64,000 nucleotides of DNA from Desulfovibrio mangrovi (GTDB lineage Bacteria; Desulfobacterota; Desulfovibrionia; Desulfovibrionales; Desulfovibrionaceae): positions 1,240,001 through 1,304,000 of the forward strand of contig NZ_CP104208.1 in NCBI RefSeq assembly GCF_026230175.1, in the 5' to 3' direction. A program made the translations under genes and the position numbers. Positions 1 to 64,000 of the stretch are shown here, piece after piece. Each line of letters starts with the position of its first letter. Position 1 is the stretch's first letter. Under the pieces are notes generated by a model. That model searched no databases and was not told where the DNA came from. It saw nothing but the letters and a program-made list of their open reading frames with translations.

Positions 1-1686
1 TTCAATCTCGTCCATGAGCACCACGGCATAGGGATGCTTGCGAATGGCGTCGGTAAGCTGACCGCCCTGATCAAAGCCCACATACCCGGGAGGAGCGCCG
101 ATGAGACGCGACACGGCATGCTTTTCCATGTATTCGCTCATGTCGTAACGCAGGAACTGCACGCCGAGCGTCTGGGCAAGCTGCTTTGCCAGTTCGGTCT
201 TGCCAACACCCGTAGGACCATAGAAGAGAAAGGAGCCCGTGGGCCTGTCGTCCCTGCCGAGTCCCGCTCGACTGCGCAAGATGGCGCGGCAAACCACGTT
301 CACGGCTTCATCCTGTCCGAAAACCACGCCCTTGAGCGTAGGTTCCAGATTGGACAGCTTCAGCCTGTCGCCTGCGGAGACATGCTGCTCGGGAATACGG
401 GCCATACGCGCCACCACACGTTCGATATCTCCCGCCGTAATGGTGTTGCGCTTGCGGTTGGCGCTCCGCAGACGATATGCGGCTCCGGCCTCGTCTATGA
501 CGTCTATGGCCTTGTCCGGCAGAAAGCGCTCGTTGATGTAACGGGCGGAAAGTTCCACCGCAGCCTTGATGGCCGGATGCGTGTAGCGGACTCCATGATG
601 GTCTTCGTAATACGGCTTGAGCCCCTTCAGAATTTCAAGGCACTCCTCCGTGGAAGGCTCCGGCACGTCTATCTTCTGGAAACGCCGTGAAAGGGCGCGA
701 TCCTTTTCGAAATGGTTGCGGTATTCTTCGTAGGTTGTGGAACCGATGCAACGAATAGCACCGGATGCCAGCACAGGCTTGAGGATGTTGGAAGCATCCA
801 TCGAGCCTCCACTTGTTGCGCCAGCGCCCACTATGGTGTGAATCTCATCGATGAAGAGAATAGCCCCTTCAATGGACTTCAGCTCCTTGATGACACTCTT
901 GAGACGCCCCTCGAAGTCCCCACGATACTTGGTGCCTGCGAGCAAAGCGCCAAGGTCCAATGCAAAGATGCTGGCTTCAAGAAAGCTGTCCGGCACATTG
1001 CCGTTGACGATGCGCAGGGCAAGTCCTTCGGCAAGAGCCGTCTTGCCCACGCCGGGTTCGCCGACAAACAGGGGATTGTTTTTGCGGCGACGGGCCAGCA
1101 CCTGCACTGTGCGCTCCAGTTCCTCGGCACGTCCGATGAGCGGGTCGATCTGCCCTTCCCTCGCCTTCTCCGTAAGATTCACGCAGAACTGGCGCAAGGC
1201 ATCCGGCTTGCCTGAGTTGTCCGAATCATCCTTCACGCCATCCTTCTCCACCCAGTCTTCAGACATGGAGTGGGAGATGAATTCAAGCACATCCAGGCGC
1301 GTCACGCCCTGGGAGCGGAGGAAGTATACAGCATAGGAATCCTCCTCCTCGAACAGGGCGGCGAGCAGGTCGCCCACGTCCACCTTGTCCTTGCTGGCGG
1401 ACTGCATCTGCACCACAGCGCGCTGCAACACCCGCTGCACGCCCAGCGTCTGCACCACTTCCGTAGGGGTGTCTGCCGGCAGGGGCTCCAGATGGGAAGA
1501 GAAAAACACCTCAAGTCGATTGGCAAGTGCATCCGCATCCGCACCGCAGCCGATAAGAATATGCCTGCCATGTTCATCACGGGTGATGGCGAACAGAATG
1601 TGCTCAAGAGTCAGAAACTCATGGTTCCGCTTGCGAACCTCTGAAACAGCGTCAGAGAGCACGGCTTCAAGTCGTTTACCGAGCAT
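1..1686 (-). CDS. clpA: ATP-dependent Clp protease ATP-binding subunit ClpA (3' end beyond window)
   Basis: AAA+ unfoldase that feeds substrates to ClpP; with ClpS it serves the N-degron pathway in the cytoplasm. The visible 562 codons begin [14 protein letters not shown], a Clp N-domain, followed by D1 with Walker A GEPGVGKT near residue 210 and D2 with GPTGVGKT near residue 490. The window edge falls just after the D2 Walker B (VVLMDEIE), so the C-terminal quarter, including the ClpP-docking loop, is not seen. The ATG lies 2 nt after the clpS stop and its ribosome site lies in the clpS 3' end, so the two are translationally coupled. The clpS neighbour and the lack of a long ClpB middle coil argue for ClpA over ClpB or ClpC. 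Confidence 0.95.
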
Positions 1687-1688
1687 AT

Positions 1689-2003
1689 CTATACCTCTTC
1701 CATGCTGCACCGCAGGGGAAAGCCCTCCTTGCGGGCGCGCGCATGCACTATGGCTACCTTTGTTTCCGCCACCTCGGCGGTGTAGACGCCACACTCCCCT
1801 ATCCCTTTCTCATGAACGCTCAGCATGATGGCCGTGGCCTGCTGAACAGTCTTGCGGAACACCTGCACGAGAATGGCGATGACGAACTCCATGGTCGTGT
1901 AGTCATCATTATGCAGAAGCACTTTGAATTTTCTGGGCTCCTGCAGGTCTTCATCCAGCAGGAGCTGGTCCTGTCTGTCCGGGTCGGAAAATCTGTGGGT
2001 CAT
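1689..2003 (-). CDS. clpS: ATP-dependent Clp protease adaptor ClpS
   Basis: Adaptor that binds N-degron substrates and docks on the ClpA N-domain. The protein is 104 aa, a usual length. After a variable 25-residue N-terminus comes the family core: [16 protein letters not shown] (residues 27-42, with the NDDYT substrate-pocket motif), the [13 protein letters not shown] stretch and the AEVAETKV helix. It is the first gene of clpS-clpA and is separated from the upstream CYTH gene on the same strand by 77 nt. Confidence 0.95.
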
Positions 2004-2080
2004 GTGTCGATCCGTGTGGCCTGTATTTTTAATACCGCATTGTTACGGCAAGCATACACTGAGCATGCTGTCGGTATAGA

Positions 2081-2680
2081 TTATAATCCCTCAAAAAGTT
2101 CATGCAACCGCGAAGAGGAGAAACAGAAATTATCATCGTGCGGCAATCCCTGCGCAACACGCCAGTCACGATTCACATCGTGGTAGGTGCCGGTGCTCGA
2201 TGTCTCCATGGAAAGACCAAGTTTCTCCGCGCAGGCAATAATGGCCTCGCGTTCGCCTTCCAGTTCCGCCACGTTGCCGAACGGCATGGTATCTAGGCAA
2301 ATCTCCACACCGTCCAATGTCCATTCTTCGCGCATCTTCTCGTAGCGGAAGGCGGCGTCATATCCCAGCCCTTCCAGAATGCCGCGCATGCCGTCAAAGT
2401 CCTGCACCACGGTCTCCAGCTCATCATACACCTTCACGTCGTCGGGAACAGGTCCCTTCGGCGGGCGCTTGAGCGTGAGCACGGCGGTTTCGCCATCCCT
2501 GCGAATCTTCGTACGCAGGCGCAACAGCATATCGCTGTTCTTGAACGTACGCTCCGGCGTATCAAAAACCAAATTACGTTCAACATGCCTGCCGCGATAC
2601 ACGGCACCAAGGGCAACGAGCCTCAGTCCAAGCGATTCGAAGTCGACATCCAAAAATTTCAATTCTATTTCCAAAGCCAT
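2081..2680 (-). CDS. CYTH-domain protein (class IV adenylate cyclase or triphosphatase family)
   Basis: The 199-aa product opens with ALEIELKFL, the ExExK signature of the CYTH fold, and has the charged strands expected for a triphosphate-binding tunnel (ERNLVFDTP, LLRLRTK, LTLKRP, YEKMREEW, ICLDTMPFG). The family includes CyaB-type adenylate cyclases, thiamine triphosphatases and inorganic triphosphatases; sequence alone does not settle which. The start at 2680 is chosen because AGGTG lies about 6 nt before this ATG; a longer frame to 2773 would add an unconserved N-terminus. It lies upstream of clpS on the same strand. Confidence 0.8.
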   Translation of the reverse strand: MALEIELKFLDVDFESLGLRLVALGAVYRGRHVERNLVFDTPERTFKNSDMLLRLRTKIRRDGETAVLTLKRPPKGPVPDDVKVYDELETVVQDFDGMRGILEGLGYDAAFRYEKMREEWTLDGVEICLDTMPFGNVAELEGEREAIIACAEKLGLSMETSSTGTYHDVNRDWRVAQGLPHDDNFCFSSSRLHELFEGL

Positions 2681-2858
2681 GCTGCACCTGTAGAAGCCGC
2701 TGCCGGAAAGGGCTTTCCGCAGCTGCTGATTCGTTCTTGTTCTCGCTTCATACCAAGCGTATGATAACCTCATGTACTGGTAATCATTTCCTGCCGGTAA
2801 TTCAATGCACTATCGGCACGAACCATGGGGTTTCATCCCCGAAATCAGGAGACGTACA

Positions 2859-3233
2859 TTGCAGAAACTCTTTCTGCTGTTCATTGCCGGAGGATTGGGA
2901 AGCCTGAGCCGTTACGCGCTGGCGGGCTTGGTGCAACGCCTTTCCGGGTCATCCTTTCCGGCAGGCACATTTGCCGTAAACTGCATAGGCTGCCTTCTTT
3001 TCGGACTGGTCTGGAGTTTTTTTGAAGACCGGCTTTCCTTGCCGCCGGAAACCCGTGTGATCGTGCTGACAGGCTTCATGGGCGCATTCACCACGTTCTC
3101 AACCTATATTTTTGAAACAGCCAACCTCATCAGTGCATCGCAATGGGCCTATGCCGTTGCAAACTGCGTTGGCCAACTGCTTATCGGCCTGATCTTCCTC
3201 TGGATCGGCCTTTCACTGGGACGGCTGGTGTAA
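2859..3233 (+). CDS. crcB: Fluoride ion channel CrcB/Fluc (TTG start)
   Basis: Small dual-topology membrane protein that exports fluoride. The 124 residues form four hydrophobic segments. Family motifs are visible: GGLGSLSRY near the N-terminus, [12 protein letters not shown] (the NxxG helix) and [12 protein letters not shown] (the phenylalanine and threonine track). I start it at the TTG at 2859 because AGGAG lies 7 nt upstream and the length then matches the family; the ATG at 2805 would add a polar leader. A DUF190 gene follows, a common partner of crcB. No fluoride riboswitch could be recognised upstream. Confidence 0.88.
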
Positions 3234-3291
3234 GGGCTGCTTCGTGCCCGCTCACCGTGCCGTGGCAAACGACGCGACAAGGAGACACAAG

Positions 3292-3639
3292 ATGGTATCT
3301 CTGCCGGAACAGGCCCAACGCCTGTGCATTTATACCGGAGAACGCGACACCCACGCAGGGCGACCGCTATACGAAATCATTGTGGAGATGGCCCGCAAAA
3401 GAGGGCTTGCCGGGGCTACTGTCACGCGCGGCGTTTCCGGCTTCGGAGCAAACAGCCTTGTTCATACCGTCAAGGTGCTGCGCCTTTCGGAAGACCTGCC
3501 CCTGCTCATCCAGATTGTGGACACGGCTGAAAAGATTGAAGCGTTCCTGCCCGAACTGGATGCCGTGATCAAGGAAGGTCTGGTCACGGTTGAGCCAGTG
3601 CAGGTTATCTTCTACCGCCACAAGGGCGGGAGAAAGTAA
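3292..3639 (+). CDS. DUF190 family protein (CrcB partner)
   Basis: A 115-aa soluble protein of the DUF190 family, a small alpha/beta fold resembling PII or ferredoxin-like proteins, often encoded beside crcB. Visible features are LCIYTGERDTHAGRPLYE (residues 11-28), GATVTRGVSGFG and LPLLIQIVDTAEKIEAFLP. The ATG at 3292 is preceded by AAGGAG at 7 nt, so I prefer it to the ATG-proximal codon at 3244. It starts 58 nt after crcB and is probably co-transcribed, ending at the shared terminator near 3700. Its biochemical role is unknown; a link to fluoride handling is inferred from context only. Confidence 0.8.
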   Translation: MVSLPEQAQRLCIYTGERDTHAGRPLYEIIVEMARKRGLAGATVTRGVSGFGANSLVHTVKVLRLSEDLPLLIQIVDTAEKIEAFLPELDAVIKEGLVTVEPVQVIFYRHKGGRK

Positions 3640-3685
3640 CCGCAAAGGATAATTCGCCTCATTACTTTACAGCGTTGCAACAAAA

Positions 3686-3716
3686 AAAGCCCCGCACCAA
3701 TCCGGTACGGGGCTTT
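3686..3716. terminator. Bidirectional intrinsic terminator
   Basis: A 9-bp perfect stem (AAAGCCCCG with CGGGGCTTT) has an A-run on the left and T-rich sequence on the right. It sits between the convergent DUF190 gene and the sulfite reductase gene, so it can end both transcripts. Confidence 0.85.
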
Positions 3717-3733
3717 ATGTTTTCAGCACACGA

Positions 3734-4387
3734 TTACAGCACTGCGGCCTTTACTGCATCTATACCAACCTTCTCCAGGAACTTGGAGACGCGCAGGCGC
3801 TTGCCGGATTCGTTGCGGTAGAACTCCATGAACTTACGGACGAGCGCCTTGGCTTCGTCCGTGGTCAGGTTCTCGGCCAGCACGTCGCCGATGCGGGGAC
3901 GGCCGCCGGAGTTACCGCCCACGATGACGGTCCAGCCGTTCTTGGTACCCATGAGGCCAACGTCACGCACGTAGCTTTCGCCACAGCACATGGGACAGCC
4001 GGATACGCCGAACTTGACCTTGGCGGGGAAAGGCTCTTCGTGGAACATTTTTTCAATTTCAAGACCGAAGCCCAGAGAATCCTGCAGACCCAGCTTGCAA
4101 ACGGCAGTGCCGGGGCAAGCCTGCACATAGTGCACACAAAGTTCGGTGGCGCGGCCGACCTTCCACTTCAGTTCTTCCCAAATGGGCTCGACCTGATCTT
4201 CCCGCATTCCCACAAGCGCCATGCGCTGCCCGGAAGTGATCTTGATGATCGGCACTTCATACTTCTTGCATACGTAGGAAATGGTATCGAGAATCTCGGG
4301 AGTCAGCATGCCCGCAGGAGTACGGGGCACAATGGCATAAGTCTGCTTGTCGCGCTGCAGAATGGCGCCTTCAAGATGTCCAGGCAT
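3734..4387 (-). CDS. Small assimilatory-type sulfite reductase (siroheme/[4Fe-4S])
   Basis: The 217-aa single-domain protein matches the low-molecular-weight sulfite reductase known from Desulfovibrio. It carries the nitrite/sulfite reductase half-domain followed by the siroheme-[4Fe-4S] ligand set: C91-x5-C97 in CPGTAVC and C131-x3-C135 in CPMCC. It would reduce sulfite to sulfide by six electrons in the cytoplasm. It starts 25 nt after cheB on the same strand, so it is the last gene of the chemotaxis operon and ends at the terminator at 3686-3716. Dissimilatory DsrAB are much longer and come as pairs, so that reading is excluded. Confidence 0.85.
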   Translation of the reverse strand: MPGHLEGAILQRDKQTYAIVPRTPAGMLTPEILDTISYVCKKYEVPIIKITSGQRMALVGMREDQVEPIWEELKWKVGRATELCVHYVQACPGTAVCKLGLQDSLGFGLEIEKMFHEEPFPAKVKFGVSGCPMCCGESYVRDVGLMGTKNGWTVIVGGNSGGRPRIGDVLAENLTTDEAKALVRKFMEFYRNESGKRLRVSKFLEKVGIDAVKAAVL

Positions 4388-4412
4388 ATTACAACCTCAA
4401 ATATATGGTTTA

Positions 4413-5486
4413 TCAGTTTCCGTTACACATGCGCAGAATCTCGGCGGGAATGCCTCCCAGCGGCATCACCTTATGCACGCCGCCCTGCTTGATGGCTTCC
4501 TGAGGCATTCCGAACACCACGCACGTAGCCTCATCCTGCGCAATGGTATAAGCGCCCGCGTCGAACATTTCCTTCATGCCCACCGCGCCGTCGTCGCCCA
4601 TACCGGTAAGAATGGCTCCCACCACGTTCTTGCCGCCGTAACGGGCAGCAGAACGGAACAACACGTCAACCGAAGGACGATGCCGCCTGACGAGCGGCCC
4701 CTCCTTCAGCTCAACAAAGTAATGAGAACCATTACGCTTGAGCAACATATGCATATTGCCCGGTGCAATCAAGACCTTACCGGGCTCCATGCGGTCGTTG
4801 TCTTCGGCTTCTTTAACATGCATGGCGCACATGGCGTCAAGGCGCCGTGCAAATGCGTTGGTAAAATGCTCCGGCATATGCTGCACAATGGCCACCGGAG
4901 GACAGTTGGAGGGCAAGCTGAGCAGCAGGTTTGCCAACGCTTCCGTTCCGCCTGTAGACGCCCCCACAACCACAACCTTACTCGTAGCCCCAACGGTCCG
5001 GGTAACCTGAGAAATGGGTGGCAACACGGCATCAGCAGACAGTTTGGGTGCCACGGCCAGCTTTTCAGTCACCTTTTTCATACGAGCACGAGCAGCCGCC
5101 TTTACGGCATCGCAAATACGTATGGCCGACTCTTCAAGAAACTGCTTGGTGCTGATTCTGGGCTTGGTGATAATTTCAACCGCACCGTACTCCATGGCCT
5201 TGAAAGTGGCTTCCGCCCCTTTCTCCGTGACAGCGGAACAAATGACCACGGGAATGGGATGCTGCGTCATAATCTTCTTCAGGAAGGTAATGCCGTCCAT
5301 ACGCGGCATCTCCACATCCAGTGTGATGACGTCCGGTACGACATTTTCCAGGCGCTTGGCAGCCACGAAGGGGTCAGAGGCGGTTCCCACCACTTCCAGC
5401 TCCGGGTCAGCGCTGAAGATATCTGCCAGTGTCTGACGTACAAGCGCAGAGTCGTCGACGATAAGAACCTTAATTCGCTGAGGCAT
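4413..5486 (-). CDS. cheB: Chemotaxis response regulator protein-glutamate methylesterase CheB
   Basis: Removes methyl groups from chemoreceptor glutamates and deamidates glutamines, counteracting CheR. The 357-aa product has an N-terminal receiver domain with acidic pocket D11-D12 and phospho-acceptor D57 ([11 protein letters not shown]), a linker of about 40 residues, and a C-terminal methylesterase domain with the catalytic triad S177 (GASTGG), H203 (VQHMPE) and D299 (GMGDDG). It begins 4 nt after cheR, so the antagonistic pair is translated together. Confidence 0.96.
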
Positions 5487-5490
5487 TCGT

Positions 5491-6366
5491 CTACACTCTC
5501 CTGTAAACCGTTGGTGCCGCTTGAACGAGCGGCAAATTCATGCCGGCGAGGCTTTCCGAGTGGCCGATGAACAGGAAGCCTCCGGGCCGGAGGCACTCGC
5601 AGAACTGTTTGAACAGCCGCTCCTGTGTTGGTTTATCGAAATAGATAATGACGTTTCGACAGAAAATGATGTCCAGAGGATTGGAAAAACTAAACTGTTC
5701 CATGAAATTGAGCCGCTGGAACTCGACCAGAGAACGAATCTCCGGGGCGATGCGTATGAGCTTTTTAGACCTGTCCTTGCTTCGCAACAGGTACTTCTTG
5801 CACAGGACATCAGGGATGCAGGAAATCCTGTCCTCATCATATACCGCCTTCACTGCGGTTTGCAGTGCGCGGGAAGAGATATCCGTCGCCAGAATATGAA
5901 AGGAGAAACCGCCGAACTGCTCTGCAAAGTTGCTGAGCACCATGGCAAGCGTATAGGGTTCCATACCGATGGAGCACCCTGCACTCCACAGCTTGAGACG
6001 CCGGGTGCCGTGTCTGCGGATCCAATCCGGCAATACGCCATTCACCAGATAGTCAAAGTGCTTGGGTTCACGGAAGAATTCCGTGGTATTGGTGGTGACC
6101 ACATCAATCAGGTTGCGCAGTTCCTTCTCCATGCCGACATCAGAAAACACGTAATCTACGTAGCTTTCATAAGAAGGATGGTTCAGCAAACGCAGACGCT
6201 TCTGCAATCGGGCCTCAAGCATGGTTCGCTTGGAAGGAGGCAACTTTATGCCTACCCTTTCATGAATGAAGGAACTGAGGCGCTGAAACACCTTGTCGGA
6301 CATGGGGGCCGGCCGGCCTACAGGGTCGACGTATTTCGATGAACCGTTATCAGGATGATTCTTCAT
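5491..6366 (-). CDS. cheR: Chemotaxis protein methyltransferase CheR
   Basis: S-adenosylmethionine-dependent methylation of receptor glutamates. The 291-aa protein has the helical N-terminal domain ([18 protein letters not shown]), the TTEFFRE segment, the SAM-binding motif region [18 protein letters not shown], and [12 protein letters not shown] near the C-terminus. The usual GEEPY of this motif reads GMEPY here. A 24-residue N-terminal stretch before the domain is polar and variable. It lies 50 nt after cheA and 4 nt before cheB. Confidence 0.95.
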
Positions 6367-6416
6367 GGCAACCCGTTCACATTCTACGAGCCTGTATCAC
6401 TGAGTAAAACACGCGC

Positions 6417-8540
6417 TCAACACCAATGCCGCTGACTGACAATGGCAGACTGAACCAACCGCGGAATATCCAGAATCAACGCCATGGAGCCGTCTCCCTT
6501 GATGGTGGCGCCGGATATGCCCTCAACGTCTTTATAGACCTTGCCAAGAGACTTGATGACGGTCTGGTGCTCGCCGATGACATGGTCCACAACAATACCG
6601 TAGCGGGCACCGGAAGTGCTGACCACAACAATCTGCTCAATCTGAGGTTTGAAACCGGGCACCTCAAACTGCTCGCGGAGAGTAATATACGGCACGATTT
6701 CACCACGCAGATTGATAATGCGCTGCCTGTCTCCGTTGACGGAGGAACCGATATGTTCAACGCATTCTTCCACATGGTTCAGAGGGATGACGTAGAATTC
6801 GTTCCCCACCTGCACCTGCAGGCCATCAATAATGGCCAGCGTGAGCGGCAGACGGATGGTGATGGTGGTTCCAGCTCCGGGGCTGCTGTCCAGCTCAATG
6901 GTGCCCCGCAGTGCATCAATGGAACGTTTTACCACGTCCATGCCTACCCCACGGCCCGAAACACTGGTTATCTCAGCGGCGGTAGAGAATCCGGGAGCGA
7001 AGATGAGGTTGCAGATTTCCTTGTCAGTAAGTTCCGCTTCAGAATTAATGATACCCTTGGAAACGGCCGAAGCACGAATGCGGTCACGGTTCAGCCCTGC
7101 CCCATCGTCAACAATGGAGATAAGCACCTCCCCGCCTGAGTGCTCCGCCGCCAGCGTGATGGTTCCGCAACGGGACTTGCCGGCAGCAGCACGGACATCC
7201 GGCTTTTCAATGCCGTGATCAAGACTGTTACGCAGACAATGCACCAGCGGGTCGCCGAGTCGCTCGATAACAGTCTTGTCCAGTTCGGTTTCCGCACCAT
7301 AGGTGACAAGCTCCACTTCCTTACCCAGTTCCGATGAAAGATCGCGGATAAGGCGACGGAATTTGCTGAACGTGGTACCGATGGGAAGCATGCGGATAGA
7401 AAGCGTCGAATCCCGCAACTCGTCGGAAAGACGTTCCAGTTCCTCTGAAAGGCTCATCAGAAGAGAATCATGCGATGAGTGCACGTATTGCGCGATCTGC
7501 GCCTGAACAATCACCAATTCGCCGACAAGATCCACCAATTTATCAAGCTTGTCTGCAGCGACTCTGATGCTTGCTGCGGCCGGCTCCGACTTATCTCCAA
7601 CAACTTCTCTGGTCTTTCTCAATTCACGCACGGTCTGCTGTTCGGCAAGGGCTGACTCTATCTGCTCTTCCGTCACCAGTCCGGCCTCACGCAACGCACG
7701 CCCGATAGGCCGTTGCTCCTTGAGCACCTCAACAAGGTTCTCATGGGATATGTCGCCGCGCTCAAGCAGGATCTCGCCAAGCCGTTTGTACGTAACTTCG
7801 CTATCCTGCTGCTCATCACTGTCGATGGCTCGAATGGTGAGTTCGCAGTCGTCTTCCACAAAGAGAAAAACGTCGCGGATGGCTTCTTCCTGCTGATCGG
7901 TAAGCAGGAGGATATCCCACCAGACATAGCAGGATTCCACATCCAGCTCTTCAATACCGGGAAGCTGACCAAAATGCGGAAAGCACTGCATGGCCCCCAT
8001 CTGGGACAAATCGTCAAGAAGATGCAAGGGGTTGGAGCCCGACAGGAAGATATCGCGAGCCGGCTTGAAGCGAATGCGATAAGCACACTGAACGCCGGGC
8101 TGCGCAGGTGCAGCGACAGGCCCGGGCATCTCCGTCTCCGGTTCTTCCGGCAGGTCAACGGCGCTCATCATAGCCTTGAGCTGTGCTGTCAGCTGCGCTT
8201 CGGTTTCCGTATCCACTTCAGCGCCGGTAGCACTGCACTCAAGCAGGTGCGCGATGTGATCCCGGGACTTGAGAGTCAAATCCAACAGTTCCCGAGTTAC
8301 GGAAAGCTCCCCGTTCCGGACCTTATCGAAGACATTTTCAACATCGTGTGTAAAGGCGGCAATATCATCGAACCCGAACATGGCGCCGGATCCTTTGATC
8401 GTATGCATGGCCCGGAACACTCTGTCCACGATATCGGAATTATCCGGCGCCTCCTCAAGCTCCAGGAGTGCCGTTTCCAATTCGGCCAGCAGTTCCTGAG
8501 CCTCTTCGCGAAACGCCTGCGCATTTACGTCATCAAGCAT
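6417..8540 (-). CDS. cheA: Chemotaxis histidine kinase CheA
   Basis: Central kinase of the chemosensory array; it phosphorylates CheY and CheB. The 707 residues show an HPt/P1 domain with phospho-acceptor H46 (AMHTIKGSG), an alpha/beta segment at about 150-245, an unusual repeat segment at about 250-300 (LGEILLERGDIS and IGRALREAGLVT) resembling the short helical repeats of MshEN/GspE N-terminal regions, the P3 dimer helices with SIRMLPIG, the HATPase core (HCLRNSLDHGIE, DDGAGL, GRGVGMDVV) and a C-terminal CheW-like P5 domain. No separate cheW is present in the window. cheY lies 50 nt upstream and cheR 50 nt downstream. Confidence 0.96.
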   Translation of the reverse strand: MLDDVNAQAFREEAQELLAELETALLELEEAPDNSDIVDRVFRAMHTIKGSGAMFGFDDIAAFTHDVENVFDKVRNGELSVTRELLDLTLKSRDHIAHLLECSATGAEVDTETEAQLTAQLKAMMSAVDLPEEPETEMPGPVAAPAQPGVQCAYRIRFKPARDIFLSGSNPLHLLDDLSQMGAMQCFPHFGQLPGIEELDVESCYVWWDILLLTDQQEEAIRDVFLFVEDDCELTIRAIDSDEQQDSEVTYKRLGEILLERGDISHENLVEVLKEQRPIGRALREAGLVTEEQIESALAEQQTVRELRKTREVVGDKSEPAAASIRVAADKLDKLVDLVGELVIVQAQIAQYVHSSHDSLLMSLSEELERLSDELRDSTLSIRMLPIGTTFSKFRRLIRDLSSELGKEVELVTYGAETELDKTVIERLGDPLVHCLRNSLDHGIEKPDVRAAAGKSRCGTITLAAEHSGGEVLISIVDDGAGLNRDRIRASAVSKGIINSEAELTDKEICNLIFAPGFSTAAEITSVSGRGVGMDVVKRSIDALRGTIELDSSPGAGTTITIRLPLTLAIIDGLQVQVGNEFYVIPLNHVEECVEHIGSSVNGDRQRIINLRGEIVPYITLREQFEVPGFKPQIEQIVVVSTSGARYGIVVDHVIGEHQTVIKSLGKVYKDVEGISGATIKGDGSMALILDIPRLVQSAIVSQRHWC

Positions 8541-8590
8541 AACCGTTTCCCTTTAACGACACTCAAGAGACAAAAAGGAACTACAACGCA

Positions 8591-8953
8591 CTACCGCAGG
8601 ACCTTCTTTACCACGTCTATCAGCTGCTCGGGCTTGAACGGCTTTACGATCCATCCGGTAGCGCCTGCCGCCTTGCCTTCCTGCTTCTTGGAAGCCTGCG
8701 ATTCCGTTGTCAGCATAACAATGGGAATAAATTTATACGCCGGAACGGCACGGATATTCCTGATAAGAGAGATACCATCCATGTTCGGCATATTGAGGTC
8801 CGTAATAACCATGTGCACCGGTCCGGATAACTTGGCCATGGCATCCTGACCGTCTCGTGCTTCAACAACATTATATCCGGCCTTCTTCAGCGTAAAAGAA
8901 ACCATCTGGCGCACACTGGCGGAATCGTCCACCGTCATTATAGTCTTAGTCAC
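8591..8953 (-). CDS. cheY: Chemotaxis response regulator CheY
   Basis: A single receiver domain of 120 aa. The acidic pair D9-D10, phospho-acceptor D52 (VITDLNMPNMDG), the TTES switch threonine region and the KPF lysine are all in place. There is no output domain, so it should act by binding the flagellar motor or as a phosphate sink. It precedes cheA by 50 nt. Position and the NMPNMDGI motif support CheY rather than an orphan regulator; the cognate phosphatase CheZ is encoded about 38 kb away at 46489. Confidence 0.92.
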   Translation of the reverse strand: MTKTIMTVDDSASVRQMVSFTLKKAGYNVVEARDGQDAMAKLSGPVHMVITDLNMPNMDGISLIRNIRAVPAYKFIPIVMLTTESQASKKQEGKAAGATGWIVKPFKPEQLIDVVKKVLR

Positions 8954-9048
8954 AGATCTCCCCTCGCAGCAATTATTTCATGAATTATATATAGATTTGA
9001 CCAAGCAGCATCGCCCCTTCAGGCACAATGCAGCCCAATCTCCGCACC

Positions 9049-10773
9049 CTAAAACAATTCAATATTGCTGTCCGACGCATCGTCGAACAAATCAATTCCG
9101 CCGCATTCCCGGCTCCCCAGCATGGAACGATGAATAGCCCGCTCGCTTTCCATGGTATACCTGTCCAGAATGGCCTTGAGCGGCTCCGGCAACATTACTG
9201 CCGCTTCACCGTTGCCGCAGGGCAACGAGGCCAGCAGATCCTCAAGCTCACGCTGTGCACGCATCAGGTCGGCAGCAACAAGCACATCAACCTGGATCCC
9301 CTGAGACAGTTCCACAAGGATACCGGTCAACCTTTCTGCGTCACGCCGTATCCCCATGAGCAAACCGCCCCCCTTGCAATCAACAAACCGCAACTGCTCC
9401 ATGAAACCGTCCAGCTCATCCGTCATGGCTTTGGCCTGGGACGTATCAAGATACCCTTCCGCATGGTCGCGCAACGTATCTGCAGAACCGGCTATGGCAC
9501 GCAATTTGTCAGCAATGTCGACCGTCTGTATCCCCGCATCCTTTGAAAGAGTCTGGATGGAAGACGCAAGAACCCCGAGAGCCTTACCCATGTCGCCGGT
9601 ATGCGCCGCTCTTATGCTGGCATTAAGGGCAATAAGTTCAATTTCTGCCCCCACCTCCTCAATATCTTCCAGAAACGAGGTCATTTCTGAAACGGTATTG
9701 ACCACGGAGACCATGACGTTACCAACGTCTTCTCCGGCGCGGGCCAACTGGGCAAAATGATCGGAAAGCACAGCCACGGTTGTTCCCATGGCCTCAAGGG
9801 GAGACTGGGTTCCGTCCCCTGTATGAGCCTCTTCGACAATGCCGGAAACGCCTTCCACATACCCGCCCAGGGCATCAAGCTCAGTCCTGAGAGAGCCTAC
9901 TGCCTCTGTAAAACTTTCACGGGCATGAACAAGTTGCGAAACCTGTATGGAGTTTACCGAGCGAATCCACTCCGCAACCTCACGATCATCGTGCCCTGCT
10001 GATTCAGCCTGAATAAAGGCAGTCACATCTTCCAACACTTCCTCGACATGCTCTACCTGTTGGCGGACAATATCGTGAAACTGCATGGAAGCGACAATGC
10101 CGCCCATGCTGTCCTGAATGCTGGAGAAGGATTGAGAAAGATCCAGTGAAACCCCGGAAAGGCGATGGCCGTACTCGTGAAGAGCCTCAAGGTTGCCCTT
10201 GATTCTCTCGGCAACCTCACCCGAATACTCCACCTGTTTGCGCTGGATGACATGCATCCGTTCACCGGCTGTTGCGGCCAGTGTATCCAGAGAGTTGACG
10301 TGCGCACGAATCGTGGAAGAATATTCCACAATCTTTACTGCAAGCTTCTCAACGTCATCCGCAAGGGTATTGAAGCCTCTGCCATCCGATCCTAGGCGGG
10401 CGCTTTCAATGCGGGTGGATATGGCCAGCATCTGGAGCGTACGGACAATACGTCCATAATTCTCCAGCAGCCTCAGGAGCTCGGCCAGATAACGGCGAAT
10501 GGCAAGAAACTCTTCCGCATCGCCAGAGTCGGTCTTGCCGCTCATGGTCTGCAGAACAGCCAGTTTTTCATCCATCTGCCTTAGAACTTCTTCCAGAATC
10601 TCCCCGACAGTGGAATCCACAAGTTCTCTTGCGTCTTCGACCAGCTTATCGGCCCGGGAAGAAGCCTCGTGGAGATCTTCACCCAATTCAAGAAAATCTT
10701 TCTCACGGGATGAAACAACCTTGGCAAGACTTGCCCGCACCTTGCGCATCACAAAAAAGCAGGATTCAAGCAT
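9049..10773 (-). CDS. Soluble MCP-like signalling protein with two degenerate receptor tips
   Basis: The 574-aa, almost wholly helical protein has no transmembrane segment. Two segments look like the kinase-contacting tip of methyl-accepting proteins: LAISTRIESARLGSDGRGF at about 116-134 and IELIALNASIRAAHTGD at about 378-394. Each is followed by a long heptad-rich return helix. Between them, MQFHDIVRQQVEHV (about 230-243) places an Asp and a Gln four residues apart, as in the CheZ active site. It heads the che operon, 95 nt before cheY, so a role in the cytoplasmic chemosensory complex is likely. No sensor domain is recognised. Confidence 0.75.
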   Translation of the reverse strand: MLESCFFVMRKVRASLAKVVSSREKDFLELGEDLHEASSRADKLVEDARELVDSTVGEILEEVLRQMDEKLAVLQTMSGKTDSGDAEEFLAIRRYLAELLRLLENYGRIVRTLQMLAISTRIESARLGSDGRGFNTLADDVEKLAVKIVEYSSTIRAHVNSLDTLAATAGERMHVIQRKQVEYSGEVAERIKGNLEALHEYGHRLSGVSLDLSQSFSSIQDSMGGIVASMQFHDIVRQQVEHVEEVLEDVTAFIQAESAGHDDREVAEWIRSVNSIQVSQLVHARESFTEAVGSLRTELDALGGYVEGVSGIVEEAHTGDGTQSPLEAMGTTVAVLSDHFAQLARAGEDVGNVMVSVVNTVSEMTSFLEDIEEVGAEIELIALNASIRAAHTGDMGKALGVLASSIQTLSKDAGIQTVDIADKLRAIAGSADTLRDHAEGYLDTSQAKAMTDELDGFMEQLRFVDCKGGGLLMGIRRDAERLTGILVELSQGIQVDVLVAADLMRAQRELEDLLASLPCGNGEAAVMLPEPLKAILDRYTMESERAIHRSMLGSRECGGIDLFDDASDSNIELF

Positions 10774-10930
10774 TCAAACTCCGTCGACACAAACACCCGC
10801 AGGCAGCACCTGCAATTCCCTTGCGTCGTCCCCTTACGACACCGTATGAAACAGGCAGCCCTGCTTCATCCAGTACCGAATAGCATCAATATGCAATACC
10901 CTGCCGCTCTGACCATCAAAGCTGCAAGAG

Positions 10931-11398
10931 CTATCTATCAGCCCCCAAATCCAAAACATATGCGGAAACACTAAACTCGTGCGGCCGCTCATTTCCAGAA
11001 AACACAATCATAAAAGGCACTGTTTCGTCCGATTTAACAGGAATATGCGTGCCGTGTAAATGAGGAGTTATTCTAAGACGAGATTGAATACCGACAGCCG
11101 AAAGCTTCCTGAGTTCATCTGCAGGAAGAATGTTGCCGCACAACTGACGCTCGGAGCCGATCACATCTCCTGAACTGTCGTAAAAAACAGCAGACACCCC
11201 TATATAAGACAGTGCATTGCCCGTCATATTCCGGACTTCACCTTCGATAACAATCACATCCGAACCATCTTGCAATGACACAAGATACTGGCGGACGTGT
11301 TGCAAGAGAAGGGTTTCACCTCCGGAAAAGGCACTCGAAGCACAAAGACACAGAAGAACAGGCAGGGCGCAGAGAGGTAAAAACCTGCAAAGGCGCAT
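10931..11398 (-). CDS. Secreted DUF3426-like protein (paralogue of the gene at 12760)
   Basis: The 155-aa product has an N-terminal signal peptide (LPLCALPVLLCLCASSAFS) and a mature beta-rich domain. It aligns with the C-terminal domain of the zinc-ribbon protein at 12760-13554: VRQY, VIEGEVRN against VVEGKVVN, the conserved cysteine before GNI or GIT, and VPFMIVF against VPFMVVF. It therefore looks like the periplasmic domain of that protein on its own. It starts 2 nt after the radA stop and is translationally coupled to it. The function is unknown. Confidence 0.7.
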   Translation of the reverse strand: MRLCRFLPLCALPVLLCLCASSAFSGGETLLLQHVRQYLVSLQDGSDVIVIEGEVRNMTGNALSYIGVSAVFYDSSGDVIGSERQLCGNILPADELRKLSAVGIQSRLRITPHLHGTHIPVKSDETVPFMIVFSGNERPHEFSVSAYVLDLGADR

Positions 11399-11400
11399 GA

Positions 11401-12747
11401 TCAGGACCGCCTGAAAAGAGCTTCCTGCAAGGAAAGAATGGTATCCAGTCCGCCGCTGCCGTTGCCTGCCGGATGAAAGACCGGCCGGTAGCCGAGGCGC
11501 GACGCCTGAGAATGGCGGACATCCTGCCCGGCTACGGGACGCACCTGTCCGTTCAGGTCCACCTCGCCCCAGAAAACAGAACGCTCCGGCAGCGGAATGT
11601 CATAGAAAGATGAGAGCACAGCCGCCACAAGGGCAAGGTCCATGCCCGGATCCTGCAGGCGCATGCCTCCACCGACCTTGGCATAGATATCAACCTGCCC
11701 GAAATTGAGGCGGAGTCTCTTCTCCAGAACCGCCAGCAACAGGTGCAGCCGGTTCACGTCAAACCCCAGCCCAGTTCGGCGTGGAATGGCAAGATAACTG
11801 CGGCTGACCAAAGCCTGCACTTCCACCGCGAAGGGACGCTGCCCATCCATGGCCATGACCACGGCCGTACCGGACAGGGCGGGATCGCGCGCGCCGAGGA
11901 AATAGGTGGAAGGATCATCCACAATACACATGCCCTGCTGGGCCATTTCGAATACCAGCAGTTCCTGATTGGGACCGAAGCGGTTCTTGAACACGCGCAG
12001 CATGCGGTACATCTGCCGTCTGTCGCCTTCCAGCGAAATAACGGTGTCCACCATGTGCTCCAGCAACTTGGGGCCAGCCAACTGGCCGTCCTTGGTCACA
12101 TGACCTACCAGCAACAGGGTGATGCCGCCACGCTTGCATATCTCGATCAATTCCGTAGCGACAGCGCGCACCTGACTCACGCTGCCGGGCAGCCCTTCGG
12201 CACGCAGGGAGGTCAAGGTCTGCACAGAGTCTACGATGATGAGGTCTGGCGGCGTATCGCTCTCAAGCACCGGGAGCACGTCATCAAGACGGGAGGTGGA
12301 GACGGCAGTGAGTTCCGGCGTCAATGCGCCAAGACGCTCTGCCCTGCCCTTGAGCTGGGCAAGAGTTTCTTCGCCAGAAAGGTAAAGAACCTGCTTGCCC
12401 GAGCATGCAACCGCACCGGCCACCTGCAGCAGCAACGTTGATTTGCCTATTCCCGGCTCTCCACCGATAAGCAGCGCCGCACCGGGAACAAGTCCGTTCC
12501 CGAGAATGCGGTCAAGCTGCTGCATGCCGGTACCAAACGGCTCGTCGCGCTCGTCGGTTACGTCCTGCAACGGCATAATGCGGGATGCCTGATACGACAA
12601 GGGAGCGGACACCCTCTGTCTGGCCTGATCCTTATGCACGACCCGGGCCTCAAGAGTATTCCACTCCCCGCATTTCGGACACTGTCCACGCCACTGCGGG
12701 GCATGAGCCCCGCAGGCGGAACAGTGGTATATTTCTTTGGTTTTCAC
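11401..12747 (-). CDS. radA: DNA repair protein RadA (Sms)
   Basis: RecA-like ATPase that promotes branch migration during recombinational repair. The 448-aa protein has the N-terminal C4 zinc finger (CSACGAHAPQWRGQCPKCGEW), Walker A GGEPGIGKST, Walker B-type LIIVDSVQT, the RadA-specific KNRFG motif and a C-terminal Lon-protease-like domain (AVEVQALVS onwards, GGMRLQDPGMDLAL). Length and domain order are standard. It lies 12 nt downstream of the zinc-ribbon gene and 2 nt upstream of the secreted DUF3426-like gene. Confidence 0.96.
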   Translation of the reverse strand: MKTKEIYHCSACGAHAPQWRGQCPKCGEWNTLEARVVHKDQARQRVSAPLSYQASRIMPLQDVTDERDEPFGTGMQQLDRILGNGLVPGAALLIGGEPGIGKSTLLLQVAGAVACSGKQVLYLSGEETLAQLKGRAERLGALTPELTAVSTSRLDDVLPVLESDTPPDLIIVDSVQTLTSLRAEGLPGSVSQVRAVATELIEICKRGGITLLLVGHVTKDGQLAGPKLLEHMVDTVISLEGDRRQMYRMLRVFKNRFGPNQELLVFEMAQQGMCIVDDPSTYFLGARDPALSGTAVVMAMDGQRPFAVEVQALVSRSYLAIPRRTGLGFDVNRLHLLLAVLEKRLRLNFGQVDIYAKVGGGMRLQDPGMDLALVAAVLSSFYDIPLPERSVFWGEVDLNGQVRPVAGQDVRHSQASRLGYRPVFHPAGNGSGGLDTILSLQEALFRRS

Positions 12748-12759
12748 GAGGAAACCGCT

Positions 12760-13554
12760 CTATTTCTTTGGCGGATCTTTGGCTTCAATGACCTTGACCC
12801 CAAACTCAGACACGGATGCCGGCGGATTATAGAAAACCACCATGAAAGGCACTTCACCGCCGGGGGCGATATTCGTGTTGTTGGTCAAGATCTCGATCTT
12901 GTTGTTGAGAGCGGATTCAAGCTCCTGCTGCCCCAGAACCTGCAACTGGAAAAGGGACACGGTAATACCGCAATACTGCTGCTTGCTGGTGATGGTCACG
13001 TTGTTCGTGTCAAACAGCGTCACCTCAACCTTCACCAGTTCCTTGGGCGTACTGAAGTTGTTGACGACCTTGCCTTCAACAACAAAGAGCTGGCCGACCT
13101 TTTCGTTGGGCTGATAGTACTGCCGAACATTTCTGAGGGCGAGGCTCTTGATGTTATCCGTAACGGCGACGTCTTCGGTTCCGTTCGGCGCAGGCGTTGG
13201 TGCTTCTTTCTCCCCGACCCCCAAAAGGTCGGGCATCATGAAGTATACGCCTGCTCCCGCTCCGCCAAGCAGTACAATCAGGAGCACAAGCACAAGCGCA
13301 AGCTTGCTCTTGCCTTTCTCCTTGGGCTTCTTCTTGGAAGGCGCATCCAGATTGAATCCGGAGTCGGAGGAACCGAGAAGATCGGCAATGGAGTCATCCC
13401 CCATGTCCTTTGGTGATGCAGCCCTGGGAGCCGCCTTCTCACCAGCCAGAGGGAACATGTGCTTGCAGACTGTGCAGCGAGCCTTGGCCCCCGGCTTGAA
13501 CATTGAGTCGGGAAGATTATATTTAGTTGAACAATTAGGACAAGTTACATGCAT
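12760..13554 (-). CDS. Zinc-ribbon membrane protein with DUF3426 domain
   Basis: A 264-aa single-pass membrane protein. The N-terminus is an MJ0042-type zinc ribbon (CPNCSTKYNLPDS, then CTVCKHMFPL, residues 5-36), followed by a low-complexity linker, a basic patch, one transmembrane helix (LALVLVLLIVLLGGAGAGVYF, about 88-108) and a C-terminal DUF3426-like domain beginning near VRQYYQP. The cytoplasmic ribbon and extracytoplasmic domain suggest a signalling or envelope role, but none is known. Its C-terminal half is related to the secreted protein encoded on the other side of radA. Confidence 0.8.
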   Translation of the reverse strand: MHVTCPNCSTKYNLPDSMFKPGAKARCTVCKHMFPLAGEKAAPRAASPKDMGDDSIADLLGSSDSGFNLDAPSKKKPKEKGKSKLALVLVLLIVLLGGAGAGVYFMMPDLLGVGEKEAPTPAPNGTEDVAVTDNIKSLALRNVRQYYQPNEKVGQLFVVEGKVVNNFSTPKELVKVEVTLFDTNNVTITSKQQYCGITVSLFQLQVLGQQELESALNNKIEILTNNTNIAPGGEVPFMVVFYNPPASVSEFGVKVIEAKDPPKK

Positions 13555-13614
13555 TGTTTTTCCTGTGGTGCCTTGCCGCAGAATGGTCGCATTTGTCCGG
13601 GACCCTGATGCGCA

Positions 13615-14142
13615 CTACTCGACAACAGCTTCGTAGATGGCACCAAGCTCACGATATTTTTCAGCATAGTCCAAGCCATAACCGACAATGAACCCTTTTT
13701 GCAACGTAAAGCCGGGATAATCTACTTTCACATCCACTTCACGGCGCTCAAACTTGTCCACAATGGCTGTCAGGCGAATGCTCTTGGCACCACGCGCTTC
13801 CAGCTGCTTGATAAGAAACGCCATGGTGTGACCGGTGTCCACGATGTCCTCGACGATGAGAACATGCTTGTCCTCAATGGACACTTCAAGGTCCTTTGTA
13901 AAGGAAATGGTCTTGGTGCTGCTCGTTCCCTTTCCGTAGCTGGCGCAACGGACAAAATCCACTTCGGGATTCACCGTGATCAGCTTGACCAGATCTGAGA
14001 AGAACATGAACGCGCCCTTGAGCACGCACACGACAACCAGCTCCTTTCCATCATAATCCTTGTTGATCTGTGCGGCAAGGTCGCGCAGTCTTTCGGCAAT
14101 GGCTTCCTCGCTGTATACAACCTTCAACTCTTTGACTTGCAT
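13615..14142 (-). CDS. hpt: Hypoxanthine phosphoribosyltransferase
   Basis: Purine salvage: converts hypoxanthine or guanine plus PRPP to IMP or GMP. The 175-aa protein has the PRPP-binding motif VLIVEDIVDTGHT, the flexible-loop motif SYGKGTSST, and the C-terminal VDYPGFTLQKGFIVGYGLDYAEKYR region with the purine-contacting residues. I start at 14142, where AAGGA lies about 10 nt upstream and the N-terminus matches the family; the longer frame to 14202 would overlap the GNAT gene. It follows that gene by 28 nt. Confidence 0.92.
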   Translation of the reverse strand: MQVKELKVVYSEEAIAERLRDLAAQINKDYDGKELVVVCVLKGAFMFFSDLVKLITVNPEVDFVRCASYGKGTSSTKTISFTKDLEVSIEDKHVLIVEDIVDTGHTMAFLIKQLEARGAKSIRLTAIVDKFERREVDVKVDYPGFTLQKGFIVGYGLDYAEKYRELGAIYEAVVE

Positions 14143-14170
14143 AATGGCTACATCCTTTAACCAGGCAGCA

Positions 14171-14638
14171 TCATAACTCGATCTGCATGGCAATTTCATC
14201 ACATTCCGGGAACTTCGGGCAATTGATGCAATCCGCCCAGACCTTCTGAGGCAACGTATCCTTTGTTACCTCGACAAAGCCCATCTTTCTGAAAAAGTTG
14301 TCCTGATAGGTGAGAGTGAAGACTTTGTAAATACCCAGCGTCACGGCTTCGCTCAAACAGGCTTCCACCAGCTTGCGACCGAATCCGGCGCCGCGCATGC
14401 GCTCATCCACGGCCAGAGAACGGACTTCCGCCAGATTATCCCAGGCAATGGCAAGACCACAACACCCAACAACAGGCGAGCCGTCGTCGGGGTCCACAAC
14501 AAAGAATTCACGAAGATGGCCATACAGTTGGTTAAGCGGACGAGGCAACAGAAGCCCCTGACCGGAACATTCCATAAGCAGTTTGTGAATGGCTTTCACA
14601 TCCTGCATGCGAGCCTTGCGTATATATGGTGCGGCCAT
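14171..14638 (-). CDS. GNAT N-acetyltransferase, possibly short-form N-acetylglutamate synthase
   Basis: The 155-aa protein is a single GNAT domain: IRKARMQDVKAIHKLL at the N-terminus, VRSLAVDERMRGAGFGRKLV with the acetyl-CoA R/Q-x-x-G-x-G/A loop, and NFFRKMGF near the end. The C-terminal CINCPKFPECDE tail is the kind seen in short ArgA-like acetyltransferases that start arginine synthesis. I infer acetyl-glutamate synthesis only from this resemblance; no other arg gene is nearby. It begins 1 nt before the end of the TlpA-like reading frame, so the pair is coupled. Confidence 0.75.
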   Translation of the reverse strand: MAAPYIRKARMQDVKAIHKLLMECSGQGLLLPRPLNQLYGHLREFFVVDPDDGSPVVGCCGLAIAWDNLAEVRSLAVDERMRGAGFGRKLVEACLSEAVTLGIYKVFTLTYQDNFFRKMGFVEVTKDTLPQKVWADCINCPKFPECDEIAMQIEL

Positions 14639-15142
14639 CTAGTTTCCTTTCAATTCATCAATCTTCGCAGCCAGTGCCGAGGGTTCAGCCAGTCCCACAT
14701 GGTCAATGACCAGCTTGCCGCTCTTGTCATAAATAAGCAAACGGGGGATGGAAGAAATGGCGAACACCTCCGGCAGATCCTTCACTCCCCTGTACACGGG
14801 GTAGTTGAAGGGAATGCTGCCGACCATGGCTTCCAACTGCTTGGGGTCCTCATCAACGGAAATACCAAGAAGCGTCATGTCTTCTGCCGCCACCTTGCTG
14901 CGCAATTCGATGAGGTCTGGAATCTCTTCCTTGCAGGGCGGACACCATGAGGCAAAGAAGTTGACGACCACCACCTTGCCCCGCTCCGCCCTGATCATCT
15001 TGAGCAGATCGGCTGCTGTAGCTTCCGGCACAGCACCGGCAACAGCCGCCCCCCTCATGGAGTCTGCGCCAAAGACCGCCAAGGTCATCAGCAGTATGAG
15101 AAAGCACAACCTACGGGAAATGCCGCAAAAAACATTATTCAT
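14639..15142 (-). CDS. TlpA/ResA-like periplasmic thioredoxin
   Basis: The 167-aa protein has a signal peptide (RRLCFLILLMTLAVFGADS) and a thioredoxin fold with active site WCPPC in FFASWCPPCKEE. Downstream are the cis-proline region (SSIPRLLIYDKSG) and the typical TlpA insert (LGISVDEDPKQLEAM). It should reduce disulfides or assist cytochrome c maturation in the periplasm. The ATG at 15142 is chosen for the upstream GAGGA; the longer frame has no family match. It follows metH by 19 nt. Confidence 0.88.
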   Translation of the reverse strand: MNNVFCGISRRLCFLILLMTLAVFGADSMRGAAVAGAVPEATAADLLKMIRAERGKVVVVNFFASWCPPCKEEIPDLIELRSKVAAEDMTLLGISVDEDPKQLEAMVGSIPFNYPVYRGVKDLPEVFAISSIPRLLIYDKSGKLVIDHVGLAEPSALAAKIDELKGN

Positions 15143-15161
15143 ATGAGTTCCTCGTAAGGAC

Positions 15162-17576
15162 TTATTCTCCGGAAAGCGTCTGGGCGAGACGCACGGCGGC
15201 AACCGCATCCAGCGAGTAGCCATGAGCGCCAATGGCGTCCGCAAAAGCCTGCGTTACAACAGCGCCGCCCACCATGACCTTTACGTCATGCATGCCGCGT
15301 TCCTTGAGCAGATCGATGGTGTCCTGCATACGCACCATGGTGGTGGTCATAAGCGCGGAAAGGCCGATGATCTTGGCACCATGTTCGGCAGCGGCATCAA
15401 CAATGCTCCGGGCTTTCACGTCCTTGCCAAGGTCCACCACGTTGAACCCGTGGTTGCTCAGCATGAGGCACACAATATTCTTGCCGATATCGTGAATATC
15501 CCCTTCCACGGTCGCCATGATAATGGTGGGCTTGACCTCGGAACCGCCCTCATCTTCCAGCATGGGCTTGAGGTGCGCAAAACCGTGCTGCATGGTCTCG
15601 GCAGAGCGCAACAGCTGCGGAAGAAAATATTCCTTCCTCTCATACTTGTCACCCACCTCCGTAATGGCGGGTATGAGCATGCGGTTTACCACTTCAAAAG
15701 GGGTAAGGCCTGCATCAAGCTCCTTGCGGATGAGGCCGACGACGTTGTCCTTGTCACCCTTTACAACAGCTTCATACGCAGAAGCCGCAGCTCCGCCGGA
15801 AACGACACCGCCGCCCACGACAGAACCATTGCCGGGCTTCCACTCGGCATAATCGGCAATGAATCTCTCGGCATTGGGGTCGCGGTTCAGAAGCACTTCG
15901 GCGGCAGCCAGCGCTTCACGGATGCGTGCGTTGCCGGGATGCGCGATACAGGAGGAAAGCCCCGCTGCCGCTGCCATGGTAAGGAACGTGCTATTCAGCA
16001 GGCCACGCGCGGGCAGACCGAAGGAAATGTTGGACAGACCGATGGTCGTGGGCAGGCCGAGCGTGTCCGTACAGTAACGCACGGTTTCAAGGCAGGCCTT
16101 GGCTGCTTCCGCCTTGGAGGAAACGGCAAGGGCCAGCACGTCCACCATGATGAGCCGACGAGGAATGCCCAGAGCTTCCGCCTGCGCCAGCAACTCTTCG
16201 ATAATGGCGATGCGTTCGGATGCCGCCACAGGCAGCTTGCGCCCCTTGAGCGGCAGAAGAATGAAGGGAGCACCAAACTTGCGGCACAACGGACCAAGAC
16301 GTTCCATGCGACCGGGCTCGCCGCTGATGGAGTTGACCAGCGGGGAAGCAGGATACACGGTCAGCGCCTTTTCAAGCGCGTCCATATTGGAAGTGTCCAC
16401 TGCCAGCGGAACGGGATGCTGCGCCACGATGCGCTGGATGAGATCAGGCAGCAGCACGGTTTCATCCACCATGGGAGCGCCCACATTCACATCCAGAAGC
16501 GGTGCGTGGCTGTCCAACTGTTCCTGAACAAACATCATGCAGGTGGTGAACTGGCCGTTCTGCAATTCGGAAATAAGCTGTTTCTTGCCGGTGGGGTTGA
16601 TGCGCTCGCCGATGATACGCACAGGATAGTCAACGCCGAAACGCACAAGGGAAGCACGGGACGTGACTACAAGGCCGGAAGAACGATCTTCCACGGGCTT
16701 GCAGGGCACATCGGCAACAGCTTTGCTCAAGGCTGCGATATGGTCCGGCGTGGTGCCGCAGCAACCGCCCATGCAACGCACGCCCATTTCGGCAAACTTT
16801 TTGGTCTGTTCGGCAAAGGAAACCGGATCAAGACGGAAAACGGTGTTGCCCGCCGCATCCAGTTCGGGAAGACCGGCGTTAGGCATGACCAGCACCGGCA
16901 CGGAAGAGACGGCAAGCATCTTCTCCACCACAGGCACCATCTGCTCGGGACCCGCACTGCAGTTGGTGGCAACAAGGTCAACACCCATGTTCACTGCCGT
17001 CTCGACAAATACCTCTGGCGAAGTACCGGTCAAGCTTACCCCGTTTTCAAAAGTCATGGACGCGCCAACGGGCAGGGAGCACACCTCGCGGGCAGCAACA
17101 ATGGCGGCACGCAGCTCGGCGATGTCAAAGTGGGTTTCCATGAGCACAAGATCCACACCGCCATCCACCAGACCGCGGATCTGTTCCTTGTAGGCGTCAA
17201 CAAGCTCCTCAAAGGTCAGATCGCCGAGCGGCTTGAGAAAATGGCCGGTGGGGCCCACGCTGCCTGCAACAAAGACATTTCCCCCGGCTTCATCCGCAGC
17301 ACGTCTGGCCGCATTGGCCATGGCGCGGTTGAAATCCGGTATGCTAATATCCGAGGGCATCTTGAAGCGCGTGCCGCCGAAGGTATTGGTCGTCAGTACG
17401 TTGGCACCCGCGCGGGCATAATCCAGATGGATTCCCTTGAGCACATCAGGATTGGACAGACACCATACTTCAGGGCTTACACCGGCCGTAAGTCCGCGGG
17501 CCTGCAGCATGGTTCCCATTCCACCATCAAAAAATACAAAACGGCCTTCATGCAAGGCTCTTCTGAAATCTGCCAC
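15162..17576 (-). CDS. metH: Cobalamin-dependent methionine synthase MetH lacking the reactivation domain (GTG start)
   Basis: Transfers a methyl group from methyltetrahydrofolate to homocysteine through cobalamin. The 804 residues contain the homocysteine domain (FFDGGMGTMLQ; zinc site GGCCGTTP), the pterin-binding domain (RIIGERINPTGKK), the helical cap (EYFLPQLLRSAETM) and the B12 Rossmann domain with the cobalt-binding EGDIHDIGKN. It then stops: the AdoMet-binding reactivation domain of about 330 residues found in E. coli MetH is missing. I use the GTG at 17576, which has AGGAG 6 nt upstream. A terminator-like hairpin lies in its leader. Confidence 0.93.
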   Translation of the reverse strand: MADFRRALHEGRFVFFDGGMGTMLQARGLTAGVSPEVWCLSNPDVLKGIHLDYARAGANVLTTNTFGGTRFKMPSDISIPDFNRAMANAARRAADEAGGNVFVAGSVGPTGHFLKPLGDLTFEELVDAYKEQIRGLVDGGVDLVLMETHFDIAELRAAIVAAREVCSLPVGASMTFENGVSLTGTSPEVFVETAVNMGVDLVATNCSAGPEQMVPVVEKMLAVSSVPVLVMPNAGLPELDAAGNTVFRLDPVSFAEQTKKFAEMGVRCMGGCCGTTPDHIAALSKAVADVPCKPVEDRSSGLVVTSRASLVRFGVDYPVRIIGERINPTGKKQLISELQNGQFTTCMMFVQEQLDSHAPLLDVNVGAPMVDETVLLPDLIQRIVAQHPVPLAVDTSNMDALEKALTVYPASPLVNSISGEPGRMERLGPLCRKFGAPFILLPLKGRKLPVAASERIAIIEELLAQAEALGIPRRLIMVDVLALAVSSKAEAAKACLETVRYCTDTLGLPTTIGLSNISFGLPARGLLNSTFLTMAAAAGLSSCIAHPGNARIREALAAAEVLLNRDPNAERFIADYAEWKPGNGSVVGGGVVSGGAAASAYEAVVKGDKDNVVGLIRKELDAGLTPFEVVNRMLIPAITEVGDKYERKEYFLPQLLRSAETMQHGFAHLKPMLEDEGGSEVKPTIIMATVEGDIHDIGKNIVCLMLSNHGFNVVDLGKDVKARSIVDAAAEHGAKIIGLSALMTTTMVRMQDTIDLLKERGMHDVKVMVGGAVVTQAFADAIGAHGYSLDAVAAVRLAQTLSGE

Positions 17577-17608
17577 CTGATGCTCCTGAAACAGAACGTT
17601 ACAATGCG

Positions 17609-17642
17609 AAAAAGCGCCTGACGGCAAGGCCCCGACGGGCGC
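17609..17642 (-). promoter_or_regulatory. Terminator-like hairpin in the metH 5' leader (candidate attenuator)
   Basis: Read on the minus strand, an imperfect 11-bp GC-rich hairpin (outer stem GCGCC with GGCGC, positions 17614-17642) is followed directly by five T residues (17609-17613). The metH GTG start is only about 33 nt further on. An intrinsic terminator before the coding region suggests attenuation or a riboswitch. No aptamer of a class I know was recognised upstream of it. Confidence 0.5.
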
Positions 17643-17837
17643 ATGGAGTTCGGCCAAGTCCGCTCAGGTCTACTGAAAAACATTGAAAAGGACAAACAAA
17701 AACTATAGTATTAATAGTTGATACCTTGCCGGACTGCGTTTTTTCCGGCATTCTGACCAGCCTTTGACAGCCGGAATGAAAAAGCATTCCGCGACTGCCA
17801 CATGAACAGACCCAAAGCTACCACATAAAGATATACA

Positions 17838-18908
17838 ATGACTAAGAAAAGCGCATCCGACAAGGACGCCACCCCAAAGAAATATACCGAACAGGACATT
17901 GAAGTCCTGGACGAAGCCGAAGAGGAAGAGGAGGAGGAAAGTCTCGACCTTGACGACGACGTCATTGACCTTGATGACGACGAATCGGACGACTTTACTC
18001 TTGATGCTGCCCTTCCCGCCGTATCAAGCTCCTCCGCCCCGGGGAAATCCGCCAGCCGCGATTCTCTGCATCTCTACCTGCGCGAGATAAGCAAGTTCCC
18101 TCTGCTCAAGCCAGACGAAGAATTCCAGCTCGCCCGCAAAGTACAGGACGAAGGCGATCAGGACGCAGCCTTCCGTCTCGTTTCCTCCCATCTGAGACTG
18201 GTCGTGAAAATCGCCATGGATTTCCAGCGCCGCTGGATGCAGAATGTGCTCGACCTCGTACAGGAAGGCAACGTGGGCCTCATGCGTGCCGTGCACAAAT
18301 TCGATCCCGACAAGGGCATCAAGTTCTCCTACTACGCCTCGTTCTGGATCAAGGCCTACATTCTCAAGTTCATCATGGACAACTGGCGGTTGGTGAAAAT
18401 CGGCACCACACAGGCGCAGCGCAAGCTCTTCTACAACCTGAACAAGGAACGCCAGCGCCTCATGTCGCAAGGCTTCGTGCCGGATTCCGCCATGCTTTCC
18501 GAGCGTCTCAACGTTTCGGAAGAGCAAATTATCGAAATGGAGCAGCGCCTTGATGCCAGCGACATGTCGCTGGACCTGCCCGTGGGCGACGACGGTTCCA
18601 CGGCCACGCGCATGGATTTTCTGCCCGCCCTCGGCCCCGGTGTTGAAGATATGCTTGCAAACAGCGAATTAGGCACTATGCTAAAGGAGCATATCAAGAC
18701 CATAGAGCCGAAGCTCAATGACAAGGAACTGGAAATCCTGCACGGCAGACTGCTTTCAGAAGACCCGATAACCCTAAGGGAAATCGGCGAAAAGTACGAT
18801 ATCACCAGAGAACGTGTCCGCCAGATAGAAGCACGGCTTCTCCAGAAGATCCGAGACCACCTGTTCCGTGAGATCAAGGATTTTTCCAAGGATTGGATCA
18901 ACCGCTAG
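17838..18908 (+). CDS. rpoH: RpoH-type (sigma-32 family) RNA polymerase sigma factor with acidic N-terminal extension
   Basis: The 356-aa sigma factor has region 2 (LVVKIAMDFQRRW, DLVQEGNVGLMRAV, FSYYASFWIKAYI), the RpoH-specific box QRKLFYNL at 194-201, and region 4 with helix-turn-helix LREIGEKYDITRERVRQIE. RpoH directs heat-shock transcription. About 75 residues precede region 1.2 and are strongly acidic (runs of E and D at 25-53), which is unusual for this family. It is the first gene of a long plus-strand run and is divergent from metH. A 7-bp hairpin lies at 17772-17791 in its leader. Confidence 0.88.
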   Translation: MTKKSASDKDATPKKYTEQDIEVLDEAEEEEEEESLDLDDDVIDLDDDESDDFTLDAALPAVSSSSAPGKSASRDSLHLYLREISKFPLLKPDEEFQLARKVQDEGDQDAAFRLVSSHLRLVVKIAMDFQRRWMQNVLDLVQEGNVGLMRAVHKFDPDKGIKFSYYASFWIKAYILKFIMDNWRLVKIGTTQAQRKLFYNLNKERQRLMSQGFVPDSAMLSERLNVSEEQIIEMEQRLDASDMSLDLPVGDDGSTATRMDFLPALGPGVEDMLANSELGTMLKEHIKTIEPKLNDKELEILHGRLLSEDPITLREIGEKYDITRERVRQIEARLLQKIRDHLFREIKDFSKDWINR

Positions 18909-18927
18909 AGCAAGGGTATCCCCTCAT

Positions 18928-20655
18928 ATGTCCTCCGCCTCAACAGCACAACGCGACAGCATTTTTCTCCATTCGCCGGGCCATGTTGCCCGCGTGGCCA
19001 TTCTCATTTTCGCCTGCATTTTTCTGGCAGCCTGCGCAAAGCAACAGCCCGTTCAGGCTCCGGAAAAGCCAGCCAGCTACCCCATGACCCCTGAAGCGGC
19101 CAAGGTATACTATTACCTTGTACTCGCGGAAGCAGCCAAAACCAACGACTTGCGCATGGGCTCAGAAGCCATACGGCAACTGCTTGCGCTGAACCCCGTG
19201 GCGTCAGTCTATGTCGATGCCGCCCGCTTCTACACCCAGCGCAAGGAAAGTGTCCTTGCGCGCGATATCGTGAAGCGCGGACTGGAGGCATATCCGGAGC
19301 ATTTCGAGCTGACCATGTTGCTTGCCGAGACCTATCTCAACGAAAAGCGCGTTGACGAGAGCATCGGCATCCTCAAGGACTTCATTGCCAAGCATCCGGA
19401 AGACGGCGCTGCCCGCCAGCAGCTCGGCCAGCTTCTGCTCTCCAACAACCTGTTTCAGGAAGCCGCAGACCTGCTTCGCCAGAAATCGCCTGTCAGAAAC
19501 ACCCCGGTTACGCGCTACTACCTTGCCAGAGCCTATGTTCAGCTCAAGAAGTACAAGGACGCTCAGGCGGAACTGAAAAAGGCGGTCCAGTCCGAGCCCG
19601 AATTCGTGGAGGCCTGGGCAGAGCTGGCCTATGTCTATGAGCTGATGAAGGATTACGTGGCAGCGGAAAAGACCTACGAGCATATTCTCGAACTGGGAGA
19701 AACAAGTCAGGAAGTCTGGCTCAGACTCATTGCGCTGAACCTCAAGCTCAATCATCCGGAAAAGGCGCTGACCATCGCCAAGGAAGGCCCTGAGGACATG
19801 GGCTTTGTGCTGCAGGCGGCGACCTTGTTCATTGACGAGAGCTTTCCGGAACAGGCCCGAGAGCTTCTGGAACCTCTGGCCGAAATGCCCTCCCCTCCTT
19901 CCGAGGTCTTCTTCCATCTCGCGCTTATCGCCTTCAATACGGACAAAGACCTTCCCCGCGCCATCGAGCTGCTTGAAAACATCCCCGACCATGACCGGCT
20001 GTGGGGCAAAAGCGTCCGCTTCCGTACCCACATGCTCTTTGAGCTCAAGCGCTATGACGAAGCGCTGGAGCTGCTCGAACAGGGCATCAAGGCCGACCCC
20101 TCGGAGCGAGAATTCTGGGATATGCGGATCGACCTGCTGGCAAGCCTGAAGCGTTTTGATGAAGCCCACGCGGCACTCGACAAGGCTCTCAAACGTTGGC
20201 CCAACGATACGGAACTGCTGTTCACCAGAGGTTCGGTGTACGATCTCGCAGGAGAAAGGGAACACGCGCTGGAACTCATGGAACAGGTCATTACCCACGA
20301 CCCCGAACATCCGGAAGCCCTCAACTATGTAGGCTATTCGCTGGCGGACAAGGGCGTGGACCTTGACCGTGCGCTGGTTCTCATCGAGTCCGCGCTCAAG
20401 CTTGAGCCGGAAAAGGCCTTCATCATCGACTCCCTCGCATGGGTGCATTTCAAGCTCGGCAATCTTGAGCAAGCATGGGACGCCATCAACCGCACCATCG
20501 CCCTTGGCGCCAAGGACCCCATCATATGGGAACACTACGGCGATATTGCCAAGGCCATGGGCCGCAAGACGGACGCGCGAAAGGGCTACCGCGAAGCCCT
20601 GAAGCTCAACCCCAGCAATCCGGATCAACTGAAAAAGAAGCTTCAGGGATTATAG
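18928..20655 (+). CDS. TPR-repeat lipoprotein
   Basis: The 575-aa protein begins with a lipoprotein signal peptide (VAILIFACIFLAAC, lipobox cysteine C36) followed by TPR units filling most of the chain. Examples are AYVQLKKYKDAQAELKKAV, YELMKDYVAAEKTYEHIL and LNYVGYSLADKGVDLDRALVLI. It is expected in the outer membrane, facing the periplasm, as a protein-interaction scaffold. It ends 1 nt before the LolB-like gene, the same TPR-lolB pairing seen in many proteobacteria. The start at 18928 is preferred although its ribosome site (AAGGG) is weak; the frame could begin at 18868. Confidence 0.85.
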   Translation: MSSASTAQRDSIFLHSPGHVARVAILIFACIFLAACAKQQPVQAPEKPASYPMTPEAAKVYYYLVLAEAAKTNDLRMGSEAIRQLLALNPVASVYVDAARFYTQRKESVLARDIVKRGLEAYPEHFELTMLLAETYLNEKRVDESIGILKDFIAKHPEDGAARQQLGQLLLSNNLFQEAADLLRQKSPVRNTPVTRYYLARAYVQLKKYKDAQAELKKAVQSEPEFVEAWAELAYVYELMKDYVAAEKTYEHILELGETSQEVWLRLIALNLKLNHPEKALTIAKEGPEDMGFVLQAATLFIDESFPEQARELLEPLAEMPSPPSEVFFHLALIAFNTDKDLPRAIELLENIPDHDRLWGKSVRFRTHMLFELKRYDEALELLEQGIKADPSEREFWDMRIDLLASLKRFDEAHAALDKALKRWPNDTELLFTRGSVYDLAGEREHALELMEQVITHDPEHPEALNYVGYSLADKGVDLDRALVLIESALKLEPEKAFIIDSLAWVHFKLGNLEQAWDAINRTIALGAKDPIIWEHYGDIAKAMGRKTDARKGYREALKLNPSNPDQLKKKLQGL

Positions 20656-20656
20656 A

Positions 20657-21505
20657 ATGACTTCAACCCGTGTGATGCTGCAGCGCATTCCCGCAATGCT
20701 GCTGCTCGCCGTTGTTATTCTTTCCGGCTGCGCCCCCCGTCAGCAGCAGGCTCCTTCGCATATCAGCGATCCCGCACTTCAGGCACAGGCCAAGGCCCTA
20801 TGGAACCGCTACATCGCAGACGCCAAGGCACGTGAAGAAGCCGCAGGCCCATTCCGTATTAACGCCTCCCTGCGTTACTCCACGCCCAATTCAGGTCACA
20901 GACTCGTATTGCGGTCGTGGGGCAACGGCATAGCGCCCGTGCGCATGGACCTTGAGGCCGGAGTGGGCAAAACCCTTGCCCTCATCAGACAAGACAGCCA
21001 CTCATTCGTGGCGTACGATCCGGGAGCGGGAAAGGCCTATGTAAACAGCAACAGCGCCAACGCCCTGCTCCGTCTGGGGCTGCCGGTCCCGTTCGGCATC
21101 AATGACCTTGGCCACCTTATGGCCGGACGTTTCAACCGTGTCTTTCCGGAAAAATACCTCTACGTGGACCTTGTGCCCGAAGGCGGCTTTGCCTACACTC
21201 TTTCCGCCCGCGGTCATGGAAGTGACGACGCAGAACCTGTGGAAGGGGTACTCAAGCTGAGTCCCGACGCCCAGCCCACGGAATGGAGTGTCGGTACCGG
21301 CGACAGACGCATGGTCCTGACCATGAACAACTTTGACGAAACCGACACGACCCTGCCCGGGAAGTATGCCATTTCCCTTGGTACGGACAAAAGCGCGGTG
21401 CTGCTCGTCAAGGAGCGCTCCGCACTTGCTGAGCCCTTTGCCGCTCAGCAACTCACACTGGATATGCCGGAAGGCACGCAGATCAAACCGCTGCCGAGCA
21501 ACTGA
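20657..21505 (+). CDS. LolB-like outer-membrane lipoprotein
   Basis: A 282-aa lipoprotein with signal peptide and lipobox LSGC (cysteine C25). The mature part is beta-rich (FRINASLRYSTP, VRMDLEAGVGKTLALI, SFVAYDPGAGKAYV), compatible with the LolB/DUF4292 half-barrel that inserts lipoproteins in the outer membrane. Sequence similarity to E. coli LolB is too weak to call outright. The context supports it: it follows a TPR lipoprotein and lies in the block leading to ispE-tRNA-prs-rplY-pth, the usual setting of lolB. Confidence 0.65.
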   Translation: MTSTRVMLQRIPAMLLLAVVILSGCAPRQQQAPSHISDPALQAQAKALWNRYIADAKAREEAAGPFRINASLRYSTPNSGHRLVLRSWGNGIAPVRMDLEAGVGKTLALIRQDSHSFVAYDPGAGKAYVNSNSANALLRLGLPVPFGINDLGHLMAGRFNRVFPEKYLYVDLVPEGGFAYTLSARGHGSDDAEPVEGVLKLSPDAQPTEWSVGTGDRRMVLTMNNFDETDTTLPGKYAISLGTDKSAVLLVKERSALAEPFAAQQLTLDMPEGTQIKPLPSN

Positions 21506-21538
21506 GCCCGTAGCGCAAGACATAGCAGAGAGGATAGA

Positions 21539-21898
21539 ATGGCCGCCGATTTTTCCGCCGACAAGGGACAGGCAAGCAATGCAGGGGTTATTGAAAACCT
21601 GCGTTTCGGATTCAGGGTGTGGCTTGGAGAAATCCGGCTCATGCTCGTTGGCATTGGCAGACGCTATGAAGTGCGTCAGCTCGAAAAACGCCTTGAACAG
21701 GAATGCGCCCTGCTTGGCCGCTACACGGCCGCCCATCTGGCCGAAGCCGGCGAAGAACCTGCCGCTCCTTCGTTCGACATGATTCGCTCCGCCCGTCAGG
21801 TCCAGTTCCTTGAGGAAGAAATCCTCCGCCTGCGTCAGGAGCAGGAACAGGCCGCTGACAGAGATCAGGCCTGCAAGCGCAATACATACTCCGCCTAG
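21539..21898 (+). CDS. Hypothetical coiled-coil protein
   Basis: A 119-aa soluble protein of no family known to me. Residues 18-50 (VIENLRFGFRVWLGEIRLMLV...) could form an amphipathic helix, and the C-terminal third is strongly charged and heptad-like (FLEEEILRLRQEQEQAAD). It lies 33 nt after the LolB-like gene and 22 nt before rpiB, so it is very probably translated as part of this operon (GAGAGG lies just upstream of its ATG). Confidence 0.6.
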   Translation: MAADFSADKGQASNAGVIENLRFGFRVWLGEIRLMLVGIGRRYEVRQLEKRLEQECALLGRYTAAHLAEAGEEPAAPSFDMIRSARQVQFLEEEILRLRQEQEQAADRDQACKRNTYSA

Positions 21899-21920
21899 CG
21901 GTATTCATACAGAGGTTATC

Positions 21921-22355
21921 ATGACCAAGACAGTCTGCATCGGTTCCGACCACGCCGGTTTCGCCCTGAAGGAAGTTCTCACCTCCTACCTGAGCGGCCT
22001 TGGCTATACTGTTGAAGATCTCGGCCCTGCGGCCGCTACCAGCTGCGATTACCCCGTCTTCGCACAGAAGGTATGCGAAAAGGTGCTGAACGATAATATT
22101 TTCGGCATCCTCGTCTGCGGCACCGGCATCGGCATGTCCATGGCGGCAAACCGCCATGAGGGCATCCGCGCCGCGCTGTGCACCAATGAATTTCACGCCC
22201 GCGCCACTCGCCAGCACAACAATGCCAACGTTCTGTGCCTTGGCGAGCGTGTAACCGGCCCCGGCGTAGCCATGGAACTGGCGCGCATTTTCATTGAAAC
22301 TCCTTTCGAGGGCGGAAGGCATCAGCGCCGTATCGACCTCTTTGACGCCAAGTAA
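21921..22355 (+). CDS. rpiB: Ribose 5-phosphate isomerase B
   Basis: Interconverts ribose 5-phosphate and ribulose 5-phosphate in the pentose phosphate pathway. The 144-aa protein shows the RpiB/LacAB signature: IGSDHAGFALKE at the N-terminus, CGTGIGMSMAANR with the catalytic cysteine, EFHARATRQHNNANVLCLGER, and the C-terminal FEGGRHQRR. The ATG at 21921 follows GAGG at a good distance. It supplies ribose phosphate upstream of prs, encoded about 5 kb further on in the same run. Confidence 0.95.
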   Translation: MTKTVCIGSDHAGFALKEVLTSYLSGLGYTVEDLGPAAATSCDYPVFAQKVCEKVLNDNIFGILVCGTGIGMSMAANRHEGIRAALCTNEFHARATRQHNNANVLCLGERVTGPGVAMELARIFIETPFEGGRHQRRIDLFDAK

Positions 22356-22364
22356 GAGCCGCTC

Positions 22365-23822
22365 ATGCAACTGTACAATACGCTCACCCGCAAGAAGGAA
22401 GAATTCGTTCCTGCCGTTCCCGGTAAGGTCAACATGTATGTCTGCGGCATTACCGCCTACGACCTCTGCCATATCGGCCATGCCCGCTCAGCCGTAGTGT
22501 TCGACGTGCTCGTACGCTACCTGCGCAGCACCGGCCTTGATGTGACCTTTGCCCGCAACTTCACGGACGTGGATGACAAGATCATCAACCGCGCCAATCA
22601 GGAAGGCCTTTCCAGCACGGAAGTCGCCGAAAAATACATCCAGACCTTCTACGAGGACATGGACAGACTGAACGTGCTGCGCGCGGACATTGAACCCAAG
22701 TGCACCGAGCATATCGCCGAGATGATTCAGCTCTGCGAGGATCTCATCGCCAAGGGCAAGGCCTACTCCACCCCTTCCGGCGACGTATATTTCCGCGTCC
22801 GTTCCTTCCCCGAATACGGCAAGCTTTCCGGCCGCGATGTTGATGAGATGCGCTCCGGCGCACGCATCGCTCCCGGAGAAGAGAAGGAAGACCCGCTGGA
22901 TTTTGCTCTGTGGAAGTCTGCCAAGCCCGGCGAACCCTTCTGGGAAAGCCCCTGGGGCAAAGGCCGTCCCGGCTGGCACATCGAGTGCTCCGCAATGAGC
23001 GAGAAGCACATGCCCCTGCCGCTGGACATTCACGGTGGCGGTCTTGACCTCATCTTCCCGCACCATGAAAACGAAATCGCCCAGACCGAAGCCGCCACGG
23101 ACAACCACATGGCGCGCTACTGGGTGCATAACGGCTTCGTGCAGGTGGATTCCGAGAAGATGTCCAAGTCGCTCGGCAACTTCAAGACCATCCGTGACAT
23201 TCTGGAAAACTATCTGCCGGAAACCCTGCGTTTCTTCCTGCTTACCAAGCATTACCGCAGCCCCATCGACTTTACCTTTGAAGTCATGGATGATGCGGAA
23301 AAGAACCTGAAGCGCATTTACGAAACCAAGGCCCAACTGGCCGAGGAGCTGAGTCGCGCCAAGTGGAGCAAGGCAGAGCTGCCCGCAGACATCACCACCG
23401 AATTCGCTGAAAGTCTGGCCGCATGGCATACCGCCATGGCCGACGACATGAACACGGCTGCGGCGCTCGGTCATGTTTTCACCATCGTGCGTCTCATCAA
23501 CCGCGTGACTGAAGACAAGAACCTGCGCAAGTCCGAAGGGGCCCGCACCCTGTTCACTCAGGCGCAGGAGGCATTTGACCGGTGGGCTGGCATTCTCGGC
23601 CTGTTCTCGCTGGATGCAGGTGCCTTCCTCAACGATCTCAAACTGTGCAGAGCGGCACGCAAAGGCATTGACCCTGCCAAAGTGGAAGCTCTTATCGTGC
23701 AGCGACAGGAAGCCAGAAAGGCAAAGGATTTCGCCCTTTCAGACTCCCTGCGCGAAGAGCTGACCAACCTTGGCGTGGACGTGCGGGATACCCCCGCCGG
23801 TGCCGTATGGGACGTGCTCTAG
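22365..23822 (+). CDS. cysS: Cysteinyl-tRNA synthetase
   Basis: Charges tRNA-Cys. The 485-aa class I synthetase has the zinc-binding cysteine in MYVCGITAYD, the HIGH motif as HIGHARSAV, the second zinc ligand group GWHIECSAM...HGGGLDLIFPHHENE, and KMSKS at [11 protein letters not shown]. Length and domain order are standard. It lies 9 nt after rpiB and 7 nt before the M48 protease gene, indicating one transcript. Confidence 0.97.
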   Translation: MQLYNTLTRKKEEFVPAVPGKVNMYVCGITAYDLCHIGHARSAVVFDVLVRYLRSTGLDVTFARNFTDVDDKIINRANQEGLSSTEVAEKYIQTFYEDMDRLNVLRADIEPKCTEHIAEMIQLCEDLIAKGKAYSTPSGDVYFRVRSFPEYGKLSGRDVDEMRSGARIAPGEEKEDPLDFALWKSAKPGEPFWESPWGKGRPGWHIECSAMSEKHMPLPLDIHGGGLDLIFPHHENEIAQTEAATDNHMARYWVHNGFVQVDSEKMSKSLGNFKTIRDILENYLPETLRFFLLTKHYRSPIDFTFEVMDDAEKNLKRIYETKAQLAEELSRAKWSKAELPADITTEFAESLAAWHTAMADDMNTAAALGHVFTIVRLINRVTEDKNLRKSEGARTLFTQAQEAFDRWAGILGLFSLDAGAFLNDLKLCRAARKGIDPAKVEALIVQRQEARKAKDFALSDSLREELTNLGVDVRDTPAGAVWDVL

Positions 23823-23829
23823 GAAACAC

Positions 23830-25296
23830 ATGAAAAGCAAAAGGGCTTTAGCCTGTTCCCGTTGCCACCGGACACCGCTCCGGTGGCAACGGATACTGAT
23901 CCAGCTTCTCGTGCTGGTTACGGTGACCCTCGCCCCCCTGCATGCCAGCCGTGCAGACATCTCCGAACTGTTCGGCGATTTTACGCTGAAGGACGAGCTT
24001 GAACTGGGACGCAAATTCAGCGTTCTCATCAAGTCGCGCATGCCCCTCATTGAAGATCCCGAAGTAGTCGCCTACATCAACGACATCATCGTGCGGCTGC
24101 AGACCGACATGAAACCGCAGCCCTACAAGTTCGAGGCAAATGTCATTCTGGACAATTCCATGAATGCCTTTGCCGTTCCGGGCGGCTACCTGTTCGTGCA
24201 CACCGGCCTGCTGCTTGAATTGGAAAACGAGTCCGAACTTGCAGGTATTCTGGGCCACGAACTGGCGCACATAACCCAGCAGCACATCGCAGGGCGTATC
24301 GCCAAGGCAAAAAAGACGCAGGTAATGGGACTTGCCGGTGCTCTGGCAGGAATGTTCATCGGTGGCCCCAATACAAGCGCAGGTCTTGCCGTGGGCTCCC
24401 TTGCCGCCGCTCAGAGCGCCATGCTCAACTACAGCCGGCAGGATGAACGCGAGTCGGACCAGGTGGGACTCATCTATCTTGTGGGAGGCGGCTTCCCGCC
24501 CCAAGGAATGGTCGGCGGCTTTGAGGCCATCCGTAAAAAGCAGTGGCAGATGGGTGGCACCCTGCCTGCCTATCTCAGCACTCACCCTGACGTGGACGAG
24601 CGCATTCGGTCGCTCAGCGACCGCATACAGGCTCTGCCTGCAGATGTTCGCATACAGACGGAGAACAACGATCGGTTCAACAGAATCAAGGCGCTCATAC
24701 GCGCCCGTTACACCGATCCCAAAATCGCCCTGCGCCATTTTGAAATCAACGACGCACCGCAGAACTGCATCAATATAATGGGACGGGGCATCGCCCTTGC
24801 CCGCCTCAACCGCATCACGGATGCAGCTGACAGCTTTGACCACGCACTGGCCTGCGGCTCCAAAGACTTCCTCATCAACCGCGAGGCTGGCAGCTTCCAC
24901 TATATGAAAGGCGATCCGGACAGAGCCTCCAAGTTGCTGCAAAAGGCCATTCTGCTGAACCCCAGAGATTACATGGCGTTTTTCTATTATGCCAGACTCC
25001 TGGGAGACCGCGGAGACATACAGGGAGCCTCCAAGTATTTTGACGAACTGCTCCTCCACCTCCCCGAGGATCCGGAAATCCATTATTACTACGGGCGAAT
25101 GCTCGGCGAGAACAAGCTCCTGTTCAAAGGATACCTGCACCTCGCCTACAGCTCCCTGTACAAGAACAACAAGAAAAAGACCGAATACCACTACGGTCTG
25201 GCCAAAAAAAACGCCAGAACTCCTGCCGAACAGGAGCAGCTTGAGCGATTTGAAATGAAACACAAGGAGAGAGCGGAATTCTGGGATAAGAACTGA
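23830..25296 (+). CDS. Periplasmic M48 metalloprotease with TPR repeats (BepA/YfgC-like)
   Basis: A 488-aa protein with an N-terminal signal peptide ([21 protein letters not shown]), a zinc peptidase M48 domain with HELAH at 143-147 and the third ligand in ERESDQVGL, and C-terminal TPR-like helices. This is the layout of BepA, which checks assembly of outer-membrane proteins such as LptD. Role in envelope quality control is inferred from the architecture. The ATG at 23830 has AGGA 5 nt upstream. It sits between cysS and hslV. Confidence 0.88.
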
Positions 25297-25388
25297 CGGG
25301 AGCAATCCCCTGCTGTTCAACAGATGCTGTGCGCATGGCCTTGGCCCTGCAGCGCCCCCCCCATTCCGCATGTCTTCAGGAGATAATA

Positions 25389-25928
25389 ATGCAGCTGAGA
25401 GGAACCACCATTCTCGCGGTCAAGGACGCCAACGGCGTTGCCTTGGCAGGTGACGGTCAGGTCACCATGGGACAGAGCATCGTCATGAAGCACACCGCCC
25501 GCAAGGTGCGCCGCATATATAAAGATCGCATCATCGCCGGTTTTGCCGGTGCAACCGCCGATGCGTTCACGCTGTTCGAACGCTTTGAAGCGAAGCTGGA
25601 AGAATTTCGGGGTAACCTTGTGCGCGCCAGCGTGGAAATGGCCAAGGACTGGCGAAAGGACAAGTACCTGCGCAGGCTGGAAGCCATGCTTCTGGTAGCC
25701 GATGCGGATCATATCCTTATTATCAGCGGCACGGGTGATGTCATTGAACCCGATGACGGCCTCGCGGCCATAGGCAGCGGTGGTGCATATGCCCTTTCCG
25801 CAGCACGGGCCCTTTCTCGCAACACGGAGCTCGGTGCTGAGGAAATCTGCAGAAAATCCATGGAGATCGCCGGAGAACTCTGCGTCTTCACCAACAACAA
25901 CCTTACCGTTGAAACCATCTCGCGCTAG
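25389..25928 (+). CDS. hslV: ATP-dependent protease proteolytic subunit HslV (ClpQ)
   Basis: Threonine peptidase that forms a double hexamer driven by HslU. The 179-aa protein has a five-residue propeptide (MQLRG) before catalytic T6 in [23 protein letters not shown], then the ARKVRRIY lysine and arginine cluster, [16 protein letters not shown], and [14 protein letters not shown]. hslU is not adjacent and is not in the window, so the two subunits are encoded apart. A run of eight C residues lies in the 92-nt spacer before it. It ends 1 nt before ispE. Confidence 0.94.
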
Positions 25929-25929
25929 T

Positions 25930-26850
25930 ATGACCGATTCCGCATCCTTACCGCAGGATACACAGTCTGCTACGCGCCCCGCTCTGCCTGTCCGGCTCAA
26001 GGCGGGATGCAAGATCAATCTGTACTTGCGCATTACCGGAGTTCGCGAGAACGGCTACCATGAACTGGACACCCTGTTCTACCCGTTGTCCGAACCGTCA
26101 GATACACTTGATATCGAAGAAGGGGCCGCAGGCAGCGGCCTCACCCTTGTCTGCGAACGTGCCGACCTGTGCACGGAACGCAACACCCTGCACAAGGCGT
26201 GGCGCGTGTTCGCCGAAACGACAGGTTTCCGCCCCGACCTGCGCCTGACCCTGACCAAAGGAGTACCGGACGGTGCCGGTCTTGGCGGGGGCAGTGCCGA
26301 TGCCGCCGCCTTTCTGAATTTTCTCAACGCGTCAGCGGGCAAGGTAGCCCTCAATGATGAAGAGCTTAACGAAGTTGCCGCCCGCATAGGTGCGGATGTG
26401 CCCTTCTTTCTGAAAAACGTGCCCGCCCGGGCAACGGGAATAGGCGAAATACTCGTGCCCTGCGAAGTGGACCTTTCCGGGTTTACGCTTCTGCTCGCCT
26501 GTCCGCCGGAACACGTCTCCACGCCATGGGCGTTCAAGGCGTGGGATGATAGATACGCAAATAAAATGGACATTGATGCAACAGAGCGGTTGACATTGTC
26601 CGCCCATATGTTTACAAGACCCTCCTCTCGTGCCTTGTGGCTTTTTAACAGCTTTGAATCGGTGGTATTTGCGGCCTTTCCGAAGCTGCGGGCGTACAAG
26701 GGATCACTCATCAGACATGGCGCCGCCGCGGTTGTGATGAGTGGAAGCGGCGCAAGCCTCTTCGCCTTGTACAGAGAGATGGAAAAGGCAATGCAAGCGT
26801 CTGAGTCCCTCATGCGAGAGGGAGTCAAGACCTTCATCCACCACCTGTAA
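25930..26850 (+). CDS. ispE: 4-diphosphocytidyl-2-C-methyl-D-erythritol kinase
   Basis: GHMP kinase of the MEP isoprenoid pathway; phosphorylates CDP-methylerythritol. The 306 residues contain AGCKINLYLRITGVRENGYHEL (catalytic Lys/His region), the ATP-binding glycine loop PDGAGLGGGSADAAAFL, and the C-terminal VVMSGSGASLFAL. A 20-residue polar extension precedes the domain. It starts 1 nt after hslV and is followed by tRNA-Gln after 4 nt. The next two steps of the pathway, IspD and IspF, are encoded as one fusion at 50960. Confidence 0.95.
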   Translation: MTDSASLPQDTQSATRPALPVRLKAGCKINLYLRITGVRENGYHELDTLFYPLSEPSDTLDIEEGAAGSGLTLVCERADLCTERNTLHKAWRVFAETTGFRPDLRLTLTKGVPDGAGLGGGSADAAAFLNFLNASAGKVALNDEELNEVAARIGADVPFFLKNVPARATGIGEILVPCEVDLSGFTLLLACPPEHVSTPWAFKAWDDRYANKMDIDATERLTLSAHMFTRPSSRALWLFNSFESVVFAAFPKLRAYKGSLIRHGAAAVVMSGSGASLFALYREMEKAMQASESLMREGVKTFIHHL

Positions 26851-26854
26851 GTGT

Positions 26855-26930
26855 TGGGGTGTCGCCAAGTCGGTAAGGCAACGGGTTTTGGTCCCGTCAT
26901 TCGAGGGTTCGAGTCCTTCCGCCCCAGCCA
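26855..26930 (+). tRNA. tRNA-Gln (anticodon TTG), CCA encoded
   Basis: A complete cloverleaf: acceptor stem TGGGGTG with CGCCCCA, anticodon stem ACGGG with CCCGT, loop TTTTGGT giving anticodon TTG, T-loop GGTTCGAGTCC, discriminator G and encoded CCA. It lies 4 nt after ispE and 50 nt before prs, the same place as in many proteobacteria. Confidence 0.96.
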
Positions 26931-26980
26931 TATTATTCATTTACAGGTGAGTTACTGACCTCAAGCCCGGACTTGATACC

Positions 26981-27919
26981 ATGCACGGCGACTTGAAGAT
27001 ACTCACTGGCTCTTCCAATCCGGAACTCGCAAAAGCCATCTGCAACCACCTTGGTTGCCAGCTCACCCCCGCTGTATGCGAAACCTTCAGCGACGGGGAA
27101 ATCCGCATTGAAATCGGTGCAAATGTACGTGGCGACGACGTTTTTGTCGTTCAGTCCACCTGTGCGCCTGTCAACTACAACCTCATGCAGCTCTGCCTCA
27201 TGCTCGACGCACTCAAGCGTGCCAGCGTAGGCCGCGTTACCGCAGTGGTTCCCTACTACGGCTACGCTCGACAGGACCGCAAAGTTGTACCCCGTGCACC
27301 CATCAGCGCAAAGGTCGTCGCAGACTTCCTTACCATGGCGGGCATGAACCGTCTGGTAACCGTTGACCTGCACGCCGGCCAGATTCAGGGCTTTTTCAAC
27401 ACCCCGGTAGACAACCTCTATGCCGCTCCGGTCATTCTTGAATACCTGCGCGACATCAAGGACGAAATCGTCATGGTTTCTCCCGATGCCGGCGGCGTAG
27501 AACGCGCCCGAGCCTTTGCAAAGCGCCTGAACGCAGGCCTTGCCATCATCGACAAGCGCCGCGACAAGCCCAATCAGGCTCAGGCAATGCATGTTATCGG
27601 TGATGTAAAGGGCAAGGTAGCCATCGTTGTCGACGACATGATCGACACCGCCGGCACCATGGTTGCCGCCGCAAATGTGCTCATGGAAAACGGCGCCAAG
27701 GAAGTCATGGCTTGTGCTACGCACCCCGTGCTCTCCGGCCCCGCCATTGATCGCCTCAACAATTCCGCCTTCTCCAAGGTGCTGGTTACCGACACCGTGC
27801 CGCTCGGCGACAAACTGGAGAACTGCGAAAAGCTGAAGGTGCTTTCCATTGCCGGTCTGCTGGCCCGTTCTATCCATAACATCCATACGGAATCTTCCGT
27901 TAGCGTACTGTTCGTCTAG
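26981..27919 (+). CDS. prs: Ribose-phosphate pyrophosphokinase (PRPP synthetase)
   Basis: Makes PRPP from ribose 5-phosphate and ATP for nucleotide, His and Trp synthesis. The 312-aa protein shows [34 protein letters not shown], the metal-binding [12 protein letters not shown], and the PRPP-binding loop [15 protein letters not shown]. All standard. It is followed by rplY after 57 nt. Its product is used by the Hpt enzyme encoded at 13615. Confidence 0.97.
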
Positions 27920-27976
27920 TTTTTTTCATCTGCAGCGAGTGAAACACCTCGTGGTGGAACCCTAAAGGAGTAAACA

Positions 27977-28582
27977 ATGTCCGAAAGAATTACGTATCCC
28001 GTCAAAAAGCGTGAAGGTCTGGGCAAGGGCGCTAACCGCCGCCTGCGTGAAGAAGGCCTGATCCCCGGTATCTTCTACAGCACGACCGGTGAAAATATTC
28101 CTGTTACGACTGAAACCCTTCCCTTCTCCAAGCTCTTCAAGAGCGTTGGCAAGACCACCGTTTTCAACCTCGACATCGAAGGCGAATCCAAGCCCTGCAT
28201 GCTGTGGAAGGTTGAAATGCACCCCTTCAAAAACCGCGTTCAGCACATCGACTTCTACGGTGTGGACCTTGAAAAGGAAATTTCCGTCAAGGTTGAAGTA
28301 AAGCTCGCAGGTTCCTCCAAGGGCGTTAAGGCTGGTGGCCGTCTGGAGCACTACCGTAACACCGTAACCATCACCGGCAAGCCCGAACTGCTGCCCCCCT
28401 TCATTACCGTGGACATCACGGAAATGCAGATCGACAGCTCCGTGTTCGCCTCTGCCCTGCAGCTGCCTGAGGGCGTTCGCGTTGTTTACGACACCGACTT
28501 CGTAATCCTTCGCATCGTTCCCGGCCGCGCTGCTGCTACCGAAGAAGCTGCTGCAGACACCGGCAAGAAGAAGAAAAAGTAA
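27977..28582 (+). CDS. rplY: 50S ribosomal protein L25 (CTC family)
   Basis: Binds 5S rRNA in the large subunit. The 201-aa protein is the longer two-domain CTC form: N-terminal L25 domain (KREGLGKGANRRLREEGLIPGIFY; FKNRVQHIDFY) plus C-terminal TL5-like beta domain, ending in a lysine-rich tail (TGKKKKK). TAAAGGAG lies 7 nt before the ATG. It is followed by a strong terminator and then pth, the usual rplY-pth order. Confidence 0.96.
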   Translation: MSERITYPVKKREGLGKGANRRLREEGLIPGIFYSTTGENIPVTTETLPFSKLFKSVGKTTVFNLDIEGESKPCMLWKVEMHPFKNRVQHIDFYGVDLEKEISVKVEVKLAGSSKGVKAGGRLEHYRNTVTITGKPELLPPFITVDITEMQIDSSVFASALQLPEGVRVVYDTDFVILRIVPGRAAATEEAAADTGKKKKK

Positions 28583-28598
28583 TTATTCTGTTTCGTTC

Positions 28599-28637
28599 CG
28601 GCCCCATACTCGACGGTATGGGGCCGTTTTCTTTTTT
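28599..28637 (+). terminator. Intrinsic terminator after rplY
   Basis: A perfect 10-bp stem (CGGCCCCATA with TATGGGGCCG) with an 8-nt loop is followed by TTTTCTTTTTT. It separates prs-rplY from pth, so pth may have its own promoter or depend on read-through. Confidence 0.9.
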
Positions 28638-28675
28638 CAACCGCCAGAATACAAGCACAACGAGGTATCTCTCCC

Positions 28676-29290
28676 ATGCAAGCCGCAGGTCTTATCGTCG
28701 GTCTGGGCAACCCAGGCAAGGAATACGAAAACACCCGCCACAATCTCGGCTTCATGGCCGTTGACCACCTCATGGATGACGCGCGCAGATTCAATCCGGA
28801 TGCGGTTTCTCCCCTTTCAACCGGCAAGAAGAAGTACCTGCTCTGGAAATGCATGCCCGGTGGGCTGCGCAGCACATGGCTGGTAGCCAAGCCACAGACA
28901 TACATGAACCTTTCCGGTGAAGCCGTGGCTCATATATGCGGCTTCTACAATCTCGATCCGGAACAGGTTCTGGTTGTGCATGACGAGCTTGATTTACCGC
29001 TCGGCCGAATGCGCTTCAAGACCGGCGGAGGGCTTGCCGGCCACAATGGCCTCAAGTCCATTGCCCAGCATCTGGGAACCAAGGATTTTCACCGGCTTCG
29101 CCTTGGCATCGGCAAGCCGGATCATCCCAATACTGCGGGCTTTGTTCTCAGCCGTTTTTCCGGTGAGGAAGTACGCATCGTGGAGCAGGTGCTGGATGGA
29201 GCTCTGAAGGGTATGCTCACCTTTGCAGAGAAGGGAGCTTCCGAAGCCATACATGTAGTGAACGCCTTTGATGCCTCCCCAAATAGTTAG
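28676..29290 (+). CDS. pth: Peptidyl-tRNA hydrolase
   Basis: Releases peptide from drop-off peptidyl-tRNAs. The 204-aa protein has GLGNPGKEYENTRHNLGFM with the catalytic histidine, KPQTYMNLSGE, VVHDELDLPLG and GGGLAGHNGLKSI. Length is normal. It follows the rplY terminator by about 40 nt and has GAGG upstream of the ATG. Confidence 0.96.
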   Translation: MQAAGLIVGLGNPGKEYENTRHNLGFMAVDHLMDDARRFNPDAVSPLSTGKKKYLLWKCMPGGLRSTWLVAKPQTYMNLSGEAVAHICGFYNLDPEQVLVVHDELDLPLGRMRFKTGGGLAGHNGLKSIAQHLGTKDFHRLRLGIGKPDHPNTAGFVLSRFSGEEVRIVEQVLDGALKGMLTFAEKGASEAIHVVNAFDASPNS

Positions 29291-29374
29291 TCAAATTGGC
29301 ATGGACTACCGCATCGGAATAAGCTACTGTACTTTTTCGCGCTAAGAGAATTGAAGACTTTAAGGAGACGGACG

Positions 29375-29887
29375 TTGTTCACCCCGGATCAATTAGTGGT
29401 GTACCCTGCACAAGGTGTAGGCAAAGTGGAACGCATCGAACGGCAGACCATTGGTGGGGCCGAGGCAGAGTTCTACATTGTCCGCATTTTGAGCAACAAT
29501 GTCACCCTCATGGTGCCGGTCAGGAATGCCGTCAACGTCGGTCTCCGCGCCGTATGCTCTGCCGAACAGGGCGCCAGCATTCTTGATAGCCTTGCAGACC
29601 GTTCCGGTTTCACCGGCTACACAGGCCAGAACTGGAACAGACGCTATCGCGAGTATTCTGAAAAGCTCAAAAGCGGCGAGCTTGCCGATGTCGCGTACGT
29701 GCTCAAGGAGCTCCTGCTCATCGGTAAGGATAAAGAACTTTCCTTTGGCGAACGCCGCCTGCTTGAGCAGGCCATGGGCCTGATTACGCTTGAACTGGCT
29801 CATGCTCTGGGTAAAAAGCAGCAGGATGTGCAAACGGAAATCGAAGAAATGTTTGCTGATGTCCTTGCCGTCCAGGAAAAAAGTTAG
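29375..29887 (+). CDS. CarD-family transcription regulator (TTG start)
   Basis: A 170-aa CarD/CdnL-type protein: N-terminal Tudor-like RNA-polymerase interaction domain (TPDQLVVYPAQGVGKVERIE, FYIVRILSNNVTLMVPV) and a C-terminal helical domain (RYREYSEKLKSGELADVAYVLKELLL). The family stabilises the open complex, mostly at rRNA and housekeeping promoters. The TTG at 29375 is chosen because AAGGAG lies 7 nt upstream; another TTG at 29351 has no ribosome site. It lies between pth and rho. Confidence 0.9.
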   Translation: MFTPDQLVVYPAQGVGKVERIERQTIGGAEAEFYIVRILSNNVTLMVPVRNAVNVGLRAVCSAEQGASILDSLADRSGFTGYTGQNWNRRYREYSEKLKSGELADVAYVLKELLLIGKDKELSFGERRLLEQAMGLITLELAHALGKKQQDVQTEIEEMFADVLAVQEKS

Positions 29888-30057
29888 CACGCCCAGTTGC
29901 GTTCCGCATGGTAATACGCTAGGTTTTTACCAACGCACTTGTGGTGCACGGCATTACCGCCTCGCAGCACCAATCACTCGCATACATTTGAAGTCTTCCT
30001 GCCATGCCCCGTTGGGAGCATCTGACAGTACTTCCACGGACAGCATATACCTTCATG

Positions 30058-30086
30058 ACATGCGGAAATTCATGTTTCCGATGTCC
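30058..30086 (+). promoter_or_regulatory. Hairpin in the rho leader
   Basis: GACAT-CGGAAA pairs with TTTCCG-ATGTC around a 6-nt loop, 11 bp with a single bulged G at 30063. It ends 41 nt before the rho ATG. There is no T-run after it, so it is not a terminator; a role in rho mRNA folding or autoregulation is only a possibility. Confidence 0.4.
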
Positions 30087-30127
30087 TACAGCCTTACATC
30101 ATCACCCTACAACGCATTTGAGTCCTT

Positions 30128-31597
30128 ATGGCCACAAAGAAAGACGTTGATGAGAGCAAGCAGGAATCAGCTCCGCGCACGCGCAGCCAGTCCAAACCCT
30201 CTCAGAAGAAACGCAAGCAATCTTCCCCGTCCAAGGGCGACAACAAGCAGTCCAAGCCCGCCTCCCGTCCCAACCGAAAAGTCGAATTTGACGACTACGA
30301 AGTTGATGCAACTGCCGCACAGACAGAAAGCAACGGTGACAACGGACTTCATCTCTCCGAACTGAAACTCAAGACCGCCGCAGAGCTCATGGAGCTCGCC
30401 GATCAGTATCAGATCGAGAACCCGAGCAACCTTCGCAAGCAGGAGCTGATCTTTGCCCTGCTGCAGCGCTGTGCAGCGCAGAACGGAGCCATCTTCGGAG
30501 ACGGCGTTCTGGAAATCCTTCCGGACGGCTTCGGCTTCCTCCGCTCGCCTATGTACAGCTACATGCCCGGGCCGGACGATATTTACGTCTCTCCCTCGCA
30601 GATTCGCCGCTTCGGCCTGCGCAAAGGGGATGTGGTATACGGCCAGATTCGTCCCCCAAAGGAAGGCGAACGCTATTTCGCCCTGCTACGGGTAACCGAA
30701 ATCGGCTTTGAACCGCCGGAACGCTCCAAAAATCTCGTCCTGTTTGACAACCTGACCCCCATTTACCCGCAGCGCCAGCTTAAAATGGAAAATGGTCAGG
30801 AGAACTACTCCGGTCGCGTTATCGACCTCATGGCCCCCATCGGCTGCGGACAACGCGGTCTGATTGTAGCCCCTCCCCGCACCGGCAAGACTATGCTTCT
30901 CCAGTCTCTTGCCAACTCCATCAACGCGAACAATCCGGACGTCTACCTTATCATTCTTCTCATCGACGAACGTCCTGAAGAAGTGACGGACATGGAGCGC
31001 ACCGTAAAGAACGCGGAAGTTGTCAGCTCCACCTTCGACGAGCCGCCGCAGCGCCATGTTCAGGTTGCAGAAATGGTGCAGGAAAAGGCCAAGCGTCTTG
31101 TGGAGCGAGGCAAGGATGTCGTTATCCTCCTCGACTCCATCACACGCCTCGGCCGCGCATACAACGCCGTCACGCCCTCTTCCGGCCGCGTGCTTTCCGG
31201 CGGTCTGGATGCCAACGCCCTGCAACGCCCGAAGCGCTTCTTCGGTGCGGCCCGAAACCTTGAAGAAGGCGGCAGCCTTACCATTATTGCCACCGCCCTC
31301 ATCGACACCGGCTCCCGCATGGACGAAGTCATCTTTGAAGAATTCAAGGGCACCGGCAACCTCGACATCTACCTTGACCGCCACCTCGCGGAAAAGCGCG
31401 TCTTCCCCGCCATCGACATCAATCGAACCGGCACCCGCAAGGAAGACCTGCTCCTCGACGACGAAGTGCTCAACAAGGTCTGGATCCTGCGCAAGATTCT
31501 CTCCCCCATGTCTTCCATCGACAGCATGGAATTCCTGCTCGGGAAAATGCGCGGCACCAAGAGCAACGCCGATTTCTTTGTCGCCATGACAAAGTAG
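30128..31597 (+). CDS. rho: Transcription termination factor Rho
   Basis: Hexameric RNA helicase that terminates transcription. The 489-aa protein has an extra N-terminal region of about 75 residues rich in K, R, S and Q, then the Rho N-domain ([14 protein letters not shown]), the cold-shock-like RNA-binding fold ([16 protein letters not shown]), Walker A APPRTGKT at 248-255, Walker [17 protein letters not shown] and the Q/R-loop region. The basic extension resembles that of Rho in high-GC and some other bacteria and may add RNA contacts. It is preceded by a 240-nt leader. Confidence 0.97.
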
Positions 31598-31620
31598 TCC
31601 TTCCCCGGTCTCAAACATTG

Positions 31621-31651
31621 AGCCCGTGTTCGTCAGAACACGGGCTTTTTT
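31621..31651 (+). terminator. Intrinsic terminator after rho
   Basis: An 11-bp perfect stem (AGCCCGTGTTC with GAACACGGGCT) with a GTCA loop and a T6 tract ends the long housekeeping run. Confidence 0.92.
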
Positions 31652-32032
31652 CGTTTTTACGCTATATAGCACCCCAGTGACTCCTGCATACGCATTACAG
31701 GCATGAAAAACTTTTCACATACTCCAATCAATGGACTGTTCACACAAACAACTATTAATCACTCACAAAAGCGAAGTCACTGCACTCCAACGGCCTTGTC
31801 ACATCTATATTCGACATGCAACACCTTACAACTGTATTGCCACATATTGAACATTCAATCACCACAGCACTGCCGTAACAATCAATAATTTCTATTGAAA
31901 TCACCCCAAAAGATTTGCAATCCATTGACACAACACGAAAAGGGATTGTAACTATCTATGCGGTTACAACAAAGCTATAGGGTGTTATATAGCTAGGGGT
32001 TTTTCAAAACGCCAAAAAGTAAGGAGGCAGGG
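31652..32032 (+). other. AT-rich regulatory spacer upstream of hysBA
   Basis: About 380 nt between the rho terminator and hysB without a credible gene; it is clearly richer in A and T than its surroundings. It holds TTCACA half-sites at 31714 and 31739, a consensus-like TTGACA at 31925-31930 without a clear -10 at 17-18 nt, the dyad at 31946-31969, a 7-bp hairpin at 31973-31994 and the strong TAAGGAGG ribosome site of hysB. Confidence 0.6.
31946..31969. promoter_or_regulatory. Perfect dyad TTGTAAC-N10-GTTACAA upstream of hysB
   Basis: Two perfect 7-bp inverted half-sites are separated by one helical turn plus centre spacing typical of a dimeric regulator. It lies 15 nt after a TTGACA hexamer and 63 nt before the hysB ATG, where a repressor or activator of the hydrogenase promoter would bind. 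I do not recognise the regulator; it does not match the Rex, HcpR or Fur consensus that I know. Confidence 0.5.
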
Positions 32033-32989
32033 ATGAGTCTCAGCAGGCGTGATTTTGTTAAAATGTGCACAGGCACGGTGGCAGGCATGGGTATTTCCCA
32101 GATGTTCCACCCCAGTGTCTGTGAAGCCATTTCCGGCACTCTGAACGGCAGCCGTCCGCCCGTTCTGTGGTTGCAGGGTTCTGGCTGCACCGGTTGTTCA
32201 GTATCGTTGCTGAACGCCGTTAACCCTCACATCAAGCAGGTACTGCTTGATGTCATCAGCCTTGAATTCCACCCCACCGTTATGGCTTGGGAAGGCGAAC
32301 CCGCCATGGAGCACATGTTCAAGATTGCTGATGAATACAAGGGTGGCTTCTTCCTCGCAGTGGAAGGCTCCATCCCTGTTGCCGAAGACGGCAAGTTCTG
32401 CGTTATCGGTGAAGCCCATCACAAGGAAATCACCATGGTTGACGCAATGAAGGAACTCGCACCCAAGGCTGCCGCTGTGCTCGCACTCGGCACCTGTGCC
32501 GCTTACGGCGGCATTCCCGCTGCAGAAGGCAGCGAAACCGGTGCAATGTCCGTCAAGGCATTCTTCGAACAGGAAGGCATTTCCACCCCCGTAGTGAACA
32601 TCCCCGGTTGCCCCCCCCATCCTGACTGGATCGTGGGTACCGTGGTTGTCGCCCTTGAGGCCATCAAGACCCACGGTCTTGCCGCTGGTCTGGGTGAAGT
32701 CGTCAAGCTGCTTGATGATCAGGGCCGCCCCACTCCCTTCTTCGGTGAGAACATTCACGACAACTGTCCCTACCTCCCCGATTTCGAGGCGGACAAGATG
32801 TGTGAAACTCTCAGCCAGAAGGACGGCTGCCGCATGAGCGTGGGCTGTAAGGGTCCCAACGCCATGGCAGACTGCTTCAAGCGCAAGTGGAACAACGGCA
32901 TCAACTGGTGCGTTCAGAACGCTGTATGTATCGGTTGCGTAGAACCTGACTTCCCCGATGGGCAGTCTCCGTTCTACGAGTCCCTGTAA
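32033..32989 (+). CDS. hysB: Periplasmic [NiFeSe] hydrogenase small subunit
   Basis: Electron-transfer subunit with three iron-sulfur clusters. The 318-aa precursor starts with a Tat signal (SRRDFVK at residues 4-10) that carries the folded heterodimer to the periplasm. Cluster ligands follow: proximal GSGCTGC (C52, C55), GTCAAYGG and GCPPHPDW, then the C-terminal cysteine-rich region with NCPYLPDF, CKGPNAMADC and CIGCVEPDFPD. Eight C residues in a row (32611-32618) encode part of GCPPHP. It precedes hysA by 40 nt and has TAAGGAGG upstream. Pairing with the Sec-containing large subunit identifies it as HysB. Confidence 0.94.
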   Translation: MSLSRRDFVKMCTGTVAGMGISQMFHPSVCEAISGTLNGSRPPVLWLQGSGCTGCSVSLLNAVNPHIKQVLLDVISLEFHPTVMAWEGEPAMEHMFKIADEYKGGFFLAVEGSIPVAEDGKFCVIGEAHHKEITMVDAMKELAPKAAAVLALGTCAAYGGIPAAEGSETGAMSVKAFFEQEGISTPVVNIPGCPPHPDWIVGTVVVALEAIKTHGLAAGLGEVVKLLDDQGRPTPFFGENIHDNCPYLPDFEADKMCETLSQKDGCRMSVGCKGPNAMADCFKRKWNNGINWCVQNAVCIGCVEPDFPDGQSPFYESL

Positions 32990-33029
32990 GCTGGCTTTGA
33001 CGTCTTTCATCGTTTGAAGGAGGAACAAT

Positions 33030-34574
33030 ATGTCTTCTTGTGCACGCAAAGGTGCAGCCGGCCACGGTAAGACTGCGCACATTGCCATCGATCCGGTTAC
33101 CCGAATCGAAGGTCACCTCAAGGCTGAAGTGACCGTTGAAGGTGGCAAGGTCGTAGATGCCAAGCTTTCCGGCGGCATGTATCGCGGTTTTGAAACCATT
33201 CTCCGCGGTCGCGACCCCCGCGACTCTTCCCAGATCGTACAGCGTATCTGTGGCGTGTGCCCCACCGCTCACGCTACTGCTTCCGTTATGGCTCAGGATG
33301 CAGCCATGGGCACCAAGGTGACCACCAACGGCCGCATCACCCGTAACCTTATCCTCGGCGCCAACTACCTGCAGTCTCACATTCTGCACTTCTATCACCT
33401 GGCCGCCCAGGACTTCGTTCAGGGTCCCGACAGCGCTCCCTTCGTGCCGCGCTACAAGAACTCTGACCTGCTTACCGACCGTAACAAGGGTCTCGCCGCT
33501 ATCAACGCCGCTGCCGTTGACCAGTACGTGGAAGCCCTTGATGTTCGCCAGATCTGCCATGAAATGGTAGCCATGTTCGGCGGCAAGATGCCTCACGCTC
33601 AGGGCCTCGTGGCCGGTGGCGCATCCGAAATTCCCACCAAGGATCGCATCCTTGAGTACGCTGCCCGTTTCGACAAGGTTAAAGAATTTGTTCTCAACAA
33701 GTATCTGCCTGTCGTTTACACCGTTGGTTCCCAGTACAAGGATCTCTTCGCAGTAGGCCAGGGCCATCGCGCCTGTATCGCCTACGGCGTATTCCCGCTG
33801 AACGACGAAATGACCAAGTTCATGATGAAGCCCGGCGTATACTACGGCGGCAAGGACCATGAACTTGATCCTTCCAAGATTCACGAAGACGTGAAGTACT
33901 CCTGGTTCGACGACAGCACCACCGGTCTGCACTACTCCAAGGGCCAGACCAAGGTTTCTCCCCACAAGGAAGGCGCTTACTCCTTCGTTAAGGCTCCCCG
34001 TTACAACGGCGTTGCCTGCGAAGTGGGTCCGCTGGCCCGTATGTGGATTGAGAACCCGCCCCTGTCCCCCATCGGCCAGAAGGCTCTCAAGGAGCACTTC
34101 GGCCTCGACGCCAAGAACTTCCGCGATCTGGGCGAAGACGCAGCGTTCTCTCTCATGGGCCGCCACGTAGCCCGTGCTGAAGAAACCTGGTACATGCTCA
34201 GCTTCGTTGAGTCCTGGCTGAAGGAAGTAAAGCCCGGTGAAGAAACCTACGTGAAGCCCGAAATTCCGGCTTCCGGCGAAGGTACCGGTTTCACCGAAGC
34301 TCCCCGCGGCGCCCTGCTGCACTTCCTGAAGATCGAAGACAGCAAGATCGACAACTATCAGGTTGTTTCCGCTACCCTGTGGAACTGCAACCCCCGCGAC
34401 GACAAGGGTCAGCGCGGTCCTGTCGAAGAAGCCCTCATCGGCATTCCCGTTCCGGACATTGAAAACCCCGTGAACGTGGCGCGTCTCATTCGCGCCTTTG
34501 ACCCGTGACTGGGCTGTGCCGTGCACGTGATGCACGCAGAGTCCGGCAAGGTTTCTGTTGTTGAGTGCAAGTAA
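33030..34574 (+). CDS. hysA: Periplasmic [NiFeSe] hydrogenase large subunit, selenoprotein (in-frame UGA = Sec493)
   Basis: Catalytic subunit that splits or makes H2. The reading frame has a UGA at 34506-34508 and continues in frame to TAA at 34572-34574, giving 514 residues. N-terminal nickel ligands are C74 and C77 (RICGVC); the C-terminal motif reads D-P-Sec-L-G-C-A-V-H, with Sec493 replacing the first cysteine of DPCxxC and C496 the last ligand. Cleavage after H499 would remove a 15-residue tail. Standard gene callers stop at the UGA and lose the active site. The N-terminus MSSC resembles the lipidated N-terminus described for the D. vulgaris enzyme. A candidate maturation protease follows. 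Confidence 0.95.
34506..34536 (+). promoter_or_regulatory. Sec codon and bacterial SECIS hairpin of hysA
   Basis: The UGA at 34506-34508 is followed 11 nt later by a perfect 6-bp stem (CGTGCA 34520-34525 with TGCACG 34531-34536) closing a CGTGA loop. A loop G lies about 18 nt after the UGA, within the spacing usual for bacterial SECIS elements read by SelB. Confidence 0.75.
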
Positions 34575-34598
34575 CTCAATGTAGATTCCGCCAAGTCG

Positions 34599-34627
34599 AG
34601 AGGGCCGGTTTATCCGGCCCTCTTTTT
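34599..34627 (+). terminator. Intrinsic terminator after hysA
   Basis: A 10-bp perfect stem (AGAGGGCCGG with CCGGCCCTCT) with a 5-nt loop and T5 ends the hysBA transcript and separates it from the maturation protease gene. Confidence 0.9.
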
Positions 34628-34652
34628 ACTGGAACCACCTGCATTAATGCGG

Positions 34653-34720
34653 TGCGTGCCTTCTGCCAGCCGGAGGGAGCAATCCCTCCGGACTGGTAAG
34701 GCGCTCGACTTTCCGCGCAC
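34653..34720 (+). other. Large structured element between hysA and the maturation protease gene
   Basis: Nested stems: GTGCG/CGCAC outer, GCCTT/AAGGC, CCAG/CTGG, and a perfect 9-bp CCGGAGGGA/TCCCTCCGG capped by a GCAA tetraloop. It has no T-run and follows the hysA terminator. A further 7-bp hairpin (GCGGCTT/AAGCCGC) lies at 34755-34773. It could be an mRNA leader of the protease gene, a small RNA or a dispersed palindromic repeat. Confidence 0.5.
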
Positions 34721-34831
34721 GCCTTATGGCTGCGCATGCAATTTGCTGTATACTGCGGCTTGCGGCAAGCCGCCCCATCGGGGTATCGTCCACTCCGTCC
34801 AAAGAACTTTTGCCAACTGACAGGATTCACC

Positions 34832-35311
34832 ATGGGAAAACTACTCGTACTGGGCATTGGCAACAGCCTGCTCACCGACGACGGCGTCGGCGTATTTGCC
34901 GCAGAAACTCTGCAAAAGGAAACGTGGCCTGAAGAAGTCACCATCATAGAAGGCGGCACCTTCACTCAGGACATTTTCTATCTCTTTGAAGGCTATGACA
35001 GATTGCTGGTTCTGGATGTTATCCATGCCGGACACGAGCCCGGCACACTGTATCAGTTGACCGAGGAAGACCTTGTATCCAACGAAAGCCAGCGTATTTC
35101 CATTCATGACATCGATATGCTGGATTCTTTGAAAATGTGTGAACTCAAATGCGGCAGCAGACCTCGCATGGAAATCATTGGAATGCAGCCCAAAGACATC
35201 ACGACATGGAACATAGGTCTCTCAGAACCATGTCAGGCACGTTTTGACGAGTTTATCAGACTCGCGCGCAAGGAAATCGCACGCATTGTCGAAGAAATGC
35301 GTCAGGCATAG
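34832..35311 (+). CDS. Hydrogenase maturation protease (HyaD/HybD family), probably for HysA
   Basis: Nickel-dependent endopeptidase that removes the C-terminal tail of the large subunit after metal insertion. The 159-aa protein has the family start LLVLGIGNSLLTDDGVG, the DVIHAG aspartate and the IHDID histidine. Where HybD has a nickel-binding Glu (TDE) this protein has Asp (TDD), as in HycI-type proteases. Position just after hysBA suggests HysA as substrate; HynA has its own candidate at 38706. AGGA precedes the ATG; a longer frame to 34736 would enter the upstream hairpin. Confidence 0.88.
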   Translation: MGKLLVLGIGNSLLTDDGVGVFAAETLQKETWPEEVTIIEGGTFTQDIFYLFEGYDRLLVLDVIHAGHEPGTLYQLTEEDLVSNESQRISIHDIDMLDSLKMCELKCGSRPRMEIIGMQPKDITTWNIGLSEPCQARFDEFIRLARKEIARIVEEMRQA

Positions 35312-35315
35312 ATAA

Positions 35316-35352
35316 CAACAAGGCCCCGCTACCAAGCGGGGCCTTGTTGTTT
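35316..35352 (+). terminator. Strong intrinsic terminator after the HysA protease gene
   Basis: A 14-bp perfect stem (CAACAAGGCCCCGC with GCGGGGCCTTGTTG) with a 6-nt loop and a short T tract isolates the hys block from the hyn block. Confidence 0.9.
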
Positions 35353-35928
35353 CCTACCAGAAGAGTTGTCTTTCTTCTGAAAAAAAGTTTTCGAAACATT
35401 CTTTTTCCTCAGCAGAACTGATTGCACAACCAGCATCTCCCCTTATCCTAACTCTTCCGCACCTCACTCATCGACGACAGCGCCCGACAGCGCATTCGTC
35501 TGTCTTGCCCCCTCCACTCTGCATCAACACTTGCTCGCCGGACATTGCTCCCGATGTGCCGCGCTTCGGCTTTATTGCCTACCGCAAAGATAGTTTTTCC
35601 ACCTTCTGCACTGCGCATCCGTTCAACAATACCTACTACAAAATTGAGAATATCTTTTTTTCAATCAAAAATTTCAATCGATACTCCTGCATTACATGCC
35701 CCAACTCTATCGTTACTGATATTTTTTATTAAACCCACTTTATCTTTTTGATATTTCTATTGTATAGTCCCTCCGACTCCCGTTTCTGGTTGCTGTTTGA
35801 AGCGGGAGGCTTGCGCATACCTATCCTGGCAGAAGGTAACGCACCATTCCGGACGTTCTGTCCGGTCACACTCCGGTGTTTGGGATGCACCGGAGAATGC
35901 AGACCCTGTTTTATTCAAGGAGGTTCCT
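35353..35928 (+). other. Non-coding spacer upstream of hynBA
   Basis: About 575 nt with no credible gene; short frames at 35505-35751 and the upstream extension of hynB have no family features. The first 400 nt are AT-rich. A possible -10 TATAGT lies at 35763-35768 with only a weak -35. The last 100 nt hold two consecutive hairpins and the hynB ribosome site AAGGAGG. Confidence 0.6.
35849..35895 (+). promoter_or_regulatory. Tandem hairpins in the hynB leader
   Basis: Hairpin 1 pairs CCGGAC with GTCCGG around GTTCT (35849-35865). Hairpin 2, starting 5 nt later, is a perfect 8-bp stem CTCCGGTG with CACCGGAG around 9 nt (35871-35895). Both lie between the presumed promoter and the hynB start at 35929. 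CCGG-containing strands of the two could pair with each other, allowing alternative folds. Confidence 0.45.
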
Positions 35929-36882
35929 ATGAAGTTTTCCGTGGGTCTCGGCAAAGAAGGCGTGGAAGAGCGCCTGGAACGGAACGGCGTATCCCGTCGT
36001 GACTTCCTGAAGTTCTGCTCCGCCCTCGCTGTTGCCATGGGTATGGGACCGGCTTTCGGCACCGAAATTGCCAGAGCCATGACCGCTCCCGGTCGCCCTT
36101 CCGTGGTATACCTGCATAATGCCGAGTGCACCGGCTGTTCCGAATCGGTTCTGCGGGCTTTCCAGCCCTTCATTGACGAACTGATTCTGGACACCATCTC
36201 TCTCGACTACCATGAAACCATCATGGCGGCAGCCGGCGAAGCTGCTGAAGAAGCCCTGCACCACGCAGTGAACAGCCCCCACGGTTTCATCGCCGTGACG
36301 GAAGGCGCTCTGCCCACCAAAGACAACGGCATCTACGGTAAGGTTGCCGGTCGCACCATGCTGGAGATCAACAGCGAAATCCTGCCCAAGGCAAAGGCTG
36401 TGATCAACTACGGCACCTGCGCCACCTTCGGCGGCGTGCAGGCTGCGGCTCCCAACCCGACCGATGCCAAGGGCGTGAACGACGCACTCAAGCATCTGGG
36501 CGTGAACGGCATCAACATCTCCGGTTGTCCGCCAAACCCCTACAACCTTGTGGGCACCATCGTTTACTATCTGACCAAGCATGCCCTGCCTGAACTGGAC
36601 AGCCTGAACCGGCCTACCATGTTCTTCGGCCAGACCGTTCATGAAAACTGCCCCCGCCTCAAGCACTTCGAGGCCGGCGAGTTTGCCACATCCTTCGGCT
36701 CCGAAGAAGCCCAAAAGGGCTGGTGCCTCTATGAACTGGGCTGCAAGGGACCTGATACCTACAACAACTGTCCCAAGATCAAATTCAACCAGACGAACTG
36801 GCCCGTTGAAGCGGGTCATCCCTGCATCGGCTGCTCCGAGCCCGATTTCTGGGATGCCATGAGTCCCTTCTACGAAAGCTAG
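35929..36882 (+). CDS. hynB: Periplasmic [NiFe] hydrogenase small subunit
   Basis: Iron-sulfur subunit of the standard periplasmic uptake [NiFe] hydrogenase. The 317-aa precursor has a Tat motif SRRDFLK at 22-28 followed by a hydrophobic stretch. Cluster ligands: ECTGCSE (proximal), [16 protein letters not shown], then [29 protein letters not shown] and [11 protein letters not shown]. The start at 35929 has AAGGAGG 5 nt upstream; the longer frame runs through leader hairpins. hynA follows by 47 nt. Electrons probably pass to the periplasmic cytochrome c3 pool, as known for Desulfovibrio. Confidence 0.95.
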
Positions 36883-36929
36883 GCCCGTTACACATTGATC
36901 TTGAACGAACATCCCAAGGAGGATGACAT

Positions 36930-38633
36930 ATGAGCGGTTGTAGAGCGCAGAAGGCCCCTGCCGGTATTCCGGTAACTCCTCAGAGCAATTACTCCGGTAA
37001 GGTGGTCGTAGACCCCATTACCCGTATTGAGGGGCATCTCCGTATCGAAGTTGAAGTTGATAACGGCAAGATCTCCAATGTTTGGAGTTCTTCTCAGCTG
37101 TTCCGCGGTCTGGAAATCATTCTGAAGGGCCGCGACCCGCGCGACGCACAGCACTTTACCCAGCGTTCCTGCGGCGTTTGTACCTATGTACATGCTCTTG
37201 CATCCACCCGCTGCGTGGATAATGCCATTGGTGTGCGTATTCCCAAGAACGCCACCCTGATCCGCAATATCGTACTTGGCGCACAGTACATGCACGACCA
37301 CCTCGTGCATTTCTATCACCTGCACGCCCTTGACTGGGTGGACGTGACCAACGCCCTGAAGGCTGATCCGGTAAAGGCGGCCAAGATCGCCAACACCATC
37401 TCCGGACGGCCCACCAAGGCGGAAGACCTGAAGGCCGTGCAGACCAAGCTGAAGACCTTTGTGGAAAGCGGCCAGCTCGGCCCGTTCACCAACGCGTACT
37501 TCCTCGGCGGCCATCCTTCCTACTACCTGGAACCGGAAGTGGACCTCATTGCCACCGCACACTACCTTGAGGCACTGCGCCTGCAGGTAAAGGCTGCCCG
37601 CATGATGGCTGCCTTCGGCGGCAAGAACCCCCACACCCAGTTCACCGTTGCCGGCGGCGTTACCTGCTACGATGCCCTTACTCCCAAGCGCATCAAGGAA
37701 TTCCGTGAACTGTGGAAGGAAACCAACGACTTCATCAATCAGGTATACATTCCCGACCTGTTGGCTGTTGCCGGCAACTACAAGGATTGGAGCCTGTATG
37801 GCGGAACCTCGAACTTCATCACCTTCGGCGAGTTCCCCACGGATGAATATGATCTCAACAGCCGCTTCCTGCCGCCCGGCGTCATCATGAAGCGTGACCT
37901 CGCCAACATGCAGGGCTTCAACCCTGACAAGATCGAAGAGCACGTCAAGTACAGCTGGTACGAAGGCGACAAGGCCCACCATCCCTATCAGGGCGTTACC
38001 GAGCCGCGCTACACCGACATGCACGGCGAAGGCCGCTACTCCTGGATGAAGGCTCCGCGCTACATGGAAGAAGCCATGGAAACCGGCCCTCTTGCTCAGG
38101 TGCTCGCCGCCTATGTAAAGGATCATCCGAAGATCAAGCCTCTGGTGGACATGGTTCTCGCCAAGCTTGGCGTTGGTCCTGAAGCCCTGTTCTCGACCTT
38201 GGGCCGTACCGCTGCCCGCGGCATTGAAACCGTCGTCATCGCCGAAGAAACCGGTCGCATGCTCGACGAACTGGAAGCCAACGTGGCCGCCGGCGACACG
38301 AAGATCTACGAAGAGATCGAAATGCCCCGCGATGCAGAAGGCGTCGGCTTCGTCACCGCTCCCCGTGGCGGCCTGTCCCACTGGATCAAGATTCGCGATC
38401 ACAAGATCGAGAACTTCCAACTGGTTGTGCCCTCCACCTGGAGCCTCGGACCGCGCTGTGCAAAGGATAAGATCTCTCCCGTCGAGGAAGCTCTTATCGG
38501 CACGCCCGTTGCCGATCCCAAGCGCCCCGTGGAAATCCTGCGTACGGTCCACTCCTTCGACCCTTGCATCGCCTGCGGCGTGCACGTGATCGACAGCCAG
38601 ACCAACGAAGTCCACAAGTTCAAGATCCTGTAA
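36930..38633 (+). CDS. hynA: Periplasmic [NiFe] hydrogenase large subunit
   Basis: Catalytic subunit with the Ni-Fe(CN)2CO site. The 567 residues contain the N-terminal ligand pair C81 and C84 (RSCGVC) after DPITRIEGHLRIE, and the C-terminal pair C546 and C549 (DPCIACGVH). Processing after H552 would remove 15 residues (VIDSQTNEVHKFKIL). In contrast to hysA the first C-terminal ligand is a normal Cys codon. The N-terminus MSGC parallels MSSC of HysA. AAGGAGG lies upstream of the ATG. No signal peptide: it is exported with HynB. Confidence 0.96.
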   Translation: MSGCRAQKAPAGIPVTPQSNYSGKVVVDPITRIEGHLRIEVEVDNGKISNVWSSSQLFRGLEIILKGRDPRDAQHFTQRSCGVCTYVHALASTRCVDNAIGVRIPKNATLIRNIVLGAQYMHDHLVHFYHLHALDWVDVTNALKADPVKAAKIANTISGRPTKAEDLKAVQTKLKTFVESGQLGPFTNAYFLGGHPSYYLEPEVDLIATAHYLEALRLQVKAARMMAAFGGKNPHTQFTVAGGVTCYDALTPKRIKEFRELWKETNDFINQVYIPDLLAVAGNYKDWSLYGGTSNFITFGEFPTDEYDLNSRFLPPGVIMKRDLANMQGFNPDKIEEHVKYSWYEGDKAHHPYQGVTEPRYTDMHGEGRYSWMKAPRYMEEAMETGPLAQVLAAYVKDHPKIKPLVDMVLAKLGVGPEALFSTLGRTAARGIETVVIAEETGRMLDELEANVAAGDTKIYEEIEMPRDAEGVGFVTAPRGGLSHWIKIRDHKIENFQLVVPSTWSLGPRCAKDKISPVEEALIGTPVADPKRPVEILRTVHSFDPCIACGVHVIDSQTNEVHKFKIL

Positions 38634-38658
38634 TTTTGCAGGATAATCCAAAAAACTC

Positions 38659-38690
38659 GGGAACCCGGCCTTGCGCCGGGTTCCCTTTTT
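38659..38690 (+). terminator. Intrinsic terminator between hynA and its maturation protease gene
   Basis: An 11-bp perfect stem (GGGAACCCGGC with GCCGGGTTCCC), 5-nt loop and T5 lie 26 nt after hynA and 16 nt before the protease ATG. It may lower expression of the protease and hypC relative to the structural genes. Confidence 0.88.
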
Positions 38691-38705
38691 CAGATAAGGT
38701 GACGC

Positions 38706-39200
38706 ATGAGCGAATCTAAACGAATTCTGGTACTTGGTGTCGGGAACATACTCTACACTGATGAGGGGCTGGGAGTCCGTGCTGTTGAACGACTGCAGCA
38801 ATCATATGACTTTTCCGACAACGTCACCCTCATGGACGGCGGCACGCTGGGCATGAAACTCATGGATTCCATGATGGACAGCGATTATCTGATCGTAGTA
38901 GATGCCGTTCTTGGAGGGAGTGATCCCGCTTCCGTATACCGTCTTACAGGCGAAGACCTGCGGAAGAGTCTGGGGTTCAACGATTCCATGCACCAGACCG
39001 ATCTTGTAGATACACTCATCTACTGCGAACTCGCCGGTAACAGGCCGGAAACAGTGGTCATAGGCATGGAACCTGTGGACTATCAGACCATGGGGATAGA
39101 CGTCTCGCCTGAAGTGGCCGAACGAATTCCGGCCATGTGCGGATTCGTCCTTGACGAAATAGCTGCCGCTGGTGGAAGCTACAGCGCCAAGGCGCCCTAA
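38706..39200 (+). CDS. Hydrogenase maturation protease (HyaD/HybD family), probably for HynA
   Basis: The 164-aa protein starts RILVLGVGNILYTDEGLG, with the Glu expected to bind nickel in the TDE motif, followed by VVDAVLGG (second ligand, Asp) and SMHQTDL (third, His). It should cut the HynA C-terminal extension once nickel is inserted. It lies after a terminator that follows hynA, has AAGGTG before the ATG, and precedes hypC by 40 nt. It differs from the protease at 34832 in the E/D ligand, consistent with separate substrates. Confidence 0.9.
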   Translation: MSESKRILVLGVGNILYTDEGLGVRAVERLQQSYDFSDNVTLMDGGTLGMKLMDSMMDSDYLIVVDAVLGGSDPASVYRLTGEDLRKSLGFNDSMHQTDLVDTLIYCELAGNRPETVVIGMEPVDYQTMGIDVSPEVAERIPAMCGFVLDEIAAAGGSYSAKAP

Positions 39201-39240
39201 CGCGCCCACATCTTTCACATACGAACGCCCGGAGGTTGCC

Positions 39241-39492
39241 ATGTGCCTTGCCATTCCTGCTGAAGTTGTTGAACTCACCCCCAACGACATGGCACGCTGT
39301 CGCGTCGGCAAAAGTGACACCTATGTCGACGTATCCACAATGCTGCTCGAATCTCCCGCCGAACTCGGCGATTACCTTATCGTCCATGCAGGCTTCGCAC
39401 TGCGCAAGCTCGACTTTCAGGAAGCACAGGAAACCCTGAGACTGCTGCGTCAGATGGCGAATATCAACGAAGAAACCCCCGGGGCCTTCTAA
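39241..39492 (+). CDS. hypC: Hydrogenase assembly chaperone HypC/HybG
   Basis: An 83-aa chaperone that carries the Fe(CN)2CO group with HypD and holds the large subunit during nickel insertion. It begins MCLAIPAEVVEL, with the essential N-terminal Cys2, and has the conserved GDYLIVHAGFALRKLD strand and a C-terminal helix. GGAGG precedes the ATG by 6 nt. The other Hyp proteins (A, B, D, E, F) are not encoded in the window. Confidence 0.95.
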   Translation: MCLAIPAEVVELTPNDMARCRVGKSDTYVDVSTMLLESPAELGDYLIVHAGFALRKLDFQEAQETLRLLRQMANINEETPGAF

Positions 39493-39525
39493 CCCTCATA
39501 ACAGTCATTGCCATCAGGTGTCGTC

Positions 39526-40095
39526 GTGAAACGTCTGAAAACCATCGTAGCCCTCGGAGACTCGCTAACCGAGGGCTTTGGCATTCCGGCAGAGGCATCT
39601 TTCCCCGCAGTCCTGCAATCGCTGCTGCGTAGTAAGGGACACAATGTGTCCATCATCAATCAGGGACTGTCCGGCGACACGGCCTGGGGCGGCAAGAAAC
39701 GTCTTGACCGCTACCTCGCCAACAAACCCCGCCCCGATGCGGTTATCGTGGAACTCGGCGCCAACGACGCCATCCAGTTCACGGATCCGTGGGATGTGGA
39801 AGCCACGCTGGACAGCATTCTGCAGCGCCTGACGGAGCTGGAGATCCCCTTCATGCTCACCGGCATGAAGATGCTGCTCCCTTCCGACGGCGACTATGCC
39901 GAAGCCTTCGAAAGCATTTACCTCAAGCTGGCGGAACGCTACGATCCCGTCTTCTATCCGTTCTTCCTCGAAGGCGTGTTCGGCAATCCGGCCCTGAACC
40001 TTGAAGACGGCATCCACCCCAATATTGCAGGAACGGCCCGTATAGCCGAGAGCGTTCTCCCCTTTGCGGAATCTCTGCTTGCGCGGGTGCCCTAG
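39526..40095 (+). CDS. GDSL-family esterase/lysophospholipase (TesA-like; GTG start)
   Basis: A 189-aa SGNH hydrolase. Block I is ALGDSLTEGFGIP with the catalytic serine, block II the glycine in GLSGDTAWGG, block III LGANDA with the oxyanion asparagine, and block V DGIHPN with the Asp-x-x-His dyad. No signal peptide is seen with this start, so it may be cytoplasmic unlike E. coli TesA. The GTG at 39526 follows AGGTG by 6 nt; a TTG at 39508 is the alternative. It lies 33 nt after hypC but has no obvious hydrogenase role. Confidence 0.82.
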   Translation: MKRLKTIVALGDSLTEGFGIPAEASFPAVLQSLLRSKGHNVSIINQGLSGDTAWGGKKRLDRYLANKPRPDAVIVELGANDAIQFTDPWDVEATLDSILQRLTELEIPFMLTGMKMLLPSDGDYAEAFESIYLKLAERYDPVFYPFFLEGVFGNPALNLEDGIHPNIAGTARIAESVLPFAESLLARVP

Positions 40096-40110
40096 GACGA
40101 CCCCCCCGTC

Positions 40111-40587
40111 ATGTCATCCCCATTTCGCCTTTTCGTGTACGGCACGCTCAAGCTGGGCGGGGATAATCATGACCGTTACTGTCGTGATGCCGTGGCCATC
40201 ACGCCCGCCTTGCTGAAGGGCAGGATCGTCGAACGGCCGGAGGGATACCCCACGCTTTTCGTTCCGCCGGATCTGATCATGGCGTATGGCAGTACGGCCT
40301 ATGAAATGGATGCGGATCTTTGCGGCTCTTCCGTCCCGTCGCACATGTCGCCGCCCCAATACCTGAAGCCCTGTCTGCCATGGGGGCATGTCTTCGGTCA
40401 CGTCCTGCTGTTCCACAAGGCCCGTCCCTATATGGAACATCTTGACATGCTGGAAGATTTCTTCCTCGACAGGCCCTGCATGTACGAACGCGTGCTTGTG
40501 CCCGTCTGGAGCATAGGCGACCTGCTTTCCTGCTGGACCTACATCTCGCCACATACGCACCGTTTCGCCAGTGAACACCGCAGCTGA
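40111..40587 (+). CDS. Gamma-glutamylcyclotransferase-like protein
   Basis: A 158-aa protein with the GGCT/AIG2-like fold signature [12 protein letters not shown] near the N-terminus and the acidic HLDMLEDFF segment near residue 112, which would provide the catalytic Glu. Members act on gamma-glutamyl amines or glutathione-derived peptides, but this branch is not characterised. The insert between the motifs is longer than in the smallest members. It lies 15 nt after the GDSL gene. Confidence 0.72.
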
Positions 40588-40688
40588 CCTGCCGCCCGCG
40601 GCATTGCCTCAGCCTTGACTTTAGGAATGTATTGCAGCATTCTTCCCCACTTGCATCTTTAACGACACCAAACAGGAAAGAGACTTCA

Positions 40689-43511
40689 ATGAGCGACTAC
40701 AAGAAGACGCTGCATCTGCCCCAGACCAAATTTCCCATGAAGGCCAACCTGACTCAGAAGGAGCCGGAAATGCTCAAGTTCTGGGAAGAATCCAAGGCCT
40801 ACGACGCCATGATTGCAGCAAGTGGCACCAAAGGCGAATACGTCCTGCACGATGGCCCCCCTTATGCAAACGGCAGCATTCACCTCGGTCACGCTCTGAA
40901 CAAGATTCTCAAGGATATCATCGTCAAGTCCAAGAATATGCAGGGCCTGAAGGCCGAATACATTCCCGGCTGGGACTGTCACGGTCTTCCCATTGAACTG
41001 AAGGTGGAAAAGCAGCTTGGTGAAAAGAAAAAGACCATTCCCGAGCATGTATTCCGCAAGCTCTGCCGTGAATATGCCGCAAAGTTCGTCGATATCCAGC
41101 GTAAGGAATTCAAACGCCTCGGCATCATGGGCATCTGGGATGAACCCTATCTGACCATGCATCCTTCCTACGAAGCTGCTACGGCCCGCGAGCTGGGCAA
41201 CTTCATGAAGGACGACTATGTTGCGCGCAGCAAGAAGCCCATCTATTGGTGCTGCTCCTGCCAGACCGCGCTTGCGGAAGCGGAAGTGGAATACGCGGAT
41301 CACACCTCGCCTTCCATCTACGTCCGTTTCCCGCTCAACGACGCCAAGCTGAAAGACATTTTCCCCGCGGCTGATCCTGCCAAGGCATTTGCCGTTATCT
41401 GGACGACCACTCCGTGGACCATTCCGGACAACATGGGTATCGCCCTGCATCCCGAGCTGGAATACTCCCTGCTCGAAAAGGACGGGGAGTTCTATCTGCT
41501 CGCCTCCGGCCTGGTTGAAACCTGTGCCAAGGCGTTCGGCTGGGAAAGCTGGAACGTTGCCGGAACCGCTCTGGGTACCGCCCTTGAAGGGCTGGTGGCA
41601 AAGCATCCCATCTACGACCGCGTCTCCCCCCTGTGCCTCGGCGACCACGTAACGCTTGAAGCCGGTACCGGCTGCGTTCACACCGCCCCCGGCCACGGCC
41701 GCGAAGACTTTGAAGTAGGCCAAAAGTACGGGCTGGAAATCTATTCCCCCATGAACAACGAAGGCCGTTTCCTCGATTCCGTGGAGTTCTTCGCCGGTTT
41801 GACCGTGTTCGAAGCCAACCCCAAGGTCATCGAAAAGCTTCAGGAAGTGGGCAACCTGCTTGGCCTGAGCAAGATCAAGCACTCCTACCCCCATTGCTGG
41901 CGCTGCAAAGAGCCGGTCATCTTCCGCGCAACCACCCAGTGGTTCATCACCATGGAAGCCAACGACCTGCGCAAGCGCGCCCTCAATGCCATCCGCAATG
42001 ACGTGGCGTGGATTCCCGCATGGGGTGAGGAACGCATCCACCAGATGATCGAGAACCGTCCTGACTGGTGTATTTCCCGCCAGCGCATGTGGGGCGTGCC
42101 GATCATCGCCCTGCTCTGCGAAAGCTGCGACGAGGCATGGTATGACACCGAATGGGTCATGGACATCGTTTCCCGCTTCGAAAAGCACCCCCTCGGCTGC
42201 GACTACTGGTTCTCCACCCCGCTGGAAGAAATCGTTCCAGAAGGGCTCGCCTGCCCCAAGTGCGGCGGCAACCACTGGAAGCTCAGCAAGGACATTCTGG
42301 ACGTGTGGTTTGACTCCGGCACCAGCTTTGCCGCTGTTGTCGAGCAGCGTAAGGAATTGCGCTACCCCGCCGACATGTATCTTGAAGGCTCCGACCAGCA
42401 TCGCGGCTGGTTCCACAGCTCCCTGCTTGCCAGCATGGGCACCCGCGGCTGCGCTCCCTACAAGGAAGTGCTCACCCACGGCTACGTTGTGGACGGCAAC
42501 GGCCACAAGATGTCCAAGTCTCTCGGCAACGGCATCGAGCCCCTGGAAGTCATCACCAAGCACGGCGCGGAAGTGCTGCGCATGTGGGCTTCCTCCGTTG
42601 ACTACCGCGAAGACGTGCGCATTTCCGACGAGATTCTGAACCGACTCGTGGATGCCTACCGCCGTATCCGCAACACCTGCCGATACATCCTCGGCAACAT
42701 CGACGACCTCACCGCCGACAAGCTGGTACCCGTTGAGGAAATGGAATCGCTGGACCGCTTTGCACTCGACGTGGCATCCCGCGCTCACGAGCGTGTGCAG
42801 GCAGCCTACAACGACTATGAATTCCACAAGGTCTACCACACGCTGCACAACCTGTGCGTCACCGACCTTTCCGCATTCTATCTGGACATCCTGAAGGACC
42901 GCCTCTACTCCTCCGGCAAGGACAGCCGCGAACGCCGCAGCGCGCAAACCGCCATGCTGCACATTCTGCGCCTGCTCATCCGCGATATGGCTCCCGTGCT
43001 AAGCTTCACCGCAGAAGAAGTGTTCCAGTTCCTGCCCGATGACCTGAAGAATGACGCCAAGACGGTCTTTGCCGTCTCTGCCGATGACGTGCCTGTTTAT
43101 ACCATGCCCGCAGAAGAACGCGCTGCATGGGAAAAGCTGTTGCTTGTCCGCTCCGAAATCACCAAGGCCATTGAACCGGTCCGCAAGTCCGGCGAAATCG
43201 GCCATGCGCTTGATACGCACGTGACCCTGTATCTGGACGATACGCTGGCTGCATCGCTTGAAAGTCTGAAGACCGACCTGCGCGCCAACTTCATCGTTTC
43301 CAAGCTGAGCACGGCTCCGCTGGCTGAAGCACCTGAGTCTGCCTTTACCGCTGAAGAGGTGGAAGGCCTGCGCATCGGTGTGGCCAAGGCCCCCGGAGAT
43401 AAGTGCGAACGCTGCTGGATTTACAGCGAAGAGCTGGGCACGGATGCCAACCATCCTGCCATCTGCCCCCGCTGCACCGGCGTGCTGCAGAGCATGACTC
43501 TCGAAGACTAG
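40689..43511 (+). CDS. ileS: Isoleucyl-tRNA synthetase
   Basis: A 940-aa class I synthetase. The HIGH motif is in [16 protein letters not shown], the editing (CP1) domain has [10 protein letters not shown] and [17 protein letters not shown] is in [11 protein letters not shown], and the C-terminal zinc finger is [12 protein letters not shown]...CPRCTG. The bacterial IleS type with the zinc finger, not the eukaryote-like type linked to mupirocin resistance. I start at 40689 (AGGAAAGAG upstream). No T-box is visible in the leader. The lspA gene follows after a terminator, a frequent ileS-lspA order. Confidence 0.97.
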
Positions 43512-43521
43512 AAAGAATACG

Positions 43522-43551
43522 GGCCCGCCGGACTGAACGGCGGGCCTTTTT
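43522..43551 (+). terminator. Intrinsic terminator after ileS
   Basis: A 9-bp perfect stem (GGCCCGCCG with CGGCGGGCC), 7-nt loop and T5. Confidence 0.9.
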
Positions 43552-43587
43552 CCCATTCACCCCGCACAGGGATTGCCACATTTCGCC

Positions 43588-44058
43588 ATGCGAACCCGCT
43601 TTTACTATATCTACGGGCTTGGCCTGCTGACCGCCCTGCTCGACCAGTACACCAAGTATTGGGTAGTCACGACCATTCCCCGCTACATGACCGTCACGGT
43701 CATTCCCGGCTTCTTCAATCTCGTCAATGTGCGCAACAGCGGCGCTGCTTTCGGGTTTCTGAACGATCCCGACACGGAATGGCAGGTCTGGATGTTTGCC
43801 GCCGCCGCCGTCATAGCGGTAGGCATCATCAACTACCTCGCCAAAACCTCCGGCAAAAGCGCTGTCATGTTCACGGGCCTTGGCCTGGTGTTAGGCGGTG
43901 CCATAGGCAACCTCATAGACCGCATACGCCTGCAATCCGTCATCGACTTTCTGGACTTTCACGTAGCGGAATGGCACTGGCCCGCGTTCAACGTTGCCGA
44001 CATAGGCATTTGCCTTGGTGCCGGCCTGATCATGCTGGCCATGTACAAACACAAGTAA
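43588..44058 (+). CDS. lspA: Lipoprotein signal peptidase
   Basis: Membrane aspartyl protease that cleaves prolipoproteins at the lipobox. The 156-aa protein has four hydrophobic segments and the conserved NSGAAFGF, GGAIGNLIDRI and FNVADIGI motifs; the aspartates in the last two are the catalytic pair. It would process the several lipoproteins encoded here (TPR, LolB-like, CpoB-like, Skp-like, MltC-like). The start is ambiguous: ATG at 43588 has a distant AGGG, while a TTG at 43573 lies directly after it. Confidence 0.94.
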   Translation: MRTRFYYIYGLGLLTALLDQYTKYWVVTTIPRYMTVTVIPGFFNLVNVRNSGAAFGFLNDPDTEWQVWMFAAAAVIAVGIINYLAKTSGKSAVMFTGLGLVLGGAIGNLIDRIRLQSVIDFLDFHVAEWHWPAFNVADIGICLGAGLIMLAMYKHK

Positions 44059-44082
44059 TAACAGGTATTGCAGGACCATTCC

Positions 44083-44352
44083 ATGAACGAGCTGTTTCCC
44101 ATATTAGACCTGTTCAGCAACGGCGACGCCTCTCCCCTGCTGATGATACTGGCCCTTGCGCTTCCCATTTTGCCCAATCTGTGGTGTATTTGGCACGCCT
44201 ATGGTCATGAATTTTCCACTCCCGCCGAAAAATACGGATGGATGCTTGCGGGCGTCTTTGTTCCGGTTCTCGGCGGCGTTGTGTATCTTCTGTTTGGCTG
44301 GCGCCGGACACGCGGTCTGGCTGACTGGGCAAAACCTCGTAAACGAAAGTAA
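44083..44352 (+). CDS. Small PLDc_N-domain membrane protein
   Basis: An 89-aa protein with two transmembrane helices (LLMILALALPILPNLWCIWHA and GWMLAGVFVPVLGGVVYLLFG) and a basic C-terminal tail. It matches the phospholipase D-nuclease N-terminal (PLDc_N) module, which usually anchors cardiolipin synthases, but here it is alone. Function unknown. AGGA lies 7 nt before the ATG. It sits 24 nt after lspA and 10 nt before the CpoB-like gene. Confidence 0.7.
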   Translation: MNELFPILDLFSNGDASPLLMILALALPILPNLWCIWHAYGHEFSTPAEKYGWMLAGVFVPVLGGVVYLLFGWRRTRGLADWAKPRKRK

Positions 44353-44362
44353 GGATTCTGCC

Positions 44363-45424
44363 ATGCGCACTTTTCGTAACGTTCTTCTTTCTCTGACCTG
44401 CATCGCGCTGCTGACCGCCTGCGTGAAACGCGAGGACATGGATGCCCTCGAACTCAAGGTATACGAGCAGGATCAGCAGATTCAGCAGTTGAATCAAAAG
44501 ATTGGCAAGACGACCAAGGAGCTTGAGGCAGCCCGCCCCGAGCAGGCCGATATGTGGTCTGACGTGCAGTCAATGCGCCCCCGCATGGCACGGATTGAAT
44601 CCACTCTCGAAGAAATGCAGCACCGTTCCATGCAGTCTGAAGAAGACAGTTCTGCGCTGCAAAACGATGTCTCCTATCTCAAGAAAATGGTAGCCTATCT
44701 GGAAGCCAACCTGCGTGTCATGGCTTCCCAGTCAGGCATTGATCTTCCCGAGCCGCCTGCTGCTGCGCCAGCAGCCGCCCAGCCCGCTGCGACCGAGTCC
44801 GGAGCCCCCATGTCCGGCCCTGCCGGAGCTCCCATCCCGGCTACGGACACTGCCCCCGCTCCTTCTGCACAGACACCTGCTGCACAGGCCGCACCGACCG
44901 CACCGGCCGCACCGGCCGATCCCAATGTGCTTGTTGCCAAGGATGGCACGGAACTGGTTGTGAATCCGGGCAAGCCTCAGGCCGCACCCCCGGCAGCAAA
45001 GCCAGCCCCTGAAGCCCCTGCACAGCCCAAGGCTCAGGCCGAACCGGCTGTGACCGAACAGCAGCTGTATGACGCCGCCTTCACGGCCTTCAAGGAGCGC
45101 CGCTACAAGGATGCCCTGCGTATGTGGGAACAGTTCGAAAAGACCTATCCCAAACACACTCTCGTCCCCAACGCCATATTCTGGCAGGGCGAAAGCAATT
45201 ATCAGATGAAGGAATATGCGCCCGCCATCCTCGCGTACCAGAAGGTCATCGACAAGTATTCCAAGAGTGACAAGTACCGTTCCGCCATGCTCAAGCAGGG
45301 CATTGCCTTCGGCAAACTGGGCAAAAAGCAGGCAGGCAGAGTACGCCTTGAAGAGCTGATCAAGAAGTTCCCCAAGACCCAGGAAGCTGACCGCGCCAGA
45401 AAAGCGCTTGCCGAAATGAAATAA
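44363..45424 (+). CDS. CpoB/YbgF-like lipoprotein with coiled coil and TPR domain
   Basis: A 353-aa lipoprotein: signal peptide with lipobox LTAC (cysteine C20), N-terminal coiled coil (about 28-120, VYEQDQQIQQLNQKIGKTTKEL), an Ala/Pro-rich linker (about 130-230) and a C-terminal TPR domain (YDAAFTAFKERRYKDALRMWEQFE; AILAYQKVIDKYSKSDKY). This is the YbgF/CpoB arrangement, which couples Tol-Pal to septal cell-wall synthesis. No tol or pal gene is adjacent, so the functional link is inferred. Unlike typical CpoB, it is lipid-anchored. Confidence 0.82.
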   Translation: MRTFRNVLLSLTCIALLTACVKREDMDALELKVYEQDQQIQQLNQKIGKTTKELEAARPEQADMWSDVQSMRPRMARIESTLEEMQHRSMQSEEDSSALQNDVSYLKKMVAYLEANLRVMASQSGIDLPEPPAAAPAAAQPAATESGAPMSGPAGAPIPATDTAPAPSAQTPAAQAAPTAPAAPADPNVLVAKDGTELVVNPGKPQAAPPAAKPAPEAPAQPKAQAEPAVTEQQLYDAAFTAFKERRYKDALRMWEQFEKTYPKHTLVPNAIFWQGESNYQMKEYAPAILAYQKVIDKYSKSDKYRSAMLKQGIAFGKLGKKQAGRVRLEELIKKFPKTQEADRARKALAEMK

Positions 45425-45450
45425 CCGCACGCTCTCGTGCGAGGAACGAC

Positions 45451-45885
45451 ATGACTGATAAAGCTTACAGAAAGAACATTCATCTGACTTTTCCGCCAGA
45501 TCTCTCCGGCAACCCGCTTGTATGCAACCTGACGCGGCTCTTTGATCTTACCTTCAACATTCTGAAGGCACAGATCACCCCCCGAAAGGAAGGCTACATG
45601 ACCCTTGAACTCATCGGTACTGAAGAAAACTACCACAAGGGCATCACCTACCTTAAGGAAAACCACATCAAGGTTTCCCCTGTTGCGCAACGCATTTCCA
45701 GAGACGAAGAATCGTGCATGCACTGCGGCATGTGCACGGCGATCTGTCCCACCAACTCTCTGTATAATGACAGAGAGGCCCGCATTGTCCTGTTCGACAA
45801 GGAACGCTGCACCGCCTGCGGCATGTGCGTACGCGTATGTCCGGTCAATGCCATGAACGTGGAAGTGGAAAACGGCCCCTGGTAG
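45451..45885 (+). CDS. NIL-domain 2x[4Fe-4S] ferredoxin
   Basis: A 144-aa protein with an N-terminal NIL domain (IHLTFPPDLSGNPLVCNLTRLF; residues about 9-77), the small-ligand fold seen at the end of MetN transporters, joined to a two-cluster ferredoxin with C89-x2-C92-x2-C95-x3-C99P and C120-x2-C123-x2-C126-x3-C130P. NIL-ferredoxins of anaerobes have been linked to homocysteine or methionine formation together with a DUF39 protein; no DUF39 gene is in the window. It precedes pilZ and cheZ. Confidence 0.88.
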   Translation: MTDKAYRKNIHLTFPPDLSGNPLVCNLTRLFDLTFNILKAQITPRKEGYMTLELIGTEENYHKGITYLKENHIKVSPVAQRISRDEESCMHCGMCTAICPTNSLYNDREARIVLFDKERCTACGMCVRVCPVNAMNVEVENGPW

Positions 45886-45906
45886 CAGGGAATTCCGGAG
45901 CGAAGT

Positions 45907-46437
45907 ATGGAACAACGGGCATATTCAAGAATACGGCTCTTCATGAAAGGACGAGTGCGCCTTCTGGCGACAGAGTCCGAATCCCCCAGATTCACGGGAT
46001 TCTCACTTCCTGAAGCTCCCGTGGACGGCAAGACGCTCGCCAATGCCCATATTCCCGAAGCGCTCGTATCTTTCCTGCTTGATATGGATGCCAAGCTCAA
46101 CGCCGTACTGGCCCACCTCAAGCAGGACAGGCTTCAGGATGACTTCCCTCTCTGGACGGAAATCTATGAACTGAGTGGCGCCGGCATACGCTGTCTTGAC
46201 ACCGGCGACCTCAATGTCGGCGACCACGTTGAAATCATACTCTTTCTCAGCGAGTTTCCCCTGCGCGTCGCAGGCGCAATGGGGCGCGTGCTGAGAAAAG
46301 AGCAAGGTAATGACGGTAGACCTCAATGCGCCATAGAGTTCTACCGCATCCACGAGGATGACCTTGAAAAGGTCGTCCAGCATGTATTTGTTGAAGAGCG
46401 ACGCAGGATCCGTACCATGCGGCTTGAAGAGAACTGA
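45907..46437 (+). CDS. PilZ-domain protein (probable c-di-GMP effector)
   Basis: A 176-aa protein. EQRAYSRIRL at the start supplies an arginine-rich motif and ELSGAGIRCL near residue 90 supplies the D/N-x-S-x-x-G-type motif of PilZ domains, with the closing IEFYRI strand. A helical insert (PEALVSFLLDMDAKLNAVLAHL) separates the first motif from the barrel. The first motif is not a perfect RxxxR, so c-di-GMP binding should be tested. It lies 51 nt before cheZ, which suggests a role in motility. Confidence 0.75.
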   Translation: MEQRAYSRIRLFMKGRVRLLATESESPRFTGFSLPEAPVDGKTLANAHIPEALVSFLLDMDAKLNAVLAHLKQDRLQDDFPLWTEIYELSGAGIRCLDTGDLNVGDHVEIILFLSEFPLRVAGAMGRVLRKEQGNDGRPQCAIEFYRIHEDDLEKVVQHVFVEERRRIRTMRLEEN

Positions 46438-46488
46438 TGCTGCCAACGACTCCAGCGGACATACTGAACTGAGAACGGGGAGGACTGC

Positions 46489-47229
46489 ATGAAAACTCAA
46501 GAACAGATCATCGATTCCGTGATGGAACGCGTATCCACACAGGTTGCGGACAGCATCAAGGACGTTATTTCCAAAACCGTGGAAGAGGCCCTTACGAGCA
46601 ACCTGACACGCGCCCTGCTTGAAAGCGAATTCTACCGCCGCCTCAGCGAAGACATGCGCGAAGGCCTGCAGAGCATCTACAAGGAAATCTCCACTGCCAC
46701 CAAGAGCGAATGCAACAACGGTGCGGACATTTCCCCTCAGGCTGCCACCAACGAACTGTTCAGCGAAGCTTCAAAACAGCTGGAAGAAGTGCGCGTCACC
46801 CTTGAAGAAGCCACCGGCAAGATCATGGATATTCTTGAACTGCAGATGGTGCTGCGCAACAAGGCAACCTCTCACCTTGAAGACATGTCCAAGCGTCATA
46901 GCGACGACAAGGACGTGCAGGCCCTTCTCGGGTTGGAAGACCGCCTCAACAACAACCTGACCGACATCATGACCCACCTGAGCTTCCAGGATCTCACAGG
47001 GCAGCGCATCAAGCGCATCATCAAGGCCCTGCAGCGCATTGAGTCCACCGTTCTGGATCTCTATCTTTCCACCGGCCTCATCATCAAGGCCCGCGAAGAG
47101 AATCCGGAAGAAGATTTCGAAGCACTGGAGGCCAAGTCAAAACAGAAGGTCTCCGAGCTCAAAGGCCCCACCCGCGATGCCTCGCAGAACGACGTGGACG
47201 ACCTGCTCGCACAGCTGGGACTTGGCTAA
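46489..47229 (+). CDS. cheZ: Protein phosphatase CheZ
   Basis: Dephosphorylates CheY-P. The 246-aa helical protein has the catalytic motif FQDLTGQRIKRI with D168 and Q172, long antiparallel helices before and after it, and the C-terminal CheY-binding peptide DVDDLLAQLGLG. An N-terminal region of about 80 residues is longer than in E. coli. It is far from the che operon at 4-11 kb and ends with its own terminator, so it is regulated separately. Confidence 0.93.
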   Translation: MKTQEQIIDSVMERVSTQVADSIKDVISKTVEEALTSNLTRALLESEFYRRLSEDMREGLQSIYKEISTATKSECNNGADISPQAATNELFSEASKQLEEVRVTLEEATGKIMDILELQMVLRNKATSHLEDMSKRHSDDKDVQALLGLEDRLNNNLTDIMTHLSFQDLTGQRIKRIIKALQRIESTVLDLYLSTGLIIKAREENPEEDFEALEAKSKQKVSELKGPTRDASQNDVDDLLAQLGLG

Positions 47230-47256
47230 ACCGATTGTAAAACGCATGCTGGCAAC

Positions 47257-47291
47257 GCCCCTGACAGAGCTTGAACTGTCGGGGGCTTTTT
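47257..47291 (+). terminator. Intrinsic terminator after cheZ
   Basis: An 11-bp stem (GCCCCTGACAG with CTGTCGGGGGC, one T-G pair) with an 8-nt loop and T5. Confidence 0.88.
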
Positions 47292-47345
47292 CTTTTTCCG
47301 CTTGTCATTTCCACGAAAGTACTCATAGTTTTACAATCGCTTAGT

Positions 47346-47364
47346 TATAATGCGTATCATTCAC
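47346..47364 (+). promoter_or_regulatory. Fur-box-like operator overlapping a TATAAT -10 element
   Basis: The 19 bases match the classic Fur consensus at 13 positions, with perfect AATG-N5-CATT symmetry. The first six bases are TATAAT, a consensus -10; no good -35 is seen. It lies 26 nt before the thioredoxin-reductase-like gene, so iron control of that gene is plausible but not shown. Confidence 0.4.
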
Positions 47365-47389
47365 ATTCAGATAAAGGCAGGCCACTACC

Positions 47390-48283
47390 ATGACCAATAT
47401 CCCTCTCGCCATCATCGGCTCTGGCCCCGCAGGGCTCTCTGCCGCTATCTATACGGCCCGTGCAGGCATTGAAACCTTGATCATCGGCAGCGAACCAAAG
47501 ATCGCCGGGGACTACGAAATCGACAACTACTTCGGATTCAGCGAAACAATTTCCGGCCGCGAACTGGTGATGCAAGGAAGGCGGCAGGCTGAACGTTTCG
47601 GCGCCACCATCATCGACAATCGTGTACTGGGACTGCACCACGCCGATTACGGCGGCTTCCATATCAAGACCGACAAGGGCGACTATCACGCCTGCGGACT
47701 TGTTCTTGCCACAGGCGTCACCCGCGTGCGCCCCGGCATAGACAACCTTGCCTTTTACGACGGGAAGGGCGTTTCCTACTGCGTAAGCTGTGATGGTTTC
47801 TTCTACCGTGGCCGCACCGTCATGGTGCTTGGCGAGGGCATCTATGCCGCCAATCAGGCGCTGGAACTGCTTAGCTACACACCCCATGTTTCCATCTGCA
47901 CGCAGGGAGCCCCCGTCACAATGAACGACGAGTACAGGAACCGCCTCAAAGCCGCAGGCATTCCCGTCATCGAAACACGCATACGCACACTGAAGGGAGA
48001 AGGCGGCCTCTCTTCCGTCGTTTTTGACGACGGCAGCGAAAAGGCAACAGACGGCCTCTTCATTGCAATGGGCGAAGCTTCTTCTCTCGACTTCGCCTAC
48101 ACCTTGGGTGTGGAACGAAATGGCGTTTTTCTGGTGGCGGATAATGAGCAGAAAACCAACATCGAAGGCGTGTTCGCAGCTGGCGACTGCACCGGCGGTT
48201 TTCTGCAGATCAGTGTGGCTGTAGGCGAAGGAGCCAAAGCTGCAAAATCTGCTATTGCTCATGTGAAAAAGCTATGCAAATAA
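47390..48283 (+). CDS. Thioredoxin-reductase-like flavoprotein lacking the usual NADPH motif
   Basis: A 297-aa protein of the low-Mr thioredoxin reductase family: FAD motif IIGSGPAGLSAA at the N-terminus, redox pair C131-V-S-C134, and the C-terminal FAD motif GVFAAGDCTGG. The NADPH site normally reads GxGxxA with GGGDSA; here it is GEGIYA (148-153) and the downstream HRR-type arginine motif is also absent. Related enzymes of anaerobes take electrons from ferredoxin or another donor. The partner thioredoxin is not encoded next to it. A Fur-like site lies upstream. Confidence 0.85.
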   Translation: MTNIPLAIIGSGPAGLSAAIYTARAGIETLIIGSEPKIAGDYEIDNYFGFSETISGRELVMQGRRQAERFGATIIDNRVLGLHHADYGGFHIKTDKGDYHACGLVLATGVTRVRPGIDNLAFYDGKGVSYCVSCDGFFYRGRTVMVLGEGIYAANQALELLSYTPHVSICTQGAPVTMNDEYRNRLKAAGIPVIETRIRTLKGEGGLSSVVFDDGSEKATDGLFIAMGEASSLDFAYTLGVERNGVFLVADNEQKTNIEGVFAAGDCTGGFLQISVAVGEGAKAAKSAIAHVKKLCK

Positions 48284-48369
48284 TAGTGGCTAGGTGCCGA
48301 TCCTCCCAAGGGAATTCTTGACAGGAATCCCCCTTGGCGGTATAGGAATCGGCTCATTGCCAATGAAGT

Positions 48370-48445
48370 GGGCCTATAGCTCAGTTGGCAGAGCCTCCGG
48401 CTCATAACCGGCAGGTCGCAGGTTCAAATCCTGCTGGGCCCACCA
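48370..48445 (+). tRNA. tRNA with CAT anticodon, probably tRNA-Ile2 (lysidine-modified); elongator Met possible
   Basis: Cloverleaf: acceptor GGGCCTA/TGGGCCC, D-arm GCTC/GAGC, anticodon loop CTCATAA, T-arm GCAGG-TTCAAAT-CCTGC, discriminator A and encoded CCA. C4-G69 and C5-G68 pairs and the CCGGCTCATAACCGG arm resemble known tRNA-Ile2 rather than elongator Met. Position 27-43 is a T-C mismatch, leaving a 4-bp anticodon stem. Confidence 0.85.
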
Positions 48446-48554
48446 TTTTTTTGCTGATCAGCACAGGTGCACCGCTTTGGTGCACAATGCAAACGGAATA
48501 CAGGTGCTTTCATCGGATTGGTTCGCGGAAGCGCCTGTTTTTTTAAGGCAGACC

Positions 48555-49556
48555 ATGAAAGCGCTGGAACTCATCTCCGCCATAGAGCACACCGCCATTC
48601 CCGCCGGGGCAGCCTCGTGGGACAAGTGCGGCGTACAGGTGGCGGGCAGACGCAATGCAGTGCGTTCCGTTGCTGTTGCGCTGGATCCTACGCTGGATAC
48701 GATTGAACGTGCCCTTGCGCTGGGGGTGGATTTCATACTGACCCACCACCCCCTCTCCATGCAGCCCCGCCACCTCGACACCATCGACGATTACTACCGC
48801 ACCGTGGCGGCGCTTATTGAAAGCAAGGTCTGGCTCTACAGCGCCCATACAACGCTGGACGCCAATCCTGCAGGTCCTGTCAGCTGGCTTGCCGACGAGC
48901 TTGCGCTGGAAGAGCGCAGACTCATTGAACCGACCCGTCTCTTTGAAATGGAATCTTTTGCCTTTGCGGTTCCTGCCGGTTTCGACATGCAACTTCTGAC
49001 AGCATGGTCGGCACTTGAAGGAACGGATAACGCCAGCCGCACCGGCGAGATGATTCTCGTGACCTGCCGTCAGGACAAGGCCGCCCTGCTCAGGGCCCGC
49101 ATTGCAAACGACCTTGGCGAAGCCCCGGTCTTTCTTGCATGCCCGGCACAGAAGCCTGCCGCCCTGCTCGGTTTCGGATGCATCGGCACCCTGCCGGAAC
49201 CGATGACCTATGACAGGTTCTGTGATACGCTTGCCAATGCAGTGGAACGTGATTATTGGGTCACCAGCGGACACGTGCCCGGTACGGTTTCCACCGTCGC
49301 ATACTGCACGGGTTCCGGAAGCAGCCTTGCCGACGCCGCCTTCCGCATGGGCGCAGACGTCTTCATCACCGGCGACGTGAAATACCACACCGCCCTTGAT
49401 GCCATCGGCTGCCTTATCGACGTGGGCCACTTCAGCCTTGAAGAAGAGATGATGCGGCGGTTCGCCATGCAGCTTGGCGAAACGCTGCCTGACGTACAGA
49501 TATTTTACCTGCCCGCGCAGGACCCCATGCGTCTCGCCGTACGAGACGCACGTTAA
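48555..49556 (+). CDS. NIF3/YbgI family metal-binding protein
   Basis: A 333-aa member of the Nif3-like family (annotated GTP cyclohydrolase 1 type 2 in databases, activity uncertain). Metal ligands of the two-metal site are visible: THHPL near residue 62, the SAHTTLD segment near 98, and GHFSLEEEMM near the C-terminus. The central insert (about 120-220) is of the larger PII-like type. It precedes the zinc-ribbon coiled-coil gene by 59 nt, a pairing common in many bacteria. Confidence 0.88.
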   Translation: MKALELISAIEHTAIPAGAASWDKCGVQVAGRRNAVRSVAVALDPTLDTIERALALGVDFILTHHPLSMQPRHLDTIDDYYRTVAALIESKVWLYSAHTTLDANPAGPVSWLADELALEERRLIEPTRLFEMESFAFAVPAGFDMQLLTAWSALEGTDNASRTGEMILVTCRQDKAALLRARIANDLGEAPVFLACPAQKPAALLGFGCIGTLPEPMTYDRFCDTLANAVERDYWVTSGHVPGTVSTVAYCTGSGSSLADAAFRMGADVFITGDVKYHTALDAIGCLIDVGHFSLEEEMMRRFAMQLGETLPDVQIFYLPAQDPMRLAVRDAR

Positions 49557-49615
49557 CCGATTTTTACCCCTGCCCCGGCTGTGCCGGAAGGGTTACTGTT
49601 CAGGAGGAATGAACC

Positions 49616-50398
49616 TTGAGCCTGTATCTGAAGCAGATCGAACAGCTTGTAGCCCTGCAGAGGGTCGACGATGAAATTCTCGTAATCCAGCGTGAACTTC
49701 AGGACGCCCCCAACGAAGTCAAAGGCCTGCAGGAACGTTTCAACGTTCTGGACGAACAGCGTAACCGCATCCTTGAAAAGATCGAGCACCTCAAGGAGCA
49801 GGAAAAGCGCCTTGGCGGTGAAATCGAGAACGACGCCCTCAAGGTAAAGAAGAGCAAGTCCAAGCTGATGCTCGTGGGCAACACCAAGGAATACCATGCC
49901 ATGATGCGCGAAATGGATAACCTTGAAAAGGTTAACCGTCTGCGCGAAGAAGAAAAGGTTGCCCTTGCCGAAGAACTGGCACGCCAGCAGAGCAGCCTGC
50001 AGGAACTGGACGAAAGCTACCTTTCGCTGAAGAGCGAGCTGGAAGTGAAGCAGGCAAGCCTGCAGGAACGCATCGATGAAGCCAACAAGGTCATCGCCCA
50101 GCTGAACGTGAAGCGTTCCGCAGCCAGCCAGGAAGTTCCCGCTCCAATCCTGAGCCGCTATGAATTCATCCGCGAACGTCTGGACAACCCCGTTATTGTT
50201 TCCGTGGATTCCGGCGTATGCAACGGCTGCCACATTGCCATTCCGCCCCAGAGCTTCATCGAACTGCAGAAGGGCCATCAGATTCTGAGCTGCCCCAACT
50301 GTCAGCGCCTGATCTACTGGTGTGAGCACTTCACTGAATGCCCCGCTCCCACTCCCGCTCCTGCGGTGAAGGAAATGGTCTTCGGCGAAGACGAATAA
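49616..50398 (+). CDS. Coiled-coil protein with C4 zinc ribbon (TTG start)
   Basis: A 260-aa protein: an antiparallel coiled coil over residues 5-180 (heptads such as LQRVDDEILVIQREL and LEKIEHLKEQEKRLGG) with the conserved hinge NTKEYHAMMREMDNLE, then a C4 zinc ribbon (CNGCHIAIPPQ ... CPNC). It belongs to the NIF3-associated C4-type zinc-ribbon family, proposed to bind nucleic acid; the role is not established. AGGAGG lies 8 nt before the TTG. Its stop is 9 nt before rnpB. Confidence 0.85.
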   Translation: MSLYLKQIEQLVALQRVDDEILVIQRELQDAPNEVKGLQERFNVLDEQRNRILEKIEHLKEQEKRLGGEIENDALKVKKSKSKLMLVGNTKEYHAMMREMDNLEKVNRLREEEKVALAEELARQQSSLQELDESYLSLKSELEVKQASLQERIDEANKVIAQLNVKRSAASQEVPAPILSRYEFIRERLDNPVIVSVDSGVCNGCHIAIPPQSFIELQKGHQILSCPNCQRLIYWCEHFTECPAPTPAPAVKEMVFGEDE

Positions 50399-50407
50399 CA
50401 TTTTTCC

Positions 50408-50765
50408 GGAGTTGGACGGGTTATCGCTGCGGACCTTTTGGTCCGGAGAGGAAAGTCCGGGCTCCGTAGGGCAGAGCGCTGGGTAACCCCCAGGAAGAGT
50501 GATCTTCGGACAGTGCCACAGAAAGCAAACCGCCACAGGCTCGCCTGTGGTAAGGGTGAAACGGTGGGGTAAGAGCCCACCAGATGCCGCGGTGACGCGG
50601 CATGCTAGGTAAACCCCGTTCGGAGCAAGACCAAATAGGGAAGCATTTAAGGTCGGCCCGGCCGCTGCTTCCGGGTAGGTTGCTTGAGGTTATGGGTAAC
50701 CATAATCCTAGACGAATGATAACCACCCTGCAAAGGGGACAAAACCCGGCTTACAGTCCGACTCC
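50408..50765 (+). ncRNA. rnpB: RNase P RNA, bacterial type A
   Basis: The catalytic RNA of RNase P. P1 is formed by GGAGTTGGAC at the 5' end and GTCCGACTCC at the 3' end (one G-U pair). The universally conserved core is present: GAGGAAAGTCCGGGCTCC near the 5' end, the GGTGAAACGGTGGGGTAAGAG stretch, GGTAAACCCC, GAGCAAGACCAAATAG and the 3' ACCCGGCTTACAGTCC. Length of about 358 nt and the P12 hairpin (CCACAGGC/GCCTGTGG) fit type A. A terminator follows. Confidence 0.95.
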
Positions 50766-50775
50766 TTTTGGAATT

Positions 50776-50802
50776 AAAAAGGGCGCTATACGCGCCCTTT
50801 TT
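50776..50802 (+). terminator. Intrinsic terminator after rnpB
   Basis: AAAAAGGGCGC pairs with GCGCCCTTTTT around TATAC, with the T tract forming the 3' arm. Confidence 0.88.
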
Positions 50803-50959
50803 ATTTGGTGCCGCTGCAACGCTTGAGCGGCAATCAGCGGTCGCAGGTTCACGACGGCGCATATCCGGCCTGTTCCGGTTTGGCCATCGCAGAGAAGAGG
50901 TTACGCCCTCACCATCCGTCATATACCGGCCGCGCACCACTTACCTTTTGAGGAAATTT

Positions 50960-52153
50960 ATGAAGTGCTGGTCCATCATCCTTGCAGCAGGCAGCGGCAG
51001 CCGTCTTGCCGAGGCCGCAGGCGGCAAGAAGAAACAGTTCATTGAATGGAAAGGTGCCCCGCTGTTCTGGCACTCCGCGGTTGTGCTTTCGCGGGTAGCT
51101 CGCACGCAAGGCGTAGTTTTCGTCTTTCCTGAAGAAGATCTGGAAGATGCCCGTGAACAGCTCAAGGGGCTGGACAAGTTCCGCTATCTCGGCATGCCGT
51201 GGGTAGCAGTGGCAGGAGGCCCTCGCAGGCAGGACTCCGTCTACAACGGTCTTACCGCTCTTCCCCGTGAATGCGAAACCGTGCTGGTGCACGACGCAGC
51301 CCGCCCGTTCATGACGCCAGCCCTTGTAAACCGTCTTCTCGATGCCCTGAAGGGTGGCGCCAAAGGGGTCATTCCCGCCCTGCCCGTCACCGACACCATC
51401 AAGGCCGTGGATGGCAACACAGTTTCCGGCACGCCGGACCGGGCCACCCTCCGTGCCATACAGACGCCGCAGGGCTTTATCCGCTCCGTACTCCAGCAGG
51501 CGCACGATACCTGTCGCACCGAGAACTGGCAGGTAACGGACGACGCCTCCGTGCTTGAGCAGGCCGGCATTCCGGTCATGATCGTGGACGGCGAACCCGC
51601 CAATATCAAGATTACCCATCCTGAGGACCTTGCCATGCTTGAAAGCCAGTCTTCTTCCGCCCCTGCCATGGTTCCTGTCGTGGGCTGGGGATACGATGTG
51701 CACCGCTACGGCTCCGGACGTCCCATGAAACTGGGCGGCGTGCCTATTCCGGGCGGCCCTGAAGTCGTTGCCCACTCCGATGGCGACGTGCTGCTGCACG
51801 CCCTGACCGACGCCCTGCTCGGTTGCATCGGCGGGGGGGATATCGGTGAACATTTCCCTGATACCTCGGCCGAGTTCGACAACATTTCCAGCGGCATCCT
51901 GCTCAATGAAGTGGCCGATAAGGCCGCACAGGCCGGACTCGTCATCACCAACGTCGATGTGACAGTCATTGCGCAGATTCCCAAACTGGCTCCGTGGAAG
52001 GATCACATCAAGAAAAACATCTGCCGTCTGCTCAAGCTTGAACCGATTCAGGTCAACGTGAAGGCGACCACGGAAGAAAAGCTGGGATTCACCGGCGAGA
52101 AGAAAGGCATCAAGGCAGTGGCCACAGTCACGGCCCTGCGCCCAGCTGGTTAA
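50960..52153 (+). CDS. ispDF: Bifunctional IspD/IspF (MEP pathway)
   Basis: Fusion of CDP-methylerythritol synthase and MEcPP synthase. The 397-aa protein has the IspD half (IILAAGSGSRL, HDAARPFM, IQTPQGF; residues 1-230) and the IspF half (GYDVHRYGSGRPMKLGGVPIPG, HSDGDVLLHALTDALLG, ATTEEKLGFTG; about 235-397). Such fusions occur in epsilon- and alpha-proteobacteria and in Desulfovibrio. IspE, acting between the two activities, is encoded at 25930. The start at 50960 has TGAGGA upstream; the longer frame runs into the rnpB terminator. Confidence 0.95.
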   Translation: MKCWSIILAAGSGSRLAEAAGGKKKQFIEWKGAPLFWHSAVVLSRVARTQGVVFVFPEEDLEDAREQLKGLDKFRYLGMPWVAVAGGPRRQDSVYNGLTALPRECETVLVHDAARPFMTPALVNRLLDALKGGAKGVIPALPVTDTIKAVDGNTVSGTPDRATLRAIQTPQGFIRSVLQQAHDTCRTENWQVTDDASVLEQAGIPVMIVDGEPANIKITHPEDLAMLESQSSSAPAMVPVVGWGYDVHRYGSGRPMKLGGVPIPGGPEVVAHSDGDVLLHALTDALLGCIGGGDIGEHFPDTSAEFDNISSGILLNEVADKAAQAGLVITNVDVTVIAQIPKLAPWKDHIKKNICRLLKLEPIQVNVKATTEEKLGFTGEKKGIKAVATVTALRPAG

Positions 52154-52174
52154 CAATCTCATCCCCGAAAAAAC

Positions 52175-52204
52175 AAAAGCCGGAAGCTTGCGCCTCCGGC
52201 TTTT
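52175..52204. terminator. Bidirectional intrinsic terminator
   Basis: A 10-bp perfect stem (AAAAGCCGGA with TCCGGCTTTT) flanked by A and T runs, between convergent ispDF and the DsrE-like gene. Confidence 0.9.
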
Positions 52205-52226
52205 TCTTTTTTCATTACCATCAGAA

Positions 52227-52574
52227 TCAGAAGGTCACCACTTCATAACCGGCATCCATGTACTGACTCATGGACGGATGCCCGTGCATGTCTCCGATAA
52301 GAGGAATTCCCTCTTCCTCGATGGCCTTGTCCACATTCTGTTTTACCGAGCAGGCATGGCAAGCCCCCACAAACAGGCCCGATTCCTTGGCCTGCATATA
52401 CAGCCTGTGCATGAAATGATGCCTGTCCGCAATGGCGGGAATGATGGCGCAGGCCGCACCTTCCACAACAATTTTCACGCCGTAGCCCTTTTCATGCATG
52501 TCCAGAGCATTCAGCAGAACATGCACAAAGCACATCACCTCACCCGTGAAGGGAAACAAAGCTATCTTTCTCAT
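52227..52574 (-). CDS. DsrE-like small protein
   Basis: A 115-aa cytoplasmic protein with a DsrE/F-like alpha/beta pattern: RKIALFPFTGEVMCFVHVLLNAL, then VKIVVEGAACAIIP and a C-x2-C pair in VGACHACSV, ending GDMHGHPSMSQYMDAGYEVVTF. DsrE-type proteins carry sulfur or regulate sulfur transfer, but family membership is inferred from pattern only. The ATG at 52574 is chosen because GGAGAG lies between it and the earlier ATG at 52586. It lies 43 nt after korB on the same strand. Confidence 0.65.
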   Translation of the reverse strand: MRKIALFPFTGEVMCFVHVLLNALDMHEKGYGVKIVVEGAACAIIPAIADRHHFMHRLYMQAKESGLFVGACHACSVKQNVDKAIEEEGIPLIGDMHGHPSMSQYMDAGYEVVTF

Positions 52575-52617
52575 GGCACTCTCCATTCAAGGGACTTGCC
52601 TCTGTCATTCACGCAAC

Positions 52618-53472
52618 TCAGATATACGACTGCATAATACCTGCCAGCACCGCCATATCAACCGATTGCCGGCCAAGCGGGCCCTGCTTGCAAACGGCAA
52701 CACGCTCATCCAAAGCCATGCGTTCGTTGTTGCGCCAGATAATGCCGACGGGAATGTGTTCGCCGAACTCATTGGCCTTGGCCATGGCCGCGTCCCAATT
52801 GCCGGGATCATGGTCGGGCCCGAGTTCATAGCAACGCTGCTTGTACCAACCGAATGTGTTCACCTTATTGAACGAAATGCATGGCGAGAGGATATCCACC
52901 ATGGCGAAACCGGGATACCGTATCGCCTCCTGCATCATCGTCGCAAGATGCGAAATGTTCCCGGAAAACGCACGAGCCACGAAACCGGCCCGCATGGCCA
53001 CGGCCACGGCAATGGGATTGAAGGACGCATTGGTTACCCCGTCAGGCTGAGACTTGGTCACATGCCCTTCAGAGGTCGTGGGACTGGCCTGCCCCTTCGT
53101 GAGCCCGTAAATCTGGTTATCATGCACCAGCAGGGTAATGTTCACATTACGCCGGATGGCGGCCAGAAAATGGTTGCCCCCCTCGCCATAGTTGCAGCCG
53201 TCGCCGCTTTCCGCAATTACGGTCAATGACGGATTGGCCAGCTTGACCGCCTGCGCCGGAGGCAGACAGCGGCCGTGCAACCCGTTGAAGCCGTTAAGCG
53301 TAATATAATGCGGTGCCTTGGCAGCCTGACCGATACCGGAAACATGAACCACCTGATGCGGCGCAAGATCTAGCCCGGCAAGCGCCTCCTTCAACGCCTT
53401 GAGAACATCATGATTCCCGCAGCCGGGGCACCAGGAAGTATGGTAGTCGCCGTAGATGCTGATATCGAGCAT
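52618..53472 (-). CDS. korB: 2-oxoacid:ferredoxin oxidoreductase beta subunit (KorB-like)
   Basis: TPP-binding subunit of a CoA- and ferredoxin-dependent 2-oxoacid oxidoreductase, probably acting on 2-oxoglutarate. The 284-aa protein has WCPGCGNHDVL with cluster cysteines near the N-terminus, the GIGQAAKAPHY and GLHGRCLPPAQAVKLAN motifs, and the TPP/Mg motif GDGCNYGEGGNHFL ... DNQIYGLTKGQ. No attached ferredoxin domain. AGGAG lies 6 nt before the ATG. It follows the alpha gene by 14 nt. Substrate assignment rests on family likeness. Confidence 0.88.
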   Translation of the reverse strand: MLDISIYGDYHTSWCPGCGNHDVLKALKEALAGLDLAPHQVVHVSGIGQAAKAPHYITLNGFNGLHGRCLPPAQAVKLANPSLTVIAESGDGCNYGEGGNHFLAAIRRNVNITLLVHDNQIYGLTKGQASPTTSEGHVTKSQPDGVTNASFNPIAVAVAMRAGFVARAFSGNISHLATMMQEAIRYPGFAMVDILSPCISFNKVNTFGWYKQRCYELGPDHDPGNWDAAMAKANEFGEHIPVGIIWRNNERMALDERVAVCKQGPLGRQSVDMAVLAGIMQSYI

Positions 53473-53486
53473 GGTACGCTCCTGAG

Positions 53487-55172
53487 CTAATCGGCCAGCT
53501 TGCCGATGATATAGGATGCGGTGAACGGACGTCCGTCGTAACGGAGTATATTCCTGTGGGGCCGGAAGCCCGTTTCCTGCCGCAGCAATCGGGCAAACTG
53601 GGCTGTCTTGTTGCCTTCCACACAAACAACCTTCGGTACGGTTTCCAACAACGGCAGAAACTGTTCCGGCGCAAGAGGCCACACCTGCGTGAAGCTCAGT
53701 ACGCCCACGCGCTGCCCCTGTCCGTTCAGCACATTCGCGGCTTCACGTGCGGCCCCTTCGGTCGATCCCCAGCACAGCAGCAGCGTATCAGGCCTGTCTG
53801 CACCGAAGAATCTGGGGGGCACAACTTCAGAACGCATGCCCTCTTCCTTAAGCATGCGCTTATCATTCATGGCGATGCGCATATCAATATCTTCGGTAAT
53901 ATGCCCGTCTTCCGTATGCTCGTGGCAGTCCGCAAGCACGATGGATTCTCCGTACCCGGGAATTCGACGGGGCGAGAGCCCGTCCTTCGTCAACACATAG
54001 CGTTTGTATGCCTGTGCATCGGTGTCGGAAAGATCCGGTCCGGCCACGGGAGGCAGTGCATCAAGATCAAATGGCTCCACACCCATGTGCCTGTCCGCCA
54101 GCTCCTGATCGGTCAGCACGAACACGGGCGACTGATACTTCTCGGAAATATCAAAGGCCTTGCGGGTAAGGAAAAAGCAGTCTTCAATGGTGCCCGGGGC
54201 AAAGATGGCACGCGGAAATTCGCCATGACCCGCATACAGCACAAGATTGAAATCCGCCTGCTCGGTGCGTGTGGGCAAACCGGTTGCCGGTCCCGGACGT
54301 TGTGCGACCACGACGACCACAGGCTGCTCCATGACTCCGGCAAGACTTACGGCCTCCGTCATCAGGGCAAAGCCTCCGCCCGACGTCGGGATCAGAGTCG
54401 GGGCGCCTGCGTAGGAAGCTCCAAGCCCCATATTCAACGCGGCAATCTCGTCCTCGACTTGCTCGACATACACGCCCATCTTCCGCCCGTGCGTGATCAG
54501 ATTCTGCGCAATGGAGGTAGCAGGGGTCATGGGATAGAAGGAGCAAAACTTCACACCGGCAGCCAACGCCCCCAACGCAAGGGACTCGTTCCCGTTAATG
54601 AACATGCGGGGGGCACGGCTGACTGCAGAGGGCAACTTTTCAAAGGAAGCAGCATTAGCCTCGCCCCATGCGTATGCTTCGTCCAGCACCTGCAGGTTCT
54701 GGGCTATCACGGCTTGGCCCTTCTTGCCGAAACTGTCATGCACCAGCGTTGCAGCATGGTCCTTGGAAAGGCCGAGAACACTGCACAAAACGCCCAACGC
54801 CGCAATATTCTGAAACACAGCCTTGGGAGCCAGTGAGGCAAAAGGAACATGAAGAGCTGCCAGCCCTTCTGCATCAAACCCTTCATCCAGAATCAGAATA
54901 CCATCTGAGCCCAAAGCCCGCTTGTGCAGAGAGACGGTTTCCTGATTCAGTGCCACAAGAATGTCAATGGACTCCGCAGGACCGGTTAATGGCGTAACCC
55001 CGGTACGGATATTATAGGTATTGTGTCCGCCACGCACGCGCGACATGTAGTCCTGCGTGACCAACACCTCATACCCTGCCCTCACAAGTCCTTTGCTCAG
55101 CATCTGGCCAACGGTGACAAGCCCCTGTCCGGCTGCACCACCGATAACAATATGTCTGTTCTGAACACTCAC
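53487..55172 (-). CDS. korA: 2-oxoacid:ferredoxin oxidoreductase gamma-alpha fusion subunit (KorA-like; GTG start)
   Basis: The 561-aa protein fuses a gamma domain (HIVIGGAAGQGLVTVGQML ... SRVRGGHNTYNIRTG, residues about 5-180) to an alpha domain (FINGNESLALGALAAGVKFCSFYPMTPATS from about 195, VEQVEDEIAALNMGLGASYAG). With KorB it would form the two-subunit KorAB enzyme that links 2-oxoglutarate to ferredoxin in the incomplete or reductive citric acid cycle. The GTG at 55172 has AAGGGAG at 6 nt. Without the delta ferredoxin subunit it needs an external ferredoxin. Confidence 0.9.
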   Translation of the reverse strand: MSVQNRHIVIGGAAGQGLVTVGQMLSKGLVRAGYEVLVTQDYMSRVRGGHNTYNIRTGVTPLTGPAESIDILVALNQETVSLHKRALGSDGILILDEGFDAEGLAALHVPFASLAPKAVFQNIAALGVLCSVLGLSKDHAATLVHDSFGKKGQAVIAQNLQVLDEAYAWGEANAASFEKLPSAVSRAPRMFINGNESLALGALAAGVKFCSFYPMTPATSIAQNLITHGRKMGVYVEQVEDEIAALNMGLGASYAGAPTLIPTSGGGFALMTEAVSLAGVMEQPVVVVVAQRPGPATGLPTRTEQADFNLVLYAGHGEFPRAIFAPGTIEDCFFLTRKAFDISEKYQSPVFVLTDQELADRHMGVEPFDLDALPPVAGPDLSDTDAQAYKRYVLTKDGLSPRRIPGYGESIVLADCHEHTEDGHITEDIDMRIAMNDKRMLKEEGMRSEVVPPRFFGADRPDTLLLCWGSTEGAAREAANVLNGQGQRVGVLSFTQVWPLAPEQFLPLLETVPKVVCVEGNKTAQFARLLRQETGFRPHRNILRYDGRPFTASYIIGKLAD

Positions 55173-55250
55173 AGCGACTCCCTTGAAACAATGTTCGCTC
55201 CACACAATTACGATGCAGAAGCATTTCAGCAACGTTGGGAAAACGCATGA

Positions 55251-55283
55251 AAACGGGCGCAACATAGTTTTGCAGCGCCCGTT
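55251..55283 (-). terminator. Intrinsic terminator after ferritin
   Basis: A 9-bp perfect stem (AACGGGCGC with GCGCCCGTT) with a 14-nt loop that can pair further; on the minus strand it is followed by TTTTC. It lies between the ferritin stop and korA. Confidence 0.7.
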
Positions 55284-55291
55284 CAAGAACC

Positions 55292-55801
55292 TTATTCAGC
55301 AACCGGCGGTGTAAACACGCGCGTACCAAGCTCGTTGTTCAACATGAGCATGCCCTGCCCTTCGCCGTTGATCATGCGCAACTTGCCCAGCACATCCTTC
55401 ACGGAATCTTCCTCTTCCACCTGCTCGGAAATGAACCACTGCAGGAAGATGGAGGTGGCGTGATCGCGCTCATCCAACGCAAGGTTGGCGAGGTTATTGA
55501 TGCGCGCCGTCACATGCTGCTCGTGCTTGAGGGTTTCCTCGAACACGTCGATGGTGTTCTTCCATGTATGCTGCGGCGCCTCAATGGGCTGCAACTGCAC
55601 ACGGCCGCCACGCTCGTTGATGTAGTCATAGAACTTCATGGCGTGGAAGAGTTCTTCCTGCGCCTGTGTCCGCATCCAGTGGGCAAAACCGGCCATTCCG
55701 AGGTCGGCAAAATAGGCGGACATGGAAAGATACAGGTAGCTGGAGTACATCTCCCACTTCACCTGATCGTTAAGGGCCTTGTTCATGGCATCACTGAGCA
55801 T
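55292..55801 (-). CDS. ftn: Ferritin
   Basis: A 169-aa non-heme ferritin that stores iron. Ferroxidase-centre residues lie in QVKWEMYSSYLYLSM (Glu17-type position), EELFHAMKFYDYI (Glu and His) and the later EETLKHEQHVT and SEQVEEEDSV segments. There is no heme-ligand Met pattern of bacterioferritin, and the length fits FtnA. AAGGAG lies 6 nt before the ATG. Divergent from the small CxxC gene at 56062. Confidence 0.93.
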   Translation of the reverse strand: MLSDAMNKALNDQVKWEMYSSYLYLSMSAYFADLGMAGFAHWMRTQAQEELFHAMKFYDYINERGGRVQLQPIEAPQHTWKNTIDVFEETLKHEQHVTARINNLANLALDERDHATSIFLQWFISEQVEEEDSVKDVLGKLRMINGEGQGMLMLNNELGTRVFTPPVAE

Positions 55802-56061
55802 ATGGTTCTCCTTAAAAAATCGTTTGTATGAGTAGCATCTGAAATGACGTTCTGTCCGGCAGCCAGTACCGCCTTTACGCAAGCGACTGGTCTGACCAGC
55901 TGATTCTAATCAGGAATCAATACTACACGATAGAAAGGAATATGCAAGAAAAACCCTGCACTGAGAGCGGTTGCCCGACGAGCTTATATCCTGTATGCCA
56001 CCCGAGTAGAACGGGACAGCAATACTGCAGCCCTTCTGCCAAACCATTATCGGAGAAATCT

Positions 56062-56271
56062 ATGTGGGGAAGCTATCGCTGGGCCCGAAGCGCCCAGACC
56101 ACCATCCCCTGCAAGCATTGCGGGCAGCCGCTTACCGTGGTCCGCAGTTGTCAGGTGGTGTATATGCAGTGTGAGCACTGCAAGAAGAAAGGGGACTTGA
56201 ACGACTATATCGCGCAGATGGACGATGCGCTCGAAGAGTTCATGGAAGGCGTTTACTGCGACAGAGTATAG
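56062..56271 (+). CDS. Small double-CxxC (zinc-ribbon-like) protein
   Basis: A 69-aa protein with CKHCGQPLTVVRSC and YMQCEHCKKKG, four to five cysteines spaced as a zinc ribbon, followed by an acidic helix (DDALEEFMEG) and a lone terminal cysteine in YCDRV. No family recognised. The ATG at 56062 has GGAG about 7 nt upstream; a frame start at 55942 would add a cysteine-rich N-terminus with no ribosome site. Divergently oriented next to ferritin, so a metal-related role is conceivable but unsupported. Confidence 0.6.
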   Translation: MWGSYRWARSAQTTIPCKHCGQPLTVVRSCQVVYMQCEHCKKKGDLNDYIAQMDDALEEFMEGVYCDRV

Positions 56272-56310
56272 CCTTCCTGTGCCGGATGTGTTCATCGGTA
56301 CGAATAAATA

Positions 56311-56332
56311 AAGGCCGCCAACAGGCGGCCTT
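56311..56332. terminator. Bidirectional intrinsic terminator
   Basis: AAGGCCGCC pairs with GGCGGCCTT around AACA, between the convergent CxxC gene and the PAPS-reductase-like gene; T-rich on both outgoing strands. Confidence 0.85.
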
Positions 56333-56338
56333 TTCTTA

Positions 56339-57007
56339 TCAAAAATACCCGAGGCTTCTCAGGGTATCCAGCTTGGATTCCTTTTCCGGATCCCTCCCGG
56401 CTCTCTCGTCCCCTTCCAGCACCTTATGGGTGCAGGGAACGCAGCCAAGAGACCGGTATCCTTCCGTATACAACGTGCAATACGGCAATTGCTCCTGCAT
56501 GATATAAGCCCACACGTCCACTTCGGTAAAATCAAGTAACGGGTGTACCATCAGGCAGTCGGGCTTTTCGCGGCGTTCGCTGTAGGGCCTGTCCCGATCC
56601 GGATGCTCATCCCTGCGAATGCCGGTAAGCAAAGCCTCCACGCCCATCTCCCCGACAGCGCGGGCCAGCGGCTCCACCTTCAGTGCAGCACAGCAAGACA
56701 CCTTGTCCTGTGCCACGGGGAAAGTATCCATATCCACCTCGGGACGGGCGATGGTCAGGTCGATATCCCACGAGGACGCAATCTGATCGCGAAAGCCCAT
56801 CACCTCAACAAACTTCACGCCGGTATCAAGATTCAGGGCTCTTACATGGGTCAGCCCCATATCGCCCATAACCTGACGCCACAAGTGCAGCAGAACCGTG
56901 GAGTCTTTGCCCCCGGTCCATGCCACGGCCACACTCTCCGGCCCGAATTCCAATGCTGTTTCTTCAAGCAGATCCTTCGCCTGCCGTACCTTTTCCTGAA
57001 GAGTCAT
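56339..57007 (-). CDS. PP-loop PAPS reductase/CysD-like protein
   Basis: A 222-aa member of the phosphoadenosine phosphosulfate reductase family. The PP-loop reads WTGGKDS (30-36); LNLDTGVKF follows, then the family C-terminus PLLDFTEVDVWAYI and GYRSLGCVPCTHKV. The C-terminal catalytic ECGLH of true CysH is absent, and no cysN partner is present, so neither APS reduction nor ATP sulfurylation can be assigned. Stand-alone copies in sulfate reducers are known but uncharacterised. It stands alone, 115 nt divergent from the PNPOx-like gene. Confidence 0.75.
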   Translation of the reverse strand: MTLQEKVRQAKDLLEETALEFGPESVAVAWTGGKDSTVLLHLWRQVMGDMGLTHVRALNLDTGVKFVEVMGFRDQIASSWDIDLTIARPEVDMDTFPVAQDKVSCCAALKVEPLARAVGEMGVEALLTGIRRDEHPDRDRPYSERREKPDCLMVHPLLDFTEVDVWAYIMQEQLPYCTLYTEGYRSLGCVPCTHKVLEGDERAGRDPEKESKLDTLRSLGYF

Positions 57008-57122
57008 TTCGATTACACTTACATCAAGACCGTCTCTGGAGGACGGGTATCATCCTTGTTAGGTATAAAAAGCCGCGCGACGGTTCGATTCATACGACCG
57101 CATTGTGGGCTGGGAGACCATC

Positions 57123-57554
57123 ATGCTGGAACGCATGCAAGCCATACTCCGTGAAAACGATATCTGTGTACTGGCAACCACGGACAGTTGCAAGCCGCAT
57201 ACGTCCCTCATGACCTATTTCTGTGCCGAAGATGCCGAATCACTGTATATGCTGACCCGCCGCAACACCCGGAAATTCGAGAACATCCTCAAGAACCCCA
57301 ATGTAAGCATTCTTATAGACACCCGCCTGCAACATTGCGGCTCTTCCCATGATAAAACCTGCGCTCTGACCGTCGCTGGTACGGCCAATGTCTTAGACGG
57401 CCCTGAACACAAAGACATCATACTGAAATTACTGAATAAAAATAAAGAACTAAACACTCTCACCGACGCAGGCGACACCGCCATTCTTCACATAAGCATC
57501 ACTTCGTTACAGCTTTTGGAGGGCGTGGCGAATAGTCATCTGAAACAAATGTGA
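57123..57554 (+). CDS. Pyridoxamine 5'-phosphate oxidase-like (split-barrel) flavoprotein
   Basis: A 143-aa protein with the FMN-binding split-barrel pattern: ICVLATTDSCKPHTSLMTY, LYMLTRRNTRKFENILKNPNVSILI, and TVAGTANVLDG. Members bind FMN or F420/heme and act as small reductases; substrates are mostly unknown. The ATG at 57123 is favoured by GGGAG at 7 nt; a GTG at 57105 is the alternative. It is followed by the tRNA-Arg promoter with no clear terminator between. Confidence 0.78.
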   Translation: MLERMQAILRENDICVLATTDSCKPHTSLMTYFCAEDAESLYMLTRRNTRKFENILKNPNVSILIDTRLQHCGSSHDKTCALTVAGTANVLDGPEHKDIILKLLNKNKELNTLTDAGDTAILHISITSLQLLEGVANSHLKQM

Positions 57555-57572
57555 TTTTTTTTTAAAAAACGT

Positions 57573-57601
57573 TTGACACTTCGCGAACTCCCCCTTATAC
57601 C
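57573..57601 (+). promoter_or_regulatory. Sigma-70 promoter of tRNA-Arg
   Basis: TTGACA (57573-57578), a 17-nt spacer and TATACC (57596-57601), 38 nt before the first tRNA-Arg. The hexamers and spacing are near consensus, and the region upstream is A/T-rich (UP-like). Confidence 0.75.
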
Positions 57602-57639
57602 CTCCCTCGTTGGCGCGGCAACGACGCGACGACAAATGC

Positions 57640-57716
57640 GGGGCTGTAGCTCAGCTGGATAGAGTACCTGGCTACGAACCAGTTGGTCGGAGGTTCGAAT
57701 CCTTCCAGCCCCGCCA
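57640..57716 (+). tRNA. tRNA-Arg (anticodon ACG), copy 1, CCA encoded
   Basis: Complete 77-nt cloverleaf with acceptor GGGGCTG/CAGCCCC, loop CTACGAA giving ACG (A34 expected to become inosine), T-loop GGTTCGAATCC and discriminator G. It is identical to the copy at 57770. Confidence 0.96.
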
Positions 57717-57769
57717 CTTTAACCCTCTCGGGTAACATCGCTTTAGCGAACTAGATTTGACAATTTTAC

Positions 57770-57846
57770 GGGGCTGTAGCTCAGCTGGATAGAGTACCTG
57801 GCTACGAACCAGTTGGTCGGAGGTTCGAATCCTTCCAGCCCCGCCA
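57770..57846 (+). tRNA. tRNA-Arg (anticodon ACG), copy 2, CCA encoded
   Basis: Identical in all 77 positions to the first copy. The 53-nt spacer differs from the upstream flank, so the duplication is limited to the tRNA itself. Probably one transcript ending at the terminator at 57854. Confidence 0.96.
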
Positions 57847-57853
57847 TTTTTAG

Positions 57854-57889
57854 AAACCCTCGCCGGAAACGGTGAGGGTTTCTTGTTTT
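57854..57889 (+). terminator. Intrinsic terminator after the tRNA-Arg pair
   Basis: An 11-bp stem (AAACCCTCGCC with GGTGAGGGTTT, one G-T pair), 6-nt loop, followed by TTTCTTGTTTTG. Confidence 0.85.
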
Positions 57890-57911
57890 GTTTGCCTTTG
57901 CAAGCAAAAGA

Positions 57912-57937
57912 AAAGCCCCGCCGTTCGGCGGGGCTTT
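57912..57937. terminator. Intrinsic terminator downstream of the secreted unknown gene
   Basis: A perfect 11-bp stem (AAAGCCCCGCC with GGCGGGGCTTT) with a GTTC loop and A/T-rich flanks; on the minus strand it ends the gene at 57963. Confidence 0.85.
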
Positions 57938-57962
57938 CTGCTCTACTCTTCCTATCGAAAAA

Positions 57963-58421
57963 CTACTGCTTCTTCCTGGTCTTGGTGCTCAACGAGTTCA
58001 TCAAGGGTTTCTGGTACTGCCTGACCAGATTCATCTCATAGTCACTTATGAGCGGCATATCCGGCGGGCGGTTGGCTCCCTTGAACTCATCTTTGTGCAG
58101 AATGAGCGAGATACCTGCCGAACAATGGGTCATGACATAGAAAAAGCGCTCGGGAGTCCACTCCTTGCCTTCGAACCACCCCAACACGTTCTCATTCCAG
58201 ACGAACGAGGGGTTTCCTTCCTTGTCCACCACAGGACGGGCAGAGGACGAGTTCAACTTGCTGTCATACATCCACTGCTTGAATTCGGGAAAATCCTTAA
58301 CAAACCGCTCCACTTCGGCATTCGTCATGGGAGGCTGGTCATGAAAGGTCTTTGCCATTGCCTGTGCATGCACAAGCAAACCAAGAAACAACGCCAGTAA
58401 AAGATATCGGTGAATACGCAT
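57963..58421 (-). CDS. Secreted protein of unknown function
   Basis: A 152-aa protein with signal peptide YLLLALFLGLLVHAQAMA and a small helical mature domain (MTNAEVERFVKDFPEFKQWM; FFYVMTHCSAGISLILHKDEF). One cysteine remains in the mature chain. No family recognised. GGGAGG lies just before the ATG at 58421, which I prefer to the longer frame to 58538 that would run into the glpX terminator. Bounded by terminators on both sides, so it is a single-gene unit. Confidence 0.7.
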   Translation of the reverse strand: MRIHRYLLLALFLGLLVHAQAMAKTFHDQPPMTNAEVERFVKDFPEFKQWMYDSKLNSSSARPVVDKEGNPSFVWNENVLGWFEGKEWTPERFFYVMTHCSAGISLILHKDEFKGANRPPDMPLISDYEMNLVRQYQKPLMNSLSTKTRKKQ

Positions 58422-58502
58422 GCTGCCTCCCGTGCATGAACTGTTATCAGGGCCAATACGCCAGCGTAGCCTTGCGCGAGCTTTTAGCGCAATGACATTT
58501 AC

Positions 58503-58533
58503 AAAAAAAGGCCGGCCCTTCACGGGCCGGCCT
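58503..58533 (-). terminator. Intrinsic terminator after glpX
   Basis: A perfect 10-bp stem (AGGCCGGCCC with GGGCCGGCCT), TTCAC loop; the A7 on the left is a T-run on the minus strand. Confidence 0.9.
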
Positions 58534-58555
58534 GACATATCACATACAGCCGGAA

Positions 58556-59539
58556 CTAGTCGTACTTCACCGAGCTGATCTTCATCAGACGGTTGAAGTT
58601 GTGAATGGCTTCCATGTAGCGGATGGAACCGGTCTTGCCGCGGATAACCATGGAGTGGGTTACCGCGCCTTCGCCGGTGTACTGCACGCCGCGCAGGAAG
58701 GTGCCGCCGGAGATGCCGGTAGCGGCAAAGAGTACGTCGTCGCTCTTGATCAGGGAATCCACGGTGTGGATTTCACGCAGGTCGATGCCCGCTTCCTGAA
58801 TGGCTTCCTTTTCCACATAGGACTGAGGATCGAGACGGGCAAAAATCTGACCACCGATACCCTTAATGGCGCAGGCAGCGAGAACGCCTTCGGGCGTGCC
58901 GCCGGTGCCCATCATCACGTCCACTTCGGAACGGGGATCAACAGCCATCAGCGCACCGGCCACGTCACCGTCGGTGTGCAGCTGGATACGCGCACCGGCC
59001 TGACGGATCTGGGAAATGAGCTTTTCATGACGGGGCTTGTCCAGAACGAACACGACGAGGTCGTCCACATCCTTGCCCAGCGCCTTGGCGATATTAACAA
59101 GGTTCTCCTTGACCGGAGCGTCAATATCAACGGCGTTGCGTGCTGCCGGAGGAACAACGAGCTTCTGCATGTAGAAGCTGGGACCGGGATTGTACATGGT
59201 ACCGGCAGGTGCGGTGCCTACAACGGAAATGGCATTAGGACGACCATAGGCAAGCAGCTTGGTGCCTTCTACGGGGTCAATGGCCACGTCTACAGCAGGA
59301 CCGTTGCCGGTGCCCACCTTCTCGCCGTTGTGCAGCATGGGAGCGTTGTCTTTCTCGCCCTCGCCGATGATGATGGTTCCCTTGATATTCAAAGAGTTGA
59401 AGCACAGACGCATGGCATCGACAGCAGCGCCGTCGCCTGCGTCGTTATTGCCCTTGCCAAGCCAGCGGGCAGAGGCCAGCGCGGCAGATTCCGTAACTCG
59501 GACGAGGTCTAGGGCAAGGTTCTTTTCCGGGGCTTCCAT
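58556..59539 (-). CDS. glpX: Fructose-1,6-bisphosphatase, class II
   Basis: Gluconeogenic phosphatase. The 327-aa GlpX-type protein has LASARWLGKGNNDAGDGAAVDAM, metal-binding IIGEGEKDNAPML and AIDPVEGTKLL (Asp-Pro-x-Glu-Gly-Thr of the lithium-sensitive phosphatase superfamily), and MGTGGTPEGVLAACAIK. Length and motifs are standard. GGAGGA precedes the ATG. A class I enzyme is not seen here. Confidence 0.96.
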   Translation of the reverse strand: MEAPEKNLALDLVRVTESAALASARWLGKGNNDAGDGAAVDAMRLCFNSLNIKGTIIIGEGEKDNAPMLHNGEKVGTGNGPAVDVAIDPVEGTKLLAYGRPNAISVVGTAPAGTMYNPGPSFYMQKLVVPPAARNAVDIDAPVKENLVNIAKALGKDVDDLVVFVLDKPRHEKLISQIRQAGARIQLHTDGDVAGALMAVDPRSEVDVMMGTGGTPEGVLAACAIKGIGGQIFARLDPQSYVEKEAIQEAGIDLREIHTVDSLIKSDDVLFAATGISGGTFLRGVQYTGEGAVTHSMVIRGKTGSIRYMEAIHNFNRLMKISSVKYD

Positions 59540-59773
59540 CAGTATTCCTCCAGCTTGAAAAACGGTTTCGGGTCACTCGAAACGTTCGAATGTATGCATG
59601 ATATGAAAAAAACGAAACAAAGAAAAGGATCACCATGATCATTTTCGATACGTCGTGGCAATGCTCGTGCAGGCGCTTTCTCCACACGTAAAACGACGCC
59701 CCACAAGCCGCGGAATGTACCTCAGCCCTTGTCCGGCTTCAAGATAAAAGAGAGGGCCCCCGGAGAAAGGCAT
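59540..59773. other. Intergenic spacer upstream of glpX
   Basis: About 235 nt between the glpX start and the terminator of the Skp-like gene. It should contain the glpX promoter on the minus strand. I see no gene, RNA or clear operator in it. Confidence 0.5.
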
Positions 59774-59808
59774 AAAAAAACCCGCCCTCCATACCGGAGG
59801 ACGGGTTT
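59774..59808 (-). terminator. Intrinsic terminator after the Skp-like gene
   Basis: AAACCCG/CGGGTTT and CCTCC/GGAGG form an interrupted stem; A7 on the left is a T-run on the minus strand. Confidence 0.8.
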
Positions 59809-59830
59809 ACAACCGTTATTGCAAAAAGGA

Positions 59831-60385
59831 TTATTCCTTCTTGGCTTCCGCAGGAGCCTTTTCGGCTTCCTTCTCGGCAGGAGCAACTGCCGGAGCGGCT
59901 TCGGCGGGCTTTTCAGCCTCATAGGTCACAGTCACCTTATCCATGGCGGCGATGATTTCCTTGGTGATATCGGCAGCCTGCGCAAAGGACATGACCTGCT
60001 CGGAAGGCAGAATCACTTCCAGCTTCTTCTCATCGCGGTAGGTGTCCAGAGTCTTGCGGAAGGCGTCGTTCAGCTTGCCGATGACCATCTGCTGTTCAGC
60101 ATTCATGCGCTGCTGGATTTCGCCCAGTGCGCGCTGCATCTTCATCATGGATTCCTGAGACTTGTCCTGTTCAGCAGCAGCCTGCAGGCTCTTGAACTCT
60201 TCCTGCGCAGCAGCACTGATCTTTTCAAGGTAGGCTACGCCGGCCTTACCGGGAGCGGATTCCTGAAAAACCTTGCCGGCATCGACAACAGCCACCTTGG
60301 GAGCGGACTTCTCGGCTCCGTTGCAACCACCCAGAGCCAATACGGCAGAAAGCAGCAGAACAACAGACAACGCCAGTTTTTTCAT
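59831..60385 (-). CDS. Skp/OmpH-like periplasmic chaperone with a lipobox
   Basis: A 184-aa protein of the OmpH/Skp family: after the signal sequence comes KVAVVDAGKVFQESAPGKAG, long coiled-coil arms (QEEFKSLQAAAEQDKSQESMMK) and the closing KLEVILPSEQVMSF strand with DITKEIIAAMD. Skp holds unfolded outer-membrane proteins. The signal peptide ends LALGGC with cysteine C21, so this one should be lipid-anchored, which is not normal for Skp. The C-terminal 35 residues are Ala/Glu/Pro/Lys repeats. Not next to bamA. Confidence 0.85.
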   Translation of the reverse strand: MKKLALSVVLLLSAVLALGGCNGAEKSAPKVAVVDAGKVFQESAPGKAGVAYLEKISAAAQEEFKSLQAAAEQDKSQESMMKMQRALGEIQQRMNAEQQMVIGKLNDAFRKTLDTYRDEKKLEVILPSEQVMSFAQAADITKEIIAAMDKVTVTYEAEKPAEAAPAVAPAEKEAEKAPAEAKKE

Positions 60386-60526
60386 ACTATCTCCAAATGT
60401 TGCGTATTACACCGCCCGATCGGGCGGCCAGTTTCTACAATCATCAGCGGCCGTTCCTAAACGGCACACGAAAGAGCATCCATAAACCACCGTGCAGATA
60501 TACACAATAGCCTGTATCAAGACTAT

Positions 60527-61708
60527 CTACTTGAGTCCCACAAATTCCTTGCGTGCATTCACCACTTTCCAGAGATAGCGGCGGGTTTCCTGATACGGCA
60601 GATAGCGCGTCAGCTTGTCATACACAGCTTGTGGCGACATGCCGTTAATGACGTCTACAGCCTTTTTCCTGTCTGCATGGAAGGTACGCAGCACGTTGCC
60701 TGCTCCGCCGTTGTATCCCGCAATGACGCAGTATTCACGCGAAACAGGATTCTGCACGCCCCCGAGGTAGCGGGTATTGAGCAGGTGCAGGTAGGCCGAA
60801 CCGTACTGGATGTTCTGTTCCGGCTGATACAGCAACTCGGACGAGGGGTAGCCCTCTTTTCCGTGCAAAAAGACGAACACGTCATGCCCCGCTGTCTTGG
60901 GCACAATCTGCATGAGCCCGTAGGCCGGCACATGGCTGACCGCCCACGGGTTGAAATCGCTCTCCGTCTTGATGACGGAATACACGAGGTTGGAACTGAC
61001 GCCGAATTTGCGGGAGTATTTGTCCACGTGCACCTTGTACTTGAGAGCACGAATATGGCCATGATCCTTGACCATGGGAAATTCGACGGAATGCACCGTG
61101 CGCCATTCCCCGGCCACCTGCGTCTGCCGCATGGTGCGGTTGCGCCGGATGAGCATGTCCGCAAAACGCTCGGTGCGCCACATATAGCGCAGGCTCTGCC
61201 CTTCGTAGTCGTGCACTTCGCCCAGCAGAAACGGCGTACCCCCCAGCTTGACCTCGCCTGCGGACCAGAGGTCAAGCCCGCGTGGATCATAAGGGGTGAG
61301 CAGCGTGGTAACAATGGCGTTCTTCAGGCTCTGCTGGGGATCCTTGGCATCCACGGTCTCAACGGTGATGAGCCCCTTGTCGAAGTCGACCAGGGCGCGG
61401 CTGAGATAATTCTGCGTGTACTTCACGTACTTCTTGGGTTCCGGCTCCTTGACTTCCTTGTCGCCCCACACGCCGCCGACAGCCTTGCGGAAGGCTTCAA
61501 GCTGCTTGGCAAAACGCTTCAGGTCCGCCTCAAACTGTTTGGGATTCAGGGCATAGCGCGTTCCCTTTTCCGCAGCCCATACACCGGCTCCCTGCGCATC
61601 ACCCGTGGCGATAAGCCTGCCAGCCCGCACAGCCTCCGAAGCCGTACAGCCGGACATGAATCCCGCAAGCAGCACACCTCCCATCACCAACACATCACGC
61701 CGATTCAT
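60527..61708 (-). CDS. mltC: Membrane-bound lytic transglycosylase C-like lipoprotein
   Basis: A 393-aa lipoprotein that cleaves the peptidoglycan glycan strand. Signal NRRDVLVMGGVLLAGFMSGC (lipobox C21; the RRD pair is Tat-like), an MltC-type N-terminal domain (about 50-220) and a C-terminal SLT domain with catalytic E249 (IKTESDFNPWAVS), GLMQIVP and IAGYNGGAGN. The ATG at 61708 is used; a TTG lies one codon earlier. It ends 141 nt before the Skp-like gene and follows the SpoIID gene by 23 nt. Confidence 0.9.
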   Translation of the reverse strand: MNRRDVLVMGGVLLAGFMSGCTASEAVRAGRLIATGDAQGAGVWAAEKGTRYALNPKQFEADLKRFAKQLEAFRKAVGGVWGDKEVKEPEPKKYVKYTQNYLSRALVDFDKGLITVETVDAKDPQQSLKNAIVTTLLTPYDPRGLDLWSAGEVKLGGTPFLLGEVHDYEGQSLRYMWRTERFADMLIRRNRTMRQTQVAGEWRTVHSVEFPMVKDHGHIRALKYKVHVDKYSRKFGVSSNLVYSVIKTESDFNPWAVSHVPAYGLMQIVPKTAGHDVFVFLHGKEGYPSSELLYQPEQNIQYGSAYLHLLNTRYLGGVQNPVSREYCVIAGYNGGAGNVLRTFHADRKKAVDVINGMSPQAVYDKLTRYLPYQETRRYLWKVVNARKEFVGLK

Positions 61709-61731
61709 CAAACCTTCCCGTCAGCTTGCAC

Positions 61732-63384
61732 CTAATACAGACGGACCAGCCGCGTATCAGGATAGTATTTCTCAAGAATTCCTTCATAGGTCGCACCCGC
61801 CAGGGCCATTCCCTGTGCTCCCCACTGGCTCATGCCCACGCCATGTCCGTACCCCACACCGGAAAGAACAAGCGAACCTCCCTGCCACTCCATGGAGCAC
61901 AGCGTGGACCGCATGCGTTCCGCCCCCAACATGAGCCTGAACGCATTGCCCTTCATTTCCACAGACCGGTCCGGCGTCTCGATGACCACCGTCCCCACCC
62001 TGCCGGAGCCCGTTCGCCGCCCGACGTGCACAGCCTGCACGCCGTCCACGTTAAAACCGCTTTCACGCATCCTCGCGGCTATGTCATTTGCCGCCACGAC
62101 AAGCTCCCAACGCATGTCGCGGGCACGGTTCGAAATCTCGTCGTGTTGCACCCGATAGTACGGCATATCCGCCGTCCACACCTGACTATCATCCTCAAGC
62201 ACCCCGCCGCTGTGCGAATGAAAATAGCTGAGCACCACCCTGCCGCCAAACTGCAGCGCCATGCCGCGGGTCTGCCGCACGGCAGCACGGGTTTGCCGGT
62301 TCCCCATGGCAAGGCCGCCGTATACCTGAAAGCCTGTGTCCGCCGCAACGTCATAGGCTTTTTCCTGTGATCTTCCTGCCAGATACAAGGCGTAGGATCG
62401 CGCCGCCACGGTCTGCGCCTGCAACGCCGCAGGAGAAAAAGACGCAGGCATCTCCGCTGGCAACACTCCCTCAAGATAGCTTTCCATTCCCAACGTATTG
62501 ACCACGAGCACCTGCCCGCCTTGCGCAAGCAGAGAAAGGGCTCCGCCGTACTCCGCAGGAGAATTGCCCAGCTTCATGCGTTGGTTCTGCGCAAGGAGGA
62601 ATGAAGCCGCCTTGCCCGCAGGCCGACCGTCAAGCAACAACGCTCCCTGCCTGACTGCGCAATGGTGCGAACCAGCCTGAAGCACCACACCACCCTGCTG
62701 AAGGGCAACCGGCGCGGAAAGATGAAACGTGAGATCAGAGGCGCGGGCAATGGCCACCCTGAGGACTGGCTCCCCTTTGAGGGGCTGCAGACTCCCTTCA
62801 CCACCCTGCAAGGCGTCCTGCCCAACCTTGGGGGAAGTTTCTGTACGCATTCGTTCCAGCATGAAAAGAGCTGTCTCACGGCGATCTGCCTTGGGGTAGC
62901 GCAACAGGTAGGTCTGGAAGGTAGCGCGGGCTTCCGGCAGACGCTCCTGCTCGTACAGAATCATGCCCGCATTGAAATAGGCGTTCTCCAACACCGGAAG
63001 CGCGGGGTGCACACGCATGGCGGCACCATAGGCTGCAAGCGCCTCGTCCGGTTGTCCGAGAAACAAGGAGTAGATGTCTCCCATGCGGACAAGAGCCTCC
63101 GCACGGTCTTCGGGGCGCGTGCTGAACGTCTGGATCATATTCCACGTATCCACGCATTCCAGCAGATCACCGGAATCGAGCAGATGTGCCGCGCGAGTCT
63201 TGAGGGGGACAGGATCGAAGGAAAAGGCCAGAACAGGGGAGGCATTCAGAAGCGTGATGACCATCAGAACCGGGAGGCAAAACGGGACAAACAAGCACTG
63301 TTTGATAAAAGGGAGCAGAAGCGCAAGGCCGGAACGTCCGCCCTCACTCTGTTCATCTGATTGCCGCAGTTCAGATACCTTCAT
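61732..63384 (-). CDS. SpoIID/LytB-domain protein with TPR-like N-terminus
   Basis: A 550-aa protein: hydrophobic signal or anchor (CLFVPFCLPVLMVITLLNASPVLAFS), a helical repeat region (YFNAGMILYEQERLPEARATFQTYL), then a SpoIID/LytB domain with YLEGVLPAEMP, LQAQTVAARSYAL, YFHSHSGG and YGHGVGMSQWGAQGMA. SpoIID is a transglycosylase acting on stem-peptide-free glycan in sporulators; homologues in non-sporulating Gram-negatives are less known. Next to an MltC-like enzyme, a cell-wall role is likely. AAGGAG precedes the ATG at 63384. Confidence 0.87.
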   Translation of the reverse strand: MKVSELRQSDEQSEGGRSGLALLLPFIKQCLFVPFCLPVLMVITLLNASPVLAFSFDPVPLKTRAAHLLDSGDLLECVDTWNMIQTFSTRPEDRAEALVRMGDIYSLFLGQPDEALAAYGAAMRVHPALPVLENAYFNAGMILYEQERLPEARATFQTYLLRYPKADRRETALFMLERMRTETSPKVGQDALQGGEGSLQPLKGEPVLRVAIARASDLTFHLSAPVALQQGGVVLQAGSHHCAVRQGALLLDGRPAGKAASFLLAQNQRMKLGNSPAEYGGALSLLAQGGQVLVVNTLGMESYLEGVLPAEMPASFSPAALQAQTVAARSYALYLAGRSQEKAYDVAADTGFQVYGGLAMGNRQTRAAVRQTRGMALQFGGRVVLSYFHSHSGGVLEDDSQVWTADMPYYRVQHDEISNRARDMRWELVVAANDIAARMRESGFNVDGVQAVHVGRRTGSGRVGTVVIETPDRSVEMKGNAFRLMLGAERMRSTLCSMEWQGGSLVLSGVGYGHGVGMSQWGAQGMALAGATYEGILEKYYPDTRLVRLY

Positions 63385-63468
63385 TGCCGCTCCTTTCCTG
63401 CCCTCACGACCCTCAGGGCTCACAGCCCATCAAGCGTCCGGACTACGCGCAACGCACCTGCAAGCCCC

Positions 63469-64000
63469 CTACCCGTGTTGCTCCAAAAATTTCTCCACCA
63501 GTTCATCCATGACGGCAAAATCCAAGGCCCCCACCCAGTTGATTTCCGCATCGCGCCGGAACCATGTCAGCTGCCGTTTTGCATACGCGCGCGTGTTCTT
63601 CAGCCAGAGCGCCTTGCATTCTTCCAAGGTCAGTTCGCCGGTCAGATGGCGGTAAACTTCCGCACAACCAATGCCGGACCACCCCGGAGCCTCAGGATTA
63701 TCACAGTGCTGACGGGCAAGTCTCCCCTCTTCCAGCGCCCCGAGTTCCAGCATGATATCAATACGCCTGCCCAGCAACGGAGTCAGCTCATCCAACGTGG
63801 TATGAACGCCCAGCCGAAGCCCCACATAGGGCGTTGGCTCCATGGGCTGCGCGTGCCACCAGCTGAAGGTCTTCCCCGTTCCCTCATGGACTTCAAGGGC
63901 ACGGCAGATACGCTGACGGTCATTGGGGTGAATTTTTGCGGCATAGTCAGGATCAATGGAGGCCAGACGGGCATGCAGCGCTTCCGGTCCGTGCAGATCG
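63469..64000 (-). CDS. miaA: tRNA dimethylallyltransferase MiaA (5' end beyond window)
   Basis: Adds a dimethylallyl group to A37 of tRNAs reading UNN codons. The visible 176 C-terminal residues include HPNDRQRICRALEVHEGTGK, GLRLGVHTTLDELTPLLGRRID, GIGCAEVYRHLTG and the diagnostic KNTRAYAKRQLTWFRRD. The N-terminal P-loop lies outside the window. The substrate DMAPP comes from the MEP pathway (ispDF, ispE in this window). Confidence 0.94.
   Translation of the reverse strand, partial: DLHGPEALHARLASIDPDYAAKIHPNDRQRICRALEVHEGTGKTFSWWHAQPMEPTPYVGLRLGVHTTLDELTPLLGRRIDIMLELGALEEGRLARQHCDNPEAPGWSGIGCAEVYRHLTGELTLEECKALWLKNTRAYAKRQLTWFRRDAEINWVGALDFAVMDELVEKFLEQHG

Follow-up and report, generated by a model that had tools for sequence, protein, structure and literature searches.

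The hysA gene of the window, the whole 64,000-nucleotide stretch of DNA analysed here, almost certainly encodes a periplasmic [NiFeSe] hydrogenase large subunit in a Halodesulfovibrio-type sulfate reducer and carries an in-frame UGA that is read as selenocysteine (Sec) through SelB and a bSECIS hairpin. The frame (33030-34574, forward strand) opens with the ATG at 33030 and closes with the TAA at 34572-34574, and its sole interruption is the TGA at 34506-34508. As anticipated in the original prediction, 21 sense codons (34509-34571) lie between the TGA and the TAA. Translated with TGA as Sec (U), the product has 514 residues and ends in RAFDP-U-LGCAVH-VMHAESGKVSVVECK. Frame reading and comparison with relatives place the Sec at residue 493, the first position of the C-terminal UxxC motif (DP-U-LGC), where the metal-binding C-terminal CxxC would have its first Cys. 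The proposal that the UGA occupies the position of the first C-terminal nickel-binding cysteine, in DP-U-LGCAVH, is borne out. The protein scores 914.7 bits against the NCBIfam HysA model NF045518 (cut-off 780) and has matches in the PDB. Calling of open reading frames with translation table 11 and no recoding ends hysA at 492 residues, and a UGA taken as a stop would lose the active site. However, current NCBI annotation may cope with the full-length gene, because NCBIfam includes the HysA-specific model NF045518.

The closest named relatives of HysA belong to Halodesulfovibrio (L025, L044 and L026, with 92%, 85% and 82% identity respectively). Among 55 loci examined, 53 reach the Sec site, and 51 of these 53 carry TGA. 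The other two carry TGC and are distant Selenomonadales homologues (L047 and L048, 47% and 45% identity). Two matches contain no site, as they cover residues 16-340 (L046) and 10-258 (L049) only and then meet a contig end; two further loci, L057 and L001, represent the window's own copy and were excluded from the relatives. The 51 TGA sites are not independent species, since the same species may recur, and the 20 distinct 45-mers among them are the safer count. Eight other genomes of the same genus are included (L058 and L060-L066). The peptide LGCAVHV directly after the TGA is kept in all 51 sites, although the C-terminal tail differs among them in its final residues and in its length, the stop following after 21 codons in 40 of the 51. 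This distribution bears on the alternative of a genuine stop codon, or of a sequencing error at the TGA, in a gene that would be a Cys enzyme with TGC or a pseudogene. TGC is indeed found in the Selenomonadales homologues and, at the equivalent site (38565), in the downstream paralogue HynA. Yet the recurrence of TGA, not least within the genus, the preservation of the peptide behind it and the strong synonymous constraint immediately 3′ of the TGA described below leave this explanation with a negligible probability, and the error of TGC to TGA against which the original prediction had cautioned fails as an objection.

A HysA profile search of 247 genomes of the class gave 71 matches over the cut-off, in 70 genomes, and the scores drop from 788.0 bits to 398.7 bits at the next match. 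All 71 contain an in-frame TGA (one in 70 of them, two in L065); its placement was verified for the best 30 of the 71 (29 relatives and the window's own copy), the remaining 41 being known only to contain one TGA. Since every match contains an in-frame TGA, no Cys-type HysA over the cut-off was seen in these 247 genomes. In L065, from genome G090 of the same genus, the second TGA replaces the Trp codon of the window's SATL-W-NCNPRDD and is a sequencing error or the mark of a broken copy in that genome.

The genome containing the window consists of one contig of 3,947,083 bases. The genes selA, selB, selC and selD were sought in it, as their absence would have told against Sec insertion, and all four are present. 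The tRNA-Sec, with anticodon tca, lies at G000:C1:1456540-1456630 and scores 78.6 bits (gathering score 47), compared to 42.6 bits for the next best of 14 matches in the genome. SelA scores 615.9 bits (cut-off 267.9), SelB 364.2 bits (cut-off 242.25) and SelD 343.6 bits (cut-off 125). A SelB match over the cut-off occurs in 69 of the 70 genomes with HysA, compared to 144 of the 177 others (Fisher P 1.3e-4); these counts were made by hand from the best E-values, with 34 genomes below the cut-off, and agree with the overall figure of 213 in 247 genomes. The one HysA genome without a SelB match over the cut-off is a 510-contig assembly (G214). The UGA might instead be read through by tRNA-Trp or another near-cognate tRNA, and some leakage of this kind is compatible with all the data presented here. 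However, the complete selA-D set, the fit of the hairpin to a published bSECIS model and the naming of the best PDB matches as selenocysteine-containing periplasmic [NiFeSe] hydrogenase large subunits make it extremely unlikely that this is how the codon is decoded. In the two printed alignments, 5jsh has X opposite Sec493, and 5jsu has C. The reading of this position as Sec in the native enzyme draws on established knowledge and on the name given by the depositors.

Other TGA-containing genes were noted in the same genome. The selD gene (L023, G000:C1:1381215-1382147) has an in-frame TGA in KAAGUAAK and is likely to be a selenoprotein gene as well. Two formate dehydrogenase alpha genes over the cut-off and one weaker match (G000:C1:1784403-1787414, 398795-401800 and 39167-39931) contain one TGA each, probably also encoding Sec.

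In bacteria, SelB together with Sec-tRNA binds the loop of such an element and delivers Sec at the UGA. The bSECIS core of hysA lies at 34520-34536 on the forward strand. Its 6-bp stem is formed by CGUGCA (34520-34525) and UGCACG (34531-34536) and closes a 5-nt loop, CGUGA (34526-34530), in which position 2 is G and position 3 U; this loop begins 17 nt after the UGA. A 6-bp hairpin with a loop G at SECIS distance, as proposed from the sequence, is thus present. In the bSECIS model of PMC13188914 the loop measures 3-9 nt and lies 16-37 nt from the UGA, and its first or second position is G, with G or U frequently next; the hysA hairpin agrees with this description in every respect. In a single sequence the hairpin is weak evidence, because synonymous resampling of LGCAVHVMHAES, with codon usage taken from ten genes of the window, reproduced the six pairs in 20.0% of cases and produced some 6-bp hairpin in 23.0%; the hairpin follows in part from the conserved peptide. 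Conservation across relatives is the strong and deciding evidence for the hairpin as a SECIS. Each of the 51 TGA sites can form the six pairs, as can each of the 20 distinct 45-mers, in all of which the loop is CGUG plus one base.

Codon usage was then compared with that of the same residues elsewhere in the gene, using 50 of the 51 sites (L040 is without the start motif in the same frame). Codons 494-503, nine of which were scored, show less synonymous variation than any other stretch of the gene, with a summed codon entropy of 3.68 bits compared to the 11.72 bits expected, and none of 20,000 draws reached so low a value. Residue 493 was mis-scored (TGA vs C), and two sliding windows with still lower values, both of which include it, were disregarded; among those without residue 493, the 494-503 window has the lowest value. 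The codons of His499, Val500 and His502 do not vary synonymously at all, where the same residues in other parts of the gene average 0.84, 1.73 and 0.84 bits, whereas those of Cys496 (0.76 vs 0.82) and Ala503 (1.28 vs 1.60) are hardly more constrained than elsewhere. The constraint ends there, and none is seen from residue 504 onward.

These data weigh on a further alternative, in which Sec insertion is real but the hairpin is a by-product of the AVHVxHAE peptide and the SelB-binding element lies elsewhere. The frequency of the six pairs among synonymous draws is in its favour, as is the fact that the six-pair stem is the complete minimum-energy fold in only 3 of 51 sites. These folds, calculated on 42 nt, contain the five inner pairs in 49 of 51 sites. 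The fold of the window joins G34536 to C34519 in place of the sixth stem pair, and in L041 and L074 an alternative minimum-energy fold wins. Nevertheless, codon choice is most constrained precisely at the hairpin, with the three codons named above that lack synonymous variation. Moreover, eight of the 51 sites, which share one distinct sequence and all come from a Halodesulfovibrio subset (two named members and six further genomes of the same genus), have U-A in place of a G-C pair, owing to a silent change of GTG to GTT and a change of CAC to AAC that costs the replacement of His502 by Asn. This single compensatory change was reached by 38 of 500 shuffles and does not stand out alone. Taken with the codon constraint, it leaves the by-product explanation very unlikely, and we retain the 34520-34536 hairpin as the bSECIS. 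The z-scores for folding of the single sequence are 0.37 (29-nt core), -2.72 (40 nt), -2.49 (61 nt) and -1.46 (69 nt), and do not decide the matter. The same hairpin is not folded by the Cys paralogue HynA or by the two TGC homologues. At gathering scores, Rfam gave five matches on the window, none near hysBA, and on six related loci four weak matches, all under gathering scores.

The gene itself, the active-site TGA in its close relatives, the conserved hairpin, the sel set and the dedicated protease are all documented by sequence, and together support the view that the read-through was correctly interpreted. Its identification as a selenoprotein gene holds on homology, active-site position, TGA in relatives, bSECIS fit, synonymous-site constraint and the presence of selA-D in its own genome. 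By analogy with the known enzymes, SelB with Sec-tRNA-Sec would bind the hairpin just 3′ of the UGA, and the ribosome would insert Sec at this codon. The Ni-Fe site would be held by Sec493 and Cys496 together with the N-terminal Cys pair, with the H2 chemistry of the family. Metal insertion would be followed by removal of the 15-residue tail behind His499 by the protease HysD.

The extension V500-K514 is encoded by 34527-34571. In the PDB, the [NiFeSe] large-subunit chains 2wpn, 3ze6, 6ruc, 4kl8 and 1cc1 stop opposite query residue 499 (the histidine of UxxCxxH), and those of 5jsu and 5jsh continue to residue 514. This supports removal of the tail after His499, most likely by HysD, and the processed [NiFeSe] chains thus stop at the very histidine predicted for C-terminal processing. 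As the 3′ arm of the bSECIS lies in codons of the tail discarded by the protease, the conserved VxHAE peptide of this tail might be kept mainly for the RNA, the tail being largely a carrier of the recoding signal; we offer this as a tentative and rather doubtful suggestion, prompted by the U-A pair gained in the Halodesulfovibrio subset together with the change of His502 to Asn.

The structures 5jsu, 5jsh, 3ze6 and 2wpn are, we assume, those of HysAB from Desulfovibrio vulgaris Hildenborough. The large subunits align over query residues 7-514, the processed chains end at the same His and the enzyme is named as selenocysteine-containing; as far as compared, the two differ in sequence divergence only. 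The structures 1cc1 and 4kl8 presumably represent the [NiFeSe] hydrogenase of Desulfomicrobium baculatum, which aligns over query residues 10-499, the end of the chain, with a lower score than the D. vulgaris structures. HysA homologues truncated at an opal codon, with read-through as Sec, a SECIS and sel genes, are described by Tamura et al. 2016 (PMC4730141), and the present gene resembles them in its in-frame opal at the Sec site, the SECIS that follows and selA-D in the host. Since the same is described there and the family has its own NCBIfam models, the hysA finding is correct but ordinary: the observation is real, and read-through of this kind is already known. The words 'Halodesulfovibrio' and 'aestuarii' do not occur in the text of PMC4730141, and among the open-licence papers listed no title or abstract opening dealt with this Halodesulfovibrio gene. 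This class of hydrogenase is noted for oxygen tolerance (PMC4730141). What is gained is confirmation of a correct call from raw sequence and the documentation of a [NiFeSe] hydrogenase in a Halodesulfovibrio-type genome, with no new principle.

The hysA gene is preceded by the gene of its partner small subunit and followed by that of a dedicated maturation protease, all on the forward strand. The product of hysB (32033-32989) scores 581.3 bits against NF045520 (cut-off 470), matches Pfam PF01058 and PF14720, and carries a twin-arginine (Tat) signal (TIGR01409, 24.4 bits, cut-off 16.7) that points to a periplasmic enzyme. The product of hysD (34832-35311) scores 254.9 bits against NF045519 (cut-off 190) and matches Pfam PF01750. 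Between hysA and hysD, a strong hairpin running into a T-run (34598-34627, forward strand; fold of 34590-34632, -25.2 kcal/mol, z -6.06) is likely to be the intrinsic terminator of hysBA. Because of this terminator-like hairpin, hysD may have a transcript of its own or depend on transcription through the hairpin. A promoter and terminator pattern scan of 31600-35400 returned no sigma-70-type site and did not list this hairpin.

A Cys-type [NiFe] hydrogenase set, comprising small subunit, large subunit, protease and HypC, follows at 35923-39489; its large subunit is HynA, with TGC in the same place as the hysA TGA. The gene order in D. vulgaris Hildenborough is, we believe, similar. Of 21 named Sec-site loci, seven (L025-L029, L040 and L044) have the HynA motif downstream of HysA in the same orientation, and L042 has it on the opposite strand; a number of the remaining stretches are short. 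The motif was not found in three stretches from contigs named Desulfomicrobium (L031-L033, one of only 4,422 bases). A third nickel hydrogenase-like large subunit in the genome (G000:C1:498126-499418; L004 and L005) is of the Cys type (DPCISCSTH), with 26-35% identity to HysA.

The region upstream of hysB was aligned for the window and 11 relatives in which the motif was found, of 32 tried. An inverted repeat, AGCTATA-N8-TATAGCT (31973-31994), lies 38 bases 5′ of hysB and is kept with small changes in all four aligned loci of the same genus (the window, L025, L065 and L066); it is a possible operator. In L068, L070, L072, L073 and L079, GTCGCCGTGGCGG is conserved upstream of hysB and precedes a T-run and a leader that is conserved as well. 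Rfam gave no match at gathering score in L068, L070, L073 and L079. In these relatives, GTCGCCGTGGCGG with its T-run is a possible attenuator.
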